Shown: one piece after another, positions 1 to 64,000 of the stretch
Numbering within the stretch: the stretch's first letter is position 1
Layout: each line of letters begins with the position of its first letter
From: Halovenus aranensis
GTDB taxonomy: Archaea; Halobacteriota; Halobacteria; Halobacteriales; Haloarculaceae
Assembly (NCBI RefSeq): GCF_900100385.1
Contig: NZ_FNFC01000003.1
Coordinates: forward strand, 1-64,000
Length of the DNA: 64,000 nucleotides
Direction of reading: 5' to 3'
The notes under the pieces: model-generated
Database searches by the model: none
The model's input: the letters and a program-made list of their open reading frames with translations, nothing else
Told to the model about the DNA's origin: nothing
Translations under genes and position numbers: made by a program

Positions 1-1
1 C

Positions 2-76
2 GAGACAGTTCTCGGTGCACTCGCCGATGACCAGCGCCTGGCCGAAACTATCGATATCGTGCGAGAAGCGACGTAG
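2..76 (+). CDS. C-terminal end of an unidentified protein (partial)
   Basis: Only the last 24 codons are in the window, ending ...LADDQRLAETIDIVREAT and stop TAG at 74-76. The composition (acidic, Ala/Asp/Glu-rich, third positions G/C) is that of a real haloarchaeal protein end. It lies 175 nt before purS, so it may be a purine gene, but too little is visible to name it. The gap 77-251 shows no further gene. Confidence 0.5.
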   Translation, partial: ETVLGALADDQRLAETIDIVREAT

Positions 77-251
77 GCGGCTACGCGTTGTGAAGTGTTC
101 GCGCTCGACCCCACGACACAGGAGGACACAGTCGAGGCCGACCAGCAACGGTACAGACTCCGAACCCGGGGACTCGCAGGCCGGCCGACGGACTGGGTCG
201 AGTAGCTTCGAACCGCAAGCGTTTTCGATAGGGCACACCCGCGTTCAACCG

Positions 252-503
252 ATGACCGCCTACAGTGCAACGGTGACCGTCCGCCTCAAAGAGGGGGTCC
301 TCGACCCGGAAGCCGAAACGACACAGCGCGCCCTCGAACGCCTCGGGTTCGAGCTGGACTCGCTCAGTTCGGCCGACCAGTTCGAGATTGAACTCGACGC
401 CGACAGCGAGGAGCGTGCCCGCGAGCGCGTGACCGAGATGACCGAGCGCCTGCTCGCAAACCCCACGCTCCACGACTACGAGGTGTCACTCCAGCAACGA
501 TGA
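252..503 (+). CDS. purS: Phosphoribosylformylglycinamidine synthase subunit PurS
   Basis: 83 aa, the usual size for PurS, the small subunit that dimerises and bridges PurL and PurQ in the FGAM synthase complex of purine synthesis. The sequence shows the family layout: an N-terminal beta strand (YSATVTVRLKEGVLDP), a middle helix with 'RALERLGF', and a C-terminal helix 'MTERLLANP' ending in a last strand. ATG at 252 is chosen because the reading frame upstream lacks protein-like sequence. The stop overlaps purQ by ATGA (500-503), so the two are translationally coupled. Confidence 0.93.
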   Translation: MTAYSATVTVRLKEGVLDPEAETTQRALERLGFELDSLSSADQFEIELDADSEERARERVTEMTERLLANPTLHDYEVSLQQR

Positions 504-1177
504 CGGTCGCTGTCATCCAGTTCGGCGGCAGCAACTGTGACCGAGATACGGTACGGGCGCTCGATGCGCTGGGTATCGACGCCGACCTCGTCTGGCACGA
601 GGACGGCCTGCCCGAGTCGGTCGATGGCATCGTCCTTCCTGGTGGCTTCTCGTACGGTGACTACCTCCGAGCGGGTGCAATGGCTGCGCAGTCGCCGATT
701 CTCGACGCGGTGCGCGAGAGAGCACAGGACGGGACACCGGTTCTGGGCATCTGTAACGGCGCACAGATTGGCTGTGAGGCGACGCTTACACCTGGTGCGT
801 TCACCATCAACGAAAGCGCGCGGTTCCAGTGTGAACACGTTCACCTCCGCGTCGAGACCGCCTCGACGCCGTGGACGGCGGCCTACGAGGAAGGTGACGT
901 TGTCGAGTTCCCCATCGCTCACGGGGAAGGACGGTTCGAAATAGAGGACGACGAGCTCGACGCGCTCGAATCCGACGACCGTGTTCTCTTTCGATACTGT
1001 AACGAGGACGGGACGGTCACCGACGAGGCGAACCCTAACGGCTCGAAACACAACGTCGCGGGCATCGTCGGCGAACGAGAGACCGTTGCCGTCATGATGC
1101 CCCACCCCGAGCGTGTCTCTCTCCCCGACCTCGGGAACACCGACGGCCAGGGCGTCTTGCGGGCATTTGCCGAGTAA
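500..1177 (+). CDS. purQ: Phosphoribosylformylglycinamidine synthase subunit PurQ (glutaminase)
   Basis: 225 aa class-I glutamine amidotransferase that supplies ammonia to PurL for making FGAM. The nucleophile Cys85 sits in GICNGAQIG, and the His202/Glu204 pair sits in MPHPERV, completing the triad. The N-terminus VAVIQFGGSNCDRDT is typical of PurQ. It overlaps purS by 4 nt. The PurL subunit gene is not in this window, so the complex is encoded at more than one locus. Confidence 0.96.
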   Translation: MTVAVIQFGGSNCDRDTVRALDALGIDADLVWHEDGLPESVDGIVLPGGFSYGDYLRAGAMAAQSPILDAVRERAQDGTPVLGICNGAQIGCEATLTPGAFTINESARFQCEHVHLRVETASTPWTAAYEEGDVVEFPIAHGEGRFEIEDDELDALESDDRVLFRYCNEDGTVTDEANPNGSKHNVAGIVGERETVAVMMPHPERVSLPDLGNTDGQGVLRAFAE

Positions 1178-1187
1178 ATACCCTCTG

Positions 1188-2075
1188 TTAGGCAGATTCT
1201 CGATTCAGCCGTTCATACGAGTCGACAGTCAACTCCTCGTCGAGTGTCAGATACATCCCGGCGTCCCCGAGGTCGATTGTAATCTCGACGCGGAGTGGCT
1301 CTTCGCTTGTCACCGTGGCGTGTTCGTCGGTGAGCCAGTCGAACTCCCACAGCGGTGTTGTTCTGATATCTAACCCGTTCTCGAAGAGGAATCCGATGAC
1401 AGCAGGGTGGTCCAACGCCAGCGCACCAACCGGCTGTGCGATGTGGTGGTCACAAGCGAGGCACCTCAGTTCGAGCCACGGTAACGGTGTGTCGAAGTCG
1501 TCGGGAGCATCGATATCCCGTAGCAGCGACCGTCCGGTGTGTCCGCCACAGAGTGGACAGAATCCACGCGCCATGCGCTGGAATCGTGTCAGAACCAGGC
1601 GACTGAACAGTTGCGGGAGATTCTCAGCGTCGGTGTTGGTAGCGAGTACCGGAGGGGCGTTCAGGCCCTTCGTGAGCGCGTTCCCGCAGTCCGTGCACGC
1701 GACGGAAACGGTACCATCCTTGTAGGTGGTTTCCAGTACCGCGCCACAGTCGGGACACTCACCGGCTTGGACAGGGTCGACAGACACGTCGTTGTCGGTG
1801 TATCGGCCAGAGACTGCCGCGCCGATTACCTTCCGTCCCGCCGTGGTAAGCTTGTACCCCTCCTCTTGTTTGCGGACGAACTCCGGCCGAAGCTTGCCGA
1901 GGTGGTAGTTGAACTGTCCCGAGTCTGTTATCGGCGTGGCGTCGTGCAGCGCAGAGAACGATGCCGTTGCTCCGTCCAGTTTCCACAACGCCTGGAGAAT
2001 CGAAATCCTGGATTCGTCGGCAATAGCCGACAGCGCATCTTCAAGCTCGCTACCCGAAATCCGCTCGTCAGACAT
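1188..2075 (-). CDS. ArsR-type winged-helix regulator with zinc-ribbon pairs
   Basis: 295 aa. Residues about 5-85 form a winged-helix domain of the ArsR/HTH_20 type ([17 protein letters not shown], then [10 protein letters not shown]). Next come two Cys-rich units: [10 protein letters not shown]...CTDCG and CPLCGGHTG...CLACDH, each able to bind one zinc ion. This winged helix plus zinc-ribbon layout is common in uncharacterised haloarchaeal transcription factors. ATG at 2075 is preferred over in-frame starts up to 2222, because those would overlap the sdh promoter. It is divergent from sdhC, so it could affect that operon, but this is inference from position only. Confidence 0.75.
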
Positions 2076-2224
2076 ACTCGAAACGAGCATGCGGTTTGTT
2101 ACCAGTGTTTCGCTATCGGTCGTCGGAGAAGGTGTCGAACTGTTCGTTTCCGGACAGTATACCCGCCGATACGCTTCGAATGTGTAGAAACATCTTTGTT
2201 GGTTCGCTCCTGAGTGCCGCACGT

Positions 2225-2617
2225 ATGAGTTCGAGTTACGACCGCGGGACCGTAGAGAGCTTCGGTCGGTGGCAGGAGTTCTCTGCGGGTATGTGGGCCT
2301 GGGTACTCCACAAATTCACGGGATGGATACTCATCGGGTATCTGTTCACGCATATCGCCGTGTTGAGTACCGCAACACAGTCGCCCGAGATGTACACGGA
2401 CACGCTACAGGGACTAGAAGAGTTGGTTATCGTGCGGTTCTTAGAGATTGGTCTGCTGGCGGTCGCCGTCTTTCACATTCTCAACGGCGTCCGACTGCTG
2501 ATGGTTGACCTCGGCATCGGGCTCGGCAGCCAGGACAAGAGCTTCTATGCCTCGCTTGTCCTCACCGCGGTGATTGCACTGGCAAGTATTCCGACCTTCC
2601 TCGGAGGTGTATTCTGA
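2225..2617 (+). CDS. sdhC: Succinate dehydrogenase cytochrome b subunit (SdhC)
   Basis: 130 aa membrane anchor of complex II with three predicted transmembrane segments. Family signatures are [11 protein letters not shown] (ligand and quinone region), [10 protein letters not shown] with a heme-type His, and [10 protein letters not shown] with the second conserved His. ATG at 2225 starts the natural protein; the frame reads upstream without protein-like sequence. First gene of sdhCDBA; the next gene overlaps by one base (TGATG at 2615-2619). Confidence 0.93.
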
Positions 2618-2982
2618 TGGCAGAACACTACTCCTCGTTCCAGCGCGGGACCTGGCGGTGGCTCTTCCAGCGCCTGACAGCGGTGTTCCTCGTCGGAGCC
2701 CTAGGCTTTCACTTCGTCCTGTTGCACTTCGTCAACCACGCCGCCGAAATTAGTTTCATGGGAACGCAGGCGCGGATGGACCAGATTGGGTACTTCTCGC
2801 TGATGGTTGTCTTCCTCGTCACCGCCGCGTTCCACGGCATCAACGGCGTCTACAACGCGCTCATCAACCAGGGACTCAAAGGAACCCAGCGGCGAGTCGT
2901 CGCTGGCGTCCTCACGCTTGCGGGCGTGTTGCTGGTGGGACAGGGGACGTACGTCGCCTTGCACATGAACGGATTTCTCTAA
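2617..2982 (+). CDS. sdhD: Succinate dehydrogenase membrane anchor subunit (SdhD)
   Basis: 121 aa second anchor subunit with three hydrophobic helices. It resembles SdhC in layout: RLTAVFLVGALGFHFVLLHF, then FLVTAAFHGINGVYNALI, where the His residues are candidate heme ligands. The start codon shares its A with the sdhC stop, and sdhB follows 12 nt after its stop behind a GGAGGA-type ribosome site, so translation is coupled along the operon. Confidence 0.9.
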   Translation: MAEHYSSFQRGTWRWLFQRLTAVFLVGALGFHFVLLHFVNHAAEISFMGTQARMDQIGYFSLMVVFLVTAAFHGINGVYNALINQGLKGTQRRVVAGVLTLAGVLLVGQGTYVALHMNGFL

Positions 2983-2994
2983 CCGGAGGACAGT

Positions 2995-3867
2995 ATGAGT
3001 ACACAGGTTACAGAGCAAACCGAGACCGAAACCGAAGAACAGACCGAGGAACAGTCACCGGGCGAGCGACGGCGCGAGAAAAAAGAGCAACTCCAGCGCG
3101 AACGCGAGCAGGAGAAAAGTGACCTGCTCGACGAAGCCGAGGAGACGGTCGAGCTCAAAATCTTCCGGTACGACCCGGAGGTCCCCGAAAAGGAAGAACC
3201 CCGCTTCGACTCCTTCGAGGTGCCGTTCTTCGAGGGGATGACAGTGCTCGACGCGCTAATCTACGCCCGGGACACGTACGACTCCTCGCTCACGTTCCGC
3301 CACTCCTGTCGGCAGGCCGTCTGTGGGTCCGACGCCCTCTTTATCAACGGTAAGCAGCGCTTGGGCTGTAAGACCCAGATGGTCGACCTGGAGTGGCCGA
3401 TTCGCATCGAGCCGCTCCCACATCAGGAGGTCGTCAAAGACCTCGTGGTGGACATGGAGCACTTCTACGAGCAGATGCACGCCGTCGAGCCCTACTTCGA
3501 CCCCGACGAACTGCCCGACGGCGAGCGCGAGGAACAGCGCCAGACGCCAGAAAACCGCGAGAAGGTCAAACTCTCGACACGGTGTATCTGGTGTGGGGCG
3601 TGCATGTCCTCGTGTAACGTGGCGGCGGGCGACAATCAGTATCTCGGCCCGGCAGCAATCAACAAGGCCTACCGGTTCGCGATGGACGAACGCGAGGGCA
3701 CAGACAGGAAAGAAGACCGTCTCCGGATTATCGAACAGGAACACGGCGTCTGGCGCTGTCAGACCCAGTTCTCCTGTACGGAGGTCTGTCCGAAAGACAT
3801 CCCGCTGACCGAGCACATACAGGAACTGAAACGCGAAGCGGTCAAGAGCAACCTCAAATTCTGGTAA
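2995..3867 (+). CDS. sdhB: Succinate dehydrogenase iron-sulfur subunit (SdhB)
   Basis: 290 aa electron-transfer subunit between FAD (SdhA) and quinone (SdhC/D). The 2Fe-2S ligands are in FRHSCRQAVCGSDA and RLGCKTQ; the 4Fe-4S/3Fe-4S region shows CIWCGACMSSCN, then CQTQFSCTEVCP. The first about 50 residues are a highly charged Glu/Lys/Arg-rich helix (EQTETETEEQTEEQ...) absent from bacterial SdhB; such N-terminal extensions are seen in haloarchaeal proteins. The SdhA start follows 2 nt after the stop. Confidence 0.97.
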   Translation: MSTQVTEQTETETEEQTEEQSPGERRREKKEQLQREREQEKSDLLDEAEETVELKIFRYDPEVPEKEEPRFDSFEVPFFEGMTVLDALIYARDTYDSSLTFRHSCRQAVCGSDALFINGKQRLGCKTQMVDLEWPIRIEPLPHQEVVKDLVVDMEHFYEQMHAVEPYFDPDELPDGEREEQRQTPENREKVKLSTRCIWCGACMSSCNVAAGDNQYLGPAAINKAYRFAMDEREGTDRKEDRLRIIEQEHGVWRCQTQFSCTEVCPKDIPLTEHIQELKREAVKSNLKFW

Positions 3868-3869
3868 CC

Positions 3870-5696
3870 ATGCACGAACACGACGTCATCGTGGTCGGCG
3901 CCGGCGGCGCCGGCCTCCGGGCAGCAATCGAAGCGCACGAAGAGGGTGCCGACGTGGCACTCGTCACCAAACTCCACCCGGTCCGCAGCCACACTGGCGC
4001 GGCCGAGGGCGGCATCAACGCGGCGTTGCACCCCGAAGACTCCTGGGACCTGCACGCCTACGACACGATGAAGGGGTCTGACTATCTCGGTGACGCTCCT
4101 GCTATCGATGCCTTCGCCCAGGAGGCACCCGACGAGGTCATCCAACTCGAACACTGGGGGATGCCCTTCTCGCGCGAGGAAGACGGGACCGTCTCCCAGC
4201 GTCCCTTTGGCGGTCTCTCGCACCCACGGACGACCTACGCCGGTGCGGAGACAGGTCACCACCTGCTGCACACGATGTACGAGCAGGTCGTCAAACGGGG
4301 CATCGAGGTCTACGACGAGTGGTACGTGAGCCAGCTAGCGGTCACCGAAGAGGACGACCCCGACGAGCGGACCTGTTACGGCGCAGTCGCCTACGAAATC
4401 GCGACGGGCGAAATTCACGGCTTCTACGCGCGTGACGGCGTCATCCTGGCCACCGGCGGTCTGGGCGAGGTCTTCGACCACACGACGAACGCAATCGCCT
4501 GTACCGGCGACGGACAGGCCATGGCCTACCGGGCTGGCGCGCCCATGGAGGACATGGAATTCGTCCAGTTCCACCCGACGACGCTTCCCTCGACGGGTGT
4601 TCTCATCTCTGAGGGTGTCCGTGGCGAAGGTGGTATCCTCTACAACGACGAGGAAGAGCGGTTCATGTTCGAGCACGGTTACGCCAACAACGAGGGCGAA
4701 CTCGCCTCTCGTGACGTTGTCTCGCGTGCTGAGCTGACCCAGATTAACGAGGGCAAAGGCATCGAAGACGAGTACGTCCACCTCGACATGCGCCACCTCG
4801 GTGAGGAACGCATCCTCGACCGGCTGGAGAATATCCTCCACCTGGCAGAGGACTTCGAGGGCGTCGACGGTCTCGACGAACCGATGCCGGTCAAGCCCGG
4901 CCAGCACTACCAGATGGGCGGCATCGAGGTCGACGAGTACGGGCAGACCTGCATCGACGGCCTGTATGCCGTCGGCGAGTGTGCCTGTTACAGCCTCCAT
5001 GGCTCGAATCGTCTGGGTGGCAACGCGCTTCCCGAGCTGATGGTCTTTGGCTCGCGGGCCGGTCGCCACGTGGCGGGCGCTGTCGGCGAGGAGCCGGAGA
5101 TTCCGACCGGACCAGGCGCAAAATCCGAGAACGGCTCTATCGACGCCCCAGTCAACCTGGGTGGCGTCGCCGACCCCGACCCGGTCGCGACCGACGGCGG
5201 CGAGCTGGCAACCCCACAGGACGTGCTCGAAGCGACGGTCGAGGCCGAGCGCGAACGCGTCGAGACGCTGCTTGAACGCGACGGCATCAACCACGCCGAC
5301 GTGCGCGAGAAAGTCCAGAAGACGATGACCGAAAACGTGAACGTCTTCCGCGAGGAGAGCAACCTCAAGCAGGCTCTTAAGGACATCCGAGAGGCCCGCG
5401 AGCTGTACCAAGAGGTTGCGGTCCGTGACCCTTCACGCACCTACAACACGGACATCCTCCACACTATCGAGACGCGCAACGTCATCGATTGTGCCGAGGC
5501 AATCACTGTCGGCGCACTCGCCCGCGAGGAGTTCCGGGGCGCACACTGGCGGATGAAACACCAAGAGCGCAAGGACGACGAGTGGCTCAAACACACGATG
5601 TACGCCTGGAACGACGGGAAAACTGACCTCTATTACAAGCCCGTCATCCTCGAAGGCGAGGAGCAGACGTACGAGCCCAAGGAACGCTCGTACTGA
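3870..5696 (+). CDS. sdhA: Succinate dehydrogenase flavoprotein subunit (SdhA)
   Basis: 608 aa catalytic subunit that oxidises succinate to fumarate. The FAD-binding dinucleotide motif VVGAGGAGLRAAIEA is at the N-terminus. The covalent FAD His lies in RSHTGAAEGGINAAL, and the active-site segments HPTTLPSTGVLISEGVRGEGG and GSNRLGGNAL are present. The C-terminal helical domain (ETRNVIDCAEAI..., HWRMKHQERKDDEW) is complete. Last gene of sdhCDBA; a T-rich stretch follows at once. Confidence 0.98.
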   Translation: MHEHDVIVVGAGGAGLRAAIEAHEEGADVALVTKLHPVRSHTGAAEGGINAALHPEDSWDLHAYDTMKGSDYLGDAPAIDAFAQEAPDEVIQLEHWGMPFSREEDGTVSQRPFGGLSHPRTTYAGAETGHHLLHTMYEQVVKRGIEVYDEWYVSQLAVTEEDDPDERTCYGAVAYEIATGEIHGFYARDGVILATGGLGEVFDHTTNAIACTGDGQAMAYRAGAPMEDMEFVQFHPTTLPSTGVLISEGVRGEGGILYNDEEERFMFEHGYANNEGELASRDVVSRAELTQINEGKGIEDEYVHLDMRHLGEERILDRLENILHLAEDFEGVDGLDEPMPVKPGQHYQMGGIEVDEYGQTCIDGLYAVGECACYSLHGSNRLGGNALPELMVFGSRAGRHVAGAVGEEPEIPTGPGAKSENGSIDAPVNLGGVADPDPVATDGGELATPQDVLEATVEAERERVETLLERDGINHADVREKVQKTMTENVNVFREESNLKQALKDIREARELYQEVAVRDPSRTYNTDILHTIETRNVIDCAEAITVGALAREEFRGAHWRMKHQERKDDEWLKHTMYAWNDGKTDLYYKPVILEGEEQTYEPKERSY

Positions 5697-5697
5697 G

Positions 5698-5712
5698 GCG
5701 CCCTTTCTTTTT
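5698..5712 (+). terminator. T-rich termination site after sdhA
   Basis: Directly after the sdhA stop the + strand reads CCCTTTCTTTTTACC. Archaeal termination commonly occurs at T-runs without a strong hairpin, and this is the only T-run between sdhA and the next promoter. Confidence 0.5.
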
Positions 5713-5735
5713 ACCGCCACCCCGAACGCAGGCTG

Positions 5736-5741
5736 TTTAAG
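5736..5741 (+). promoter_or_regulatory. TATA box for the DUF2029 gene
   Basis: TTTAAG matches the haloarchaeal TATA consensus and lies 25-30 nt before the ATG at 5766, which implies a leaderless transcript. Confidence 0.55.
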
Positions 5742-5765
5742 TACGAACGGGACACACCGAGCCGT

Positions 5766-7043
5766 ATGGTCATCCCCACGGTCCGGGGTCGCCCGCTGGT
5801 CACGCGCCGCTTTCTCGGAGCGTGGCTCGTCCTAGTCGCGACGCTCCCGGGAGGGCTACGCTCTTATTTCATCCGCGACCAGATTGGCATCACTGCCTGG
5901 AACCCCGGCGAGATGATGGGGGTTAACTACCGGACCTATCACCACGCCGCCGAACTGGCACTCGACGGCCAGTCGTTCTACGACACGGCACCGTCTGCCG
6001 CCTTCGACTGGGCGGTCTATCTCTATCCACCGGGGACGGTTCCGCTGTTTTATCCGTTTACACTCGTCGGATGGGAGACCGGATACGCGGTGCTGACGGG
6101 ATTGTCTGTCGTGGCTGCTGTCGTCACCACGGCACTGATTGTCGACTACGTCGAATCGTACGGGCCAGCACTCGGATGGCTGGACGTGGGGCTCATCTTG
6201 CTGTCACTGGTGATTTCGACACACGTCTTCGGGACGATCTTCTTTGGCAACATCAACCTGCTGTTGGCGCTTGGGGTCGTGTTCGGACTCTGGGCGCTCG
6301 AACGCGACCGTGAGGTTCTCTCGGGTGCCACCTTCGGCACTGTAGCGCTGTTCAAGGTTTTCCCGGCACTGGTGGGGCTCTGGCTGTTGCGTCGTCGGCG
6401 ACTGCGGGCGGTCGGTGCCGCAATCGCGGCGGGGCTGGGCGGATTGTTGTTCGGGCTGGTGGGGTTTGGCCCGGATACCACGGTCCACTATCTGACGGAG
6501 GTGTTGACCGGACGAACGGATACGGGCGCGTTCGTCGGTGGCTATCCCGTCGACGGGACGTATTACGTGACTGTCCAACAGCCAGCCTCGTGGCTCGTCG
6601 CCGCGCTCTGGCCGGACGCCCCGTACGGTGTCATCTTCGGAGTCTCGACGGCGTGTATCGCGGGCGTCGTCGCTTACTTCTATCGCCACGTCGAGACACC
6701 TATCGAGCGCCAGATGGCTATCTTTGTCACTCTCGCTGCGATGGTGACAGTCATCCCATCGCTACGGTGGTATCTCGTCTTGCTCTATTTACCGATGATA
6801 ACGCTGCTGTACCTCTGGACTGACGGGTACAGCCGGCTTCTCTTTCTCGTCGGCGGCGTGTTGTTGTCGGCCACGATTAGCGCAGAAGCGGTCGTCGAAG
6901 GGCTCTCCGGGCTGCCGGAGCCGCTGTACAGCGTTGGCTACGCACTCGGTGGCTCGGCCGTTCTCCCCCTGTATGGTCTCGGCTTAATGGTTCTGGGGTG
7001 TGCCTGGTACAAGCACTCGCTCCAAGCGGTTTCCGGACAGTAG
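5766..7043 (+). CDS. GT87/DUF2029-family multi-pass membrane protein, probable lipid-linked sugar transferase
   Basis: 425 aa with about ten hydrophobic segments. Features of the GT-C fold family (DUF2029, which includes the mannosyltransferase PimE) are an acidic pair in the first outer loop region, YHHAAELALDGQSFYDTAP and VYLYPPGTVPLFYPF, followed by FGNINLLLALGVVFGLWALERD and a positively charged LLRRRRLRAV. Donor and acceptor cannot be read from sequence; a role in S-layer or lipid glycosylation is inference. It converges with the RCK_C gene at 7053. Confidence 0.7.
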   Translation: MVIPTVRGRPLVTRRFLGAWLVLVATLPGGLRSYFIRDQIGITAWNPGEMMGVNYRTYHHAAELALDGQSFYDTAPSAAFDWAVYLYPPGTVPLFYPFTLVGWETGYAVLTGLSVVAAVVTTALIVDYVESYGPALGWLDVGLILLSLVISTHVFGTIFFGNINLLLALGVVFGLWALERDREVLSGATFGTVALFKVFPALVGLWLLRRRRLRAVGAAIAAGLGGLLFGLVGFGPDTTVHYLTEVLTGRTDTGAFVGGYPVDGTYYVTVQQPASWLVAALWPDAPYGVIFGVSTACIAGVVAYFYRHVETPIERQMAIFVTLAAMVTVIPSLRWYLVLLYLPMITLLYLWTDGYSRLLFLVGGVLLSATISAEAVVEGLSGLPEPLYSVGYALGGSAVLPLYGLGLMVLGCAWYKHSLQAVSGQ

Positions 7044-7052
7044 TCGCCGCGG

Positions 7053-9095
7053 TCACTCGTCGAGTCGCATGTCGCCGCCGGGGCTGTCCGAGATGTCGTC
7101 TTCCCAGTCCGCGTCGCCAGACTCGAATTCTTCTTTGAGCTGTGCGAACGTCGACCCGCCGCCGTCGTCGTCATCGTCATCGTCCCCGCCGTCGTCGTCT
7201 TCTTCGGTGTCCTCGTCTGTGTCATCTGATTCGTCATCGAAGAGGTCCTCATCTTCTGTGTCGTCGTCGAATAGTGTCTCGTCTGCAGAGTCGTCTTCGA
7301 AGAGGCTGTCATCGTCCAGCGAGTCGTCGTCGAACAGTCCGTCGTCATCGTCCTCTTCGACACTGAGGGACGTGATGTCGTCCTCCGGGGAGTCCGCTCC
7401 AGAGCCGTCGCCGTCGTCGAACCCACCGTCGAAGTCGTCGTTGTCCTCGTCGTCGAAGCTGATATCTGCGTCGTCAAGGCTCACCAGGTCGTCATCACTG
7501 CCGGGGTCGTCCTGAGCCACCGCTGTTGTCTCCTCGTCGTCGGACTCGGCCCAGTCGGCCTCACCGGACTCGAACTCGGATTTGAGGTCCTCGAAGGAGC
7601 TGTCGCCATCGTCGGCTGACTGGGAGACCGACGCGTCTGAGTCGGACGATTCGACAATCTGTTCGATTGGTTCGTCTTCGTCCTCGTCGTCGTCCTCGTC
7701 CCAGCCATCTCCCTCCTCGTACTCGGATTTGAGGTCGTCGAAGGAGGGTGAATCAGCCTGCGCGGTGACGCCCGAATCCGCGTCTGTGGGAGCTGTCTCT
7801 GCCGGAGAATCGTCTGGGTCGGCCACCGTGTCGGCGATACTGCTCGGGTCGGTCTCTGTCTCCTCGACAGGTTCCGACGCGGACTCTGAGGAGGGGTCGG
7901 GCGCAGTCTCGACAGTGTCGGCGGATTGGCTGTCGGTGGCGACCGCTGGTTCGCTGTCGGGGACAAGCGCGGGGTCGAGCGGCGTCGCGGCGTCTTCGAG
8001 TTTCCGCAGGGACGCCGGCAGACCGATGACCGACAGCGTTTCGCCGGGTTCGAGCACGTAGTCCCGGGGGGGCAGCGTCGTCGGTCCGTTCTCTTCGGGT
8101 GTGACAGCGGCGACGGCGACGGCAAGTGCGCCGACGGGCATCCCGTGGAGCGGACTCCCAGCCTCGACGGTGACAGAGGCATAGCTCTCGTCTGCGGCCC
8201 GGAGCAAGGAGGCAAACTCGCGTGCCGGGCGGTCTTCGACCGGTAACGTCACGAGTCGATAGGTCCGTGTCGGGTCGACTTTCGGCGTGTCGGCAGAGTT
8301 GATAGCAACTGTCACTACGTCACCCGACACGCCCCTGAGTTCGCCCGTAAGGACTCGGCGCATCGAGTCAGTCTCCCAAACCTGAACTACGTCGCCGGTA
8401 CTCGCGTCGAACGCAGGGTCCGCCCTGAGAGCGACAGCGTTGGTCGCAGACGGCAGTGTCGGACCGATGCCTGCGGCGCGACTCCCGACCGCCAGGTGGT
8501 CGACGGTGCCATCAGACGCGAGGTCGAGGTCGACAGTGCCGACACCGAAATCGGTCTTGAGCCGTGTCCGGATACGGCGGTCGAGTTCTGTGAGGGTCAG
8601 GTTTCGTGGGAAGACGAACTGACGGCCGGCAATCGCGTCGCGGGTTCGCTCAGAGACAGGGTCGTACCCGACGACATCATCGATTTCGTGGGGCATCGTC
8701 ACCGTGGTGACGCGACCGACTGTCTTGACTAGCCGCGACACCTCCTCGTCGACCGCCTCGCGTTCCCCGCCGTGAAGCACGTCTCTGGCAAACGCGTTGC
8801 CCCATCGCTGGCCGACAACTGCGCCGACTCCGCCGGAGAGGAACGCACCGACGTTGAACAGTGCGGTCTGGACGGTCCCCATATCACCTTCTATCACCTG
8901 CCCGAGGACCGACGTCGTGTTGAGATACGCCGCGACGCCGGCGAGGCCAGCGAGCACCGCAAGCCCGAGCGGAACCCGTTCGCGCGTAGCCCACCGGTAT
9001 CCAAGCGCGACCACCGCGGCCAGTGCCCCGGCGAGTAGTGCCAGCCCGAGTAACTCCGTCGCCGCCGTCACTATCTGGTCAGGTGTCGACGTCAT
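7053..9095 (-). CDS. Membrane protein with RCK_C (TrkA-C) domain and long acidic repeat tail
   Basis: 680 aa. Residues 8-100 hold three hydrophobic segments. A middle domain starting at VVGYDPVSERTRD contains FPRNLTLTELDRRIRTRL, and residues about 285-370 look like a TrkA-C/RCK_C ligand-binding domain (ALAVAVAAVTP..., LEPGETLSVIGLP). From about residue 375 the chain is disordered and very acidic, with three copies of a motif SFxDLKSEFESGxADW and a series of LFDDD blocks. It overlaps the upstream paralogue by ATGA (9092-9095), so the pair is co-translated. Probable role: membrane regulator of K+ flux sensing a ligand through RCK_C; this is inference from the domain and the channel gene opposite. 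Confidence 0.75.
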   Translation of the reverse strand: MTSTPDQIVTAATELLGLALLAGALAAVVALGYRWATRERVPLGLAVLAGLAGVAAYLNTTSVLGQVIEGDMGTVQTALFNVGAFLSGGVGAVVGQRWGNAFARDVLHGGEREAVDEEVSRLVKTVGRVTTVTMPHEIDDVVGYDPVSERTRDAIAGRQFVFPRNLTLTELDRRIRTRLKTDFGVGTVDLDLASDGTVDHLAVGSRAAGIGPTLPSATNAVALRADPAFDASTGDVVQVWETDSMRRVLTGELRGVSGDVVTVAINSADTPKVDPTRTYRLVTLPVEDRPAREFASLLRAADESYASVTVEAGSPLHGMPVGALAVAVAAVTPEENGPTTLPPRDYVLEPGETLSVIGLPASLRKLEDAATPLDPALVPDSEPAVATDSQSADTVETAPDPSSESASEPVEETETDPSSIADTVADPDDSPAETAPTDADSGVTAQADSPSFDDLKSEYEEGDGWDEDDDEDEDEPIEQIVESSDSDASVSQSADDGDSSFEDLKSEFESGEADWAESDDEETTAVAQDDPGSDDDLVSLDDADISFDDEDNDDFDGGFDDGDGSGADSPEDDITSLSVEEDDDDGLFDDDSLDDDSLFEDDSADETLFDDDTEDEDLFDDESDDTDEDTEEDDDGGDDDDDDDGGGSTFAQLKEEFESGDADWEDDISDSPGGDMRLDE
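7104..7151 (-). repeat. Coding repeat copy 3 of the acidic-tail motif
   Basis: Encodes TFAQLKEEFESGDADW near the C-terminus of the RCK_C protein. It matches the other two copies at F, LK, E, F/Y, E, G and W. The other copies are at 7551-7598 and 7701-7745. Confidence 0.85.
7551..7598 (-). repeat. Coding repeat copy 2 of the acidic-tail motif
   Basis: Encodes SFEDLKSEFESGEADW, the best-matching copy to the third. It is surrounded by low-complexity Asp/Ser sequence. Confidence 0.85.
7701..7745 (-). repeat. Coding repeat copy 1 of the acidic-tail motif
   Basis: Encodes SFDDLKSEYEEGDGW, one residue shorter than the other copies, followed by a run of Asp/Glu. Confidence 0.85.
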
Positions 9096-10339
9096 ATCGC
9101 CGACTCACCCGTCCGTGCGTCTGCGGCTTCGAATTCTTCGAGCGCGTCCCGTGGCCCGACCGCAAAGAGTTCGTCTCCGGCGTCGAGTGTGGTGTCGCCG
9201 TCCGGTGTCACGAGCCAGCCGTCCGATTTCCGGACCGCAAGCACCGAGAGACCGTAGGTTTCCTCGATGTCGATGCTCCCGAGCCGCCGGTTTGTCAACT
9301 CACCGTGTTGCCCGACGGCGACCCGCCGAAACCGGTTCTCCGCGCGTCGCAACATCGAGATAACCTCGAACTCGCGACGAGTTCCGCGGGGTTCGACCAC
9401 GACTTTCACTTCACTCGCCCGGAGTAACGGCTGCACGTCCGTCCGCCTGACCGCAACGGTGATGCGGCCCTCGCCCCCGCTTGTCGTTGGCTTCCGGACC
9501 GGTCGGGCAGACTCGTCGTCTGCCACGCGGTCGTTCGAGGAGGGGTCGATGTCTGGTGTGGAGTCGTTGACTGTGTCGGCCTGCGCGCTGACGACGATTC
9601 CCCGAACCTGTGCGTCGGGCGTAATGACGGTCACCTCGTCACCGTGTACCAGACCAGTCGGAATCAGCCCCGAAACCGACACTGCATGCCGGTTGTGGTC
9701 GACCCGTTTCGAGAGTCCGGAGAACGGCGGCGCGGCGACGACGGTCGCGCGACCCTGCTCGTCGACGGTGACCGCCACGTCACCGAGGTCGTATTCGGTC
9801 TGGAGGCGGTCCTCGACACGCCGTTCGAGCTCGCCAAGCCGGAGGTCTGCGGGTAGGTTCACCTCTGCGTTTCGGAGGCGCGCACGCAACTCCTCGGGTA
9901 ATGGCGGGTATCCCTCCATATCCGAGATCTCACCGCTCACTCGAACGCGGACCTCCTCGCCGCCGTTGACGAAATCTGCAAGCTCCCGCGAGAGCGTCTT
10001 GTCCCGAAGCTGAGACAGCGAGAGCCGTCGGGGGAAATCAGCGGCCATCTGGTCGCCCTTGCTGTGGGCGTACAGCGAGAGCATGCCGATAACGAGAATA
10101 GCCGTGACGATGCGAGGTGCGTTCGGCGCGGCGAGAACCGACTGGTCGGCGAGTGCCAGCAGACCGCCATTGACCCCGGCGAGCGCAATAGCCAGTATCG
10201 TCACACCGAATCCCGGTAGCGTCACCCCGGTCACGTACTTAAACGAGAATCCGAGACCCCACGAGACGAGCGCCGGGATGATTCCGACGAGTAGCCCCAG
10301 ATAGATGCCGAGTAGTATCTCCGCCGGAAACGATGCCAT
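9092..10339 (-). CDS. Membrane protein with RCK_C (TrkA-C) domain
   Basis: 415 aa paralogue of the next gene without the acidic tail. The N-terminus has three or four hydrophobic segments (AEILLGIYLGLLVGIIPALV..., VTILAIALAGVNGGLLALA, IVTAILVIGMLSLYAHS). The shared middle domain reads MEGYPPLPEELRARL with LPADLRLGELERRVEDRL, and the C-terminus is RCK_C-like (LGSIDIEETYGLSVLAVRKS..., LDAGDELFAVGP). ATG at 10339 is chosen over 10387 because a TATA element lies 25 nt upstream of it. Together with 7053-9095 it forms an operon facing the K+ channel gene. Confidence 0.75.
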   Translation of the reverse strand: MASFPAEILLGIYLGLLVGIIPALVSWGLGFSFKYVTGVTLPGFGVTILAIALAGVNGGLLALADQSVLAAPNAPRIVTAILVIGMLSLYAHSKGDQMAADFPRRLSLSQLRDKTLSRELADFVNGGEEVRVRVSGEISDMEGYPPLPEELRARLRNAEVNLPADLRLGELERRVEDRLQTEYDLGDVAVTVDEQGRATVVAAPPFSGLSKRVDHNRHAVSVSGLIPTGLVHGDEVTVITPDAQVRGIVVSAQADTVNDSTPDIDPSSNDRVADDESARPVRKPTTSGGEGRITVAVRRTDVQPLLRASEVKVVVEPRGTRREFEVISMLRRAENRFRRVAVGQHGELTNRRLGSIDIEETYGLSVLAVRKSDGWLVTPDGDTTLDAGDELFAVGPRDALEEFEAADARTGESAI

Positions 10340-10359
10340 ATGTAGTATCAGAGTACCGA

Positions 10360-10370
10360 CCCTAAAAGGG
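10360..10370 (-). promoter_or_regulatory. Palindromic TATA element for the RCK_C operon
   Basis: CCCTAAAAGGG reads as CCCTTTTAGGG on the minus strand and is centred 26 nt before the ATG at 10339. CCCT/AGGG arms around the TATA core could also be an operator. The 107-nt spacer (10340-10446) is shared with the divergent channel gene. Confidence 0.45.
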
Positions 10371-10446
10371 ATTTCTTCCGTTATCAAATATGTGTCTGTG
10401 GCTTCCGGGACAGTACGTTCAAGTCGTTGCCCCGCCAGGCACAGGT

Positions 10447-11604
10447 ATGGCAGACAGCACGAGACGGATACACCGGCTGGTCGGTGTGCGGGCAGCGGTT
10501 ACGCTCGCGGTCTCGTCTGCGCTGCTCTCGCTCGCGACGGGGCTTGCAAACATCACGACCGGTGTCGTTGTCGGCCCGCTCTCGTCGTACATCCCGGAGA
10601 TTGTCCAGCAGACGGCTGGCTTTACCGGCACACTGACAGGATTCGTTCTCCTGCTATTTTCCAGACAGCTTTACCGCCGGCTACGGGTCGGCTGGTACGG
10701 TACCGTCGTGTTGCTTCCGGTCGCGGCCATCCAGGGTATCGTCCAGGCGAGTGTCTACTCGCTTCCCCTAGTTATTCTCTCGTTGCTCGCATTGCCGATT
10801 GTCGCCGTCAACTACAGCCGATTCGACCGGCCGATTACGTTCTCGAACGCACAGATTGCCGCGGTACTCGCCCTCGTCGGAACGCTGGCCTACGGGACAG
10901 TCGGCTCGTTCACGCTACGCGAGGAGTTCGTCGAAATCGAGAGCGTCACCGACGCATTCTACTACACGATTGTGACTGCCAGTACCGTCGGCTACGGAGA
11001 TATCACGCCAACGTCCGAAGAGGCGACACTGTTCTCGGTGTCGCTGGTTGTCCTCGGGACTGTCAGCTTTGCGGTCGCGCTCGGTTCGGTCCTGGGGCCT
11101 GCCCTCGAAGCGAGATTCGAACGCGCACTCGGAACCATGACAGAGACAGAGTACGACTTGCTCGAGGACCACATCGTGGTACTCGGCTACGGCGAGTTGA
11201 CCGAACCACTTCTCGAAGAACTCAGCGACGTGCGATTTGTTGTCGTTACCGACGACGCCGAACAGGCACGCCGCCTCCGTGAGCGGGACGTGGGCGTCCA
11301 TATCGGTAATCCGAGCGACCAAGAGCCACTCGAGTCCGTCGCTATCGACCGGGCACGAGCGGTTATCGTCGCCACGAACAACGACGCAGAGGACGCACTC
11401 GCGATACTCACCGCACGGGAGCTCAATCCAGCGGCGCGCATCGTCGCCGGCGCTACCTCACGCGACAACGTCGACAAACTCCGGCGTGCAGGGGCTGACA
11501 CGGTGTTGAGTCCGGCCGTCATCGGCGGCCAGTTGCTCGTGCGGTCCGCACTCAGCGGCGAAGATGTCGAAGGCCTGACCGAAACGCTACTCGACGAGGG
11601 CTGA
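10447..11604 (+). CDS. Two-part potassium channel: pore domain plus cytoplasmic RCK (TrkA-N/C) domain
   Basis: 385 aa. Several hydrophobic helices (residues about 10-140) precede a pore loop with the K+ selectivity filter TVGYGD at residues 180-185, followed by an inner helix. From about residue 240 comes an RCK domain with a Rossmann start HIVVLGYGELTEPLLEEL, the acidic strand end VVTDD, and VIVATNNDAEDALAILTARELNP. The C-terminus keeps only a short stretch after VLSPAVIGGQLLV, so a full RCK_C domain seems missing; the two proteins opposite carry RCK_C. ATG at 10447 is preferred to an upstream in-frame start at 10390. Confidence 0.88.
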   Translation: MADSTRRIHRLVGVRAAVTLAVSSALLSLATGLANITTGVVVGPLSSYIPEIVQQTAGFTGTLTGFVLLLFSRQLYRRLRVGWYGTVVLLPVAAIQGIVQASVYSLPLVILSLLALPIVAVNYSRFDRPITFSNAQIAAVLALVGTLAYGTVGSFTLREEFVEIESVTDAFYYTIVTASTVGYGDITPTSEEATLFSVSLVVLGTVSFAVALGSVLGPALEARFERALGTMTETEYDLLEDHIVVLGYGELTEPLLEELSDVRFVVVTDDAEQARRLRERDVGVHIGNPSDQEPLESVAIDRARAVIVATNNDAEDALAILTARELNPAARIVAGATSRDNVDKLRRAGADTVLSPAVIGGQLLVRSALSGEDVEGLTETLLDEG

Positions 11605-11612
11605 GAGCCGAC

Positions 11613-11759
11613 TCAGCGGCGACTACTTTCGAGAGTCGCGGCGACTAGCTCCGCGGCTTCCTCTGCTGCACGGCGACGGGCCTCGGTTTCGGGCCCGGCG
11701 TCTGCGTGGCCGTCGTCGGGCAGATGCGTCGCGTGGTGGGGACGTGGGCGAGTCATCAT
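11613..11759 (-). CDS. 48-aa charged microprotein
   Basis: Reads MMTRPRPHHATHLPDDGHAD, then a predicted amphipathic helix rich in Arg/Ala/Glu (TEARRRAAEEAAELVAATLE), ending SSRR. Codon third positions are G/C and a TATA element lies about 28 nt upstream, so it is probably a real leaderless gene. No known family is recognised. It sits tail-to-tail with the K+ channel gene, 8 nt away. Confidence 0.6.
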   Translation of the reverse strand: MMTRPRPHHATHLPDDGHADAGPETEARRRAAEEAAELVAATLESSRR

Positions 11760-11784
11760 CGTCGTTACAGCCTATGCACTGGTG

Positions 11785-11792
11785 TATAATAG
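11785..11792 (-). promoter_or_regulatory. TATA box for the 48-aa microprotein gene
   Basis: Minus strand TATTATAC lies 26-33 nt before the ATG at 11759, the correct distance for a leaderless haloarchaeal promoter. Confidence 0.5.
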
Positions 11793-11820
11793 TGCCCCAG
11801 GACAGTTGTCTCCAGTTCGG

Positions 11821-11848
11821 TCAGTTTTGCCCGCACTGACTGTTTTTG
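11821..11848 (+). terminator. Hairpin followed by T-run on the + strand
   Basis: GTCAGT (11821-11826) pairs with ACTGAC (11836-11841) and is followed by TGTTTTT. It could stop transcripts reading through from the K+ channel gene toward hemB, which is on the other strand. The rest of 11793-11948 shows no gene. Confidence 0.4.
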
Positions 11849-11948
11849 CTGATTTCACGCGACCACAGGTCTCCGTGACCACTATCCAAGACGGATTGTA
11901 ACCGAACGAAACGTTTTACAGACAATTCTAAAAGGATAACAGGAACGC

Positions 11949-12944
11949 TCAGAGTTGTTCGGCGACGGTCTCGGCGAAGTACGTGAGGATGAGGTCGGCC
12001 CCCGCCCGTTTGATAGAGAGCAGCGATTCGTGGGCGACCTCGTCGAGGTCCAGCCAGCCCTGCTCGGCGGCGGCGTGTAACATCGCGTACTCGCCGGAAA
12101 CGTTGTATGCCGCGACAGGGTGGTCGAACTCGCGGCGAGCGTCGGCAATAACGTCGAGATACGGGAGCGCAGGCTTGACCATCAACACGTCTGCGCCCTG
12201 TTCGACGTCCAGACTCACTTCACGGGAGGCCTCTCGGGCGTTGGCGGGGTCCATCTGGTAGTGGCGGCGGTCACCGAAAGCGGGTGCGCCGTCGGCCGCG
12301 TCCCGAAAGGGCCCGTAGAACGCGGATTCGTATTTCGCCGCGTAGCTCATAATCGGAATCTGCTCGAATCCGGCACCGTCCAGAGACGTCCGTATCGCAC
12401 CGACCATGCCGTCCATCATGCCGGACGGTGCGACCATGTCTGCCCCAGCCTCGGCGTGGCTGCGTGCAATCTTTTCGAGGAGGGCAAGCGTCTCGTCGTT
12501 GTCGACGGTCACGTGTGCGTCTTCGGGCGCGCTCGCTTCGAGGACACCACAGTGGCCGTGGCTCGTATACTCACAGAGACAGACATCGGTGAGGACGTAG
12601 GCATCGGTCTCGTCGGCGATACGCCTGGTCGCGCGCTGGATGATTCCGTCGTCGGCCCAGGCACGCGACCCGGTCTCGTCTTTCTCCTCGGGGATGCCAA
12701 ACAGGATGACCGCCTCGACACCGGTCTCCCGGACCTCCTCGACACGGGCGACAGCGTCGTCGAGCGGGACGCGCTCGTGGCCCGGCATCGACTCGATTGG
12801 CTGGCGCTCCTCGGTCGTCGCGTCGATAAAGACCGGCGCGATGAGGTCCCGCGGCGAGAGCGTGGTCTCGCTGACGAGCGGTCTGATACCGTCGGTTCGC
12901 AGTCGCCGTGGTCGTTTGCCGCGCTGGTGGTGCTCGTTGTCCAT
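11949..12944 (-). CDS. hemB: Porphobilinogen synthase (delta-aminolevulinic acid dehydratase)
   Basis: 331 aa; condenses two 5-aminolevulinate molecules to porphobilinogen in heme, siroheme and cobalamin synthesis. The zinc-binding loop [14 protein letters not shown] carries the Cys ligands of the Zn-dependent type. The two active-site lysines are in [13 protein letters not shown] and [14 protein letters not shown]. Full family length with no gap. It starts 46 nt downstream of the transducer stop on the same strand and may share its transcript. Confidence 0.97.
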
Positions 12945-12990
12945 ACTGGCCGTTGTGTCGGCCGGTCAAAAGCCGTGTCGCTCCAGTCCG

Positions 12991-15471
12991 TTAGTCCTCA
13001 GACAGCGTCTCGACGTTCGTAGTGTCGGCTTCTACCTCGAATTCGTCGAGGGAGTCGACGAGTGCAGTCGCCCGGTCTTGGAGGGATTCGGTCTGGTCGA
13101 CGATAGAGGAGACAGATGCGGTCTGTTCCTCGGCCGACGCCGCGGCGTGTTCGGCCTCTGTGGCGGCGTCTTCACTCAACTGTGTCACGTCGTCGACGCG
13201 CGAGACAACCCGCTGGGTCGCGTCGGCCTGGTCTTCGGTTGCCTCGCTTATCTCTTGGACACCCCGGTTCGTGTCCTCGACTTTCGCGACGATTTCTTCG
13301 AGCGCACTCAGGGCTTCTTCGACGGTTTCGACGCCGCGGTCGACCGCCTGACTGGTCTCCTCGACCTCGGAGACGGTCTCGTCGGTCTGTTCTTGTGCCT
13401 CTTCGATTATCGACTCGATTTCGGCCGCGGCTTCCTGGGTCTCCTCTGCGAGCTGTTTGACCTCATTTGCCACGACGGCGAACCCGGAGCCTGCTTCACC
13501 GGCGCGGGCGGCCTCGATATTCGCGTTCAGCGCCAGCATGTTCGTCTGGTCAGCTATCTCTGTAATCACGGAGACAATCTCGCCGATAGTGTCCATCTGG
13601 TCGTCGAGTGTCCCAATCTTCTCGACGGTCTGTTCGGTCTGGTCCTCGATGCGGGCCATCTCCTCGATTGCGCTCGTAGCCGCCTGCTGTCCTTCCTCGC
13701 CCCGCTCGACGGCCTCTTCTGCGGTTCCGGCGACCTGTGCCGCCGAGGACGCCGCCTCCTCGATGCTCGCAGAGAGATTGCTCATCTCCGAGGAGACTTC
13801 GCCCAAGCTGTCTGTCTGCTCGTTTGTCGCCGCCGATATCTCCTGGGTGCTGTCGCTGACTGTCCGACTCGCGTCTTCTATCTCGTGGGCACCGACGACC
13901 ACATCCTGGCTCGACTCGGCGACATCCTCGCCGAAGGCCATCACGTCCACTAGCGTCTGCTCGATTTCGTCTACCATCTTGTTGAACTCCTCGGCGACGT
14001 GGACCATCGCCTCGCTCTCGCTGTCGGTACTCATGCGGCGGGTGAAGTCACCCTCTGCGACGGCTTGCATCACCTCGTTGTACTCTTGGGCAGTCTGTTC
14101 GAGGTGTTGGTTCATCTGCTCGGCCTGCTCGCGGGCTTTCTGAGCCTCTTCGCGGGCTTTCTCGGCGTTATTCTTGGAGGTCTCTGCGCGGTCGAGGGCC
14201 GACTGTGCCTCGGAGATGCGGTCTTTCAACTGGACGCGCATCGTGTCGAACTCCTCGTAGAGGTCACCGATTTCGTCCCGTCGGGTCGTCTGGAGTTCCA
14301 CGTCCAGGTCACCGTCGCCCATCGCTCTGGCACGGTCGACCAGCCGTTCGAGTTCCTTGGTAGTCAGTCGCCCGCCGACCAGTGTGACACCGATGAGGAT
14401 GACGAACGTCAACAGCATCGTCACCACGAAACTCTGGAGTACCTCTTCACGGAGCGAAAACGCCGTGTCCTGTGGAGACTGGTTGACGATTGTCAGGTTC
14501 TCGTTCGTACTCAGCGGTCGGTAGGCGAAAATCGTCCCGTTGTTCGACTCCATCGTCGTCCCGTTGGCTACCTCGGGCATCGTTGCGGTGTACTCCCCAC
14601 CCGTTATGCGTTCTCCGTCGGGACCGAGAATGGTTGTCGTTGCTCCCTCTATCGACTGTTCGATTCGCGGACCGACAGCCGAGGCGTTGAGTTCGGCGAG
14701 CAACACTTTGTCAGAGGCGGGTATTCCCCAGCCGAGCGCCATCACTTCCGTCCCGTCGGGGGCAGTGTATGTCGACGGCAGCACGAACTCTGACCGGTCG
14801 AACAGGGCCTGGTCGTACCCCATGTCGTAGATGTTCTCGCCGACGAACTCGCTGGCCGTACTGCCCGTGACTGCACCGGAGTCTGTCGATATGTAGTGGA
14901 TAGCCCGGAAGTTCTCGCTCGACGCGACGGGCGTACGCAACTGTGACATCAAGAAAGACGGGTTTCTCGTCTGGAAGTCTGTACTGCTACCGGCCTCGGT
15001 GCGCAGGCTTGCAAATTCGTCGTGGCGATTATCGAACCAGTTGCTGTAGGAATTGTCGTGATTGATTGTCGTCGCCTCTATCTGACGGTCGACTTCGCTG
15101 TCGAGTTCAGAACTGATTCCAAGGTAGAAGTAGCCGCTGACGAGCCCACCGAGAAGGATGACCAGCAACATGCCAGCCACCACCTTGACCAAGAGGTTCT
15201 CCTGGACGACTGACGGAACCAGTTTCCGGAGGACACCCACCTCGGCAGTGTCGTCGGTCTCTGGACCCTTCGCCCGGCCGTCGTCTCCGTCGGTGTCGCG
15301 GTCGCTCCCTTCGGATGTACCGTCTCGGGCTGGCTCGTCAGTGTCCGGCTGTGGAGTGCCGCCATCACAGAGGAGCCGCCGGTCTGTCTTCTCCCCGGTA
15401 GGTCTCTCACCATCTGTGGAAGTCGATGCAGTTCGGAATCTCCTGGGAATCGTACTCGGCTTTTTACACAT
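12991..15471 (-). CDS. Halobacterial transducer (methyl-accepting chemotaxis protein)
   Basis: 826 aa. A hydrophilic N-terminal extension of about 85 residues precedes TM1 ([19 protein letters not shown]). An extracellular dCache-like sensor (Asn/Ser/Thr-rich, residues about 115-320) and TM2 ([21 protein letters not shown]) follow. Then come HAMP repeats with long coiled coil, and the signalling domain with the invariant tip [19 protein letters not shown]. Adaptation helices flank it. It signals to CheA/CheW, which are not in the window. ATG at 15471 is chosen over an in-frame TTG at 15498. The ligand is unknown; the sensor region resembles dCache only in size and position. Confidence 0.93.
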
Positions 15472-15579
15472 GGTCTTACTCCAAGGCGAACAGGCCAACC
15501 CAGAGGGGACGTTTGGTTAGATACGCCTGTACTGGCTTGAATACCGGATAAAACCCTGTCATGCGTAATCAATCTTTAT

Positions 15580-15628
15580 ATCACGATGTAGTATGTGTTA
15601 TCCTAAATATACGAAAATACATTGTGAT
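15580..15628. repeat. Imperfect inverted repeat in AT-rich spacer
   Basis: ATCACGATGTA (15580-15590) and TACATTGTGAT (15618-15628) match as an inverted repeat at 10 of 11 positions with a 27-nt spacer. It lies about 110 nt upstream of the transducer start in an unusually AT-rich stretch (15560-15645), so it may be an operator or a hairpin behind the 90-aa gene. Confidence 0.45.
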
Positions 15629-15651
15629 TAATGAATGATATTATCGAGTGT

Positions 15652-15924
15652 TTAAGCCCGGACGACCCAGTGGTCCTCAGCCTGTCGTTCGAGGGTCGCC
15701 TCCTCACGAAGCTTGACGATGTAACCGTTCGGCTGGACGAGGCGTTCATGCTCGGCGTCGACTCGGACCAGATTCCCGATGAGTTGCGCCGATGGGGGCT
15801 TCTGTGCTGCTCCGCAGTCGTAGATTGTTACCAACTCACGGCCTTCCTCCTGTTCGTGGACGATGACGTGGGCGTGCCGGGGCAGTCGCCACTCGTCGTT
15901 TCCGGCGGTCGAAAGGTGATTCAT
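15652..15924 (-). CDS. Conserved-looking 90-aa hypothetical protein
   Basis: Acidic, His- and Glu-rich sequence (WRLPRHAHVIVHEQEEGRELVTIYDC, then VRVDAEHERLVQPNGYIVKLRE) with beta-strand character. No membrane segment, no named family recognised. The minus frame is preferred over an overlapping + frame (15631-15933) because its composition is acidic and haloarchaeal, while the + frame is hydrophobic and irregular. Confidence 0.55.
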   Translation of the reverse strand: MNHLSTAGNDEWRLPRHAHVIVHEQEEGRELVTIYDCGAAQKPPSAQLIGNLVRVDAEHERLVQPNGYIVKLREEATLERQAEDHWVVRA

Positions 15925-15984
15925 ACAGGATAGAACGGTCTGTAGTCGCTTGTATTCACTGGAAGCCAGTCAGCAACAGAAACA

Positions 15985-16206
15985 CTACTCGACAGTCGAG
16001 AGGCCACCGCCAGCGATAATCGCCGCCGACGCCAGCAACGACGCACCGAGGACGACGAAATCGTCGCTCGGTTCCAGTCCACCGATGGCCGCGGCCGCAT
16101 CGACGATGAACACGGTGACAAACAGGCTCAGAACAGCAAAGAGAAGCATGACAATTGCAGCGATGATACTACTTGCAAGCGCACCAAACGAGTCGAGGAG
16201 TCCCAT
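15985..16206 (-). CDS. 73-aa membrane protein with two helices
   Basis: Sequence shows two hydrophobic helices (IIAAIVMLLFAVLSLFVTVFIVDAA split by GGLEPSDDF, then VVLGASLLASAAIIAGGG). ATG at 16206 is chosen over 16224 because the TATA box at 16232-16241 lies 26-35 nt upstream of it. Function unknown. Confidence 0.6.
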   Translation of the reverse strand: MGLLDSFGALASSIIAAIVMLLFAVLSLFVTVFIVDAAAAIGGLEPSDDFVVLGASLLASAAIIAGGGLSTVE

Positions 16207-16231
16207 TCTACAATAGAATGTCACGGATTGC

Positions 16232-16241
16232 GTATATATAT
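16232..16241 (-). promoter_or_regulatory. TATA box for the 73-aa membrane protein gene
   Basis: Minus strand TATATATACG, about 30 nt before ATG 16206. This fixes the start codon. Confidence 0.55.
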
Positions 16242-16403
16242 TGTGTTACTAACAGGACATGACGACAGTCGAATATGTTCGTCGCTCATCGCCATACTAG
16301 AGGTCACTGAACGTCGAACGTGGCGGCTCGTACTGTTGTCGTAACGCTAAAGAGTCGAACGAACAACTTACATATAAGATGAATCAAAAGCGTTTCGTCC
16401 GAC

Positions 16404-16410
16404 GGAGGTG
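16404..16410 (+). promoter_or_regulatory. Strong ribosome binding site deciding a GTG start
   Basis: GGAGGTG ends 5 nt before the GTG at 16416. A TATA-like ACATATAAGA lies near 16368-16378, so this is one of the clearer leadered transcripts in the window. Confidence 0.65.
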
Positions 16411-16415
16411 GTTCT

Positions 16416-17090
16416 GTGGGTGTTGAAATACGCGAGTCACCCGTCTCGGACACGGAGTTTGCGGAGATGGAGCAGTTCGTTCGCGATTATTTAGAGGCGA
16501 GCGTCGCCAGCGAAAACGAAGGCGGCCGGATGCGATGGTACCCCTGGCACTCTGCGGAGTATCGATTCAACCACATCCGAAATGTCGTCGAGCTATCAGG
16601 GGAGATAGCGCGAGCGGAGGGTGCCAACGAGGACATCACGCAGGTAGCTGCTCTCTTTCACGATATCGCCAAACTCGAAGTCGACCAAGACATCCACGCC
16701 GAGGAGGGTGCTCGTATCGCGCGGGAGTATCTGAAGACACACACAGAGTACCCCCAGTCGTTCGTCGACCAGGTCTGTCGGTCCGTCCGGGACCACTCAT
16801 ATCAGGGCGACCTCGAAGACCTGGTCCTCGAGACCCAATGTCTCATCGAGGCCGACATTCTCGACAAAATCGGCGCCAACGGCGCGGCGTTGCTCCTGTT
16901 GCGGATGGGCTATGAGTCCCGAACACACATGGACAGCGCCGAGATGGTGACCCGTGTACTCGAACGCGGCCAAGAAGCTCGCAAGCGTGTCCGAAGCCAG
17001 TCCGCCAAGGACATCGCAGACCGACGGCTCAAGCGCGTCCGCTGGTTCCAGGAGTGGCTCGAAGACGAAGTCGTCGGAATGGAACGCTGA
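16416..17090 (+). CDS. HD-domain metal-dependent phosphohydrolase
   Basis: 224 aa, GTG start set by a Shine-Dalgarno site. The HD-domain ligands appear in order: YRFNHIRNVVEL (His), AALFHDIAKLE (His-Asp), then Asp within LIEADILDKIGANGA. The size and layout resemble YedJ/YpgQ-like HD hydrolases acting on nucleotides or small phosphate esters. The substrate cannot be told from sequence. Confidence 0.85.
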   Translation: MGVEIRESPVSDTEFAEMEQFVRDYLEASVASENEGGRMRWYPWHSAEYRFNHIRNVVELSGEIARAEGANEDITQVAALFHDIAKLEVDQDIHAEEGARIAREYLKTHTEYPQSFVDQVCRSVRDHSYQGDLEDLVLETQCLIEADILDKIGANGAALLLLRMGYESRTHMDSAEMVTRVLERGQEARKRVRSQSAKDIADRRLKRVRWFQEWLEDEVVGMER

Positions 17091-17111
17091 CCGACTGGCT
17101 CCGACGGCAGT

Positions 17112-17792
17112 TCACAACAGCGTTCCGATTCCGTCCCAGAGGAAAAGGAATCCGAACCCGACCAGGATGAGCGCGCTCGCGCCCGCGACGACCGGGGCGA
17201 GCGAGTCGATACGGTTGTCGGTCGCGACGAGCACCGCCGGGAACCCGGTAATCCAGACGAGAATGCCGCCAAAGAAGCCCGCAAGAAGCGCGATACTGCC
17301 GGTTTCGACGACGACTAGCCCGGCAGCTGCGTCGCCGACGTAGGGAGTGTGTGAAAGTACATCTATCGTTCCGGGGTCGAGCATCGCGACCCCGACAGTC
17401 AGCCAGAACAGAATCTGGAACGGATTCGTGAGCGCGAGGACGAACGCTTTCTCGAACCCCCGTGACTCGCCAGCTACGTCCGAACCGGTCAGCGTCTCCT
17501 GTGCGCTCTGGACCGCATCGAGTGCGAAATAGAGCATGAGCAGGCCGCCGACAGTGACCATCGCGCCACGGAGCAACGGCCACTGCTGGATGACGGTAGC
17601 GACGCCCGCAAGCGCGAGCACGAAGAAGATGATATCTGCGGTCATCGCACCGGCGCCGGCGATGACTCCGGCAACCCATCCCCGGACGACGCTCTCCTCG
17701 GCAATGATCGCGTTCATCGGCCCCGGCGGAGCTGCAAGCGCTAACCCGAACAGGACGCCGGCGAGAACCGAGAGGACGACAGATGTAGACAT
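17112..17792 (-). CDS. LysE/RhtB-family amino-acid exporter
   Basis: 226 aa with six hydrophobic segments. The family signature near the N-terminus reads GLALAAPPGPMNAII, followed by GWVAGVIAGAGAMTADIIFF and LTNPFQILFWLTVG, which are typical LysE motifs. Substrate unknown. ATG at 17792 is preferred because the minus strand TTTTTATC lies about 27 nt upstream. It is convergent with the HD gene. Confidence 0.85.
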   Translation of the reverse strand: MSTSVVLSVLAGVLFGLALAAPPGPMNAIIAEESVVRGWVAGVIAGAGAMTADIIFFVLALAGVATVIQQWPLLRGAMVTVGGLLMLYFALDAVQSAQETLTGSDVAGESRGFEKAFVLALTNPFQILFWLTVGVAMLDPGTIDVLSHTPYVGDAAAGLVVVETGSIALLAGFFGGILVWITGFPAVLVATDNRIDSLAPVVAGASALILVGFGFLFLWDGIGTLL

Positions 17793-17921
17793 AGCTATCG
17801 TGTTGACTGTCGGAGCTGATAAAAATGGCGCGGGTGTCAATAACTATCAACACAATATTTACGTCGTAGAGCGCCGCTACGATGTATTTTGTGAATGTCA
17901 AGGCGGTACTCGTGTCGGTGC

Positions 17922-18236
17922 TCAGGTCGCCAGTCTGGTAGTCGGGGGATGACTGACCTCGTAGTCCTCGTCACCGACGCCGATGATAGCCCACTCGTAA
18001 TCGGGGTCGACATCGGCAAGATGGTGTGCCAGTGTATCGACGGCGTCTTCCCAGGTAACGAAACAGCGGAACTGGCCGGATGACGGTAGTTCCTCGGGTT
18101 CGACCATCGGCATTACGTCGACGACACGCCACTTTCGCTCGGCACGCAGGCCAGAATCGTCGGCTGCTACCTTGTAACCCAGGTCGGTGAAGATGGATTC
18201 AGCCTCTTTTTGCAGGGTCGTGGTAATTGCCCCCAT
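17922..18236 (-). CDS. 104-aa haloarchaeal hypothetical protein
   Basis: Acidic soluble protein: EAESIFTDLGYKVAADDSGLRAERKWRVVDV, then FVTWEDAVDTLAHHLADVDPDYEWAIIGVGDEDYEV. It resembles small single-domain haloarchaeal proteins of unknown function (possibly DUF7116, from memory). ATG at 18236 removes a non-protein-like N-terminal stretch. Confidence 0.6.
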   Translation of the reverse strand: MGAITTTLQKEAESIFTDLGYKVAADDSGLRAERKWRVVDVMPMVEPEELPSSGQFRCFVTWEDAVDTLAHHLADVDPDYEWAIIGVGDEDYEVSHPPTTRLAT

Positions 18237-18305
18237 ACGAGAGTCTATACCACACAGTGCGTATTGAACGTATCTAAACAACAGATTACTGAAAATTTGG
18301 CAGTG

Positions 18306-18545
18306 TTACTCGTGGGCGGCGTCCCACTCTTCTGCCTTGGTCCGATTACTGCAGACGTTGCACTGGACCCGTCCCATAGCGTCGACGGCGTTGTCGAGCG
18401 TTTCGCAGTTGGTGCAAAAAAAGCCCCAGCGGGTCGTTTGCTCTTGGTCTGTGTAGACGACGTAGAACGGTCCCTTCTGTCCACGCCTGCCTGCACTGGT
18501 GTCGACGAATCGACTCGCGCCGTCGGAGTCGGTTACGGGTTCCAT
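18306..18545 (-). CDS. 79-aa zinc-ribbon protein
   Basis: A beta-rich N-terminal half (GPFYVVYTDQEQTTRWGFFC) leads into a four-cysteine site, CTNC...CNVC, with 'DNAVDAMGRVQ' between the pairs, as in zinc ribbons. Function unknown. Start taken at ATG 18545. It follows the DICT gene on the same strand by 40 nt and may be in its transcript. Confidence 0.65.
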   Translation of the reverse strand: MEPVTDSDGASRFVDTSAGRRGQKGPFYVVYTDQEQTTRWGFFCTNCETLDNAVDAMGRVQCNVCSNRTKAEEWDAAHE

Positions 18546-18585
18546 GACTGGTAGTACACGTCGAGAGGCAAAATCACTTCGTATC

Positions 18586-19344
18586 CTACAGTTTGGCCGT
18601 GATATAGGCCAGGAGGTCGTCGACGAACTGTGGGTCGTACGACCAGAGGCCGTCCCACACCCCATTCTCGAGTTCGATGGCCAGCAGTGCCGCAGGCCCG
18701 TGGTCTGCGCCGTCGGGCGGGTCGTGGATAACGAACCACGACGTGCGGAAGTCGATGCCGTGGCCGGCGTGTGCGACGACAGGGAAGTCAGAAGACGGGG
18801 ACCATCCGGGCTGACCGTAGACGTGTACGTCGACTGCCGTCTCGGCGACACGCTGGTAGACGACTTTCGTCCCCTGTTCGTCTTCGATTCGCGAGAGGCG
18901 CTGGAACGACGACCGGAGCGTGCCATCCCCCTCGACGTAGGCCCGTTTCTCGATGTACCGCGAGATGAGTACGAGCAGGAGTTTCTCGGTGTCAGATTCT
19001 GGGTACCCTCTGAGAGTGAACCGCGTGCCAGCGAGTGCGTCGAGAACGTCTGGAACGGTCGTCTCTTCGAGCGACCGCGTGCCGGTCGTAAAGAGGTCTG
19101 TATTCACCATCAAAATCGCGTCCTGCAACGCCCGGAGCGGTGAACTCGCCACGACCGTCCCGTCTTCGAGTAAGACCACGGTGTCGTTTTCGTATTCCTC
19201 GCTGACGTCTTCCGAGACTGAGACGGTCTGGTCAGCGAAGAGGTTCTCTATCATTGTCTGGAACGGCTCCGGCTCTGTCCGGTTGAGCACGGCGATAGAG
19301 CGTTCTGGCGCGTCCGAGCCATCCAGAAACTGTTCGAGTGGCAT
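18586..19344 (-). CDS. DICT-domain sensory protein
   Basis: 252 aa soluble protein. The layout matches haloarchaeal DICT sensory proteins: an N-terminal segment ERSIAVLNRTEPEPFQTMIENLF, a central EYENDTVVLLEDGTVVASSPL, and a C-terminal DHGPAALLAIELENGVWDGLWSYDP. DICT domains are associated with light or redox signalling and often sit with diguanylate cyclases or bat regulators; no such gene is adjacent here. Ligand unknown. Confidence 0.65.
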   Translation of the reverse strand: MPLEQFLDGSDAPERSIAVLNRTEPEPFQTMIENLFADQTVSVSEDVSEEYENDTVVLLEDGTVVASSPLRALQDAILMVNTDLFTTGTRSLEETTVPDVLDALAGTRFTLRGYPESDTEKLLLVLISRYIEKRAYVEGDGTLRSSFQRLSRIEDEQGTKVVYQRVAETAVDVHVYGQPGWSPSSDFPVVAHAGHGIDFRTSWFVIHDPPDGADHGPAALLAIELENGVWDGLWSYDPQFVDDLLAYITAKL

Positions 19345-19427
19345 CTACTCACGCCCCCCTACCATCCGGAATGGTTTGAATCTACTGGCACGCGCGGCGG
19401 CATCAGAGTGTCGGCTGATAGCATTGC

Positions 19428-20135
19428 TCACTTCCACTGGTCCGAGTCTGTTTCAGAGTGTAGTTCCCCTTTCGCCCGACGGCGACTCGGCCAGAAGGTG
19501 ACGATGAGAACACCGAGATAGAACGCCCCGAGACCCGCCAGGACCGCCTCACCGGCGATAGCGCCGACTGCTGCGGTCTGGACGACGCTGGCTCCTGAGT
19601 TCGAGAACACGGTAAGTCGGATGACCCACGCCAACAGGAGCACCGAAATCAACGGAAAGTAAATTCGTTGCAGTCGTCGTGAAATTGCTTCGAGGATGGG
19701 CGTTTTTATCTTGGGTTCTCTGAAGTCCTCGCTGAGGAGTTCACGCCAGTTGGTCTGTTCGACACCCTCGGAGTCGAGTGCGTTCGCGAAGACGTTCTCC
19801 TCCATAACACGCACTCGGGAGCGCCAGATGTCGTAGACGCGGTACCGACGGGCCTCGATACCGAGAAACACGGTCACCATCACGACTCCCACGAGGAGGA
19901 TGTAGTGTGGACGAGAGTCACTCGAGAATGCCCACGTGAGCAACGACGCCGTCATCACCACCGCCCAGTTGGTCGTGCGGTCGATACGCGTCCGCCAGGA
20001 TGTCGTCCGACCGAGTTCGCCGCGGTAGGCGTGGCCCATCAGCGAGAGAAAGTCAGAGCGGTCGTCGGCGGCCTCTCCGGCGACTTCGCGCTCCTCACGG
20101 GACTCCGGGTCGAACTCCGGGGAGCTGTCTGTCAT
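19428..20135 (-). CDS. DUF2270 integral membrane protein
   Basis: 235 aa. The DUF2270 signature near the N-terminus is MGHAYRGELGRTTSWRTRID followed by TTNWAVVMTASLLTWAFS; a conserved RRYRVYDIWRSRVRVMEENVFA follows. Four hydrophobic helices in two pairs. Function unknown. ATG at 20135. Confidence 0.8.
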   Translation of the reverse strand: MTDSSPEFDPESREEREVAGEAADDRSDFLSLMGHAYRGELGRTTSWRTRIDRTTNWAVVMTASLLTWAFSSDSRPHYILLVGVVMVTVFLGIEARRYRVYDIWRSRVRVMEENVFANALDSEGVEQTNWRELLSEDFREPKIKTPILEAISRRLQRIYFPLISVLLLAWVIRLTVFSNSGASVVQTAAVGAIAGEAVLAGLGAFYLGVLIVTFWPSRRRAKGELHSETDSDQWK

Positions 20136-20181
20136 AGTCAACGGTACAACAGGCGGACAGGTAAAGCCCCACGGCGAGGTG

Positions 20182-21996
20182 TCAGTCGTTCTGGACGACG
20201 TCTGCTTCCGGACTCTCTTCGACGGCGGTCGTAAGCGAGACGTTGAGCAACCCCATCGAGAGGAAGCCGCCGAGAATCGTTACGACGTTTTTCACTGCGT
20301 GGTCGACGATTGCAGCAGACAGCGCGACGACACCGCCGATAGGCGTCAGAGTCACGATGAGCAGTGTAAATGCCCCCTCGTAGAGCCCGATGCCACCGGG
20401 AGAAAGCGGAAGTACCTTGGCGAGGTTGCCAACACTGACGGCGAAAAAGCCCGCGCCGACCAACAGCGCCGGAGCCACATCGACGGCAAACGCGAGAAGG
20501 ACGACAATGCCGACGACGACATCGAGCACCCAGATGACGAGGCTACTCACGCCGACACGGACGAAAGACGCACGGTCCTGAGCGACGGTCTGGATGTCGC
20601 CGACGAACTGTTCGATGACGCCAGCAACGTACTCGGCGTAGCTGTCGGAACTCAGCCGCCTGACTGCCGGCCGGACGTAGTTTCGGTCACGTCGGGCAGT
20701 GTAAACGATGAAGAAGACGGCACACACCGCAGCGAGCCCGACCCCGGCGGCGACGACGAGTGCAGTCTGTCCGCTCTCGCGCTCGCTGCCCTGGACCGGG
20801 TCGCCAGAGAGGGCTGCCTCTAGTTCGCCCAGTGAGCCGGTTAGCGCTAGCCAGAGCAGTACGACACCAGCCATGAACGTGATGGTGAGCAAATCGTAGA
20901 CCCGCTCGACAGCCAGCGAGGCGAACCCCGACGGGTAGGGGATGTCACGCCGCGCCTTGACGATGTAGGCACGGACCGCGTCACCCGCCCGGGCGGGAAA
21001 CACCAGATTACCAGTCTGGCTGATGAATATCGCGCCGGTCAGGAACTCCCAGCGTTCGTGGTACCCAATCGAGTCCAGAATGTCCCGGTACCGCAGGCCG
21101 CGCAACGGCCAGGAGAGCAGATAGACGACCGCAGCCAGCAGGATGTACAGCCGGTCTGCCTCGGCCATGCTATCGAGTACCTCAGACGGGTCGAGATAGA
21201 GCGTCATCAGGGCGAGCGAAACGAACACCAAGAGGCTCCCGGCAGTGAGCGTTACTGTCCGCGTGATGCGCGGGCTGATAGAGAGTTGCCACCAGGTCCG
21301 CAGAATCTGACTGCCCATCCCGAGGACATCCCGGACGATGTCGACCTTCGAGTCGCCCTTGGGCGTCCATCTGACGGGAAACTCGTTGACGCGGTATCCC
21401 GAACGCTGGGCGCGGACCAGCACCTCGGTGTCCCAGAACCAGTGTTCGTCCTCGACGTCGTCGAGTAGTGCGAACAACACGTCGCGGTCGAACGCCTTGA
21501 ACCCACACTGGTGGTCCTGCAGGTCCGACCGGAGGAACAGCCGGACCAGCGAGTTGTAGCCGAGACTCGGGACGCCACGTTTGGCTGGCCTGTCGGCTTC
21601 ACTATCCGGGAGCCACCGGGAGCCAGTCGCGACATCGTACTCGCCCGAACGGACGCACTCGACCAACTCCTCCAGGTGGCCGATATCCGTCGCCAGGTCC
21701 GTATCGAAATAGACGAGCGTCTCTCCGTTCGACTGCTCGAAAGCGTATTCGAGTGCACCGCCACGACCCAGCCGCTCGTCCGAGTGAACGTGCCGAACAG
21801 CGTCGTGCTCGGCGGCGAGTTCGGTCGCAATCTCGGGGGTGCGGTCCTCGCAGCCGTCCTCGGCGACGAGTATCTCGAAGGCCCCGGCTGGGAGGAACGA
21901 TTCGAGCGTCGACAGCGTCGTCACGACGGTGTCAGCAAGCGTGTTGGCCTCGTTGTACGCCGGGAGGACGACACTCACCTCAACGGCCCGACTCAT
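20182..21996 (-). CDS. GT2 glycosyltransferase fused to flippase-like membrane domain (AglD-like)
   Basis: 604 aa. Residues 6-230 are a GT2 dolichyl-phosphate hexosyltransferase domain (VVLPAYNEANTLADTV; DxD motif YFDTD at 96-100; GSRWLPDSEADRPAKR). Residues about 250-600 form eight or so helices of the LPG-synthase/UPF0104 type (FPARAGDAVRAYIVKARRD, LPLSPGGIGLYEGAFTLL). The same fusion is known in Haloferax AglD, which charges dolichol phosphate with the last hexose of the S-layer glycan. Family membership is clear; the exact sugar is inference. No other agl genes are nearby. Confidence 0.88.
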   Translation of the reverse strand: MSRAVEVSVVLPAYNEANTLADTVVTTLSTLESFLPAGAFEILVAEDGCEDRTPEIATELAAEHDAVRHVHSDERLGRGGALEYAFEQSNGETLVYFDTDLATDIGHLEELVECVRSGEYDVATGSRWLPDSEADRPAKRGVPSLGYNSLVRLFLRSDLQDHQCGFKAFDRDVLFALLDDVEDEHWFWDTEVLVRAQRSGYRVNEFPVRWTPKGDSKVDIVRDVLGMGSQILRTWWQLSISPRITRTVTLTAGSLLVFVSLALMTLYLDPSEVLDSMAEADRLYILLAAVVYLLSWPLRGLRYRDILDSIGYHERWEFLTGAIFISQTGNLVFPARAGDAVRAYIVKARRDIPYPSGFASLAVERVYDLLTITFMAGVVLLWLALTGSLGELEAALSGDPVQGSERESGQTALVVAAGVGLAAVCAVFFIVYTARRDRNYVRPAVRRLSSDSYAEYVAGVIEQFVGDIQTVAQDRASFVRVGVSSLVIWVLDVVVGIVVLLAFAVDVAPALLVGAGFFAVSVGNLAKVLPLSPGGIGLYEGAFTLLIVTLTPIGGVVALSAAIVDHAVKNVVTILGGFLSMGLLNVSLTTAVEESPEADVVQND

Positions 21997-22101
21997 TGTT
22001 TTCCCTCGTCTGGCGGCGAGTAAGAACTTTCTGGACTCTCTCCGAGTGCGGCGTGGTAACAGACACGAAAGCTACATAGTGTGACCACCACAGACAGGAG
22101 T

Positions 22102-24516
22102 ATGGACCGAGACCTCGGCCGCCGGGCCTTCTTCAGCGGGCTCGTCGGCCTCGGAACTGCAGGCCTGTCCTTTTCTGCGGCGAACGGACCGCTGGGACAG
22201 TTTGCGCCGCTTTCTGGGTCTGTCTGGGAGTCAGCACACGCAGACAGACACGAGACAGTCGACAGTCCGTACGGCCCCGCGACCGTCCGATACGACGAGA
22301 CTGGTGTCCCACACCTGAGCGCCGACGACGAACAGGCGCTATATTTCGCCGTGGGTTATACACAGGCGACAGACAGACTCTTCCAGATGGACCTCCAGCG
22401 ACGGCTCTACCGCGGTGAACTCTCTGCTATCGTCGGTTCGACAGCGCTCGACACCGACCGCTTCCACCGCCAGATGGCGTTTGCCGACGCCGCCGAGGTG
22501 ACCGCCGAGAGTCTGGATGGAACACCGGTCGCGCCGATTCTCGATGCCTACGCCGAGGGTGTCAACGCCGCCATGGAGAACGAGACCCTCTCGCTCGGAT
22601 TCAAACTCCTTGGCTACGAGCCAGACGAGTGGACGCGAACGGACACCGCCCTCATCGAGAAAATCATCGCCTGGCAGCTAACGGGGAGTTTCCAGACACT
22701 GACTGTATCGCTTGTCCGTGAGCGCCTGGAGGGGTTGTTCAGCGAAGACCAGAGCGCGGCACTGACCGCAGAGCTGTTTCCCTCGCGGTTCGACGATGTC
22801 AGCCCGATACTCCGGGACCACCACGATGTGGGCGAGTTCACCGTTGGCGACGACGCCACATCATCACAGTCAGTCGAGAACAGAAACTCAGCCCCCGACA
22901 AGGCGCTCGTCGACTGGGTCAACCAGTTCGAGCCACCAGAGTCGTTCGGCTCGAACAGTTGGATTATCGGGCCAGAGTTAGCCGATGGCGACGCGCCGAT
23001 TCTCTCGAACGACCCCCACCTCGGGCTTCAGGCTCCGCCGACCTGGTACGAGATGCATATCGACGGCCCAGACCACCGCGCTCGTGGGGCGACGTTTCCG
23101 GGCGCTCCCGTGGTCGTTATCGGCGAGAACAACGACGGTGCATGGGGATTTACCAACGCAAACGCCGACGTTATCGACTTCTATACCTACGACCACGACG
23201 GCGACACCTACCAGTACGGCGACGAGCGCCGGGAGTTCGAGAGCCGGACCGAAGAAATCGTCGTCGACGGTGGACCGAACGAGACAGTCGAGATACGCAA
23301 GACGGTCCACGGCCCAGTCATCGAGGAGGAAAAACAGGAAGTCGGCGTCGCCTGGACCGGTCACACGGCCACAGAGACGATGCTGTCGCTGTACGACCTG
23401 AGTCACAGCAGCGGCATAGACGACGCCGTGGCCGCCGCCGAGCGCTTCGAGTCGCCGACCCAGAACATGGTGTATGCAGACCGTGACGGGAACACGCTCT
23501 ACTACATGACGGGCCGCGTTCCGATTCGTCGAATCGACGGCGAGATGGTCAGCGGTGACCAGATATTCGACGGCTCTGCACAAGAAGGCGAGTGGGACGG
23601 ATTCGTCCCCTTCGGCGAGTCGAGTTGGGAGGGGTTCGTTCCGCAGTCGGCAAACCCGAAGGTGCGAAACCCCCGCTATCTCGCCACCGCCAACCAGCAA
23701 ATCGTTCCCGACGACCAACTCGATTACTACCTCTCGGCGGGATACGCTAGCCCGTACCGCGGGCGGCGTATCTACGATTTGCTCGACCAGCGAGTCGCCG
23801 ACGGCGAGCCGATAGACATCGAATTCCTCAAGCGGGTCGCCCGTGACACGTTCGACGGCCGCGCGGAGCGACTGGTCGAGCCGCTGGTCGAGGCCGCACG
23901 CGACGGGGGCGAAGAGCTCCAAACGACTGCAGACCTGCTCGACTCCTGGGACTACCACCTCGACGCCGACTCCAGAGCTGCGCTCGTCTGGGAGCTGTGG
24001 TTCGACAACTACCGAGAGGAACTGTTCGACGAAACATTCGACGACGCCGACCTCGACTCGTCGTACTACCCACAGGACGGGGCACTCGTCCAGCTCGGCG
24101 AGGGAAGCGCCTGGTTCGGGTCACGGGGCCGTGAGGCGGTGATGCGAACGGCACTGGAGCAGACAGTGTCCGACCTCGCGGAGATAGACGCCGAGGTGTA
24201 CGGAGACGTGAACCACACTGGCCACATCAGTCACCTGACCGAGCTCGGATTTCTCGGCTACCCGAGCTATCCGCGAGGAGGGTCAGACCAGACGGTCTGG
24301 AACTACGACCGGAACGGCCCGTGGGGCGGAAGCTGGGAGATGCACGCCGACTTCGACGGCGACTTGCTCGGCATACTGCCGGGGGGCAACTCCGGGCGGT
24401 ACTTCTCAGACCACTACGACGACCAAATCGAACGGTGGGCGAACGGCGAGTACCGCACGCTATCGCGTGAAATCGAGGGTGACGTTGCCGTCGAATTCGT
24501 GGAGGGAGACGAATGA
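22102..24516 (+). CDS. Tat-exported penicillin-acylase-family Ntn hydrolase
   Basis: 804 aa. N-terminal twin-arginine signal GRRAFFSGLVGLGTAG. The alpha-chain part reads RYDETGVPHLSADDEQALYFAVGY with QATDRLFQMDLQRR. The autocatalytic nucleophile is Ser284 in FGSNSWIIGP, and HGPVIEEEK, AFTNANAD-like GFTNANADVIDFY and NHTGHISHLTELGFLGYPSYPRGGS fit the beta chain. Substrates of the family are penicillins, acyl-homoserine lactones and other amides; which applies is unknown. ATG at 22102 is chosen because CTACATA lies about 25 nt upstream. Confidence 0.9.
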   Translation: MDRDLGRRAFFSGLVGLGTAGLSFSAANGPLGQFAPLSGSVWESAHADRHETVDSPYGPATVRYDETGVPHLSADDEQALYFAVGYTQATDRLFQMDLQRRLYRGELSAIVGSTALDTDRFHRQMAFADAAEVTAESLDGTPVAPILDAYAEGVNAAMENETLSLGFKLLGYEPDEWTRTDTALIEKIIAWQLTGSFQTLTVSLVRERLEGLFSEDQSAALTAELFPSRFDDVSPILRDHHDVGEFTVGDDATSSQSVENRNSAPDKALVDWVNQFEPPESFGSNSWIIGPELADGDAPILSNDPHLGLQAPPTWYEMHIDGPDHRARGATFPGAPVVVIGENNDGAWGFTNANADVIDFYTYDHDGDTYQYGDERREFESRTEEIVVDGGPNETVEIRKTVHGPVIEEEKQEVGVAWTGHTATETMLSLYDLSHSSGIDDAVAAAERFESPTQNMVYADRDGNTLYYMTGRVPIRRIDGEMVSGDQIFDGSAQEGEWDGFVPFGESSWEGFVPQSANPKVRNPRYLATANQQIVPDDQLDYYLSAGYASPYRGRRIYDLLDQRVADGEPIDIEFLKRVARDTFDGRAERLVEPLVEAARDGGEELQTTADLLDSWDYHLDADSRAALVWELWFDNYREELFDETFDDADLDSSYYPQDGALVQLGEGSAWFGSRGREAVMRTALEQTVSDLAEIDAEVYGDVNHTGHISHLTELGFLGYPSYPRGGSDQTVWNYDRNGPWGGSWEMHADFDGDLLGILPGGNSGRYFSDHYDDQIERWANGEYRTLSREIEGDVAVEFVEGDE

Positions 24517-24872
24517 GCGGCCACGCTGACGAGGAGTCGCCGTCCTGGCTCGCTGTCGTCCGAGCGAACGACCGGTACCACTGGATTGCACTGGTCTCGG
24601 CCTGTATTCTCGGCCTCGTCCTGGCGACAATCCACTGGGTCGGGCTCGTCCTCGGTGGCGCGTTCGTCGGCGTTCTGGCGACGACTCTGAAGCGAGCGCT
24701 GCTCTCGGGTGCCGGGTTCGGAATACTGGTGGTCGTCGTCTGGGCTGGGCTGTTACGATTTGTCGGGAGCTTTGGCGATGTAACCGCGATGAACGAGATA
24801 GCGCTCCTGCCTGTCGGTATCGCACTCGGGCTGGCGCTGCTGGGGAGTACGCTCCGCGGTGCGCTCGCGTGA
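24513..24872 (+). CDS. 119-aa membrane protein coupled to the acylase gene
   Basis: Four hydrophobic helices after a short cytoplasmic start. It overlaps the acylase stop by ATGA (24513-24516), so it is co-translated. No family recognised; it may be an accessory membrane partner, which is inference from coupling only. Confidence 0.75.
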   Translation: MSGHADEESPSWLAVVRANDRYHWIALVSACILGLVLATIHWVGLVLGGAFVGVLATTLKRALLSGAGFGILVVVVWAGLLRFVGSFGDVTAMNEIALLPVGIALGLALLGSTLRGALA

Positions 24873-24873
24873 G

Positions 24874-26223
24874 TCAGACCGTGCACCGCACCAGTTCGCT
24901 GACGGTCTCGACCAGGTCGTCGACCGCCTCGCTCTCGGCGTAGACGCGGATGTACGGCTCTGTCCCACTCGGCCGGACGAGCGTCCAGCCGTCGTCCGGA
25001 ATATCCAGACGGATTCCGTACTCGGTCTCGACCGCGGCCTCGGAGAAGTGCTCGGGGAGTGTGGTTTCGAGTTCTGCCATGACAGCCGACTTTCGCTCGT
25101 CGGGACAGTCGACGCTCACTTTCCGGTAGGGTCGTTCTTGCACCGGTTCGCGGAGCGCGTCGAGACTGGATTCCGCGACGAGTCGTACCAAGAGCGCAGC
25201 CGAGGCGACCGAGTCAATCCAGCCGCCGAGCGCGGGGTGGATGTGTTTCCATGGCTCGGCCGCGAAGGCTATCGCCGTGTCGTCGGTTCCGGCCGCCCTG
25301 GCCGAGGCGATTCCCTCGTGGAGCGCGCCGAGTCGGACCCGCTCGACGCGGCCGCCTGCCGCCTCAACCCGGTCGTCGATGCGTCCCGAGGCGTTCGGTG
25401 TCGTGACGACAACGGGGTCGGCGGCCTCGCTCGCTCGGACGGCGTGCTCGGCGAGAATTGCGAGCACGGTATCCTCGTGGACGACTTCGCCGTCGCTGTC
25501 GACGACGACGATACGGTCTGCGTCACCGTCGTGGCCGAGCCCGAAGTCGGCGGGGCCATCGGCCACGTACCGCCGGAGGTCGGTGAGGCTCTCTGCGGTC
25601 GGCTTGCTTTCCCGTGCAGTGAACCGGCCGTCGACGTTCGCGTTGAGCGACTGCACGTCGGCACCGAGCGTCGTCAACACCTGTGGGACGGCGAGACTCG
25701 CCATCCCGTTGCCACAGTCGACCGCGACGGTCATCGCTGGTGTCTCGCCGTACTGACTCGCGTAATCGACGACTGCAGTCCGGTACTCCGCGAGTACATC
25801 GACCGATTCGGTGTTCCCCCAGGTGTCCCAGTCGGCGGCCGCCTGGTCACGTTCCACGCGGTCCTCGATGCGGCGCTCGGCGTCTCTGTCGTACTCCTGG
25901 CCGTCCTCGAACAGCTTGATGCCGTTGTCCGAGGGCGGATTGTGGCTGGCCGTGAGCATGACGCCGTGTCGGCCCCGGGAAGCGTAGGCGAGTGCCGGCG
26001 TCGGGAGCTGGTCGGCCCGGTACACCGTCGCCCCCGCGCTGGTCACGCCGGCCTCGACTGCTGTCGCGAGCGCCTCGCCCGTCTCCCGGCCGTCGCGCCC
26101 GACGACGACGGTGCTGTCGGCGTCTCTGGCGTCGGTTCCGACCGCGCGCCCGACCGCAAGCGCGAGTTCGGGCGTCACCTCTGTCACTGGGCCGCGAATT
26201 CCTGCTGTCCCGAACAGTTCCAT
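24874..26223 (-). CDS. glmM: Phosphohexomutase (phosphomannomutase/phosphoglucosamine mutase)
   Basis: 449 aa, four-domain alpha-D-phosphohexomutase. The phosphoserine loop is MLTASHNPPSDNGIKLF, the metal loop is GLGHDGDADRIVVVD, the sugar-binding region is AAEPWKHIHPALGGWIDSV, and the C-terminal phosphate site is RPSGTEPYIRVYAE. It makes sugar-1-phosphates for glycan building. The glmM assignment versus phosphomannomutase cannot be decided from sequence. It is convergent with the small membrane gene at 24513. Confidence 0.88.
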   Translation of the reverse strand: MELFGTAGIRGPVTEVTPELALAVGRAVGTDARDADSTVVVGRDGRETGEALATAVEAGVTSAGATVYRADQLPTPALAYASRGRHGVMLTASHNPPSDNGIKLFEDGQEYDRDAERRIEDRVERDQAAADWDTWGNTESVDVLAEYRTAVVDYASQYGETPAMTVAVDCGNGMASLAVPQVLTTLGADVQSLNANVDGRFTARESKPTAESLTDLRRYVADGPADFGLGHDGDADRIVVVDSDGEVVHEDTVLAILAEHAVRASEAADPVVVTTPNASGRIDDRVEAAGGRVERVRLGALHEGIASARAAGTDDTAIAFAAEPWKHIHPALGGWIDSVASAALLVRLVAESSLDALREPVQERPYRKVSVDCPDERKSAVMAELETTLPEHFSEAAVETEYGIRLDIPDDGWTLVRPSGTEPYIRVYAESEAVDDLVETVSELVRCTV

Positions 26224-26324
26224 GCGAGGGGGTAGAGAGCCGGTGTATATATGGGTGGCTCTTGGGACCGACCGGACCCGAACCGCGGCGCTTTAATCGC
26301 TGAACCGCGTGTACTGAAATACGC
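26224..26324. promoter_or_regulatory. Divergent promoter region
   Basis: TATATAT at 26246-26252 lies 23-29 nt before the mutase ATG on the minus strand; CTTTAATC at 26291-26298 lies 27-34 nt before the GTG at 26325 on the + strand. Both transcripts would be almost leaderless. Confidence 0.55.
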
Positions 26325-26780
26325 GTGGCTATCACGGACAAGATATACGTCAAAAACCACCAGCAACTCGCCTCACAGCTGGAAACGTCGTTTCCCAAAA
26401 GCGCGTTCAGCGGCGCGACACTCGATATTCTCTTCCAGGGCGAGGGGCTGGCCAAACTCGACGAGGCGACCCAGGACCGCGTCCTCGATTTCGCCGAAGA
26501 CTTTCTCGACTGCGACTGTCAGGCGAACCCACACTGTGGCTGTGCCGAGCGCAAGTTCATCCGCTACCTGCTCGAACTCCGCGAGCAGGGGATGGGGCCG
26601 GACGCCATCGTCGACGTGATGGGCGAAGAATACATGCTGTATGCCTACCCCGGCGACGTGCTCTCATTTCTGGACAACTCGATTCGGACCCTCGAAGCCG
26701 CAGAGATGCTCGCAGACGTCGACGACCACCCCGAAAAGGCCGACGAACTTCGAAGCGTTCGTGAGAACCTGGCTCGCTGA
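26325..26780 (+). CDS. Cys-rich conserved haloarchaeal protein (DUF5814-like)
   Basis: 151 aa, GTG start (MAITDKIYVKNHQQLASQL). A metal-site cluster CDCQANPHCGCAERKF holds five Cys residues and one His within 16 positions, then FIRYLLELREQGMGPDAIVDVM and YAYPGDVLSFLD. This conserved layout is seen next to helicase genes in haloarchaea; the DUF number is from memory. Function unknown; the cluster suggests zinc or iron-sulfur binding. Confidence 0.7.
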   Translation: MAITDKIYVKNHQQLASQLETSFPKSAFSGATLDILFQGEGLAKLDEATQDRVLDFAEDFLDCDCQANPHCGCAERKFIRYLLELREQGMGPDAIVDVMGEEYMLYAYPGDVLSFLDNSIRTLEAAEMLADVDDHPEKADELRSVRENLAR

Positions 26781-26782
26781 GT

Positions 26783-29700
26783 TTACGTCGAACGCCGCAC
26801 GCCGACCGAGACCGTCGTATCCGCGACAGAGAGGGTCGTCGACTCCGCGGCCTGGTCGTCCCCGGTGACGACATCGCTGGCACGGGTCTCTGTTGCCAGC
26901 TCCTCGCGGTAGCGCTCGACTGCCTCCTCGACGAGCGTGCCGTCGGCGTCGACGGTCAGCACGACCGATTCGTCCATCTCGACGCCGAGGCGGTCGCGCA
27001 GTTTCTGAGCGCGCCGACGGAGGTCGCGATAGACGCCTTCGCGTTTCAGTCCCGTCGTCATCGTCGTGTCGAGGTAGACTGTCCCGTACTCGAAGTCGAC
27101 AGCCTCGACGGCGTCGGGCGTCTCCGTGGTCACTTCGACCATCTCGCCCGTCACGGTCCGTGGTTCTCCGTCGACCGACACCGTCGCCGGGAACTCGGTG
27201 ACCTCGTCCGTCCGGAGCGCTGCTGCGACCGCCGGCGCGCCCTCGCCAAACGCCGGCCCCAGCGCGTCCATCTGGGGTACGGGACTCTCATCGGTCCGGT
27301 CGTACTCACTGGTGACGAGCACCGACTGTGTGTTGAGCCGGTCTTCGAGCAGGTCGCGGTGGTCGCGGACCGCTTTCGCCGTCGTCTCGTCGTCGGTCTC
27401 GACCACGACCTCGACGACCGGCCACCGCCGCTTTCGCCCGGCCCGCTGTCTGGCCGTGGCGGCCGCCTCTTCGAGCGCACTCACCCGTTCGAACCGTCGT
27501 TCCAGCGCCGGGTCCCGGAACCCGTCGACCTCGGGGAGCCCAGTGGCGTGGACGGTGTCGGACCGCCCATCGAGCGCCTGATAGAGCGCCTCGGCCAGAA
27601 ACGGGGTGAACGGAGCGAGCAGTCGCGTTCCTTCGTGGACGACCGTCCCGAGCGTATCGTAGGCAGCCGTCGAGCCGTCCCACACGCGGTCGCGCACGGC
27701 GCTCACGTACGTTCGCGAGACATCTTCGACGAGGAACGAGAGCACCGCGTCGAACGCCCGGTCGGTGCGGCGGTTCTCCATGGCCTCGTCGACCGCTTCG
27801 ACAGTCGTCTGCAGCCGCGAGAGCACCCAGTCGTCGAGTGCAGTCCGCTCTGTGGGAGTCGTCTCCACGGCGCGTGTCGGCGACCGGTCATCGAGGTCCA
27901 TGTACAACAGCGCGAAGCGATAGACGTTCCAGACCACGTCGAGCTTGTCGGCGACGGTCGCGACGCCGCTCATCTCGCTGTCGAGGCCCACGTCTTTGGT
28001 CGGGTTGTGCGAGAGGAGGTGTCCGCGGAGCGCGTCGCGACCGTGTTCCTCGACGACCTCGGGCGGACGCAAGACGTGTCCCGTCGATTTCGACATGGCC
28101 TCTCCGTCGAGCATCGCGAACCCGTGCATCAGCACCTCCTCGTAGGGCGCGCGGTCACCGAAGACGACCCCCATGTACAACTGCATGAGGAACCAGCCAC
28201 GCGTCTGGTCGTGACCCTCGACAACGAGGTCGGCGGGCCAGTGCTCGGGACACTCCGGCGGCCGGGTCCGCTCGGTCGCCCAGGCGGCCACGGCGGAATC
28301 GAACCAGACATCCAGCACATCTTCCTCCCGCCGGGCGGTGTCGCCACACTCGGGGCAGTCGACGGTCAGTGAGTCGACAGTCGGGCGGTGGAGGTCATCC
28401 GGTGTGTCGACTCCGGACAGGGCGGCCAGCTCGGAGGCGTCGCTCACGACCACGTCCTCGCCACATCCCTCACAGACCCACACCGGGACCGGCGTCCCCC
28501 AGTAGCGCTGGCGAGAGACGTTCCAGTCGGGCGCGTCCTCGACCATTGGCCTGAAGCGGTTGTCGCGTGCGTCGTCGGGATACCACGTCGTCTCGCCGAC
28601 GGCGTCGAGAAGGTCGTCTTTGAACTCGTCTACCCGGACGACCCACTGGTCGGCCGCGCGATACACCACCTCCGTCTCGCATCGGGGGCAGTGAGGATAC
28701 TCGTGTTCGTGGCTGTGTGTGGCAAACAGCGCCCCGGCCTGCTCCAGAGCAGACAGTACCTCCCGGCGCAGCTCTGTGACACCGAGCCCGGAAAACGGGC
28801 TCTCGGGTTCGGCGAAGACGCCGGCCTCGTCCAGAGGCGCGTACGCGGGGAGGCCCAACTCGCGTCCGCGCTCGAAGTCTTCCCGACCGAACCCGGGCGC
28901 GGAGTGGACCAGTCCGGTTCTGTCGAGTTCGACATACGGCGCGTGTGCAACGCCGCCATCGCGAGACGGAACCCCCTCGGCCAGGTTGGCAGCCAGTGGG
29001 TTCCGGTACTCCCAGCCGACCAGTTCCTCGCCGCGATAGCGGTCCCGGACGGAGTACGCTTCGACACCGAGTTCGTCGAGAGCCACATCGAGGCAGTCGG
29101 CCGCGAGATAGAGGAGTCCCTCGGGAGTCTCGACGGCCACGTAGGCCGCCTCGCGGTCGACGGCGACGAACTGATTCGCCGTCACCGTCCATGGAGTGGT
29201 GGTCCAGGTGAGCAGGTACCCCTCGCGGTCACAGAGCGGGAACCCGACGTAGGCCGCCGTCGACTCGCGGGTGTCGTAGCCGAGGCGCGTCTCGGCGACA
29301 GACGTTTCACAGTCCGGGCAGGTATTCACCACGCGTCGCTCCCGGCGGAGCAAGTCGCGGTCGTACAACTCTCTGAAGGCCCTCCAGACGACCTCGATGT
29401 ACTCGCTGTCCATCGTCTGATAGGGGTCGTCCCAGTCCATCCAGACCCCGAGGTCGGCGAACTCCTCGTCCATCGACTCGCGCTGGGCCTCGACGAACTC
29501 CCGGCAGTCGGCGACGAAGCGCTCAACGCCGTACTCCGCGACGTCCTGTTTCGACTCGACATTCAACTCCGCTTCGACGCGTCGCTCGACGGGGAGTCCG
29601 TGCGTGTCGTAGCCGGGTCTGGCGAGAACGTTTCGGCCCTGCATCCGGTAGTACCTGAGGAAGGCGTCTTTGAGCACTTTCCCCCAGGCGGTGCCACAAT

Positions 29701-29863
29701 GCATCTGACCGCTGGTGTTCGGGGGACCGTCGACGAAGTAGAACGGCTCACCGTCGGCTGTGGCCCTGGCGGCTTGCTGGGACGCCTCCACGGCGTCCCA
29801 GTGGTCTTTGACGTGCTGTTCGACTCGGTCCGAGTCGTAATGCTCGGGTAGTGTGTCTGTCAT
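26783..29863 (-). CDS. ileS: Isoleucyl-tRNA synthetase
   Basis: 1026 aa class-I synthetase. The HIGH-type site reads PPNTSGQMHCGTAWGK, where HCGT replaces HIGH. The KMSKS loop is DGEAMSKSTGH. Zinc-binding CPDCETSVAETRLGYD and CPHC-like CPRCETEV are present, as is the editing (CP1) region with LTWTTTPWTVTANQFVAV. The C-terminal anticodon domain is complete. It ends 3 nt from the convergent gene at 26780. Confidence 0.97.
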   Translation of the reverse strand: MTDTLPEHYDSDRVEQHVKDHWDAVEASQQAARATADGEPFYFVDGPPNTSGQMHCGTAWGKVLKDAFLRYYRMQGRNVLARPGYDTHGLPVERRVEAELNVESKQDVAEYGVERFVADCREFVEAQRESMDEEFADLGVWMDWDDPYQTMDSEYIEVVWRAFRELYDRDLLRRERRVVNTCPDCETSVAETRLGYDTRESTAAYVGFPLCDREGYLLTWTTTPWTVTANQFVAVDREAAYVAVETPEGLLYLAADCLDVALDELGVEAYSVRDRYRGEELVGWEYRNPLAANLAEGVPSRDGGVAHAPYVELDRTGLVHSAPGFGREDFERGRELGLPAYAPLDEAGVFAEPESPFSGLGVTELRREVLSALEQAGALFATHSHEHEYPHCPRCETEVVYRAADQWVVRVDEFKDDLLDAVGETTWYPDDARDNRFRPMVEDAPDWNVSRQRYWGTPVPVWVCEGCGEDVVVSDASELAALSGVDTPDDLHRPTVDSLTVDCPECGDTARREEDVLDVWFDSAVAAWATERTRPPECPEHWPADLVVEGHDQTRGWFLMQLYMGVVFGDRAPYEEVLMHGFAMLDGEAMSKSTGHVLRPPEVVEEHGRDALRGHLLSHNPTKDVGLDSEMSGVATVADKLDVVWNVYRFALLYMDLDDRSPTRAVETTPTERTALDDWVLSRLQTTVEAVDEAMENRRTDRAFDAVLSFLVEDVSRTYVSAVRDRVWDGSTAAYDTLGTVVHEGTRLLAPFTPFLAEALYQALDGRSDTVHATGLPEVDGFRDPALERRFERVSALEEAAATARQRAGRKRRWPVVEVVVETDDETTAKAVRDHRDLLEDRLNTQSVLVTSEYDRTDESPVPQMDALGPAFGEGAPAVAAALRTDEVTEFPATVSVDGEPRTVTGEMVEVTTETPDAVEAVDFEYGTVYLDTTMTTGLKREGVYRDLRRRAQKLRDRLGVEMDESVVLTVDADGTLVEEAVERYREELATETRASDVVTGDDQAAESTTLSVADTTVSVGVRRST

Positions 29864-30124
29864 CGTATCTGTTTTTGTACATACGCGTGGCTGGCGAGCA
29901 ATGCGAACCGTCGTGGTCCTTACGAACGGCGTTCCTCCGAGACAGCAGAACCGAGACTTGTCGCTGGAAGGTCGCTGTCTTCGAATTTCGACCGAACAGA
30001 AGGAGATGAATCTGGTGCCCCGTTACGGGGCAATACTGGTGCAAGCGCGCCCGCCGGAGAGGGCTTTACACCTCATCTTACATTTTCCTTACTCGTCATA
30101 GTATATAAACATTTCGCGAATCAG
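29864..30124 (-). promoter_or_regulatory. Probable long leader of ileS
   Basis: No TATA element fits 25-30 nt before ATG 29863. The best one, TTTATATAC on the minus strand at about 30101-30109, would give a leader of about 215 nt. The leader contains a stable hairpin at 30016-30032 (7-bp stem, TGCCCCG/CGGGGCA, loop TTA). Minus-strand reading frames here are not protein-like. Confidence 0.4.
30016..30032. repeat. Perfect 7-bp hairpin upstream of ileS
   Basis: TGCCCCG (30016-30022) pairs with CGGGGCA (30026-30032) around a TTA loop. Confidence 0.6.
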
Positions 30125-30907
30125 CTATCGAACGACACCGTCGACGAGGAGGTACTCCACGCGGACGGTGTTGTCGGCAAACCACTCCTGGAGGCAATCG
30201 AGGGCATCGTGTCGGAGTCGCTCTCTGGACTGTTCCTGGTCGAGTCGCTGGAGAGCGGGCGAAAGCGGGCCGGCCTCCTCGGCGAACTCCTGCCAGAAGT
30301 GCTGTGGCGAGACGTACCGGAACCTGAGGACACGCCGCTGGAAGCTGAGTTCACACCGGTCGCCGAGTATCTCTCGGACGAACTGTGGCGTCCCCCACCG
30401 CAGGTGTCCGCGAGGGTCGTGGTCCGGGTAGGTGGCGTGGTCGGTGAGGATGTCCGTCAGCGCGCCGACGAGACCGTTTGGCGACCACGCCGTGAAGGCA
30501 ATCTGACCGCCCTGACGAGTCACGCGACACATCTCGGCTGCGGCCTCGTCGGCGGCCGGCGCGAACACGTGCCCGAAGTTCGACATCGCGGCGTCGAATC
30601 GGTCGTCGTCGAACGGGAGCGATTCCGCGTCACCCTCAGTCCAGTGGATGTCGTCGTAGGCGGCCAGTCCCGCGTTCCGGCCGGCGAGTTCGAGCATCGG
30701 CTGGCTGGCGTCGAGGCCGACCACGTCTGCGCCCCGTCTGCGTGCAGTGAGTGCGACGTTGCCGGTTCCACAGCCCACGTCGAGGACGCGGTCGTCTGGG
30801 CCGATACCGGCCGTACTGACCAGTCGGGCGGTCGCAGGCAACAGGTTCGACGCGAGCGATGGATACTGCCTGGTCGACCAGATATGTGTGTCTCTGGACT
30901 CGGACAT
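30125..30907 (-). CDS. Class I SAM-dependent methyltransferase (UbiE/methyltransferase_11 type)
   Basis: 260 aa. Motif I is DRVLDVGCGTGNVAL, motif II VVGLDAS, then EGDAESLPFDDDRFDAAMSNFGHVFAP and GGQIAFTAWSPNG. Acceptor unknown; such proteins methylate small molecules or lipids. ATG at 30907 is preferred over an in-frame GTG at 30913. It reads in the same direction as gnd, 49 nt after it. Confidence 0.82.
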   Translation of the reverse strand: MSESRDTHIWSTRQYPSLASNLLPATARLVSTAGIGPDDRVLDVGCGTGNVALTARRRGADVVGLDASQPMLELAGRNAGLAAYDDIHWTEGDAESLPFDDDRFDAAMSNFGHVFAPAADEAAAEMCRVTRQGGQIAFTAWSPNGLVGALTDILTDHATYPDHDPRGHLRWGTPQFVREILGDRCELSFQRRVLRFRYVSPQHFWQEFAEEAGPLSPALQRLDQEQSRERLRHDALDCLQEWFADNTVRVEYLLVDGVVR

Positions 30908-30956
30908 TATCACAGCACAGGGGAGGGAGCTAATTCAATCTGTGCTCTCGGGACAG

Positions 30957-31847
30957 TCAGGTACGGCGGACCTCGTGGCGGCCAAAGCCGTATCGCAGTC
31001 TGTTCACGAGCCGACGGGAGAAGCGGTCGTTTCTGCTCGCGAACCGCTCGGCGAGGGACTGGTAGATGAGCGGGAGCGGGACCCCCTGTTCGAGTGCTTC
31101 CTGGACGGTCCAGGTCCCGGTCGACCCGCCGGCGACGTGGTCGGCTACGTCACCGAGGTCGCCACCCTCCTCACGGAACGCTTCCTCACAGAGTTCGAGC
31201 AGCCACGAGCGGATGACTGCGCCGTTGTTCCAGGTTTTCGCGACGGATTCGAGGTCGAGGTCGTACCGCCCCTCCTGGAGCAGTTCGAACCCCTCGCCGT
31301 ACGCCTGCATGAGCGCGTATTCGACGCCGTTGTGCACCATCTTGACGTAGTGTCCCGCTCCGCTCTCGCCCATCCTGTCGTGACCCTGTGGTCCGGTCGC
31401 CACAGCGTCGAACACCGGTTCGAGTTCCTCGTAGGCCCACGCCGGCCCACCGACCATGAGCGAAAAGCCCAACTCGGCGCCAGCAGGCCCGCCACTGGTG
31501 CCACAGTCGAGATAGGCCGCCTCGGTACCATCTGCCCGGCGAACCGAGTCCTCGAAATGCGAGTTCCCGCCGTCGACGACGATATCATGCGTGTCGAGTG
31601 ACGGCTCCAGTTCGTCGAGAGCGGCATCGACTGGGTCGCCTGCTGGCACCATCAGCCAGATGCGTTTCTCGGCACCGAGCTGGTCGGTCATCGCCGCGAG
31701 GGAGTCCGCTCCCGAGGCACCGGTCGCTTCGGCTCGCTCGACAGCCGCTTCGTCTACGTCGAACGCGACAACGTCGTGACCCGCAGAGCATACCCGGTCG
31801 ACGACAATCTGTCCCATCCGGCCGAGGCCGATAACTCCGAGTTCCAT
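30957..31847 (-). CDS. gnd: 6-phosphogluconate dehydrogenase, decarboxylating
   Basis: 296 aa short-form enzyme of the oxidative pentose phosphate pathway, which haloarchaea use to make ribulose-5-phosphate. The nucleotide motif GVIGLGRMGQ is followed by FDVDEAAVE, where the acidic residue suggests NAD preference. GDP...DGGNSHFEDS, GTSGGPAGAELGFSLMVGG and the catalytic HYVKMVHNGVEYA region match. ATG at 31847 leaves the natural N-terminus; an alternative start is 31856. Confidence 0.93.
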   Translation of the reverse strand: MELGVIGLGRMGQIVVDRVCSAGHDVVAFDVDEAAVERAEATGASGADSLAAMTDQLGAEKRIWLMVPAGDPVDAALDELEPSLDTHDIVVDGGNSHFEDSVRRADGTEAAYLDCGTSGGPAGAELGFSLMVGGPAWAYEELEPVFDAVATGPQGHDRMGESGAGHYVKMVHNGVEYALMQAYGEGFELLQEGRYDLDLESVAKTWNNGAVIRSWLLELCEEAFREEGGDLGDVADHVAGGSTGTWTVQEALEQGVPLPLIYQSLAERFASRNDRFSRRLVNRLRYGFGRHEVRRT

Positions 31848-31936
31848 ATCTGTCACTCACAGGGCGGGAAAGTAGTGGTTGTGATTCACGCCAGCAGTAT
31901 CTCTGTTCGTCCTCAAAAAGACGGGAAAGATGTGGT

Positions 31937-31966
31937 GGGGGGTGGGGAAAGAGGGGGGAAGGGGGG
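31937..31966 (+). repeat. G-quadruplex-forming tract
   Basis: Four G-runs of 6, 4, 6 and 6 bases with loops of 1, 5 and 2 bases (GGGGGG-T-GGGG-AAAGA-GGGGGG-AA-GGGGGG). It lies between gnd (start 31847) and the PH-domain gene (stop 32046), both minus strand; RNA of that strand would be C-rich. Confidence 0.8.
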
Positions 31967-31971
31967 AAGTG

Positions 31972-31988
31972 GCACCCAAAACGGGTGC
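31972..31988. terminator. Hairpin next to the G-tract
   Basis: GCACCC (31972-31977) and GGGTGC (31983-31988) form a perfect 6-bp stem with loop AAAAC. On the minus strand it follows the PH-domain gene stop by about 57 nt and precedes a pyrimidine-rich tract, so it may end that transcript. Confidence 0.45.
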
Positions 31989-32045
31989 ATCAGGGGTTAG
32001 ATGGGTATTTTATAAGAACTTTCTGGTCTGGTCGTCGTCCCGCGG

Positions 32046-33533
32046 TCAGTCTCCGGGGCGTACAGAGCGTCGCTTGGTCGTTTGGCGCTCTCGTGCCGAG
32101 AGCTGGAACCTGTCGTGGACCGTCTCGTGTAGCTGACGTGCCGCCTCGATATCTATGTCGAGTGCGACACCGTTACCGCCCCAGAACCCGCCGGAACTCG
32201 CCGTATCGACGACCAGCGTGCCGAGCCGGCGGCGTCGCTGGAAGACCGTCTGTGACACAGAGACCGTCTGTACCCGGTAGTAAGGCACAATTGTCGTCCG
32301 CCGGGTCCAGAATCCCGACCGGGTGATGACGTAGTTATCGTCGCAGTAGTACCCGAGGTTCGCCCACTTGAGGTGGGCCGCAGGCGGGACCAGTACCCAG
32401 AGGGCAACCCCAAGGTACCAGTCAGCCAGCGTGCCGGTCGCCAGATGCACACTGCCGAGAAGCGCGACCAGTATTCCGACGACAATCGTGTACCGTCCGA
32501 CGTAGCGAACCCGTGCACGCTTTGGCGGCCGACTGAACGATATTTCCCCGAAGTTCTCGATAGTGCGGGCGAGTTCGAACAGTCGAGCCTGCTTGGCGAT
32601 GGGAATAGCAGACTCGATATCGTCGCTGCCCTGTCCGGGGGCGTATCCCGCCGTTTCGATAGCGAGATTGCCATAGCCAACAGCCCGGGCGATGACGTTT
32701 TCCCGAATCATCAGCGTCTGAATCTTCGAGAGCGGTATCGTCCCGTTGTACTGCTGGAGGAGTCCACGCTGGTAGCGCAACTCGTCTTCGTGGCGAACGA
32801 GTCGAAACCCGTAGTACCGCAACACCGCTTGAATGCCACTGAGGACCCACAAAACGACCAATGCAACTGCAGCGAGCGCGGGGCCCAAAAACAGTAACAC
32901 GGCGAGTCGTGGCGACACCTGCTCGGCGGCGACCGGTGTTCCGAGGACGACAAAGAGGAGCACCACCAGTCCAAACAGGTTGAAATTCGCCGACGTGAGG
33001 CCGAGAACAGTGAGTTCGCTGCTATCGAGGTCGAACAGCGCATCGTCAGACCCGCCGGGGTCACGTTCCGACTCGCCGTGTTTGCGCTCGCTGACGATTT
33101 CCTGTATCCGCGTCGCCTCTTGGCGTTCGACATACCGGAGCCGTGCCTCTGTCTCACCGCCGCCTGCTGTTTCGAGTCGTACCTCGGCGATACCCAGTGC
33201 GCGCTGGAACACGTTCTGTGCGATATCGACGTTCTGGATGCGGTCGAACGGAATCTCTCGCTCGCGCCGTGAGAAGACGCCCGAGTATATATCGAACGTG
33301 TCCGGCGAGATGCTGTATTCGTACCGTTTGACGTAGGCCAACTCCCAGATGGCAACTGCAGCGAGCCCGAGCAAGACAAACGAGACAAGCACGATGAGGT
33401 CCATCCCCGAGCTGCCAGCACTCCCCTGACCGCCGTCGCCAGTCGAGAACAGCGCCGAGATGACCACGATACCGACGATTCGATACGCGTTCTCCAGAAT
33501 CCGGTATGGAACAGAGCGGTAATCGAGGTTCAT
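32046..33533 (-). CDS. PH-domain (bPH2/DUF304) membrane protein, YdbT-like
   Basis: 495 aa with repeated bPH2 units, each made of a hydrophobic helix pair and a beta-rich module. Diagnostic strings are DTFDIYSGVFSRREREIPFDRIQNVDI, RYQRGLLQQYNGTIPLSKIQTLMI and VITRSGFWTRRTTIVPYYRVQTVSV: three PH-like modules. Bacterial YdbS/YdbT pairs have the same layout. Function unknown. It overlaps nothing but starts 2 nt after the partner stop. Confidence 0.85.
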   Translation of the reverse strand: MNLDYRSVPYRILENAYRIVGIVVISALFSTGDGGQGSAGSSGMDLIVLVSFVLLGLAAVAIWELAYVKRYEYSISPDTFDIYSGVFSRREREIPFDRIQNVDIAQNVFQRALGIAEVRLETAGGGETEARLRYVERQEATRIQEIVSERKHGESERDPGGSDDALFDLDSSELTVLGLTSANFNLFGLVVLLFVVLGTPVAAEQVSPRLAVLLFLGPALAAVALVVLWVLSGIQAVLRYYGFRLVRHEDELRYQRGLLQQYNGTIPLSKIQTLMIRENVIARAVGYGNLAIETAGYAPGQGSDDIESAIPIAKQARLFELARTIENFGEISFSRPPKRARVRYVGRYTIVVGILVALLGSVHLATGTLADWYLGVALWVLVPPAAHLKWANLGYYCDDNYVITRSGFWTRRTTIVPYYRVQTVSVSQTVFQRRRRLGTLVVDTASSGGFWGGNGVALDIDIEAARQLHETVHDRFQLSARERQTTKRRSVRPGD

Positions 33534-33535
33534 CG

Positions 33536-34327
33536 TCAGACGGCGTCGTCTCCCTCGGCCTCGATTGCGAGTTCTTTCACCCGACGTTGCAAGTCTCGAG
33601 CCTCAGTCGGTTTGAGCCCGGGTATCGACACGTCAGCACCTCGCGAGCCGGCGGTGTAGACGACCAGCGTCGACAGCCCCAACAGCCGCTCGACCGGACT
33701 CCTGCTCGTGTCGACGTGCTGGACGCGGACGTAGGGAACGAGTGACTGGACGTGTGTGACGACGCCGCGTTCGAGATAAATCGCGTCCGCTCGAATCTGG
33801 TAGACCCAAAGCCGGTAGTGGAGAACAACCCACACGAACCCCACGAGCAAAAGTGCGCCAGTCACAGCCCCGGACCACAGCGGCGCGACGTTCAGCGCAC
33901 CCAGCCCCCAGACCGACACCAGGCCGGCAACGAGTGCAGTGACGATGACCCTGAGCGCCCAGCGAATCTGGACGAGAGGGTTGAGCGAGCGCCGGTCGGT
34001 CGTGTATTCGTGGAGTTTCTCGGCCGGGATTTCTCCCGACAACAGCGTTTCACCAGACGGCAGATACGCGCCGAGGTCGACCCAGTCGTCGGCCCCGGTT
34101 GCCTCCTCGGCTATCGAGACGGCAGCGGTGGACTCGTCTTGCAACCGCCGTTCGGACGTTACAGCCGGGTCGGCACTGTCGGTCTCCGGGCCGGAGTTCG
34201 GTGGTTCGACTGTGCGCTCGCCCTGCCAGGGACGTTGCCCGTCAGTGCCGGAGCCATCGCGGTCACGACTCTCGTCTCGACGCCCGGCCGACGACCGGTC
34301 GTCGATGTCGTCGTGTCCCTCAGTCAT
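33536..34327 (-). CDS. PH-domain (bPH2/DUF304) membrane protein, YdbS-like
   Basis: 263 aa: a long acidic/Ser/Arg-rich disordered N-terminus (about 85 residues), two hydrophobic helices ([37 protein letters not shown]), then a PH module [31 protein letters not shown]. It pairs with the larger gene (2-nt gap), as ydbS with ydbT. ATG at 34327. Confidence 0.82.
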
Positions 34328-34545
34328 TGGTGATACTCGGGCCGGTACACTGTTAAGTTCCGGGGTGTGCGACAGGAGTCGCGGCCGCGAGATTCCCAGC
34401 ATCAAAACCTATAATCCAGCTTTATAATCCTCTAACTGCATACAATAATATTCAAATAATGATTTATCGATAATTACAACTAAAATAGACGTGAGCGAGA
34501 GAAACAGACAAAGGGAGTACTGCCATGTTCACGACTCGATGGACA

Positions 34546-34587
34546 ACTTTAATATATGTCGGTATTATCTGTTAAGTGCACTAATAC
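34546..34587 (+). promoter_or_regulatory. Promoter and candidate autorepressor operator of padR
   Basis: TATA region ACTTTAATATATG at 34546-34558 is followed by an inverted repeat GTATTA (34562-34567) / TAATAC (34582-34587) that covers the expected transcript start and touches the ATG. The 260-nt gap 34328-34587 is AT-rich and shows nothing else. Confidence 0.5.
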
Positions 34588-34863
34588 ATGTACGACTTGA
34601 CGGGATTCCAGCGGGACCTGCTTTACGTGGTCGCGGGAAAGGAGGAGCCACACGGGCTCGCTATCAAGGAGGAACTGGAGAACTATTACGAGAGTGAGAT
34701 TCACCACGGTCGTCTGTATCCGAATCTCGATACGCTCGTCGAAAAAGGTCTCGTCGAGAAGGGCCAACGCGACAGGCGGACGAACACGTACGTTCTCACG
34801 CGCCGTGGCGACCGAGAAATCGAGGCGCGCGACGAGTGGGAACGACAGTATGTCGACAAGTAG
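34588..34863 (+). CDS. PadR-family transcription regulator
   Basis: 91 aa, winged-helix only: DLTGFQRDLLYVVAGKEEPHGLAIKEEL, then IHHGRLYPNLDTLVEKGLVEKG and wing RRTNTYVLTRRGDREIE. It lacks the C-terminal dimer helix of the larger PadR group. PadR proteins commonly repress their own promoter, which fits the inverted repeat at its start. Confidence 0.88.
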   Translation: MYDLTGFQRDLLYVVAGKEEPHGLAIKEELENYYESEIHHGRLYPNLDTLVEKGLVEKGQRDRRTNTYVLTRRGDREIEARDEWERQYVDK

Positions 34864-34976
34864 CTGCTCTCAGGCTTCTCCGAGGACTTTGTCTGTCGTC
34901 TGCTATCTTTGAACTTGGTTTTTAGACTGGGTACATTCCCGGAAGCTTCATACTCGGCTCGATAATACGGGCGAGC

Positions 34977-35195
34977 ATGGAGTTGACACGCGGCCTCTTT
35001 CCGAAGCTGCTCGTCGGGACGTTCGTGGTGGCGATTCTGTCGTTCGTGGTTCGCGGATTCAGCCAGCTTGCCGTCGGACAAGAGACCGCACAGGTGCTGT
35101 CTGCGCCATTCTTTGTCCTTGCGTTCGGGCTCGCTGTCCTCGCGTTCGTGCTCTCTGTCCTCGTGCAACTCGGCGTCGTCGACACTGACGCCTGA
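34977..35195 (+). CDS. 72-aa membrane protein with two helices
   Basis: Helices LLVGTFVVAILSFVVRGF and APFFVLAFGLAVLAFVLSVLVQLGVV around a short acidic link. A T-rich element near 34917-34927 may serve as terminator for padR and promoter here. Function unknown. Confidence 0.65.
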   Translation: MELTRGLFPKLLVGTFVVAILSFVVRGFSQLAVGQETAQVLSAPFFVLAFGLAVLAFVLSVLVQLGVVDTDA

Positions 35196-35245
35196 AACTG
35201 ATTGTACACGCGACAGGGCCGGGCACAAACGCTGTTCGGTCGGCG

Positions 35246-36073
35246 TCACTCGGGGCCGAAATCCACACCGTCCTGTTGTTCGGCATGCATTCGGCGAATA
35301 GCTGCGCGTCCGTTACCAGCCTGGTATCCAAACAGGACGCTCTTGGCGTACTCCTGGGCGACCTCGGTTGCGTGGACGAGATTGTCTAGGTCGATGTTGA
35401 TTGCGTACAGTTCGATGCTGAACGGCGTGTCGAGGCGGTCCTCGAACCCAGTGGCGATAACCTCGACCCAGTACGTTGTCTCGTACGCCATGTCGTAGAT
35501 AGGGACGACGAATTCGTCGACGTACTCCGACAGCGCGTCGAGGTCGATTCCGCTCCGGCGTGCGAGATGCCCGGGGTACGGGTCCGGGTAGAGCGTCAGA
35601 TAGAGGTCGCCGGGAATCCGCTCGCGGGCCTCGGCAACGAAATCGGTGATGACCTGCTGTCTCCAGCGTGTCCGGTCCTCGAACTCGCTTGCCTCGAAGC
35701 GGCGCTCACACCGGTCACAGTGGCAGTACTCCTCGCGGGGAAACCCGACATCGTCGAGTCGGACGTTCTCGTCTGCCTCGACGGCGTCGTCTATCATCTC
35801 CAGAACCCCCTCTCGATAGGTGTCGTCGGTCGGACAGACGTAGTCCCAGTCGAAGTAGTCTCGGTCCCGCGTCGCGCGCTCGCCCTCGGCAGAGACTGGA
35901 GCCAGCGACGGGTCCCCCTCGACAGCCGCGTTGTCGCCGAAACACGAAATCATGTTGACCGCGCCGGCGACCGGGGTAGTTGCGCGCCCGGTCACGTCTT
36001 TCATCTCGAAGAACACGCGCTCGAACTCCTCCCACGACACCTCTTCCTCGTTTCGGGTGACGACGCCGTACAT
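35246..36073 (-). CDS. TIM-barrel glycoside-hydrolase-like protein of unknown substrate
   Basis: 275 aa. It carries features of GH-like barrel proteins: RLDDVGFPREEYCHCDRCERRF (a Cys-rich loop after the barrel strand ending in Asp/Asp), DLYLTLYPDPYPGHLARRSGIDLDAL, and FVVPIYDMAYETTYW. It has no signal peptide. ATG at 36073 rather than an in-frame TTG at 36097. The catalytic pair cannot be assigned from sequence. Confidence 0.6.
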   Translation of the reverse strand: MYGVVTRNEEEVSWEEFERVFFEMKDVTGRATTPVAGAVNMISCFGDNAAVEGDPSLAPVSAEGERATRDRDYFDWDYVCPTDDTYREGVLEMIDDAVEADENVRLDDVGFPREEYCHCDRCERRFEASEFEDRTRWRQQVITDFVAEARERIPGDLYLTLYPDPYPGHLARRSGIDLDALSEYVDEFVVPIYDMAYETTYWVEVIATGFEDRLDTPFSIELYAINIDLDNLVHATEVAQEYAKSVLFGYQAGNGRAAIRRMHAEQQDGVDFGPE

Positions 36074-36145
36074 GCACGGAAAAACGGACTCCAGCAATGT
36101 AACTGTTCGAGAAATCGGTTGGCTATCGATACCTCAACGACCCCC

Positions 36146-36220
36146 TCAGTCCTCGATGACCAGCTTGTACACGAGAACGATTGCTACCAGAGCGAGGGCG
36201 ACCTTGACTTTTTTCGACAT
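36146..36220 (-). CDS. 24-aa single-helix membrane peptide
   Basis: Reads MSKKVKVALALVAIVLVYKL followed by VIED and a stop. A positively charged N-terminus and one hydrophobic helix are clear. A TATA-like CTATTATC lies about 25-30 nt upstream on the minus strand. Short single-helix peptides of this shape are seen in other haloarchaeal genomes; function unknown. Confidence 0.6.
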   Translation of the reverse strand: MSKKVKVALALVAIVLVYKLVIED

Positions 36221-36360
36221 GCATCCCCCCGTAGACGGCATTCGATAATAGCTTTTCCGGAACCCGTATCTCAGTCTCGACTCTGTCGTCGCTGTCGAGG
36301 CGTCCGTTTATCGGGCCCCGCTCCGTGAGCACTTTGGTTCCCCCGGTGTAACCCCGCCGT

Positions 36361-37098
36361 ATGGGTCGGGACGAGTCGCTTGGCTGGCGCATCGAAGCGG
36401 TAGTTGCACGGTACACCAGCGGCTCACTCCCGCCCGAACGGGACCGACCGCTGGCGCTGTCGCCGCTGCCAGCCTGGCTCGAAAACGTCGCGTTCCACCT
36501 CGTGTGGGTCATCGTCGCCGTCAATCTCGCCGGGACCGCCTTCGGCTTCTACTATTATATTCCACAGCTCGAAGAGACACCGATTATCATGTGGCCGATT
36601 GTGCCGGTCAGCCCACTGGCGACGATGTATATCGGGCTCTCACTCGCAGCCTGGCGGCTCGGGTACAGGGGGTTCCTCGCGCAGGTGTTGCACGTACTCG
36701 CGTTCGTCGGCTGTCTCAAGTACGGACTCTGGACTGTCGTCGTCCAGTCGTTTATCGAGGAGTCGAGTACGATTGCACTCTGGCTCTGGCAGTTTCTCAT
36801 CTGGAGCCATCTGGCGATGGCTATCGAGGCCTTTCTCGTCACACGATATGCAAAATTCTCGTTGTCTGCGGTCACCGTCGGCGTCGGCTGGTACGTGTTC
36901 AACGACCTGCTCGATTACTTCGTTCCTGTCTTCGACGGCCCACATCATACGTGGCTGAACGTCCTCTTGGTCGACGGTGAACAGGCCACCCCCAGTCCGG
37001 CGTTCGAGATGGTCGCTGGCTCCGCTGTTGGGCTGACGGTACTCGGGACAGTACTCTCGTTAGTAGCCTGGCGCGTACTGAAAGCGACCCCGAACTAA
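36361..37098 (+). CDS. DUF1405 membrane protein (YpjA-like)
   Basis: 245 aa with six or so helices. The DUF1405 signatures are NLAGTAFGFYYYIPQLEETPIIMWPIVPVSPLAT and LHVLAFVGCLKYGLWTVVV. Function unknown. It ends directly against the proS stop (37098/37099), tail to tail. Confidence 0.85.
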   Translation: MGRDESLGWRIEAVVARYTSGSLPPERDRPLALSPLPAWLENVAFHLVWVIVAVNLAGTAFGFYYYIPQLEETPIIMWPIVPVSPLATMYIGLSLAAWRLGYRGFLAQVLHVLAFVGCLKYGLWTVVVQSFIEESSTIALWLWQFLIWSHLAMAIEAFLVTRYAKFSLSAVTVGVGWYVFNDLLDYFVPVFDGPHHTWLNVLLVDGEQATPSPAFEMVAGSAVGLTVLGTVLSLVAWRVLKATPN

Positions 37099-38556
37099 TC
37101 AGTACGTCTTCGCGAAGTAGGCCGTCTCCTCGGCGTCCTCGCCACAGATGGCACACTCCTCGTGAATCGGCTCCTCGTCGCGGTCGAGCGGAACCATCAC
37201 GATTTCAGCCGCGATTGCGTCTTTGACCGGTTCCTCGCAGGCCTCCTCGCCACACCAGCCACACTTGACGTAGCCGCCGTGCTGGCCGATAGTGCCGAGA
37301 ATTTCCTCGCGACTCTCTGCCTCGCGAATCTCACCTTCGAGGGTCTCCTCCGCGCTGGCATACAGCTTTGCGAAGACGGTGTCGAGGTGGTCCTCGGTCG
37401 TCTCGGTGATGGTCGTCGCGTCGACGGTTTCGCTCTCCCCGTCGGGACGATGGACGAGTGTTGCGGTCTCTTCGTCCATCTCGTTTGGCCCGACCTCGAT
37501 ACGTAGCGGGACGCCCTTGAGTTCCCATTCGTTGTACTTGAAGCCGGGATTGCGGTGGTCGCGGTCGTCGAGGTGGACGCGGATGCCCGCGTCGTCCAGC
37601 GTAGATTCGAGTTCCTCGGCGTAGCCGAGAATCTCGTCGACGTTGTCGTCCTGCCAGATGGGGACGATGACGACCTGCGGGTCCGCAAGCGTCGGCGGAA
37701 GAACGAGTCCCTGGTCGTCGCTGTGAGTCATAATGAGTGCTCCCATCGCGCGCCAGGAGAGTCCCCACGATGTAGTGTGTGCCGTCTGTTCGTCCTCGTT
37801 TTCGTCGATGTAGGTGATGTCGAATGCCTCGCCAAAAGAGGTCCCGAGGTAGTGACTCGTCCCACCCTGGACACTCTTGCCGTCTGGCATCAGCGCCTCG
37901 ACAGTCGTCGTCGTGTGCGCGCCGGGGAACTTGTCGTGGTCCGGCTTGCGGCCTTTCAGGACGGGCATCGCCAGCACGTCCTCGTAGACGCGCTCGTACT
38001 GCTCCAGGCGGAGCATCGTCTCCTCCCAGGCCCCGTCGCTGTCCTCGTGAGCAGTGTGCCCTTCCTGCCAGAGGAACTCCTTGGTTCGGAAGAAAGGCTT
38101 GGTCTCGGTGGCCTCCCAGCGGACCACCGAACACCACTGATTGAGTCGCAACGGAAGGTCTCGGTGCGAGCGCGTCCACTGTGACATATACGGCGCGATA
38201 ATCGACTCACTCGTCGGCCGGACAGCGAGGCGTTCATCGAGTTCGTCGTATCCGCCCTGCGTGACCCAGGCGACCTCGGGGTCGAAGCCCTCGACGATGT
38301 CTTTCTCCCGTTCGAGGTGGCCTTCGGGGATGAACAGCGGGAAGTACGCGTTCTGGACGCCGGTGTCTTTGAACCAGCCGTCGAGGTGGTTCTGGATGCG
38401 CTCCCAAATCTGGTAGCCACGAGGGCGCGTGACGATGAAGCCGCCCATCGGCGCATAGTCTGCGAGTTCGGCCTTCTGGACGACTTCGGCGTACCAGTCG
38501 CCTGTGCTGTATTCTTTGGACTCGGTGATGCCGAGTTCCTGTTCGCTGTCGCTCAT
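37099..38556 (-). CDS. proS: Prolyl-tRNA synthetase, archaeal/eukaryotic type
   Basis: 485 aa class-II synthetase: motif 2 LRLNQWCSVVRWEATETKPFFRTKEFLWQEGHTAH, motif 3 GLSWRAMGALIMTHSDDQGLVLPP, and an anticodon domain. The C-terminal zinc region has CGWCGEEACEEP and CAICGEDA and the terminal Tyr typical of the archaeal form. No bacterial editing insert. Confidence 0.97.
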   Translation of the reverse strand: MSDSEQELGITESKEYSTGDWYAEVVQKAELADYAPMGGFIVTRPRGYQIWERIQNHLDGWFKDTGVQNAYFPLFIPEGHLEREKDIVEGFDPEVAWVTQGGYDELDERLAVRPTSESIIAPYMSQWTRSHRDLPLRLNQWCSVVRWEATETKPFFRTKEFLWQEGHTAHEDSDGAWEETMLRLEQYERVYEDVLAMPVLKGRKPDHDKFPGAHTTTTVEALMPDGKSVQGGTSHYLGTSFGEAFDITYIDENEDEQTAHTTSWGLSWRAMGALIMTHSDDQGLVLPPTLADPQVVIVPIWQDDNVDEILGYAEELESTLDDAGIRVHLDDRDHRNPGFKYNEWELKGVPLRIEVGPNEMDEETATLVHRPDGESETVDATTITETTEDHLDTVFAKLYASAEETLEGEIREAESREEILGTIGQHGGYVKCGWCGEEACEEPVKDAIAAEIVMVPLDRDEEPIHEECAICGEDAEETAYFAKTY

Positions 38557-38589
38557 TGGCTGAGCATGCGTGAGGCACGTATAAACAGC

Positions 38590-39114
38590 CTACGCTCTCC
38601 ACTCCTCGGCTAACAGACCGTACCGAATCGCATCGACGTACTCGCCGTTGACGAATATCTGGTCACGGAACCGACCCTCCTGCTCGAAGCCGAGTGTTTC
38701 GAGCAGCCCCTGAGAGGCCTCGTTGGTGGCAAACACGCCGGCGACGACCTTGTGACAGCGCCGCTCCTCGAAGGCGTAGGTGAGAGCCTGTGAGACGGCA
38801 TCAGAGCCGTAGCCGTTCCCCTGCTCGTCTGGCACGACCCAGTAGCCAATTTCCACACGGCCAGCGGTCTCGTCCCAGTCGAACAGCGCGACCGCACCGA
38901 CCGGCTCGTCGTCGGCGCAGATGAGGAGGTTCACACTCTCTTGCATGTACCCCTCGAAGTCGTCTTCGAGGTCGCCGGCGGTTTTCGGCTCGGTACGACC
39001 CAGCGGTTGGCGCACGTCGGGATGGTTGTAGTAGGTCTGGACGAACGACAGGTCGTCTCGTTCGAGCGGGCGGAGCGTGACGCCCTCACCGTCGAGAAAT
39101 ACCGGTCCAGGCAT
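38590..39114 (-). CDS. GNAT acetyltransferase (RimJ/RimL type)
   Basis: 174 aa. VTLRPLERDDLSFVQTYYNHPDVRQPLG begins an Acetyltransf_3 fold; the acetyl-CoA loop is EIGYWVVPDEQGNGYGSDAV, followed by AGVFATNEASQGLLETLGFEQEG. Substrate unknown. ATG at 39114 rather than 39135. Downstream of the lipoprotein gene on the same strand. Confidence 0.88.
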   Translation of the reverse strand: MPGPVFLDGEGVTLRPLERDDLSFVQTYYNHPDVRQPLGRTEPKTAGDLEDDFEGYMQESVNLLICADDEPVGAVALFDWDETAGRVEIGYWVVPDEQGNGYGSDAVSQALTYAFEERRCHKVVAGVFATNEASQGLLETLGFEQEGRFRDQIFVNGEYVDAIRYGLLAEEWRA

Positions 39115-39151
39115 AGCAGTACTCGCTCCGGGCAAGCTAAATATCTCGTGG

Positions 39152-40285
39152 TTACCCCTGGTAGTGGAACTCGACGGCGAGGGGTTCGCCGCTGACGATA
39201 CCGTCGTAGACGAAGCGGTATCGCCCGGCCTGGAGGTCGGGACAGACCCGGAGTGTCTCCTCGTGTGCGTGTCCCGAGACGACGCCCTCTTCGGTCATCT
39301 CGAAGGTCCATTCGAATCCACCGCCCGGGCGGTGTTCGATTGCCTCGTCCGTGTACCCGACTTGTCGGCCGTCGGTCCCACGAACGGGCTGCCAGCCGTC
39401 CGTCGTCAGCACCTGGAGTGTCCACTTGTGCCGGTTCCCGGTGTGCTGGGTGTTCGTCGAGACGTTCCACAGCGTGACCTGCACCTCGTCGCCGCTCGGC
39501 GTCTGGACCCGCATCGCGTAGGTCAGCTCTTCGTCGTCGTGAACCTCGCCTATCGCGGCGTTCTCGGGACCGGTGAGGCGCTCGAAGCCATCGTCGTCAC
39601 ACGAGAACTCCGCCACCCGTGGCGGGTCACCACCGGGACGGACGTGACCGGGGAGGTGCTTGGGGTCGACGTAGCGCCCGTCGGCGGCGATTTCGGCGGA
39701 CTCGCCCCAGCCGTCGGTGACAGAGACCGTGGCATCAGTTGGCAGACCGTCGGCAGTGACGCGAACCAGCGCCGACGGATACGTCAGCATTGTGGCACAC
39801 ATCTCGTCGTCCTCGCTGGTATCGACTGCGCTCGCGGTAGCGACGATACTGTCGTTCTCGATACCGACCTCGGCGACATCGAGTCGGCGGTAACACGCAT
39901 TTGGCGCTGCGGTCTGGACGTAGACCAGCGAAGACGCGTCCGGGTCGCTCTCGTCGAGCCAGGACCGGAGGCCATCGATTTCACGGGGGTCGTCGACCAT
40001 CCAGGGCTCGTCATACTCGTCTTCAAGCACGGTCACGAAGCCGGTCGCGCTCTCGTCGCGTGCCCAGAGCGGGCGGCTCGATGTCGGTGGGAGATGAAAG
40101 ACATCGGACGCTATCTCGGCCGTTCGGTTCTCCGGGTCGTCGTCGGGAGTGTCGTCTGGCGTATCAGTTCCGTTCGGGGTGTCGTCCGTCGTGTCGTTTC
40201 CGTCGTCGTCGGAGTTGCCGATACAGCCGGCGAGACTGACCGTCGCGCCGGTTGCAAGCAGTAGCTTGCGGCGGGTGACCTGCAT
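39152..40285 (-). CDS. Tat-type lipoprotein of unknown function
   Basis: 377 aa. Signal TRRKLLLATGATVSLAGC has a twin Arg and a lipobox LAGC; a Thr/Asp linker with repeated DDTP follows. The mature part contains FHLPPTSSRPLWARDESATGFVTVLED and a C-terminal immunoglobulin-like beta domain (VQVTLWNVSTNTQHTGNRH..., VSGEPLAVEFHYQG). No family recognised with confidence. ATG at 40285. Confidence 0.75.
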   Translation of the reverse strand: MQVTRRKLLLATGATVSLAGCIGNSDDDGNDTTDDTPNGTDTPDDTPDDDPENRTAEIASDVFHLPPTSSRPLWARDESATGFVTVLEDEYDEPWMVDDPREIDGLRSWLDESDPDASSLVYVQTAAPNACYRRLDVAEVGIENDSIVATASAVDTSEDDEMCATMLTYPSALVRVTADGLPTDATVSVTDGWGESAEIAADGRYVDPKHLPGHVRPGGDPPRVAEFSCDDDGFERLTGPENAAIGEVHDDEELTYAMRVQTPSGDEVQVTLWNVSTNTQHTGNRHKWTLQVLTTDGWQPVRGTDGRQVGYTDEAIEHRPGGGFEWTFEMTEEGVVSGHAHEETLRVCPDLQAGRYRFVYDGIVSGEPLAVEFHYQG

Positions 40286-40493
40286 CTCTACTCGGACCAA
40301 CAACGGGCACTGATAAACGCCTTCGTGTGGGTCAAATGCCTGTTTGACTCTCGTCGCCGGATAGAGCCGAGATACCGCTCTCTCAACAGCCCTACAGCCC
40401 GGGCGGCAATTCCGACGTGCCTTTCCCGGTCGGTGTCGTTATCTGAGATATGAACAGCGCTTCGCCGACAGCACCGCTGTCGTGGTGGCAACG

Positions 40494-41288
40494 ATGACTG
40501 GAAAAGACGAGTACTACAACCGAGCGAAACAGCAGGGTTACCGCGCTCGCTCGGCGTTCAAGCTGGCACAGCTCGACGACCGGGCCGACCTGCTCGACCG
40601 CGGCGACACCGTCGTCGACCTCGGTGCCGCGCCGGGCGGGTGGACCCAGGTCGCCGCCGAGCGCGTCAGTCACGAGGGGACCGTCGTCGGCGTCGACCGC
40701 CAGCGAATCGACGAACTCGACGAGGCCGACGCGACCGTCGAGTACGTCCGTGGCGACATCACCGAAGAGCGGACCAGAGATGAGATTAGAGAGGTCCTCG
40801 GGGGCGACGACGAGCGGCCGGTCGACGTGGTTGTCTCGGATATGGCACCGAACATGACCGGCGACTACGACCTCGACCACGCCCGGTCTGTTCACCTGGT
40901 CCGCCAAGCCCTCGATGTGGCCGAGGACGTCCTCTCTTCTGGCGGCGACTTCGTCGCCAAGGTCTTCGACGGCCGCGACCTGGACGACCTCGAAGCCGAC
41001 ATCGACGAGGCATTCGAGTACGTCCGCCAGATGCGCCCGGACGCGTCGCGTGACGAGTCCTCTGAGCTGTATCTCGTGGCACGCAATCGACTGACTGCCC
41101 CGGTTCGCGCCGGCGACGAACTCGAGGTCGACGTTGTCGACACCGGCTCAGAAGGCGACGGTATCGCCCGTATCGACGGGTTCACCGTATTCGTCTCGGG
41201 TGCCGAGAAAGGCGAGACGGTCCACGTCGAAATCGAGGACGTGAAACCACGGTTCGCCTTCGCGGCCGTGACTGAGGAAGATGCCTGA
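40494..41288 (+). CDS. rlmE: 23S rRNA 2'-O-ribose methyltransferase (RlmE/FtsJ) with TRAM domain
   Basis: 264 aa. The FtsJ fold reads GYRARSAFKLAQLDD, motif I VVDLGAAPGGWTQVA, catalytic Asp in VVVSDMAPNMTGDYDLDH, and catalytic Lys in GGDFVAKVFDG. A C-terminal TRAM domain (VDVVDTGSEGDGIARIDGFTVFVSGAEKGETV) is added, as in archaeal members. ATG at 40494; an in-frame GTG at 40482 is the alternative. It overlaps the next gene by 8 nt. The gap 40286-40493 holds nothing further that I can support. Confidence 0.95.
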   Translation: MTGKDEYYNRAKQQGYRARSAFKLAQLDDRADLLDRGDTVVDLGAAPGGWTQVAAERVSHEGTVVGVDRQRIDELDEADATVEYVRGDITEERTRDEIREVLGGDDERPVDVVVSDMAPNMTGDYDLDHARSVHLVRQALDVAEDVLSSGGDFVAKVFDGRDLDDLEADIDEAFEYVRQMRPDASRDESSELYLVARNRLTAPVRAGDELEVDVVDTGSEGDGIARIDGFTVFVSGAEKGETVHVEIEDVKPRFAFAAVTEEDA

Positions 41289-42300
41289 GACCGGTAAGAT
41301 AGACCGTAGCTTCTTCGAGAACGTCATCGCCTCGCGGCTGGGTGCGTCTCGAACAGACGTATCGACCGGACCGGCACACGGCGTCGATTTCGGCGTCATC
41401 GACGTGGATGGCGCCGCCCTCGCGCTCGCGACAGACCCTATCTCGGTTCTGCCAGAGCTTGGCTTCGAGCGCGCCGGTGAGTTCGCCATCCGATTCGTCC
41501 TCACAGACGTTGCCGTCTCGGGACTGGACCCCTCGCATCTCGCCGTCTCGTTCGCGCTTCCACCGGAGATGACAGACGAGGAGTTCGGCGCTGTCTGGAC
41601 GGCTATCGACAGAGAGTGTCGTGACCTCGGCGTCGCCGTGACGACCGGTCACACTGCCCGCTACGACGGCTGTACGTTCCCGTGGGTCGGTCACGGGACG
41701 GCGATGGCTGTCGGCGAGCACGACGACATCATCTATCCGAACGGCGCTACCCCGGGCGACGTGGTACTTGTCACGAAGGGGCCGGCGGTCGAGGCGGTCG
41801 GATTGCTGACGACGTTGTTTCCCGACCACCTCTCGCTCGACGAGTCCACGCTTGCAACCGCCCAGTCACGGCTCGACGAGACGGGCGCGGTGCGGGACGC
41901 GAGAGCCATCGCCAGTATCGAGGGCGTGACTGCGATGCACGACGCCACCGAGGGCGGACTCGTCGGAGCGTTCCACGAGATGGCAGGAAGCGCTGGCGTC
42001 AGGTTCGACATCGCCACCGACGGCATCCCGGTCAGACCGGGCGTACGCGAAGCGACGGACGCACTCGGAATGGACCCCTGGCGTGCGACGTCCTCGGGGA
42101 CGCTGGTCGTCACGGTCGACCCCGGTCACAGCGACGCCGTTCGTGACGCACTCGCCGAGAGAGGAACGCCGGTCGGCGTCGCCGGTGTCGTCGAAGAGGG
42201 TAACAGCGTCGTCGTCGACGGCGAGACCACCGACCCGCCAGAGTCCGATGCATCCTGGCCGGTCTACGAGCGCCTGCTCGACGAACACGAGCGTCGATAG
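41281..42300 (+). CDS. AIR-synthase-related protein (HypE/PurM fold)
   Basis: 339 aa. PurM-type two-domain protein: IDRSFFENVIASRLGASRTDV, metal/ATP loop LATDPISVLPELGFERAGEFAI, then TTGHTARYDGC, GDVVLVTKGPAVEAVGLL, and MHDATEGGLVGAFHEMAGS. This resembles HypE and the archaeal AIR-synthase-related family. No hydrogenase genes are present, so hydrogenase maturation is unlikely; the true substrate is unknown. Coupled to rlmE. Confidence 0.8.
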   Translation: MPETGKIDRSFFENVIASRLGASRTDVSTGPAHGVDFGVIDVDGAALALATDPISVLPELGFERAGEFAIRFVLTDVAVSGLDPSHLAVSFALPPEMTDEEFGAVWTAIDRECRDLGVAVTTGHTARYDGCTFPWVGHGTAMAVGEHDDIIYPNGATPGDVVLVTKGPAVEAVGLLTTLFPDHLSLDESTLATAQSRLDETGAVRDARAIASIEGVTAMHDATEGGLVGAFHEMAGSAGVRFDIATDGIPVRPGVREATDALGMDPWRATSSGTLVVTVDPGHSDAVRDALAERGTPVGVAGVVEEGNSVVVDGETTDPPESDASWPVYERLLDEHERR

Positions 42301-42354
42301 GGAGCATCTCGGGGATGGAGCGGCACTTTATTTGAGTGGAAAGTAGGTCGAAAC

Positions 42355-42363
42355 TACATTTAT
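42355..42363 (+). promoter_or_regulatory. Promoter of the reductase-thiolase operon
   Basis: CGAAACTACATTTATGG: a purine-rich BRE-like CGAAAC before ACATTTATG. ATG 42393 is 30-38 nt downstream, so the leader is very short. Confidence 0.5.
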
Positions 42364-42392
42364 GGTGGTGGCCGTCGAACGCCGAGATACAG

Positions 42393-43136
42393 ATGTTACT
42401 AGACGACCGAACCTGTCTTGTTACAGGCGCATCGAAAGGAATCGGGCGAGGTATCGCCGAGGAGTTAGGCACACACGGAGCGAACGTCGTCGTCAACTAC
42501 CGGTCTTCGGAGGAGGCTGCTCACGAAGTTCAGGACGCTATCGAGGAGGGGCCCGGCTCGGCGGTCACCGCACAGGCCGACGTGTCGGACTTCGAGGCAG
42601 TCCAGGCGATGTGTGACGGCGTCACAGAAGAGTTCGGCCAGGTCGACGTACTCGTCAACAACGCGGGCATCACCGTCGACAAGAAATTCGAGAACATGGA
42701 GCGCGAGGACTGGGAGCGTGTTATCGACGTGAACCTCGGCGGCGTCTACAACTGTACGAAGGCCTGCTTCGAAGACCTCAGAGAAGCCGAGAACGGTCGC
42801 CTCATCAACATCTCGTCGGTGGTCGGCCAGCAGGGGAACTACGGGCAGGCAAACTACGCGACGACAAAGAGCGGCCTCTTTGGCTTTACCCGGACGATTG
42901 CGCTGGAGCTGGCACACCACAACTCGACGGCCAACTGTGTCGCGCCCGGCTTTGTTAAGACTGATATGCTCGCAGAGGTACCTGACCGTGTGAAAGAGCA
43001 GATTCTCGAACGGATACCGCTGGACCGCTTCGCCGAGGTCGACGACATCGCCGGTATCGTGCGGTTTCTCGCAAGCGAGGAATCGAGCTACATGACCGGC
43101 CAAGTACTGGGCGTCAACGGGGGCATGGAATGGTAA
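42393..43136 (+). CDS. 3-oxoacyl-(ACP/CoA) reductase, PhaB/FabG-like
   Basis: 247 aa SDR: TGASKGIGRGIAEEL, NNAGITVDKKFENM, catalytic Ser in NISSVVGQQGNYGQ and YATTK, and a C-terminal GQVLGVNGGMEW. Haloarchaea lack fatty-acid ACP, so the likely substrate is acetoacetyl-CoA (for polyhydroxyalkanoate). This is supported by the coupled thiolase (overlap 43130-43136), but a PHA synthase is not in the window. ATG at 42393. Confidence 0.85.
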   Translation: MLLDDRTCLVTGASKGIGRGIAEELGTHGANVVVNYRSSEEAAHEVQDAIEEGPGSAVTAQADVSDFEAVQAMCDGVTEEFGQVDVLVNNAGITVDKKFENMEREDWERVIDVNLGGVYNCTKACFEDLREAENGRLINISSVVGQQGNYGQANYATTKSGLFGFTRTIALELAHHNSTANCVAPGFVKTDMLAEVPDRVKEQILERIPLDRFAEVDDIAGIVRFLASEESSYMTGQVLGVNGGMEW

Positions 43137-44299
43137 ACGACGTCAAAATTGCGGGCGTCGGGATGACGCCGTTTGGCCGCCACAGAGAACGGACGGTCCG
43201 AGAGATGTTCGGTGACGCCGCTGGCGAGGCCTTCGAAGACGCAGACGTGCCACGCGATGCCGTCGAGGAGGTCTTTTTCGGCAATTACATGGGCGAGTTC
43301 GCCGAGCAACAGGGCCATCAGGGCCCACTGGCCGCGGAGGCTGCTGGCGTGCAGGCACCGGCGACGCGCATCGATAGCGCCTGTGCCTCAAGTGGGGTGG
43401 CTGTCCGCCTGGGCTATGAGAAAGTCCGCAGTGGGCTGGCAGACGTGGTACTCGTCGGCGGCGGCGAGCGCATGACGAATCTCTCGACGCCCGACGGCAC
43501 CGAGGCGCTCTCGGCGGCTGCCGACGCCCTGTGGGAGATTCGTGCGGGGATGACGTTCCCGGGAGCCTACTCGCTGATGGCGAATCGCTACTTCCACGAG
43601 TACGGCGGCAGTCGGGAAGACCTCGCCCACATCGCCGTCAAGAACCACGACCACGCCGTCGACAACGAACTCGCGCAGTTCCAGCGGGCGATTAGCGTCG
43701 AGGAAGTCCTCGACGCTGCGACCATCTGCTCACCGTTTGGCATGTTCGACTGCTCGCCGATGAGCGACGGCGCGAGCGCGGCACTCCTCGTCAGTGACGA
43801 GTTCGCGGCCGAACACAATCTCGACGCGCCGGTCCGAATCAGGGGGGCTGGCCAGCACAGCGACAACTTCGCGCTCGGTGACCGCGCGTCAATGTGTCAC
43901 ACGCCGGCAGCCGACCGGGCGGCCGAGATGGCCTTCGAGGACGCAGGCATCGGACCAGACGACATCGACGTGGCCGAGGTACACGACTGTTTCACCATCG
44001 CCGAGGTACTCGCGCTCGAATCACTCGGGCTGTATGAGCCCGGTGAGGCAATCTCGGCGGCCCGAAACGGGGAGACGGCCATCGACGGCGACCTCCCGGT
44101 CAATCTCTCCGGCGGCCTGAAAGCCAAAGGTCACCCGGTCGGTGCGACCGGTTGCGGGCAGATATCCGAGCTGACGAAGCTGCTCCGAGGCGACCACGTC
44201 AATTCCGACGCAGTCGAAGACGCGACTACCGGCGTGACCCACAACGCGGGTGGGACCGTTGCAAGCTGTGTCGTTCACGTCCTGGAGGTGGACGGATGA
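43130..44299 (+). CDS. Acetyl-CoA acetyltransferase/thiolase (SCP-x type, archaeal)
   Basis: 389 aa. The acyl Cys is in RIDSACASSGVAVRLGYEK, with HDCFTIAEVLALE and the C-terminal GHPVGATGCGQI of the active site. In archaea this thiolase type works with a partner OB-fold protein (DUF35), found next door. It forms acetoacetyl-CoA from two acetyl-CoA, or cleaves it. Overlaps both neighbours. Confidence 0.9.
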   Translation: MVNDVKIAGVGMTPFGRHRERTVREMFGDAAGEAFEDADVPRDAVEEVFFGNYMGEFAEQQGHQGPLAAEAAGVQAPATRIDSACASSGVAVRLGYEKVRSGLADVVLVGGGERMTNLSTPDGTEALSAAADALWEIRAGMTFPGAYSLMANRYFHEYGGSREDLAHIAVKNHDHAVDNELAQFQRAISVEEVLDAATICSPFGMFDCSPMSDGASAALLVSDEFAAEHNLDAPVRIRGAGQHSDNFALGDRASMCHTPAADRAAEMAFEDAGIGPDDIDVAEVHDCFTIAEVLALESLGLYEPGEAISAARNGETAIDGDLPVNLSGGLKAKGHPVGATGCGQISELTKLLRGDHVNSDAVEDATTGVTHNAGGTVASCVVHVLEVDG

Positions 44300-44679
44300 G
44301 CTACGACGCACGTGACGACGGCTACGACGACTTCCTCGATGCCGTCGAAGATGGTGAGCCGTACTACCTCGAGAGCCCGAGCGGCAACGGCTGGCTGCCG
44401 CCACGGAACTGTGACCCCGAAACCGGCGAGACCGACCTCGTCGAGAAACCCCTGCCCGAAACTGGCGACGTGTTGACACAGACGACAACCCACGTCTCGG
44501 GGCCGACCTTCGCCGACGACGCCCCCTACGTTGTCGCCGTCGCGTCGTTCGGCCCGGTCAACATTACCGGTCAAATGCGTGGCGTAGACGACGTCGAAAT
44601 CGGACAGCAGGTGACACTCGGTATCGACCAGACGGAGACGACAGGCGACCGTGTCATCGTCTTCCGACCGGTCGAGTAG
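44296..44679 (+). CDS. OB-fold (DUF35) partner of the thiolase
   Basis: 127 aa. A helical start with YYLESPSGNGWLPPRNCDP, then the OB-fold (ETTTHVSGPTFADDAPYVVAVASFGPVNITGQM...). Only one Cys remains where other family members have a zinc ribbon of four Cys, so the zinc site is lost. It overlaps the thiolase stop by ATGA. Known haloarchaeal ketothiolases need such a beta subunit. Confidence 0.82.
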   Translation: MSYDARDDGYDDFLDAVEDGEPYYLESPSGNGWLPPRNCDPETGETDLVEKPLPETGDVLTQTTTHVSGPTFADDAPYVVAVASFGPVNITGQMRGVDDVEIGQQVTLGIDQTETTGDRVIVFRPVE

Positions 44680-44683
44680 TCGG

Positions 44684-45310
44684 TCACGCTGACTCGGACG
44701 GATGTTCGATGGCACCGACGAGGGCGTCGATGGATTCTGTCTCGTCTATCGCTTCAGGGTGTGTCCCAATAGCCGCGAGCAGGTCACCGTCGTTCGAGAA
44801 CTGTCCGAGGTGGACGGTGGCAGTCACCGACTGACTCGCAATCTGGCGCTCGGTCCGGAACCGCTCGAAGGTGACCTCGCTGCCGAGCGCCTCGACGGTC
44901 CGTGACCCCTGCTTGTCGAGGCTCGCGCCACCGCCCGCGACGCGTCCGAGCAACTGCTCGGCACCGAAGTCGTTGAAGGGGTTGATTTCGTTACCTGCGA
45001 CGGTCACACTCGGCGTCGAGAAGAGATAGAACTGCGCCGCGTCGGGACCGAAACCGCCCGCAGGCTTGCCAAACAGCACGAGCCAGTTGGTCAGGCTGAG
45101 GTCACGAGACTGCCCCACCGCCTCGACTGTCTCGGTGAACTTAAGCTCCTCTGTGCTGCGGTGCTCGAAGCCTCGCTCGTCCAGCGTGCTCGCCTCGACG
45201 CTTGCGGGAGATGCCGCCTGTTCGAAACTCCCCTGCAGGAGGCCACAGCCAGCGAGTGATACGGCACCGGCAAGCCCCAGCGCGCCGAGAACGTCCCTGC
45301 GTCTGTGCAT
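44684..45310 (-). CDS. Tat lipoprotein, DUF6517-like
   Basis: 208 aa. Signal RRRDVLGALGLAGAVSLAGC with Arg cluster and lipobox LAGC. The mature part FTETVEAVGQSRDLSLTNWLVLFGK and YLFSTPSVTVAGNEINPFNDF matches the DUF6517 haloarchaeal lipoprotein family (named from memory). Function unknown. It converges with the thiolase operon, 4 nt away. Confidence 0.75.
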   Translation of the reverse strand: MHRRRDVLGALGLAGAVSLAGCGLLQGSFEQAASPASVEASTLDERGFEHRSTEELKFTETVEAVGQSRDLSLTNWLVLFGKPAGGFGPDAAQFYLFSTPSVTVAGNEINPFNDFGAEQLLGRVAGGGASLDKQGSRTVEALGSEVTFERFRTERQIASQSVTATVHLGQFSNDGDLLAAIGTHPEAIDETESIDALVGAIEHPSESA

Positions 45311-45354
45311 GTCACCACAGAGAACGAGCGTCCCTAAATGCTTTGTCGCCCGCG

Positions 45355-46416
45355 TCAGTCGTCGGCAGGAACGGGAGCCTCGCCGTACTCGATTTCGCCG
45401 GCGTCGAGGTCGGCCTCGATTTCTCGGGCCGCGGTGACGAGGTTGTCCATCTTCTGGAAGGCAGCCTCGCGGGGGAGGAGTTTGAGCCCACAGTCCGGGC
45501 TGACTGTCAACTGCTCAGGCGGGACGACCTCCAGACCCTTCTTGATGTTCGCTTTGATTTCCTCGACGGATTCGACCTCTTTGTCGTGGACGTCGACAAC
45601 ACCGAGCGCGAGGTCTTTCGTGAACTCCGTCTCTTTGAACACATCGAGCTGTTCGTAGTCGCCGTTACAGAGCTCCACGTCGAACTCGTCGACGGGGAAC
45701 TCCAGAATATCGGGATAGATACGCGAGTAATCGCCATAACAGACGTGGAGACCGACACGCACGTCCTCGGGGATACCGTCGACGATGCGTTCCAGACACT
45801 CACCGACGATAGCGTGGTCGTCGGGCGTCGTCGCCAGCGCCGGCTCGTCGATTTGGATGTAGCGTGCGCCGGCGTCGACGAGCTGTTCGACCTCCTCGTT
45901 GACGAGGTCTGCGAACTCGTACGCTGCGGTCTCTTCGTCCTCGTAGACCTCGTTGAACGACCAGCTCGCGAGCGTGTACGGCCCCGTGATGGGGACCTTC
46001 ACCGGGCGTTGGGAGACATCACTGGTGAACTCGTACTCGGAGACCAGCCACTCCTCACCGTAGGAGATGTCGTCGACGACACTTGGCTTGTCGAAGTAGT
46101 TGTGCCCCCAGACCTTGACCGGGCCGTTACACTCACAGCCGTCGATACGGTGAGCGAAGTATTCGACCATCTCGTTGCGCCGCATCTCGCCGTCGACGAC
46201 GACGTCGATGCCGGCGCGCTCGTGTTCGTTCGTAATCAGCCGGGACGCATCGTCTTTCGCCTCGTCGAAGCTTTCGTCGTCGAACTTCGAATCCTCGTCG
46301 TTCCAGAGGTCACGTGCCCGGTGGAGCCACTTCGGTTTCGGGTACGAGCCGACCACTGTCGTCAACAGGAAGTGGTCGTGTGGGTGGTCGTCTGGGCGGA
46401 ACTGTTCGCGCGTCAT
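45355..46416 (-). CDS. metE: Methionine synthase, cobalamin-independent, catalytic core (MetE C-terminal type)
   Basis: 353 aa, single catalytic barrel. The N-terminus LTTVVGSYPKPKWLHRARDL is the MetE core start. Zinc ligands are expected in GLHVCYGDYSR and VSPDCGLKLL, with the conserved QIDEPALATTPDDH. It transfers a methyl group to homocysteine. It overlaps its upstream partner by ATGA (46413-46416), so the two are translated together. Confidence 0.9.
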   Translation of the reverse strand: MTREQFRPDDHPHDHFLLTTVVGSYPKPKWLHRARDLWNDEDSKFDDESFDEAKDDASRLITNEHERAGIDVVVDGEMRRNEMVEYFAHRIDGCECNGPVKVWGHNYFDKPSVVDDISYGEEWLVSEYEFTSDVSQRPVKVPITGPYTLASWSFNEVYEDEETAAYEFADLVNEEVEQLVDAGARYIQIDEPALATTPDDHAIVGECLERIVDGIPEDVRVGLHVCYGDYSRIYPDILEFPVDEFDVELCNGDYEQLDVFKETEFTKDLALGVVDVHDKEVESVEEIKANIKKGLEVVPPEQLTVSPDCGLKLLPREAAFQKMDNLVTAAREIEADLDAGEIEYGEAPVPADD

Positions 46417-47408
46417 GCGACCACCTCCTGTCTGGTCGCCTCACCGAGCGCGTCGAGTTTCTGCTCGAATTTGGACACCGGCAGATAGGACAGCTCGACG
46501 TTCGCCGTCGCGTAGACCGTGCCGTACTCCTCAGAGGGCGTCTGCCCCTCGAACCACTCGATGCGTTCTCGGACGGTTTCAGCGTCCTCGACGAGTGTAT
46601 TCTTGCCGTCGACGATGCCAAGCGCCACGTCGTCGGTGGTGCCGTACTCTTGGGCGTTGTAAACGTTCGAGTCGTGGTCAGCAATCAGGTCGAACCCGAG
46701 TGCCTCGAAGTCGGCATCGAGCAGGTGTGCGTAGACGTGTTCCTCCAGTGCACCCCAGTAGGGGAAGACGACCACGTCCGCGTCGGTCGCCGATGCCACC
46801 GTGTCGACAGCCGTCGACACCTGTTCACCGCGGTCGTTCTCGAAGGGATTTTCGACGAGCGACGGTTCGAGCAAGAAGACGGTCTCGACACCCTCGAATG
46901 CGTCGAGTTCGCCGGCGAGGAACTCCGCGATAGCCGCCAGAAACTCGTCCTCGTCGCCATAGTAGTCGTCGGTAGCGAGGTCGGCAAGCGAGTACGGCCC
47001 CGGGAGTACGCCCTGAAGCCCGGCCCCAACGTGGTCACTCGCCTTGTCGAGTTCGGCCGCAACGTCGCCGTCGAAGGTCAGTTCGTCGGTGACGACCGGC
47101 TCCCGATAGAAGTTGTTGTTGTTGTAGTATCGGACGATACCGCGCGTCTCGACGCTGTCGTGGACCGCAAGCGGATGGGCGATGAAATCGTCCCACCGGC
47201 CCTGTCCTTCTACGATGCGGTCGAGTTCGGCCTCCTGTTGTCGTGCGATGAGTTCTTCGCGTACCTCGGCGTACACCGACTCGATTTCTTGGGACTCGGT
47301 CCCGTCGATGAGGTCTTCTCGCTGATTGCCCTTGAGGTCCTGTAGCTGCTCTTTCGACCAGTCCGGCAGCGGGTACAGACCCGGGCTCGTTGCGACGTAC
47401 TGTGTCAT
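46413..47408 (-). CDS. MetE-like N-terminal-type partner, Cys-less
   Basis: 331 aa related to MetE (TSPGLYPLPDWSKEQL, LQGVLPGPYSLADLATDDYYGDEDEFLAAIAEFLAGEL). It contains no cysteine at all, so it cannot hold the catalytic zinc; a role as substrate-binding or structural partner is likely. In other organisms both halves are fused in one 750-aa MetE. ATG at 47408 is preferred to 47417. Confidence 0.85.
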   Translation of the reverse strand: MTQYVATSPGLYPLPDWSKEQLQDLKGNQREDLIDGTESQEIESVYAEVREELIARQQEAELDRIVEGQGRWDDFIAHPLAVHDSVETRGIVRYYNNNNFYREPVVTDELTFDGDVAAELDKASDHVGAGLQGVLPGPYSLADLATDDYYGDEDEFLAAIAEFLAGELDAFEGVETVFLLEPSLVENPFENDRGEQVSTAVDTVASATDADVVVFPYWGALEEHVYAHLLDADFEALGFDLIADHDSNVYNAQEYGTTDDVALGIVDGKNTLVEDAETVRERIEWFEGQTPSEEYGTVYATANVELSYLPVSKFEQKLDALGEATRQEVVA

Positions 47409-47528
47409 GTACAGCACGGTACGTAATGCACTGATATAATATTTGCTATTCTATTATTCTTCACAGTTATTTCAGGTGCGGACCACCGCTCTAAACAGCT
47501 GTTTGCAAGCAGAAAGCGAGCCGTCGGT

Positions 47529-48221
47529 TCAGCGCTGGGCTTTCCGGAACGCTCGGCGGTCGATGACGCTTCCGTCCAGTTCCTCCGCCGGTGCGTCGTC
47601 GAGTACCCACCGGTACTGCTCGACGACGTTTTCGGGGTCGTGGCCGTCAGGTCCCGACAGCTCCGTGGCGACGAGACCGGGGTCGATGACACAGACATCG
47701 TACGGCGTGTCCGTGGCAAAGCCGCGGGCAATCGCCTCGGCAGTCGCTTTCGAGACTGCATACGAGCCAAAGCCTTCGGCTTTCTTCCGCGCGACTGCGC
47801 CCGAGGAAACGACGAGCCGCGCGTCGTCAGCCAGGTGCGGCACCGCCTCTCGGAGCGTCGCGAACACGCCGCGGCCGTTGGTCTTCAGGTGGTTGTCGTA
47901 CGCCGCGTAACTCTCTTGGTCCAGAGGTGTCTCGCCGGTATCGCCGTGATAAACCCCTGCATTGGCGACGACAGCGTCGATGTTTCCTCCCTCAGACGCC
48001 GCAATCTCCATCAGGTGTTCGACATCGTACTCGTCTCGAACGTCTGCCCGTTTGGCGGTCACGTCCCCGCCTGCCTCCGAAATATCGGCAGCCGTCTCCT
48101 CTAAACTGTCTGCGTCCCGGGCACAGATGACGACGTGGGCACCGGCAGTTGCAAAATCGAGCGCGACTGCGCGGCCAATTCCCGTACTCGCTCCAGTAAC
48201 CACGACGGTTTTTCCGTCCAT
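47529..48221 (-). CDS. Short-chain dehydrogenase/reductase
   Basis: 230 aa classical SDR: VVTGASTGIGRAVALDF, VVANAGVYHGDT, Ser-Tyr-Lys triad in VVSSGAVARKKAEGFGSYAVSKA, then VCVIDPGLVATELS. Substrate unknown. Confidence 0.88.
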   Translation of the reverse strand: MDGKTVVVTGASTGIGRAVALDFATAGAHVVICARDADSLEETAADISEAGGDVTAKRADVRDEYDVEHLMEIAASEGGNIDAVVANAGVYHGDTGETPLDQESYAAYDNHLKTNGRGVFATLREAVPHLADDARLVVSSGAVARKKAEGFGSYAVSKATAEAIARGFATDTPYDVCVIDPGLVATELSGPDGHDPENVVEQYRWVLDDAPAEELDGSVIDRRAFRKAQR

Positions 48222-48356
48222 ACCGTCTCATATGGCGTGTTCCCTATAGTACCTCCCGGTCCCTGCAAGGTGACGACTCGTCTGACCGGTGTCTGACACA
48301 GGCTTATGTAGATAGCCCACGTTACCGGAGATGAGACACGCAACTCAAATTCCGAT

Positions 48357-48509
48357 ATGACTGTCGACAACACCATACTGGGGCGGTGCCCGGACTGTGA
48401 CGAACCAATCTCGGAAGCCGAGATGGTCATCGACTACAAGAGCGAGCGGGGCAACCGTATCACCGCAGCTACGTGTCCATCGTGTGTGACGGTTGTCACT
48501 GTCGTCTAG
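48357..48509 (+). CDS. 50-aa zinc-finger protein
   Basis: MTVDNTILGRCPDCDEPISE, then a beta hairpin and CPSC near the end; four Cys in two CPxC pairs form one zinc site. The size and pattern fit the haloarchaeal DUF7837-type microproteins (from memory). A leadered or leaderless promoter is not clear. Confidence 0.7.
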   Translation: MTVDNTILGRCPDCDEPISEAEMVIDYKSERGNRITAATCPSCVTVVTVV

Positions 48510-48563
48510 ACGAGACTCTGCTGTTCCGACCGTCTTTTAATCCGCGGTCGAGTATCGCCTGGC

Positions 48564-48785
48564 ATGGTCGACAGAGACGAGATTCTCGAACTCCTCCCAC
48601 ATTACGCTGCACTCGTCGTCATCGTACTGGTGGCAATGGCTACGTTTCGGACAGTCGTCGGAAGCCAGAACCCGCTCATCGAATTCTCGCTGGTGGTGAT
48701 ACTGGTGTTTGGCTATCGCCCGCTCGTAGCCCGGGTCGACGCGATTCCGACGCCGACAATCTGGGAGCGTTTCGAGGGCAGGTAG
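48564..48785 (+). CDS. 73-aa membrane protein
   Basis: Two helices (YAALVVIVLVAMATFRTVV; IEFSLVVILVFGYRPLVA) and a polar C-terminus (IPTPTIWERFEGR). TATA-like TCTTTTAATC at 48532-48541 lies about 25-30 nt before the ATG. Function unknown. Confidence 0.65.
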   Translation: MVDRDEILELLPHYAALVVIVLVAMATFRTVVGSQNPLIEFSLVVILVFGYRPLVARVDAIPTPTIWERFEGR

Positions 48786-48897
48786 CTCATACGGATGGGT
48801 AGAATTCTTTTACTCGCGGGTGTCTGAGATACTGGATTACAGACACTTTACGCTCCGCTTCCGGCGTCGAATCGTCACGTGCATACAGCCACCAGTA

Positions 48898-49716
48898 TCA
48901 AGACAGCGTCGCCTTGGCGCGCTCGACAACCGTCTCTATCTCGCTATCGACGAGGTCTCGCTCTCCCAGCACCAGGCGGAGTCGGGGCCGTCCCATCTCG
49001 ATTGGGACTTTCTCGGTATCTAGCAGGCCGATGGACTCGAGCTGGTTTTTTGTCCGCGAGAACGTCGCTTTGCTGGCGAGTCTAATGTCCTCGCCCCAGC
49101 GACTGATGTCGTACAGTAACTCTCTGTTGTTGGCGGCGACGAGCAACGCAACTGTCACCTCATCGAGCCCCTCACCGTCGCCGCGGGCAGTTTCGAGGGC
49201 GTCGAGGGCGGTGTCGAAGTCCTCGACGGCCTCGGCACTGATGTCTTCGCTCATCGTCTCCCGGACGCGAGACAGCGGCGGCGTTCGGAGCGAGTACGGC
49301 GCCGAGCGCTCCCAACGTCGCGTATACTCTTCGTGTGTCCCAGAGACGAACCCCTCGTCGGTAGAGGAGAGGGCGGCGACGCTGTCACCCCCATCGACGA
49401 GACTGACCAGCAACTCCGGAGCTAAAAACAGCGACGAGCGGGGCACCTCGTCCAGCGTTCGGACAGCGAGTCGCTCGTCGCTCACGAGGTCGGCCAGCCG
49501 ACTCGCAATCAGGAAGTCTCCGAGGACGGTTTTGAGCGTCGATTCCTCTGCAAACAGCTTGACCGTCGGCGTCTCCGGCGTCGTCCACAGCGTTCGAACG
49601 ACCGTTCGGACCGTCTCGCGGCCGGGGTTGACGACAAACAGCTCTCGGTCGACAGCGGCGAGTCCCTCCTCGACGACTCTGTCGAGTGTCGCGTCGTGCA
49701 GGTCGGTGAAAGTCAT
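48898..49716 (-). CDS. tbsP: TrmB-like regulator TbsP
   Basis: 272 aa. An N-terminal ligand-like domain (FVVNPGRETVRTVVRTL, KTVLGDFLIASRLADLVSD, SLVDGGDSVAALSSTDEGFV) precedes a C-terminal winged helix (VTVALLVAANNRELLYDISRWGEDIRLASKATFSRTKNQLESIGLLDTEKV). This closely matches TbsP, which acts with TrmB on sugar metabolism genes in Haloferax (name from memory of published work). ATG at 49716; GATAAAAATAAG about 35-40 nt upstream. Confidence 0.78.
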   Translation of the reverse strand: MTFTDLHDATLDRVVEEGLAAVDRELFVVNPGRETVRTVVRTLWTTPETPTVKLFAEESTLKTVLGDFLIASRLADLVSDERLAVRTLDEVPRSSLFLAPELLVSLVDGGDSVAALSSTDEGFVSGTHEEYTRRWERSAPYSLRTPPLSRVRETMSEDISAEAVEDFDTALDALETARGDGEGLDEVTVALLVAANNRELLYDISRWGEDIRLASKATFSRTKNQLESIGLLDTEKVPIEMGRPRLRLVLGERDLVDSEIETVVERAKATLS

Positions 49717-49858
49717 CGATTGACACAGGATAGCATTGGGGGTCACTTATTTTTATCTAATTTTGGGTGAATGTAGAAGGTAAATTTGTCCAGGGGCTTT
49801 ACAACCGTCACTCACCGGGGGGTAACTGTTATTTTGCAGTCTCCCTGAATATCGGTAG

Positions 49859-50065
49859 ATGGCACAGTACTGTCTCGACTGTGGCGAGACTGCGATGAAA
49901 GACGACCAGTTCTGTTACTACTGTGGGGAACCCATTCCGTCAGCGTCGACGCCAGACACACAGAATGTAGACCAGAGACGAGGGGCCCAGTGTGACGACT
50001 GCGGGGCACGCATCGCCAGTGACGACCAATACTGTTATTACTGTGGGACACAGCTACGGCGCTGA
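49859..50065 (+). CDS. 68-aa double zinc-ribbon protein
   Basis: Two zinc-ribbon units: CLDCGETAMKDDQFCYYCGE and CDDCGARIASDDQYCYYCGT, linked by a Ser/Thr/Asp stretch. The duplicate reads as an internal repeat. TATA-like TGTTATTTTG at 49827-49836 is 23-32 nt before the ATG. Function unknown. Confidence 0.8.
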   Translation: MAQYCLDCGETAMKDDQFCYYCGEPIPSASTPDTQNVDQRRGAQCDDCGARIASDDQYCYYCGTQLRR

Positions 50066-50083
50066 GGGAGTCTCCGAGAGCCC

Positions 50084-50458
50084 TCAGCCTTGCACCCCGC
50101 GTGGGACCCACTGTGACTCTTTGGCCGTGTCGGTGTTTTCGGGGGCACTCACCAGAACGAACGAACTCTCTCCGTCACCGTTACGAATCTGCCGGGTGGC
50201 CTCGGGCGGAATCCAGACGGCGTCGCCGCTGACCATCGAAACGTCCTCGTCGTCGATTCGCACGGTCGCCTCGCCATCGATGAGGATGTACACTTCCTCG
50301 TGGCCGTCGTCGGTGTGGTCGTGTGGTTTCCCCTTCCAGTCCGGGTCACACCGGACCATCGTGACCCCCACCTGCCGACAATCGAGCGGGTCGCCGAGAA
50401 AGTGCATGGCGTCAGAGACTTTCTCAACGTCGTCGGTGTGGACTTTCGAGTAGCTCAT
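50084..50458 (-). CDS. Cupin-domain protein
   Basis: 124 aa single-domain cupin. Metal ligands are in PHDHTDDGHEEVYILIDGEATVRID (His/Glu set) and the second motif is VSGDAVWIPPEATRQIRNG. Metal and function unknown. The gene starts at ATG 50458; ACTAATTATG lies about 25-32 nt upstream on the minus strand. Confidence 0.85.
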   Translation of the reverse strand: MSYSKVHTDDVEKVSDAMHFLGDPLDCRQVGVTMVRCDPDWKGKPHDHTDDGHEEVYILIDGEATVRIDDEDVSMVSGDAVWIPPEATRQIRNGDGESSFVLVSAPENTDTAKESQWVPRGVQG

Positions 50459-50575
50459 CTATACTATATCTACGGACACCACGCATAATTAGTTGCGGTG
50501 CTGGCGGTATTTGTCGCCCTCTCGGCCCGTCAGACGGACCACCGGACACAAATAGTCACTGGCCGAAAGGCGAAT

Positions 50576-51469
50576 ATGGTCTCTGAGCTCTTTGCGGACT
50601 CGCAGTGGGAGTCGGTCGACGCGTTCGATTTCGAGGACGTAACGTACCACCGGGGGACGGAGGTGCCAGCGGTCAGAATCGCCTTCGACCGGCCGGCAGT
50701 TCGCAACGCCTTCAGGCCGGAAACCGTCGACGAACTGTACAGGGCCCTCGACCACGCCAGAAAACAGGCAGATGTGGGCTGTGTGCTTCTGACCGGGAAC
50801 GGCCCCTCGCCCGAAGACGGCGGCTGGGCGTTCTGCTCGGGCGGCGACCAGTCGATTCGCGGCGATTCCGGGTACGAGTACGAGGACGACGAAGAACCTG
50901 CGGCCGACCAGGGCGTCGGTCGCCTCCACATTCTCGAAGTCCAGCGGCTCATCCGGTTTATGCCAAAGCCCGTCATCTGTGTTGTGCCGGGCTGGGCGGC
51001 GGGCGGTGGACACTCACTGCACGTCGTCTGTGACCTCACGCTGGCGAGTGAGGCACACGGGATGTTCAAACAGACCGACGCAGACGTGGCCTCGTTCGAC
51101 GGCGGATTCGGCTCGGCCTATCTCGCCCAGCAGGTCGGCCAGAAGAAGGCCAGAGAGATATTCTTCCTCGGCAAGAGCTACGACGCCCACGCGGCCCACG
51201 AGATGGGGATGGTCAACGAAGTCGTTCCCCACGATGACCTCGAAGACGTGGCACTCGACTGGGCTGACCAGATCACGCGCAAGTCACCGATGGCGATACG
51301 CATGCTGAAATACGCCTTCAACATGGCAGACGACGGGATGGTCGGTCAACAGGTCTTCGCCGGAGAGGCGACCCGGCTGGGATATATGACTGACGAGGCC
51401 GCCGAAGGGCGAACCGCCTTCAACGAGGGTCGTGAACCAAACTTCCGGCAGTATCCCTGGCACTACTGA
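50576..51469 (+). CDS. menB: 1,4-dihydroxy-2-naphthoyl-CoA synthase (MenB)
   Basis: 297 aa crotonase-fold enzyme of menaquinone synthesis. Signature residues are FCSGGDQSIRGDSGYEYEDD, VCVVPGWAAGGGHSLHVVCDLTLAS (the oxyanion-hole loop), FKQTDADVASFDGGFGSAYLA, and the C-terminal RTAFNEGREPNFRQYPW. All are typical of MenB. No other men genes are adjacent. Confidence 0.95.
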   Translation: MVSELFADSQWESVDAFDFEDVTYHRGTEVPAVRIAFDRPAVRNAFRPETVDELYRALDHARKQADVGCVLLTGNGPSPEDGGWAFCSGGDQSIRGDSGYEYEDDEEPAADQGVGRLHILEVQRLIRFMPKPVICVVPGWAAGGGHSLHVVCDLTLASEAHGMFKQTDADVASFDGGFGSAYLAQQVGQKKAREIFFLGKSYDAHAAHEMGMVNEVVPHDDLEDVALDWADQITRKSPMAIRMLKYAFNMADDGMVGQQVFAGEATRLGYMTDEAAEGRTAFNEGREPNFRQYPWHY

Positions 51470-51547
51470 CCGGTACGGTAGCGGCCTCGGGCGAGCAGAC
51501 TGCGTTCGAGCCAAGCAGTCTTTAGTGTCTGGTCCTAACCCAGCGGT

Positions 51548-52546
51548 ATGAATATGCTCGTCGACGGCGAGTGGCGCACAGACGCGTTCGAATCAACCAA
51601 CGACGATGGAGAGTTCGAGCGACAGACGACGCCGTTTCGGAACCGGATTCGGGACGACCCAGACGCGCGGTTCCAGCCTGAAGCCGGCCGGTACCATCTC
51701 TACGTCTGCTATGCCTGTCCGTGGGCACACCGGACGCTGCTCGCCCGCTCGCTGAAGGGGCTCGAAGACGTCATCTCCGTCGACTACGTCGACCCGTTCC
51801 GTGACGAAGGCGGCTGGCAGTTCACCCCCGAGAAGGCGGGCTGTACCGAGGATTCGCTGTATGGCAGTGACTACCTCCGCGAACTGTACGTCGAAGCCGA
51901 CCCCGATGCGACCTGTCGGGTGACCGTTCCAGTGCTCTGGGACAAACACGAGGAGACAATCGTCAACAACGAGTCGGCGGAGATTCTCCGGATGCTCGAC
52001 ACCGAATTCGAGGAGTTCGCCACCAGCGATGTCGACCTCTACCCGGAGGGGTACCAGGAGACGGTCGACCAGATTATCGAGGACATCTACGAGCCGATAA
52101 ACAACGGCGTCTATCGCGCTGGCTTCGCCAAATCACAAGATGCCTACGACGAGGCCGTGACTGAGTTGTTCGAGGCGCTCGACCACTGGAACGAAACACT
52201 CGCCGACCAGCGGTACCTCGCCGGTGACCGACTGACCGAGGCCGACATCTGCATGTTCACGACGCTGGTTCGGTTCGACCAAGTCTATCATACACACTTC
52301 ATGTGTAACAAGCAGTTCATCCACCAGTACGACAACCTCGGGCCGTACCTGCGTGACCTCTATCAGACGCCTGGGGTCGCCAAGACCGTCGAGATGAGCC
52401 ACATCAAAGAACACTATTACACGACGCATCCGGACGTGACGCCGACGCGGATAATCGCGGCCGGACCGGACCTCGACTTCGAGGCTCCGCACGACAGAGA
52501 CGAACTACCCGGCGACCGTCCTGCTGGGCTTGTGTCCCCCCAGTAG
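51548..52546 (+). CDS. Glutathionyl-hydroquinone reductase-like (Ecm4/YqjG) thiol transferase
   Basis: 332 aa. The catalytic motif is YVCYACPWAHRTLLARSLKGL; the second domain carries ADQRYLAGDRLTEADICMFTTLVRFDQVYHTHF, typical of the Xi-class GST. Haloarchaea use gamma-glutamylcysteine rather than glutathione, so the cofactor is probably different; this is inference. TATA-like TCTTTAGT is 24-31 nt before ATG 51548. Confidence 0.88.
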   Translation: MNMLVDGEWRTDAFESTNDDGEFERQTTPFRNRIRDDPDARFQPEAGRYHLYVCYACPWAHRTLLARSLKGLEDVISVDYVDPFRDEGGWQFTPEKAGCTEDSLYGSDYLRELYVEADPDATCRVTVPVLWDKHEETIVNNESAEILRMLDTEFEEFATSDVDLYPEGYQETVDQIIEDIYEPINNGVYRAGFAKSQDAYDEAVTELFEALDHWNETLADQRYLAGDRLTEADICMFTTLVRFDQVYHTHFMCNKQFIHQYDNLGPYLRDLYQTPGVAKTVEMSHIKEHYYTTHPDVTPTRIIAAGPDLDFEAPHDRDELPGDRPAGLVSPQ

Positions 52547-52633
52547 CGCGACAGTCGCGGCAATTAGCCCGCCACCGAATACACTACCACGGCCAGCTTT
52601 ATCAGAGCATCAACCCAACAGTCGAGAGTCGAG

Positions 52634-54331
52634 ATGGTCACGTCGTGGTACTTCCCGCTGGTCTTGCTCACCGCCGCCGTCGGTGCGGGTCTCGCGCTGT
52701 TTGCCTGGCGGGCGCGAGACACGCCGGGGGCGATGGTGCTGGCTGTGTTGCTGGTGAGTGCGTCGGTGTGGACAGTTGCGGAAGGGCTTACGGTGGCACT
52801 TGGGGAGTACGAAACCATGCTGTTCTGGACGCGAGTGTCGCTGGTCCTGTCGGCGGTTGCGCCGGCGGCCTGGTTCGTGTTTGCGCTTCAGTACACGGGT
52901 GTCCGGACACCCGACAGGCGGCTGTTCGCGCTGTTGAGTGTCGAACCGACGGCGGTGGCCGCCCTCGCCTGGTCGAACCGCGGCCACGGCCTGGTCTGGT
53001 CCGAGACGGACATCGCCAGCGTCGGCGGCGAGTTCAACGTCGTCAGCGTCCAACGTGGGCTCGGCTTCTGGGGCCACCAGGTGTTCGTCTACCTCCTGCT
53101 GGTGGCCGGGATGGCGCTGGTCTTCCGGACTGTGTTACAGCGAAACCAGCGCGTCCGCCTGCAGGGGACGGTGTTGCTGATGGCAATCTCGATTCCTGCC
53201 GTGTTGAACGCGGCGACCGTTCTCGGTCCGTTCAGGTCGGAGTTCGACGCTGCCGGTATCGGCTACGTCCTCGCCGGCCTCGGTATCGCTGTCGTCGTTC
53301 TCGAACCCGAACTCGCACGCGTCGCCCCAGCGACGCGCGACGCCGGCCGAGAGGCGATTCTCTCAGAACTCGACGACGCGATTCTCATTCTCGACGACGA
53401 AGCGCGGATTATCGACCATAACCCTGCAGCCAACGACCTGTTCGATGCCGACGAGACGGTACTCGGGACGCCACTGTCGGCGGTACAGCCTCGACTGGCA
53501 CAGCGGGTGACAGAACGGGAAAACCAGGCGACTGTCGCGCTAGAGCACGGCGGGAGACAGCGGTATTTCGACCTGCAGGTCGCCGAACTGACAGGAGCCT
53601 ACGGTGTGCTCTCAGGCCGGGTCGTAAGTCTCAGAGATGTTACCGAACGCCGACAGCGCGAGCAACGTTTGGACGTACTGAACCGAATACTCCGGCACAA
53701 CGTCCGCAACGAGCTAAACGTCGTTCGCGGCAAGATAGAACTGGCAAAGATGCAACTGGAGGCCGACCCAGACACACTCGACGAGGCAATTGAGAGTCTG
53801 GACGACGTGGTAGCCCGAAGCGACAAGGTGGGTCGACTCTCACGCCTTCTCGACGCAGACGAAGACGGGGCACTGGACCTGGCGACGGAACTCCGGGGCG
53901 AGTTCGGCGCCGGGACAACCCGCCCCGAAGGCGAGGTCGTCATCGACCTCCCGGAGCGACTCGACGTTTCGGGAGGGCCCTCGCTCGTGGCGGCCTTCGA
54001 AGAACTGGTCACGAACGGACTCGTCCACAGCGAGGGCGACACCCCGACGGTAACGCTCCGATACGATACGAAAGCAAGCGACGATACCCACGCGGTCATT
54101 GCCGTCGAAGACGAAGGGCCGGGTATCGAGCAGCAGGAAATCGACACTATCGTCGACGGCCAAGAGACGCCGCTGAAACACACGAGCGGTGTCGGTCTGT
54201 GGCTTGTCAACTGGCTCGTCACGCGCGCCGGCGGGACCATCTCGTTCGAGAACACGGACCGCGGCTGTCGCGTCCGGGTCCGACTGCCGCGGGCCGCCAG
54301 GGAGAGTGACCTCCCCTCCGACAGTGCCTGA
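52634..54331 (+). CDS. Sensor histidine kinase with N-terminal 7TM domain
   Basis: 565 aa. Seven hydrophobic helices (residues about 1-215) of the haloarchaeal HisK_N/7TM type; PAS domain about 230-335 (REAILSELDDAILILDDEARIIDHNPAANDLFD); HisKA-type H-box ILRHNVRNELNVVRGKIELAK; ATPase motifs EELVTNGLVHS (N), DEGPGI (G1) and TSGVGLWLVNWLV (G2). No response regulator is adjacent. Signal unknown. Confidence 0.93.
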   Translation: MVTSWYFPLVLLTAAVGAGLALFAWRARDTPGAMVLAVLLVSASVWTVAEGLTVALGEYETMLFWTRVSLVLSAVAPAAWFVFALQYTGVRTPDRRLFALLSVEPTAVAALAWSNRGHGLVWSETDIASVGGEFNVVSVQRGLGFWGHQVFVYLLLVAGMALVFRTVLQRNQRVRLQGTVLLMAISIPAVLNAATVLGPFRSEFDAAGIGYVLAGLGIAVVVLEPELARVAPATRDAGREAILSELDDAILILDDEARIIDHNPAANDLFDADETVLGTPLSAVQPRLAQRVTERENQATVALEHGGRQRYFDLQVAELTGAYGVLSGRVVSLRDVTERRQREQRLDVLNRILRHNVRNELNVVRGKIELAKMQLEADPDTLDEAIESLDDVVARSDKVGRLSRLLDADEDGALDLATELRGEFGAGTTRPEGEVVIDLPERLDVSGGPSLVAAFEELVTNGLVHSEGDTPTVTLRYDTKASDDTHAVIAVEDEGPGIEQQEIDTIVDGQETPLKHTSGVGLWLVNWLVTRAGGTISFENTDRGCRVRVRLPRAARESDLPSDSA

Positions 54332-54336
54332 TTCTC

Positions 54337-54392
54337 TATGCCAAACTAGTTACCCATGAATACAAGCATTATACAGTAACACGTTTGGCATA
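54337..54392. repeat. Long imperfect inverted repeat
   Basis: TATGCCAAACTAGTTAC (54337-54353) and GTAACACGTTTGGCATA (54376-54392) are inverted repeats matching at 15 of 17 positions with a 22-nt spacer. It sits between the kinase stop (54331) and the acidic gene (54430), in a region otherwise AT-rich. Confidence 0.7.
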
Positions 54393-54429
54393 CAAATGAG
54401 GGAGCCAGAGCGGGTATACTGTAGTAACG

Positions 54430-54612
54430 ATGGACGACTTCGACGAAATCATGCGCGCATTCGAGTCGACAATGGACGAGTTCGAGGAAGTATACGAGGC
54501 CTACGAGTCGGAGATGGCCACGTTTGACGACCTGATGGAGACGGCCGACGCGGATGTCGTCACCCCTGCCCGAACGGAGGGTAGTGGAGCAGTCCCGGCC
54601 GGGGCGGACTGA
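54430..54612 (+). CDS. 60-aa acidic helical protein
   Basis: MDDFDEIMRAFESTMDEFEE then VYEAYESEMATFDDLMETAD: about 45 residues of amphipathic helix with Met/Phe/Tyr spaced at helix periods, then a Gly/Ala/Thr tail. The composition is not random and codons are haloarchaeal. No family recognised. Confidence 0.65.
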   Translation: MDDFDEIMRAFESTMDEFEEVYEAYESEMATFDDLMETADADVVTPARTEGSGAVPAGAD

Positions 54613-54778
54613 TAGTGATTACTGCGGTACGGTTCGTGACCACGTCACCGGACTAGCGTGTCACATCGCGTAAAATCCGTCTGCTGTTGCCACGGGCGTA
54701 ACGACTCACAGTAACCACTACGAGCCACGAACCCCGCCACCGATACGTTTTTGTCGCGGACGAGAGGTGTGCTCTGAT

Positions 54779-55486
54779 ATGGCACGTGGGGCACGGGAGC
54801 AGTTGGCCGAGAAGATAGCAGGCGAAGTGACACTCAGTGACGACCCGGGTGCGACGCTCAAAAAGTGGCGAGTGGACTTCGAAATCGCACAGACGGACCT
54901 CGCCGACGCGCTCGACATCTCGCCGTCGGTCATCTCCGACTACGAGAGCGGTCGGCGCGAAAACCCCGGCATCGACATCATACAGCGGTCGATAGCGGCA
55001 CTGCTCGACATTGACGAGCGACGCGGCGGCAAGCACATCCACCAGTATACGCGCGTCCTCTCTGCGGGATTTGACAGCGACGTTGTCCTGGACCTCCGGG
55101 AGTACCCTGCGAATATCCCGCTCGACCGATACTACGAGGCAATCGGTGCGACGGAGCTGGTCGGGGGAAACCGTGATGCCGTCGCCGGGCACACTGTCAT
55201 CGACAGCATCGAGGCAATCCGGCGCCTCTCCAGCGACGACTTTTATAGCCTCTACGGGGAGAGTACCAACCGTGCGCTGGTATTTACCAACGTCACACGG
55301 GGTGAGTCGCCGCTCGTCGCACAGCGAGTGATAAAGCCGACACCCCACGTTGTCGTCCTCCACGGTATCGAACCCGACGAGGTCTGGGAGTACGCCACCG
55401 ACCTCGCTCGGGCCGACACCTTTGCGCTCGCGGTCTCGAACGTCGACCAGGAGGAACTACTCGACGGACACAGAAACCTGCCCTGA
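54779..55486 (+). CDS. XRE-type helix-turn-helix regulator with extra domain
   Basis: 235 aa. HTH near residues 27-80: LKKWRVDFEIAQTDLADALDISPSVISDYESGRRENPG. The rest (DRYYEAIGATELVGG..., RALVFTNVTRGESPLVAQRVIKPTPHVVVLHGIEPDEVWEYATDLARADTFALAVSNV) looks like a thioredoxin-like or ligand domain seen in haloarchaeal XRE proteins, not in MBF1. ATG at 54779, since GTG 54767 has no promoter support. Confidence 0.85.
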   Translation: MARGAREQLAEKIAGEVTLSDDPGATLKKWRVDFEIAQTDLADALDISPSVISDYESGRRENPGIDIIQRSIAALLDIDERRGGKHIHQYTRVLSAGFDSDVVLDLREYPANIPLDRYYEAIGATELVGGNRDAVAGHTVIDSIEAIRRLSSDDFYSLYGESTNRALVFTNVTRGESPLVAQRVIKPTPHVVVLHGIEPDEVWEYATDLARADTFALAVSNVDQEELLDGHRNLP

Positions 55487-55491
55487 AAAGA

Positions 55492-55565
55492 AGCCAGGGG
55501 AGGGATTTGAACCCCCGAACTCCCGATTACAAGTCGGGTGCTTGAACCGCCCAAGCTCCCCTGGC
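55492..55565 (-). tRNA. tRNA-Thr (anticodon UGU)
   Basis: A full cloverleaf: 7-bp acceptor GCCAGGG/CCCTGGC, D-stem GCTT/AAGC, anticodon stem CCCGA/TCGGG, T-arm GGGGG-TTCAAAT-CCCTC. The anticodon TGT is at 55529-55531. G1-C72, C2-G71 and U73 (55492) match known haloarchaeal tRNA-Thr identity. CCA is not encoded and TTCTTTT follows as terminator. Odd: position 8 is G and positions 14/21 are G/C, so U8 and A14 are missing. Confidence 0.92.
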
Positions 55566-55798
55566 ACATCTCACCTTTGCAGGGGCCCCTTTGAGTGTGT
55601 ATCGCTTTTCCCTGACCGTGGTACTTGGTGTCGAACAGCACTGACGCACCGCTCGCCAGACTGTAGACCGCGAGGCCGGCGTCGTTGAGTGTCGTGTACA
55701 CAAGGAACACAATTTTTATACCCGGACGAGGACACCCCGTGATAGGAGTCGGACATGTCGATTCCCTATCCGGCACACTACAGCACGGAGCCCTCCAC

Positions 55799-56737
55799 AT
55801 GAGTCGAACGCGATACATCCTCTACCGAACCGCATGGACCGCACTCGCGAGTATCGTTGTCACCGGGATTCTGTTTCTGGTCGCGCGAGCCGCACCAGAC
55901 GTAAGCGAGGTCGAAAGTACCGGACTTCCGGCGCTGGAAATCGACAACGCCTTCTGGGACCCTGCCGACCCGCTGTATCTCCAGTATCTCGACTGGGTGA
56001 AGTCGTTGCTCACGCTCGACTGGGGGCGTTCGCTTCGGTTTGGCGACCCTGTAGGCGGGCTAATTGTCGAGCGCGCCGTCGTCACTGCCGCGTATCTCCT
56101 GCCGGCGCTCGTGTTCGGCATCACACTGGCCACCCTGCTGGGATATACGGCCGCCGCTACCCAGGGGCGGTGGTCTGACGGGCTGATACGGGGCCTTAGT
56201 TACGTGGTGTTTGCGGTGCCGAATTTCGTTCTCGGCATCGCGGTCTTCCGGTACATCACGCGCCAGGCCTACCAGATTGACGCGCAGTTTTACACTATCG
56301 AGGCAGGATTCAGTAACCGGTGGAACCTGTTTTGGCTTGCCGCGGCGGGAGTGATTCTTGGAACGCACGTGGCCGCGGCACAGATTCGCTACGTCCGGGC
56401 ACAGAGCAGCGAACTCCTCTCCAAGAAGTTCATCAAGACACTGCGAGCAAAGGGCAGAGGGACAGTTGGCATCGCCAGACACGTCTTCAAAGCCGGCGCC
56501 GCCTCGTTTGCGTCGCTGTTCGTGGCCGAGGTGCTTGGCCTGTTGCTCGTGTCTGTGTTCGTCGTCGAGGCAGTCCTGGCGATACCCGGGCTCGGAGCGT
56601 TACTCTGGCAGGCAGCAGCGGTCAACGACGTTCCGGTGTTACTGGTGACGACCTGGCTGGTCGCGATGATTGTCATCCTCGCTAATCTCGCAGAAGACCT
56701 GCTTGCAGTCGCGCTGGACCCACGAATCGGGGACTGA
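55799..56737 (+). CDS. ABC transporter permease, DppB/OppB type
   Basis: 312 aa with six helices. DWGRSLRFGDPVGGLIVERAVVTAAYLLPAL is the DppB pattern, SYVVFAVPNFVLGIAVF follows, and the EAA loop reads IKTLRAKGRGTVGIARHVFKAG. It would pair with a DppC-type permease, a binding protein and two ATPases; only the other permease is nearby, in the opposite direction. ATG 55799 follows TTTTTATAC (55710-55718) by about 80 nt. Confidence 0.88.
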   Translation: MSRTRYILYRTAWTALASIVVTGILFLVARAAPDVSEVESTGLPALEIDNAFWDPADPLYLQYLDWVKSLLTLDWGRSLRFGDPVGGLIVERAVVTAAYLLPALVFGITLATLLGYTAAATQGRWSDGLIRGLSYVVFAVPNFVLGIAVFRYITRQAYQIDAQFYTIEAGFSNRWNLFWLAAAGVILGTHVAAAQIRYVRAQSSELLSKKFIKTLRAKGRGTVGIARHVFKAGAASFASLFVAEVLGLLLVSVFVVEAVLAIPGLGALLWQAAAVNDVPVLLVTTWLVAMIVILANLAEDLLAVALDPRIGD

Positions 56738-56761
56738 CGCTACGTTCGTGGGTCCAGTGCG
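56710..56761. repeat. 17-bp hairpin spanning the stop codons of the two ABC permease genes
   Basis: CTGGACCCACGAA (56714-56726) is perfectly inverted at 56745-56757 (TTCGTGGGTCCAG). Three further pairs with one G-T wobble extend it to 56710 and 56761, with an 18-nt loop. Each arm codes for the end ALDPR of its own protein. It could be a two-way terminator. Confidence 0.85.
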
Positions 56762-57972
56762 TCACGGAGCGAGTCGCCCAGAATACTCACAGAGAGTAAC
56801 AGCAAACACACCACGGATGCAGGGACGAGCACGATATGCAGGTGCAGAAACCAGTCCCAGGGTACCGAAGTTTGTCCCGCAGCGAACGGGTCTGCACTCG
56901 TCATGCCGGTAGCGCGGGCGAGTTCGTTCCCCAGTGATGGGATGACGGGATTGGTCAGAGAGAGGAAACTCAGCGAGGTTTCGTAGAGAACGAACTTCGC
57001 AAACAGAACAACAGCACCAGTGATGACGGTGTTCGACACGTTCGGGATGAGGTGACGGATGATTACTCGGGGTGTCCCAGCGCCAGAGATTTCCACTGCC
57101 TGCATGTACGGGTCTTCCCGGCGTTGAACGACCTCACTACGGACGGTACGAGAGATACCACCCCACGAGAGCAACCCGAAGACGAGCACCAGAAACGGGT
57201 ATCCTCGCCCGACGACGAGCAACAGCAGGATGTATACGAAAAAGAACGGCACCGACCGCTGGATATCGACATAGCGCATCAGCAACTCGTCGGTCCGGCC
57301 GCCGACATAGCCTGCCGTGACGCCGACCACGATACCGAGCGTCGCGGCGATGACAGTCGCTGACACTGCGACCTTGAGACTCGTGTTTAGTCCCAGTAGC
57401 GTCGAGGTCACGAGGTCCTGTCCCCGGGGGTTCGTTCCCAGCGGAAACCGCATCGTCCCATGGCAGACGCCATCGACGATGTCGGCCTGACACCCGGGGA
57501 GATATATCTCACTTGTTTCGCCCCAGACCGGCGGCTGTAAGGGGAGGATTGGGCGGCTTTCGGCCTCGGACGTGATGAACGGAAACAGCGACCCGGCCGC
57601 GACGAGGAAACTGACGGCGCCGAGACTGACGACGGCGGCAGGCCGGTCTCGAAGCCGGCTGGCCACCCGAATAAGGCGTTCGGGGGCCGAGACGAGTCCC
57701 GGCAACAGGACTACGCCGAGAAATGCGAGCGAGAGGCCGTACAGCCAGCTAAGCACACCGGCATCGACACCGGCAACGACCAGACGTTCCTGTTCACGAA
57801 CTACTGCGTGGACGGCCACGCCGATAAGCAGACAAAACAGGAGTACAGCAGTGGCTGGCTGGAGAAACTGCCGTACCTGCCATCCCTCGCCCGAGAGATG
57901 GGACGAGTCTGCGAGATAAGGCGTCGACTCCTGTGACTCATCGTCTGTCGAGGTGGTCGGTGGAGGGCTCAT
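56740..57972 (-). CDS. ABC transporter permease, DppC/OppC type
   Basis: 410 aa. N-terminal Ser/Thr-rich region, then two helices, and a large outer loop that ends MRFPLGTNPRGQDLVTSTLLGLNTSL, the classic DppC sequence. The EAA loop reads AVEISGAGTPRVIIRHLIPNV. The protein is longer than bacterial DppC (about 300 aa) because of three extra N-terminal helices. Its stop is 2 nt from the stop of the DppB gene. Start 57972 preferred; 57996 possible. Confidence 0.87.
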   Translation of the reverse strand: MSPPPTTSTDDESQESTPYLADSSHLSGEGWQVRQFLQPATAVLLFCLLIGVAVHAVVREQERLVVAGVDAGVLSWLYGLSLAFLGVVLLPGLVSAPERLIRVASRLRDRPAAVVSLGAVSFLVAAGSLFPFITSEAESRPILPLQPPVWGETSEIYLPGCQADIVDGVCHGTMRFPLGTNPRGQDLVTSTLLGLNTSLKVAVSATVIAATLGIVVGVTAGYVGGRTDELLMRYVDIQRSVPFFFVYILLLLVVGRGYPFLVLVFGLLSWGGISRTVRSEVVQRREDPYMQAVEISGAGTPRVIIRHLIPNVSNTVITGAVVLFAKFVLYETSLSFLSLTNPVIPSLGNELARATGMTSADPFAAGQTSVPWDWFLHLHIVLVPASVVCLLLLSVSILGDSLRDALDPRT

Positions 57973-58057
57973 AGCTGAAGACGGGGATGTGTCCACTACC
58001 GGTGAGAGTTACCACGGTGTTAAATCTTGGTGGCTGGTCACAGCCGGCGAGGTCGTC

Positions 58058-58522
58058 TCACTCCTCGCGTTCGGAGATATCCTTTTCGAGTTCCAATCGA
58101 TGTGGCTCGTAGCCGTGCCGCCGGTAGAACCGACGACCGGCCTCGTTTGCCGCCATCACGTCGAGTGTGACTACGTCGGCACCCTGTGTTTGCAGTTCTG
58201 TCTCTGCGTTACCCAGCAGTCGCGAGCCGACGCCGTCGTTACGGTAGTCTGGGTCGACATAGAGGTTCTCGATGAGTCCGCGGGTTACATCCTGCTCGTA
58301 GCCACCGACTTCGATGGTGAACATAATAAACCCGCGAATAGCCTCATCCCGTGCAACCAGTAACCGCCCGGTGGCGATGTGGTTACAGATAGACTCCCGA
58401 ATCCGAGTCCGGTTTTCGGACACCAGGAGGTGTGACTCGAACCGCCGCTGGCTCTCCGCGAGGGAGAGCCACTGCTCGACGAGCCGTTCTGCAGCCGACA
58501 GAGAGGGCGTCAGTATCTCCAT
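58058..58522 (-). CDS. GNAT acetyltransferase
   Basis: 154 aa. EVGGYEQDVTRGLIENLYVDPDYRNDGVGSRLLGNAE contains the acetyl-CoA loop RNDGVGSRL, followed by VTLDVMAANEAGRRFYRRHGY. The C-terminal end is highly charged (ELEKDISEREE). Substrate unknown. Confidence 0.88.
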   Translation of the reverse strand: MEILTPSLSAAERLVEQWLSLAESQRRFESHLLVSENRTRIRESICNHIATGRLLVARDEAIRGFIMFTIEVGGYEQDVTRGLIENLYVDPDYRNDGVGSRLLGNAETELQTQGADVVTLDVMAANEAGRRFYRRHGYEPHRLELEKDISEREE

Positions 58523-58554
58523 TGCGAGTACGCACCGCTACGGCGCGCGGACAG

Positions 58555-59115
58555 TTACATCGCCCGACAGTCAGAGCACAACAGCTGTCCGTTGAACGAG
58601 GAGAGGTCGCTGGCGAAGGTGCCACAGGCCTCACAGATGCTCTGGTCCTCGAAGCCGGTCCGCGTACTATCAGCTTCCATCTCGGCGCCGGCATCCGTGA
58701 CAGCGCCCCCGCCGTCGCGGGATTCGACTGGTCCACCGAGGTCGCGGCCGGCGAGCAGGTCACGCTCTGAGAGGATACCCATCGGCTCGGGACCGGCGGT
58801 GACGACGAGCCGACGCGATTCGCGGGCAGACATCATATCGGCAGCAGCGTCCAGTCCTGTCTCGGGTGACACTGTGGGGACGCTCTCGGTCATCGCATCG
58901 CTGACGGCCGCTGTCCCGGGCTCGGGTCCGTCGACGACTAACGCGAGGACATCCTCCTGAGTCACCACTCCGACGAGTTCGTTCCCGCGCTGGACGACGG
59001 CCGTGTCGGCGTCGTTTCGCAGAAGCAACTCGACGGTATCGACGAGTTCGTCCGATTCACTTACACCGACGTACTCTCGGTCCATCACGTCCTGCACGGT
59101 TACGTCCCTGTTCAT
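58555..59115 (-). CDS. CBS-domain pair with C-terminal zinc ribbon
   Basis: 186 aa. First CBS: VQDVMDREYVGVSESDELVDTVELLL ... VGVVTQEDVL. Second CBS: VSDAMTESVPTVSPETGLDAAADMM ... MGILSERDLL. A Gly/Asp-rich linker leads to a zinc ribbon CEACGTFASDLSSFNGQLLCSDC. Such CBS proteins bind adenosine nucleotides and control a partner; the partner is unknown. Confidence 0.9.
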   Translation of the reverse strand: MNRDVTVQDVMDREYVGVSESDELVDTVELLLRNDADTAVVQRGNELVGVVTQEDVLALVVDGPEPGTAAVSDAMTESVPTVSPETGLDAAADMMSARESRRLVVTAGPEPMGILSERDLLAGRDLGGPVESRDGGGAVTDAGAEMEADSTRTGFEDQSICEACGTFASDLSSFNGQLLCSDCRAM

Positions 59116-59222
59116 ATGTGGTACTATTTAGCATACTCGGGGAAAAAGATACCTACAGCACGTTTATGTACACCACACACATAGCTGGTAGATTAGCGTG
59201 TCTATCCGGAGAGATGACCGTC

Positions 59223-59984
59223 TCAGAGGTCGAGTTCGACCGTCTTGCTGGCGGCACGACACTCTTCGAGTGCGTGTTTCGCGTCCATGCCGGCGTCGGA
59301 GGCGCTGGCCCCTCGACCGACGCCGACCTTGAGCTGGACGTCGACAGCCTCTTTGACGTGGTCGACGGCATCGCGGTAGGCGTCTCGGTCGAGGTCCGGA
59401 CAGAGTGCGATAATATTGTCGCCGCCGACGAAAAACGACAGTGAATCGTGGGCTCGGCGCATATACTGCATCAGCTCCGCGTACCCTTGCTCGATGTTGA
59501 TGAACGTATCGAACTCGTTAAGCTGGTCGGTGTATTTTTCGGTGGCGTTATCGACGTCAAAGTGTGCAACCTGCACATCCTCGTCAGTACGGAATTCATC
59601 GTCGATGGGACGGCCTTTGAGAATCTCTCGGCGGTGTTTGTCCTGTGCGCTGCCAGCCTCCTGGAGGAGTTCGGTCGCAGTGCCGAGCGCGTTCACTGGA
59701 CTGCGCCCGGTCGCGACACCGAGACTCATCGTCACCGGATAGCGGTTCGAAATCGATTCCTGAATGCATTCGTGGGCCTCGATACCGATACCGTTCGAGA
59801 TGGCGACCATGTTGTCGAACCGGGTGAAGAAAACGTAGCCGTCTCGATTACCGAACAGTTGCGAGAGGTCGGCATACAGCCGCGATTGAAGCGTCTGAAG
59901 GTCGACTTCCCGACGCGGTTCTGGTGTCACGGTCCAGGGACCGTAGTTGTCTATCTGAATGTGGGTGACCTGGGTGTTTGTCAC
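59223..59984 (-). CDS. gch3: GTP cyclohydrolase III (GTP cyclohydrolase IIa)
   Basis: 253 aa. N-terminal THIQIDNYGPWTVTPEPRRE and FTRFDNMVAISNGI, and a second half VGGDNIIALCPDLDRDAYRDAVDHV with VGVGRGASASDAGMDAKHAL. This tandem GGDEF-like fold is the archaeal ArfA, which makes the first intermediate of riboflavin/F420 synthesis from GTP. Confidence 0.93.
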   Translation of the reverse strand: MTNTQVTHIQIDNYGPWTVTPEPRREVDLQTLQSRLYADLSQLFGNRDGYVFFTRFDNMVAISNGIGIEAHECIQESISNRYPVTMSLGVATGRSPVNALGTATELLQEAGSAQDKHRREILKGRPIDDEFRTDEDVQVAHFDVDNATEKYTDQLNEFDTFINIEQGYAELMQYMRRAHDSLSFFVGGDNIIALCPDLDRDAYRDAVDHVKEAVDVQLKVGVGRGASASDAGMDAKHALEECRAASKTVELDL

Positions 59985-60012
59985 GGGTACCTTCCCGTTT
60001 GGAACGCTCGGG

Positions 60013-60048
60013 TATCTTTCTTGGGAAACGTCTCTTTCTTGTGAAACG
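60013..60048 (-). repeat. Two 18-bp tandem repeats in the gch3 leader region
   Basis: On the minus strand the units read CGTTTCACAAGAAAGAGA and CGTTTCCCAAGAAAGATA, identical at 16 of 18 positions. GAGCGTT occurs again on both sides. They lie 29-64 nt upstream of the gch3 ATG, and TTTTAG at 60052-60058 may be the TATA box. The rest of 59985-60133 has no gene. Confidence 0.7.
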
Positions 60049-60133
60049 CTCGTTTTAGGCGTATAGAACCGTCAAGACTGGTATTTCACCGTCGACTAAA
60101 TCACCGCACCACGCGAGAAGCGGGACCAGCCGA

Positions 60134-60832
60134 CTATCGGCGCGTTCGCCTGGCAACTCCCAGGCCGAGAACGACAGCCAGACCGACGAGGCCGGTCAGG
60201 AGTCCGAATCCGGGGCCGGAGCCGTCGCTGTCGCCGGTCTGTTCGCTTGTTACCCGCAGTTCGGTCACGTTCTCGTGTTCGTCGCTGGTCCACGTCACGC
60301 TCGCTCCGTCGGCGTTCCCGTTGGTATCGGTAACCTCGCCGGGCATGTTCACGGTGTACTCCCACTGTACCTCGCCGAAGTCGGCAGACGCGCTACCGGT
60401 GTCCGTCTCGACACCTTCGGTGTCGACGTACGTGACTTCGCTGGCCTCCTCGTCGACGGTAATGGTCACGTTTTCGAGGCCGTCGGCGGTGCCACCCTCC
60501 GCAGTGTAGCCGACTGTGCTCTCTCCGTCGTCGCTAATCTCTACCGAGTCCCACGCACTCTCGTCTATCTCGTTGTTACCCTCGCCGTCGAAGAGGTACT
60601 GGCCGACGCTGTCGTACCCCTCCTGTTGGGCCTGTGCCTGTGCGCTCTGGTATAATTCTTCGCCCATGTCGATTTCGACGGAGAGCTGGTCGATACTCCC
60701 GTCAGACGCGATGTCCGCCTCGTAGGTGACTGTACAGCCTGCCAGCAACACGACGAACGCGAGCATGACGAGGGCCGCGACCGTTCGTGAACTGTCCTCA
60801 GTGTCCTCTCTGCATTGCTGTTTGTTTGTCAT
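60134..60832 (-). CDS. Surface lipoprotein with C-terminal PGF-CTERM signal
   Basis: 232 aa. N-terminal helix VAALVMLAFVVLLAGC with lipobox LAGC. The mature part is acidic and beta-rich (YEADIASDGSIDQLSVEIDM, WEYTVNMPGEVTDTNG). The C-terminus is GPGFGLLTGLVGLAVVLGLG then RRTRR, a PGF-CTERM tail that archaeosortase A (ArtA) cleaves and lipidates. The natural start is ATG 60832. Confidence 0.82.
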   Translation of the reverse strand: MTNKQQCREDTEDSSRTVAALVMLAFVVLLAGCTVTYEADIASDGSIDQLSVEIDMGEELYQSAQAQAQQEGYDSVGQYLFDGEGNNEIDESAWDSVEISDDGESTVGYTAEGGTADGLENVTITVDEEASEVTYVDTEGVETDTGSASADFGEVQWEYTVNMPGEVTDTNGNADGASVTWTSDEHENVTELRVTSEQTGDSDGSGPGFGLLTGLVGLAVVLGLGVARRTRR

Positions 60833-60899
60833 TTACACCCACAGAGTCACGTAGCAGATATATAATAGTTCCGCGGCGAGCGAGGAGGCAGGAGCGATA

Positions 60900-61976
60900 T
60901 TATCGCGTGAGCGGCATCGAGTAGCTCTGTTCGCGGTCACGAACCGTCTCCCATGTCAGTTCACAGTCACAGGAGACTTGCTCGAAGACTGCCGGGTCCT
61001 GTCGGAGATTGAAATCTTTGATTGCCCGCTGGACACGGTCGTCGCACTCGCCACAGTTGTGCGGGCCACGGTCGCTGCCGTGGCCGACTGGGTCCGAAAC
61101 GACGATAACGTCTTCATCGGCAGTCCCTTCGAGGACTGCGGCGACACTCCAGAGCCACGGCGGCCGGTAGCCGTCACCGAAATAGAGGTCTTCGACCATC
61201 GTATGCCGCTGAACGTTACAGGGATTCATCGAGACAGTGTGACAGCCCTCGACGCCAGCACACCGCTCGACCGAGCGCACCATATCCTCAATGGCCTCCG
61301 CCTCCGAGAGGAACGCGGGCTTCATGAGGAGGTATGCTTTGATACCGGCGTCACAGTCGACAGCGGCCTCGGCCGCCCGCTCGAACTCTGAGAAATCGAA
61401 GTACTTGTTGACACAGTCGTGGCGCACCCGGTCGGTCGCCGTCTCCAGTCCGATGGCGATGTCGGTTTCGATACCGTGGTCGGTGAAGTCGGTTATTTTC
61501 TCGCGGTCGACGAAGTCGGGAAGTGACTCGACAACCATGCGGTCGCGGTCGGCGAACGTCTCGGCGATGGCTTTCCGTGTCTCGGCGGGCACCTCGCGTT
61601 CGTCGAGGAACGAGCCGGACGTGTAGATCTTTACCTGTCCGGCGGGCTCGTCGGCGCTCTCTGCCTCGTGGTCGAGACATTTCTCGACCTGTGTCATCAG
61701 GTCCTCGTGGGCGACCGTGCCGCCGTCGACGCTCTCTGCGACGTAGCCACACATCGTACAGCCGCCGGCGCGGGCCCACCGACAGCCGCCGGTGTTGAGG
61801 ATGATAGTCAGCGAGTCGTAGACGCCGTCTGGCGTGTTGTCCTCGTCGAGCCAGACCCGGGTCGGCTCGGTAGGGTCGTAGGTTTCGTCTTTCCGGGAGC
61901 GTATCTCCCGCATCGCCTGATTGTGGGCGTCCATCCCCTTGCCCTCCTCGTAGACCTCTGGGCTCGGCTTGCTCAT
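60900..61976 (-). CDS. Archaeosine biosynthesis radical SAM protein RaSEA
   Basis: 358 aa. The cluster reads GGCRWARAGGCTMCGYVAES, a CX7CX2C spacing rather than the usual CX3CX2C, which is known for this family. Other marks are KIYTSGSFLDEREVP, ESLPDFVDREKI, and the C-terminal CGECDD and CDCELTWE. RaSEA and ArcS convert preQ0-tRNA to archaeosine at position 15 of tRNA; the ArcS gene is not in the window. Confidence 0.9.
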   Translation of the reverse strand: MSKPSPEVYEEGKGMDAHNQAMREIRSRKDETYDPTEPTRVWLDEDNTPDGVYDSLTIILNTGGCRWARAGGCTMCGYVAESVDGGTVAHEDLMTQVEKCLDHEAESADEPAGQVKIYTSGSFLDEREVPAETRKAIAETFADRDRMVVESLPDFVDREKITDFTDHGIETDIAIGLETATDRVRHDCVNKYFDFSEFERAAEAAVDCDAGIKAYLLMKPAFLSEAEAIEDMVRSVERCAGVEGCHTVSMNPCNVQRHTMVEDLYFGDGYRPPWLWSVAAVLEGTADEDVIVVSDPVGHGSDRGPHNCGECDDRVQRAIKDFNLRQDPAVFEQVSCDCELTWETVRDREQSYSMPLTR

Positions 61977-62088
61977 TACCGACCGATAGCGGCCCAGGAA
62001 CTAAACGCCCTGCGATTGAGTGCCCGCCATACCATCGACACCAACGGCGCGTGTTCGAACGGTACCGATTCCTGCGTCCGTCGTGACG

Positions 62089-63198
62089 CTACTCTGACTG
62101 AACCGTCACGACGGTGTGGTCCGTGCCGGTCTTTCGGCCGACGACTTGGCCGACCTGTTCGAGGTACGTGTCGAGGTTCAGCGTCCGGTGGTGGACGACC
62201 GAAAGCTCGCCGTCGGAACCGAGGACTCGCCCGACACCGGAGAACAGCTCCGAAAGGACGCCGCTTCCGGCGTGGGTCGGCGGGTTACACAGAACGCGGT
62301 CGACCGTGGTATCGACCCCCCGAAGACAGTCCGCAGTGAGGACTCGCCCGTCGACGCCGGTGGCGTCCAGTGTGGCCCTCGCGCAGGCGGTCGCACGGAC
62401 GTTGTCGTCGGTCAGGATTACCTCGGCGTCGGCACTCGCCGCGGCGTATGCCCCGACTGGCCCGTATCCGCAGGCGAGATCGAGAACCGTCTCGCCGTCC
62501 TCGACGGTCGCTGTTTCGAGCAGGAGTCGCGTTCCGTCGTCGAGGTCGCCCGGGGAGAACAGCCCCGGCTCGGTGACCATCGTCAAGTCGACGCTGTCGA
62601 CGCAGGCGGTTACCGTCCGGCGGGTAACGAACTCGGAGGCGTCGACGTTCTTGCCCCGGGTCGCTTCGAGGACTCGGCAACCGCCGTCTCGACGTACTGT
62701 TTCGACCGCCGTGGCGTGGTCCGCGAGACAGCGTTCGTATCGTTCCACTCCGGCAGTGCTGTCCCCGGCGACGTAGAGCCGTCCCCCATCGCGGAGTACA
62801 GAGAGCGCGTCGACGAGTCGCTGTTTTCCGACTGCAAGGGGAGTGTATGGATTCGGCGCGTAACAGACGGTATCGAACGTCTCTTCAAGGGCGGCTGGCC
62901 CGGCCAGAGCGATGTCGGCCGACGCGCCGTTTCGGTCGTGGTTCTCCCGAGCGATGCGGGCTGCTCGGGCACTGGTCTCGGTCATCCTGACAGTTCCCGC
63001 CGCGGCGTCGAGCACAGTCGGAACGACGCCGTAGTTCCCCTGAACGACGAGTACGTCGCCAAGTGACAGGTCCCACAGCGTGTCGAGTAACAGGAGTTCG
63101 GACGTGCGGAACGCATCGGAGGAGTGCAGTCCGTCGGCGGTACCGAAGCGATATGTGTCGGGGCCGTCGGTGACCTGTGCTTCCAGAGAGAGCGTCAT
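62089..63198 (-). CDS. RsmC/RlmG-like rRNA (guanine-N2) methyltransferase
   Basis: 369 aa. N-terminal inactive copy plus C-terminal catalytic copy: DGTRLLLETATVEDGETVLDLACGYGPVGAY (motif I), LTDDNVRATACARATL, and the catalytic RVLCNPPTHAGSG (NPP[FY]-type, here Thr-His after NPP). Layout matches RsmC. ATG at 63198 is chosen; an in-frame start at 63225 exists. Confidence 0.83.
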   Translation of the reverse strand: MTLSLEAQVTDGPDTYRFGTADGLHSSDAFRTSELLLLDTLWDLSLGDVLVVQGNYGVVPTVLDAAAGTVRMTETSARAARIARENHDRNGASADIALAGPAALEETFDTVCYAPNPYTPLAVGKQRLVDALSVLRDGGRLYVAGDSTAGVERYERCLADHATAVETVRRDGGCRVLEATRGKNVDASEFVTRRTVTACVDSVDLTMVTEPGLFSPGDLDDGTRLLLETATVEDGETVLDLACGYGPVGAYAAASADAEVILTDDNVRATACARATLDATGVDGRVLTADCLRGVDTTVDRVLCNPPTHAGSGVLSELFSGVGRVLGSDGELSVVHHRTLNLDTYLEQVGQVVGRKTGTDHTVVTVQSE

Positions 63199-63637
63199 GA
63201 CCGACCACCTCCCTGCAGCCGGCAAGCGGACGGCCGTTCAGCGTGGGTCGGCCGGTTCGTGATTCGCGAGCGGTACGGTCGTGGTCGTTGCGTGAGTCGC
63301 ATTGATGATGGGCATCGGTGGCTGGCAGTCTGCGTGCTGGACCTGCACACCCCAACGGAAGCGACTCGTCTCTGTCGTGAAAGGAGCGGCTCGCGGCAAA
63401 ACAGCTACCGAAGGGTGCGCGAGCCAGTGGCCGAAAGCGTAACGCCACCCAGTCCGCGTCGGACGGCCCGGGTAACGCCCACAGCCGGCCAGCCGGTCGT
63501 CACCGCTTAGATGCGGAGAGACGACCTGGAGGCCCTGTTCAATGTGGATGAGTGTTTACGGGAGTGAAATTTATAGATTGTGGTCGGGCGACCCTCAAGT
63601 AGCAAGATTCTTCCCGCTACGTATCGGACCAAATTGT
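63199..63637 (+). other. 439-nt non-coding gap with potential structured RNA
   Basis: No convincing protein in any frame: the long + frame (63124-63510) and the minus frame (62885-63448) are basic and irregular, unlike neighbours. The region contains an 8-bp perfect hairpin (63388-63395 GGCTCGCG with 63418-63425 CGCGAGCC), and a 5-bp one (GTCCG 63452-63456 with CGGAC 63460-63464). TTTATAG at 63570-63576 is a promoter for rpl18a. Confidence 0.5.
63570..63576 (+). promoter_or_regulatory. TATA box of the rpl18a-pfdA operon
   Basis: TTTATAG with a purine-rich stretch (GGAGTGAAA) before it. Transcription should start near 63602, giving a leader of about 36 nt to ATG 63638. Confidence 0.55.
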
Positions 63638-63811
63638 ATGAGTGAATACACGGTCACTGGGCGCTGGAAGGCCCGGGATGGCTGGCAGACTTTCGAGAAA
63701 GAGCTCGAAGCAGAAAACGAGAACGTCGCGACAGAGCACGTCTACGCGAACTTCGGCTCGAAACACGGGCTCAAGCGGCCGCAGGTCGAAATCGAAGAGG
63801 TGTCACAATGA
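63638..63811 (+). CDS. rpl18a: 50S ribosomal protein L18Ae (LX)
   Basis: 57 aa, as in archaeal LX. SEYTVTGRWKARDGWQTFEKELEAENE and the C-terminal VYANFGSKHGLKRPQVEIEEV match the family; it stabilises rRNA near the tRNA exit region. The stop overlaps the prefoldin start (ATGA 63808-63811). The usual partner genes (L31e, eIF6) are not upstream here. Confidence 0.95.
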   Translation: MSEYTVTGRWKARDGWQTFEKELEAENENVATEHVYANFGSKHGLKRPQVEIEEVSQ

Positions 63812-64000
63812 GCCTCGGTGGCGGCGGTGGCGGTGGCGGCGGGCAGCTACAGGAAATCGCACAGGCTATCGAAGAAATCGAACAGCAACAGGAAGTCCTG
63901 CAAGGCGAAATCTCCTCGCTGCAGACAGAAAAGAGCGAAATCGACGACGCCGTCGAAGCAATCGAGACGCTCGAGTCTGATTCGATGGTTCAAGTCCCGC
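63808..64000 (+). CDS. pfdA: Prefoldin subunit alpha (partial)
   Basis: The first 64 codons are visible: MSLGGGGGGGGQLQEIAQAI, then EEIEQQQEVLQGEISSLQTEK coiled coil and SDSMVQVP, the start of the beta region. The Gly-rich N-terminus is common in haloarchaeal PfdA. It passes unfolded chains to the thermosome. The gene runs past the window edge. Confidence 0.93.
   Translation, partial: MSLGGGGGGGGGQLQEIAQAIEEIEQQQEVLQGEISSLQTEKSEIDDAVEAIETLESDSMVQVP

Follow-up and report, generated by a model that had tools for sequence, protein, structure and literature searches.

Haloarchaea hold molar K+ inside the cell, and the control of their K+ channels receives little attention in the open-licence (CC) literature that we searched. 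In the stretch of Halovenus aranensis DNA analysed here (the window; 64,000 nucleotides), a K+ channel gene, K, faces a pair of genes, B and C, for predicted membrane proteins. The locus raises two questions: that is, whether B and C regulate K and, if so, whether they supply in trans an RCK_C half that K lacks.

The channel and the end of its chain

K (10447..11604, + strand) encodes a predicted Kch-type K+ channel of 385 aa. The longest open reading frame opens at 10390, conservation across homologs begins at about 10447, and the start codon is probably 10447, where conservation sets in. Pfam profile searches with the K protein detect Ion_trans_2 (2.7e-14) and TrkA_N (4.1e-28, whole profile covered, 1-116/116) and detect no TrkA_C. 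The TVGYGD selectivity filter (10984..11001, + strand) is found in 67/67 panel homologs, and the RCK_N domain (TrkA_N; 11173..11514, + strand) leaves 29 residues to the end of the chain. A preliminary description of the locus had reported a channel with this filter and an RCK_N-type domain, ending soon after that domain and lacking a full RCK_C, and the results bear it out for K, for its homologs and for the DNA downstream. The homologs of K, 69 homologous ORFs from a panel of about 60 genera, typically have about 19-55 residues beyond the end of RCK_N, the exceptions being a broken copy and an ORF whose low-complexity tail runs to 100 residues; a significant RCK_C match occurs in 0/69, and all except the one with the 100-residue tail are too short to hold an RCK_C. 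A frameshifted or lost RCK_C behind K was ruled out, there being no RCK_C match in any of the six frames of 11401-12100.

By its profile matches, K is a channel of the Kch type: a pore domain with a K+ filter, then RCK_N, without RCK_C. Among curated models, that of E. coli Kch (PRK10537/NF007828; RCK structure 1id1) matches K best; K 82-395 aligns with model positions 76-385 of 403 (1.3e-60), and in both proteins RCK_N lies directly behind the pore, with no room for RCK_C. The score of K against the Kch equivalog NF007828, 205.5 bits, is below the 425-bit cut-off, making K a relative of Kch, not an equivalog. Because the Kch model shares the layout of K, a channel without RCK_C represents a known type and is not by itself a deficit. 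An accessory gene pair for Kch was not found in the open-licence (CC) literature searched.

K is the sole Ion_trans_2 channel of the Halovenus aranensis genome. Apart from K, the only protein in the genome with a strong RCK_N and without RCK_C is a TrkA_N protein (L157:430-1884, - strand), the remainder of which we take to be DHH-like. The genome encodes another odd RCK protein (L135:886-2091, - strand), in which two TrkA_C domains alternate with stretches that we assume to be PhoU-like.

The paired membrane proteins and their RCK_C domains

B (9092..10339, - strand) encodes a 415-aa membrane protein with, according to profiles and a predicted model, three TM helices, an alpha/beta domain, a beta-barrel and an RCK_C. 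The longest start option for B is at 10387, conservation begins at about 10339, and 10339 is probably the start codon. The 107 bp between B and K (10340..10446) form a divergent intergenic region that presumably holds a shared promoter region. C (7053..9095, - strand) encodes a 680-aa protein of the same architecture with an added acidic tail, and the stop codon of B and the start codon of C overlap in an ATGA (9092..9095, - strand). Comparison of the B and C profiles gives 338 aligned columns at 99.7% probability (hhalign), by which B and C are paralogs. Against a Pfam gathering score of 27 bits, TrkA_C is matched at 50.3 bits in B (2.3e-13) and at 28.6 bits in C (1.3e-6), and the match recurs in 11/11 B-family and 11/11 C-family members. 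The preliminary description had placed RCK_C in both membrane proteins and not in the channel, which is what profile searches with the three proteins find. It had also described the pair as co-translated membrane proteins that share a domain and end in RCK_C; the shared domain, the RCK_C matches and the gene overlap stand, and the ending requires correction for C, which in this genome ends in the acidic tail.

By sequence scan, B has three hydrophobic segments, and two stand out clearly in C. The predicted models, the confidence of which is low to moderate (mean pLDDT 61 for B and 71 for C), are alike for the two proteins: three long N-terminal helices, an alpha/beta domain, a beta-barrel, a helix and RCK_C. 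The beta-barrel of C resembles domain 1B of SMUBP-2 helicases (3.9e-5), with Pfam PF21138 matched in 5/11 C-family members. The structure-search lists for B and C were filled by RCK_C matches, and the fold of the alpha/beta domain was therefore barely probed. In NCBIfam, C is without a family and B reaches no family's cut-off; the nearest named record to B, from Halovenus salina, is 85% identical, and public annotation of B-C pairs in plasmid records reads 'TrkA C-terminal domain-containing protein'.

The acidic low-complexity tail of C (7053..7979, - strand) comprises about 300 aa beyond RCK_C, is missing in relatives such as Halorientalis, and contains three copies of a motif, (S/T)F-x-x-LK-x-E-(F/Y)-x-x-G, that within the panel occurs in Halovenus only. 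A similar single copy, SSFEDLKAEYESGEADW, occurs in another acidic protein of the same genome (L181:586-2307, + strand), presumably an ArlD/E archaellum protein.

RCK_C is the part of B and C that has firm structural relatives (MthK, BusR, KtrA and KhtT), and the top Foldseek match of both proteins is KhtT. By profile and alignment, the RCK_C of B (9125..9325, - strand) retains the pocket helix, and the RCK_C of C (7992..8180, - strand) is without it. In BusR, the c-di-AMP pocket of RCK_C is hydrophobic, includes Pro181, and has a polar rim formed by Asn157 and His160 (PMC8517857). The helix of this pocket is absent in 59/59 C homologs, as are BusR positions 158 and 160. B homologs keep the helix and most of the hydrophobic positions, with Pro181 replaced by Gly in 47/59 and His160 by an acidic residue in 44/59. 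The alignments thus suggest that the RCK_C of B, with its ligand groove kept, is the likelier sensor and that the RCK_C of C, with its pocket helix lost, is likelier to be structural. A single diadenylate cyclase gene is present in the genome, and DacZ and c-di-AMP have been studied in Haloferax (PMC6741144), and for these reasons c-di-AMP stays a possible ligand of B; it is not a supported one, the pocket as aligned being not clearly of the c-di-AMP type. We do not put c-di-AMP forward as an established ligand, the pocket being incomplete.

Gene order and co-occurrence across Halobacteria

We surveyed 292 Halobacteria genomes, with thresholds of 1e-60 for K and 1e-30 for B and with a divergent B2 type included in the counts for B. 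K has a strong match in 286/292 genomes and B is present in about 246, leaving 46/292 without B. Co-occurrence of the two genes is one-sided: about 40 of the 286 K-bearing genomes have no B, no genome among the 292 has B without K, and all six genomes without K (6/292) are also without B (hypergeometric P 1.1e-5, with relatedness ignored and two of the six being congeneric). We conclude that K and B-C show the pattern of a channel with an accessory unit, not of a channel with an indispensable missing half, and that K does not need B-C.

Gene order is conserved as well, well beyond the single genome in which the preliminary description had noted it. K is adjacent to and divergent from B in 69/75 genomes for which both positions were listed (median gap 110 bp) and is divergent from B in 55/56 panel loci carrying both genes; in the panel exception (G007), and in a congeneric genome (G001), K, B and C lie in that order on one strand. 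B and C are rarely apart: C follows B in 74/76 cases, and in the remaining two a search finds C further downstream of B. No arrangement is commoner than adjacency of K to B-C, which occurs across most of the haloarchaeal families sampled. On a tree of K, the adjacency label must change 7 times (well-supported branches force at least 5 of these), compared with 12.2 for shuffled labels, indicating that the module has come apart on several occasions. In a 120-genome draw from the phylum, no B was found outside Halobacteria. The survey led us to reject chance as the source of the gene order.

In one genome (G135; L178:5992-7203 and the DNA following it), all that is left of B beside an intact K is a match of 62 residues, possibly a loss in progress.

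According to one alternative, K is an ordinary Kch channel that happens to neighbour TrkA_C proteins and has no functional link to them. Channels of this type without RCK_C are already known, and RCK_C domains are common in the genome (16 TrkA_C matches), as this alternative would have it; however, order and orientation are conserved over much of the class despite the breakups, and K and B co-occur one-sidedly. With the conservation survey against it, we consider this alternative highly improbable.

Paralogous B-C pairs lie apart from K as well. One family (f3) has several genomes in which divergent B2-C2 pairs (L162, L167, L169, L170 and L179) lie far from K, in a conserved run with genes for a MinD/KaiC-like ATPase and two tetrapyrrole methylases. 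In another genome (G033; L171:5983-12064), a B-C pair adjoins a Na_H_Exchanger gene, a gene for a 170-aa TrkA_C protein (a KhtU/KhtT-like arrangement) and a gene for a double-RCK protein. That double-RCK protein has a pore-like loop, TTAGFGGD, and K sits elsewhere in the same genome. Four plasmids (L185, L186, L187 and L188) carry B-C pairs with no K nearby, and on pNVE500 the pair lies near antiporters, a CBS protein and a TVGYGD channel without an RCK domain. A protein without RCK_C, which we take to resemble the N-terminal part of KhtT, is also encoded near the pNVE500 pair. By their occurrence away from K, B-C pairs resemble a regulatory cassette linked to K+, with K as the commonest partner, and not a fixed half of K.

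These pairs bear on a second alternative, in which B-C is an independent membrane sensor, linked to K+ or to osmolarity, that serves other transporters, and K is merely its co-promoted neighbour. The second and plasmid-borne pairs without K, some of them beside antiporters, would fit such a sensor, as would the genomes that hold K without B. Set against it are the lack of any B-bearing genome without K and the prevalence, across most families sampled, of adjacency to K; we regard this alternative as possible, if somewhat unlikely.

Proposed regulation of the channel and known RCK systems

The reading that we prefer, to which we assign a probability of about 0.5, is that K is a Kch-type channel and that B and C are the two paralogous subunits of an auxiliary membrane regulator that modulates K. 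According to this reading, K would make the pore, and its RCK_N domains would dimerise through their conserved last helix. B and C would be made together and would most likely form a B:C heteromer, with three anchoring helices in each subunit and RCK_C facing the cytoplasm. A ligand bound to B-C, or the ion conditions there, would then change the state of the RCK_N ring of K and, through it, K+ flux. The tie between K and B-C is favoured by the conserved divergent order, by the one-strand K-B-C arrangement and by the finding that B never occurs without K; a K+-linked role is favoured by the paralogous pairs near other K+ genes (in G033 and on pNVE500); and the reading as a whole is favoured by the standing of K as the sole Ion_trans_2 channel and, the DHH protein aside, the sole strong RCK_N without RCK_C. 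Against regulation of K by B-C count the genomes with K and no B and the pairs far from K, and divergent adjacency can mean shared regulation alone.

The preliminary description had gone further, proposing that B and C supply the missing half of K in trans. In its strict form, this requires direct docking of the two RCK_C domains, that of B and that of C, onto the final RCK_N helix of K, so as to complete the RCK domains of K and rebuild an MthK-like gating ring. MthK carries RCK_N and RCK_C on one chain, and K, a channel chain without RCK_C, is thus not of the MthK type; but K matches MthK residues 24-257 (about 1e-33, PDB search), the RCK_C of either membrane protein matches residues of about 255-339 (Z up to 11.8), and together they cover MthK once. 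K ends where the RCK_C of MthK begins, and B and C supply exactly that portion. MthK residues D184, E210 and E212, which we take to be Ca2+ residues, align with A, G and T in K, as read from the K-MthK alignment. A two-chain RCK ring has a precedent in the two-subunit TrkA ring of T. maritima, TM1088A:TM1088B, in which TM1088A has RCK_N only (PMC4380455), and this precedent, with the division of MthK between K and B/C, makes the split attractive. However, TM1088B, unlike B and C, has an RCK_N of its own; K covers nearly the whole of the Kch model, itself without RCK_C; about 40 genomes retain K and have no B-C; B-C pairs occur elsewhere; and regulation by RCK_C can do without the completion of an RCK_N (KhtT, PMC10117811; BusR, PMC8517857). 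The link between K and B-C that the proposal contained therefore stands, on gene order, the one-strand case and the absence of B without K, and the same cannot be said of the split, which we consider unlikely. Completion of the gating ring of K in trans by a membrane-anchored B:C heteromer, with one RCK_C sensing and one degenerate, is likewise doubtful. If it holds, the locus would encode a split-RCK channel conserved in haloarchaea, and the open-licence literature searched describes nothing of the kind.

The domain types, and regulation in trans by RCK_C, are already known. Their combination here, in which two membrane paralogs bearing RCK_C, conserved as a pair, accompany a Kch-type channel, is apparently undescribed: the preliminary description had known of no account of such a three-part unit, and we found none in the open-licence (CC) literature. 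The trio offers a testable candidate for an accessory subunit of an archaeal K+ channel and, in the RCK_C of B, a domain whose ligand could be sought, with c-di-AMP among the candidates even if the pocket is not clearly suited to it.

Besides Kch and MthK, two known systems come close to the trio. TM1088A and TM1088B resemble K and B-C in that RCK parts are split between chains, one of which has RCK_N only, and in that the TM1088 genes overlap; they differ in that both chains are cytosolic, with no channel domain, and in that TM1088B has RCK_N and RCK_C, whereas B and C have no RCK_N. KhtT, a cytosolic, c-di-AMP-binding subunit (PMC10117811) of the K+/H+ antiporter KhtTU, brings RCK_C to a separate K+ transport protein as a regulatory subunit, as B and C would. 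It differs from B and C in being small, cytosolic and beside KhtU, whereas B and C are predicted membrane paralogs with extra domains, one of them, C, without the pocket helix, and their neighbour is a channel.
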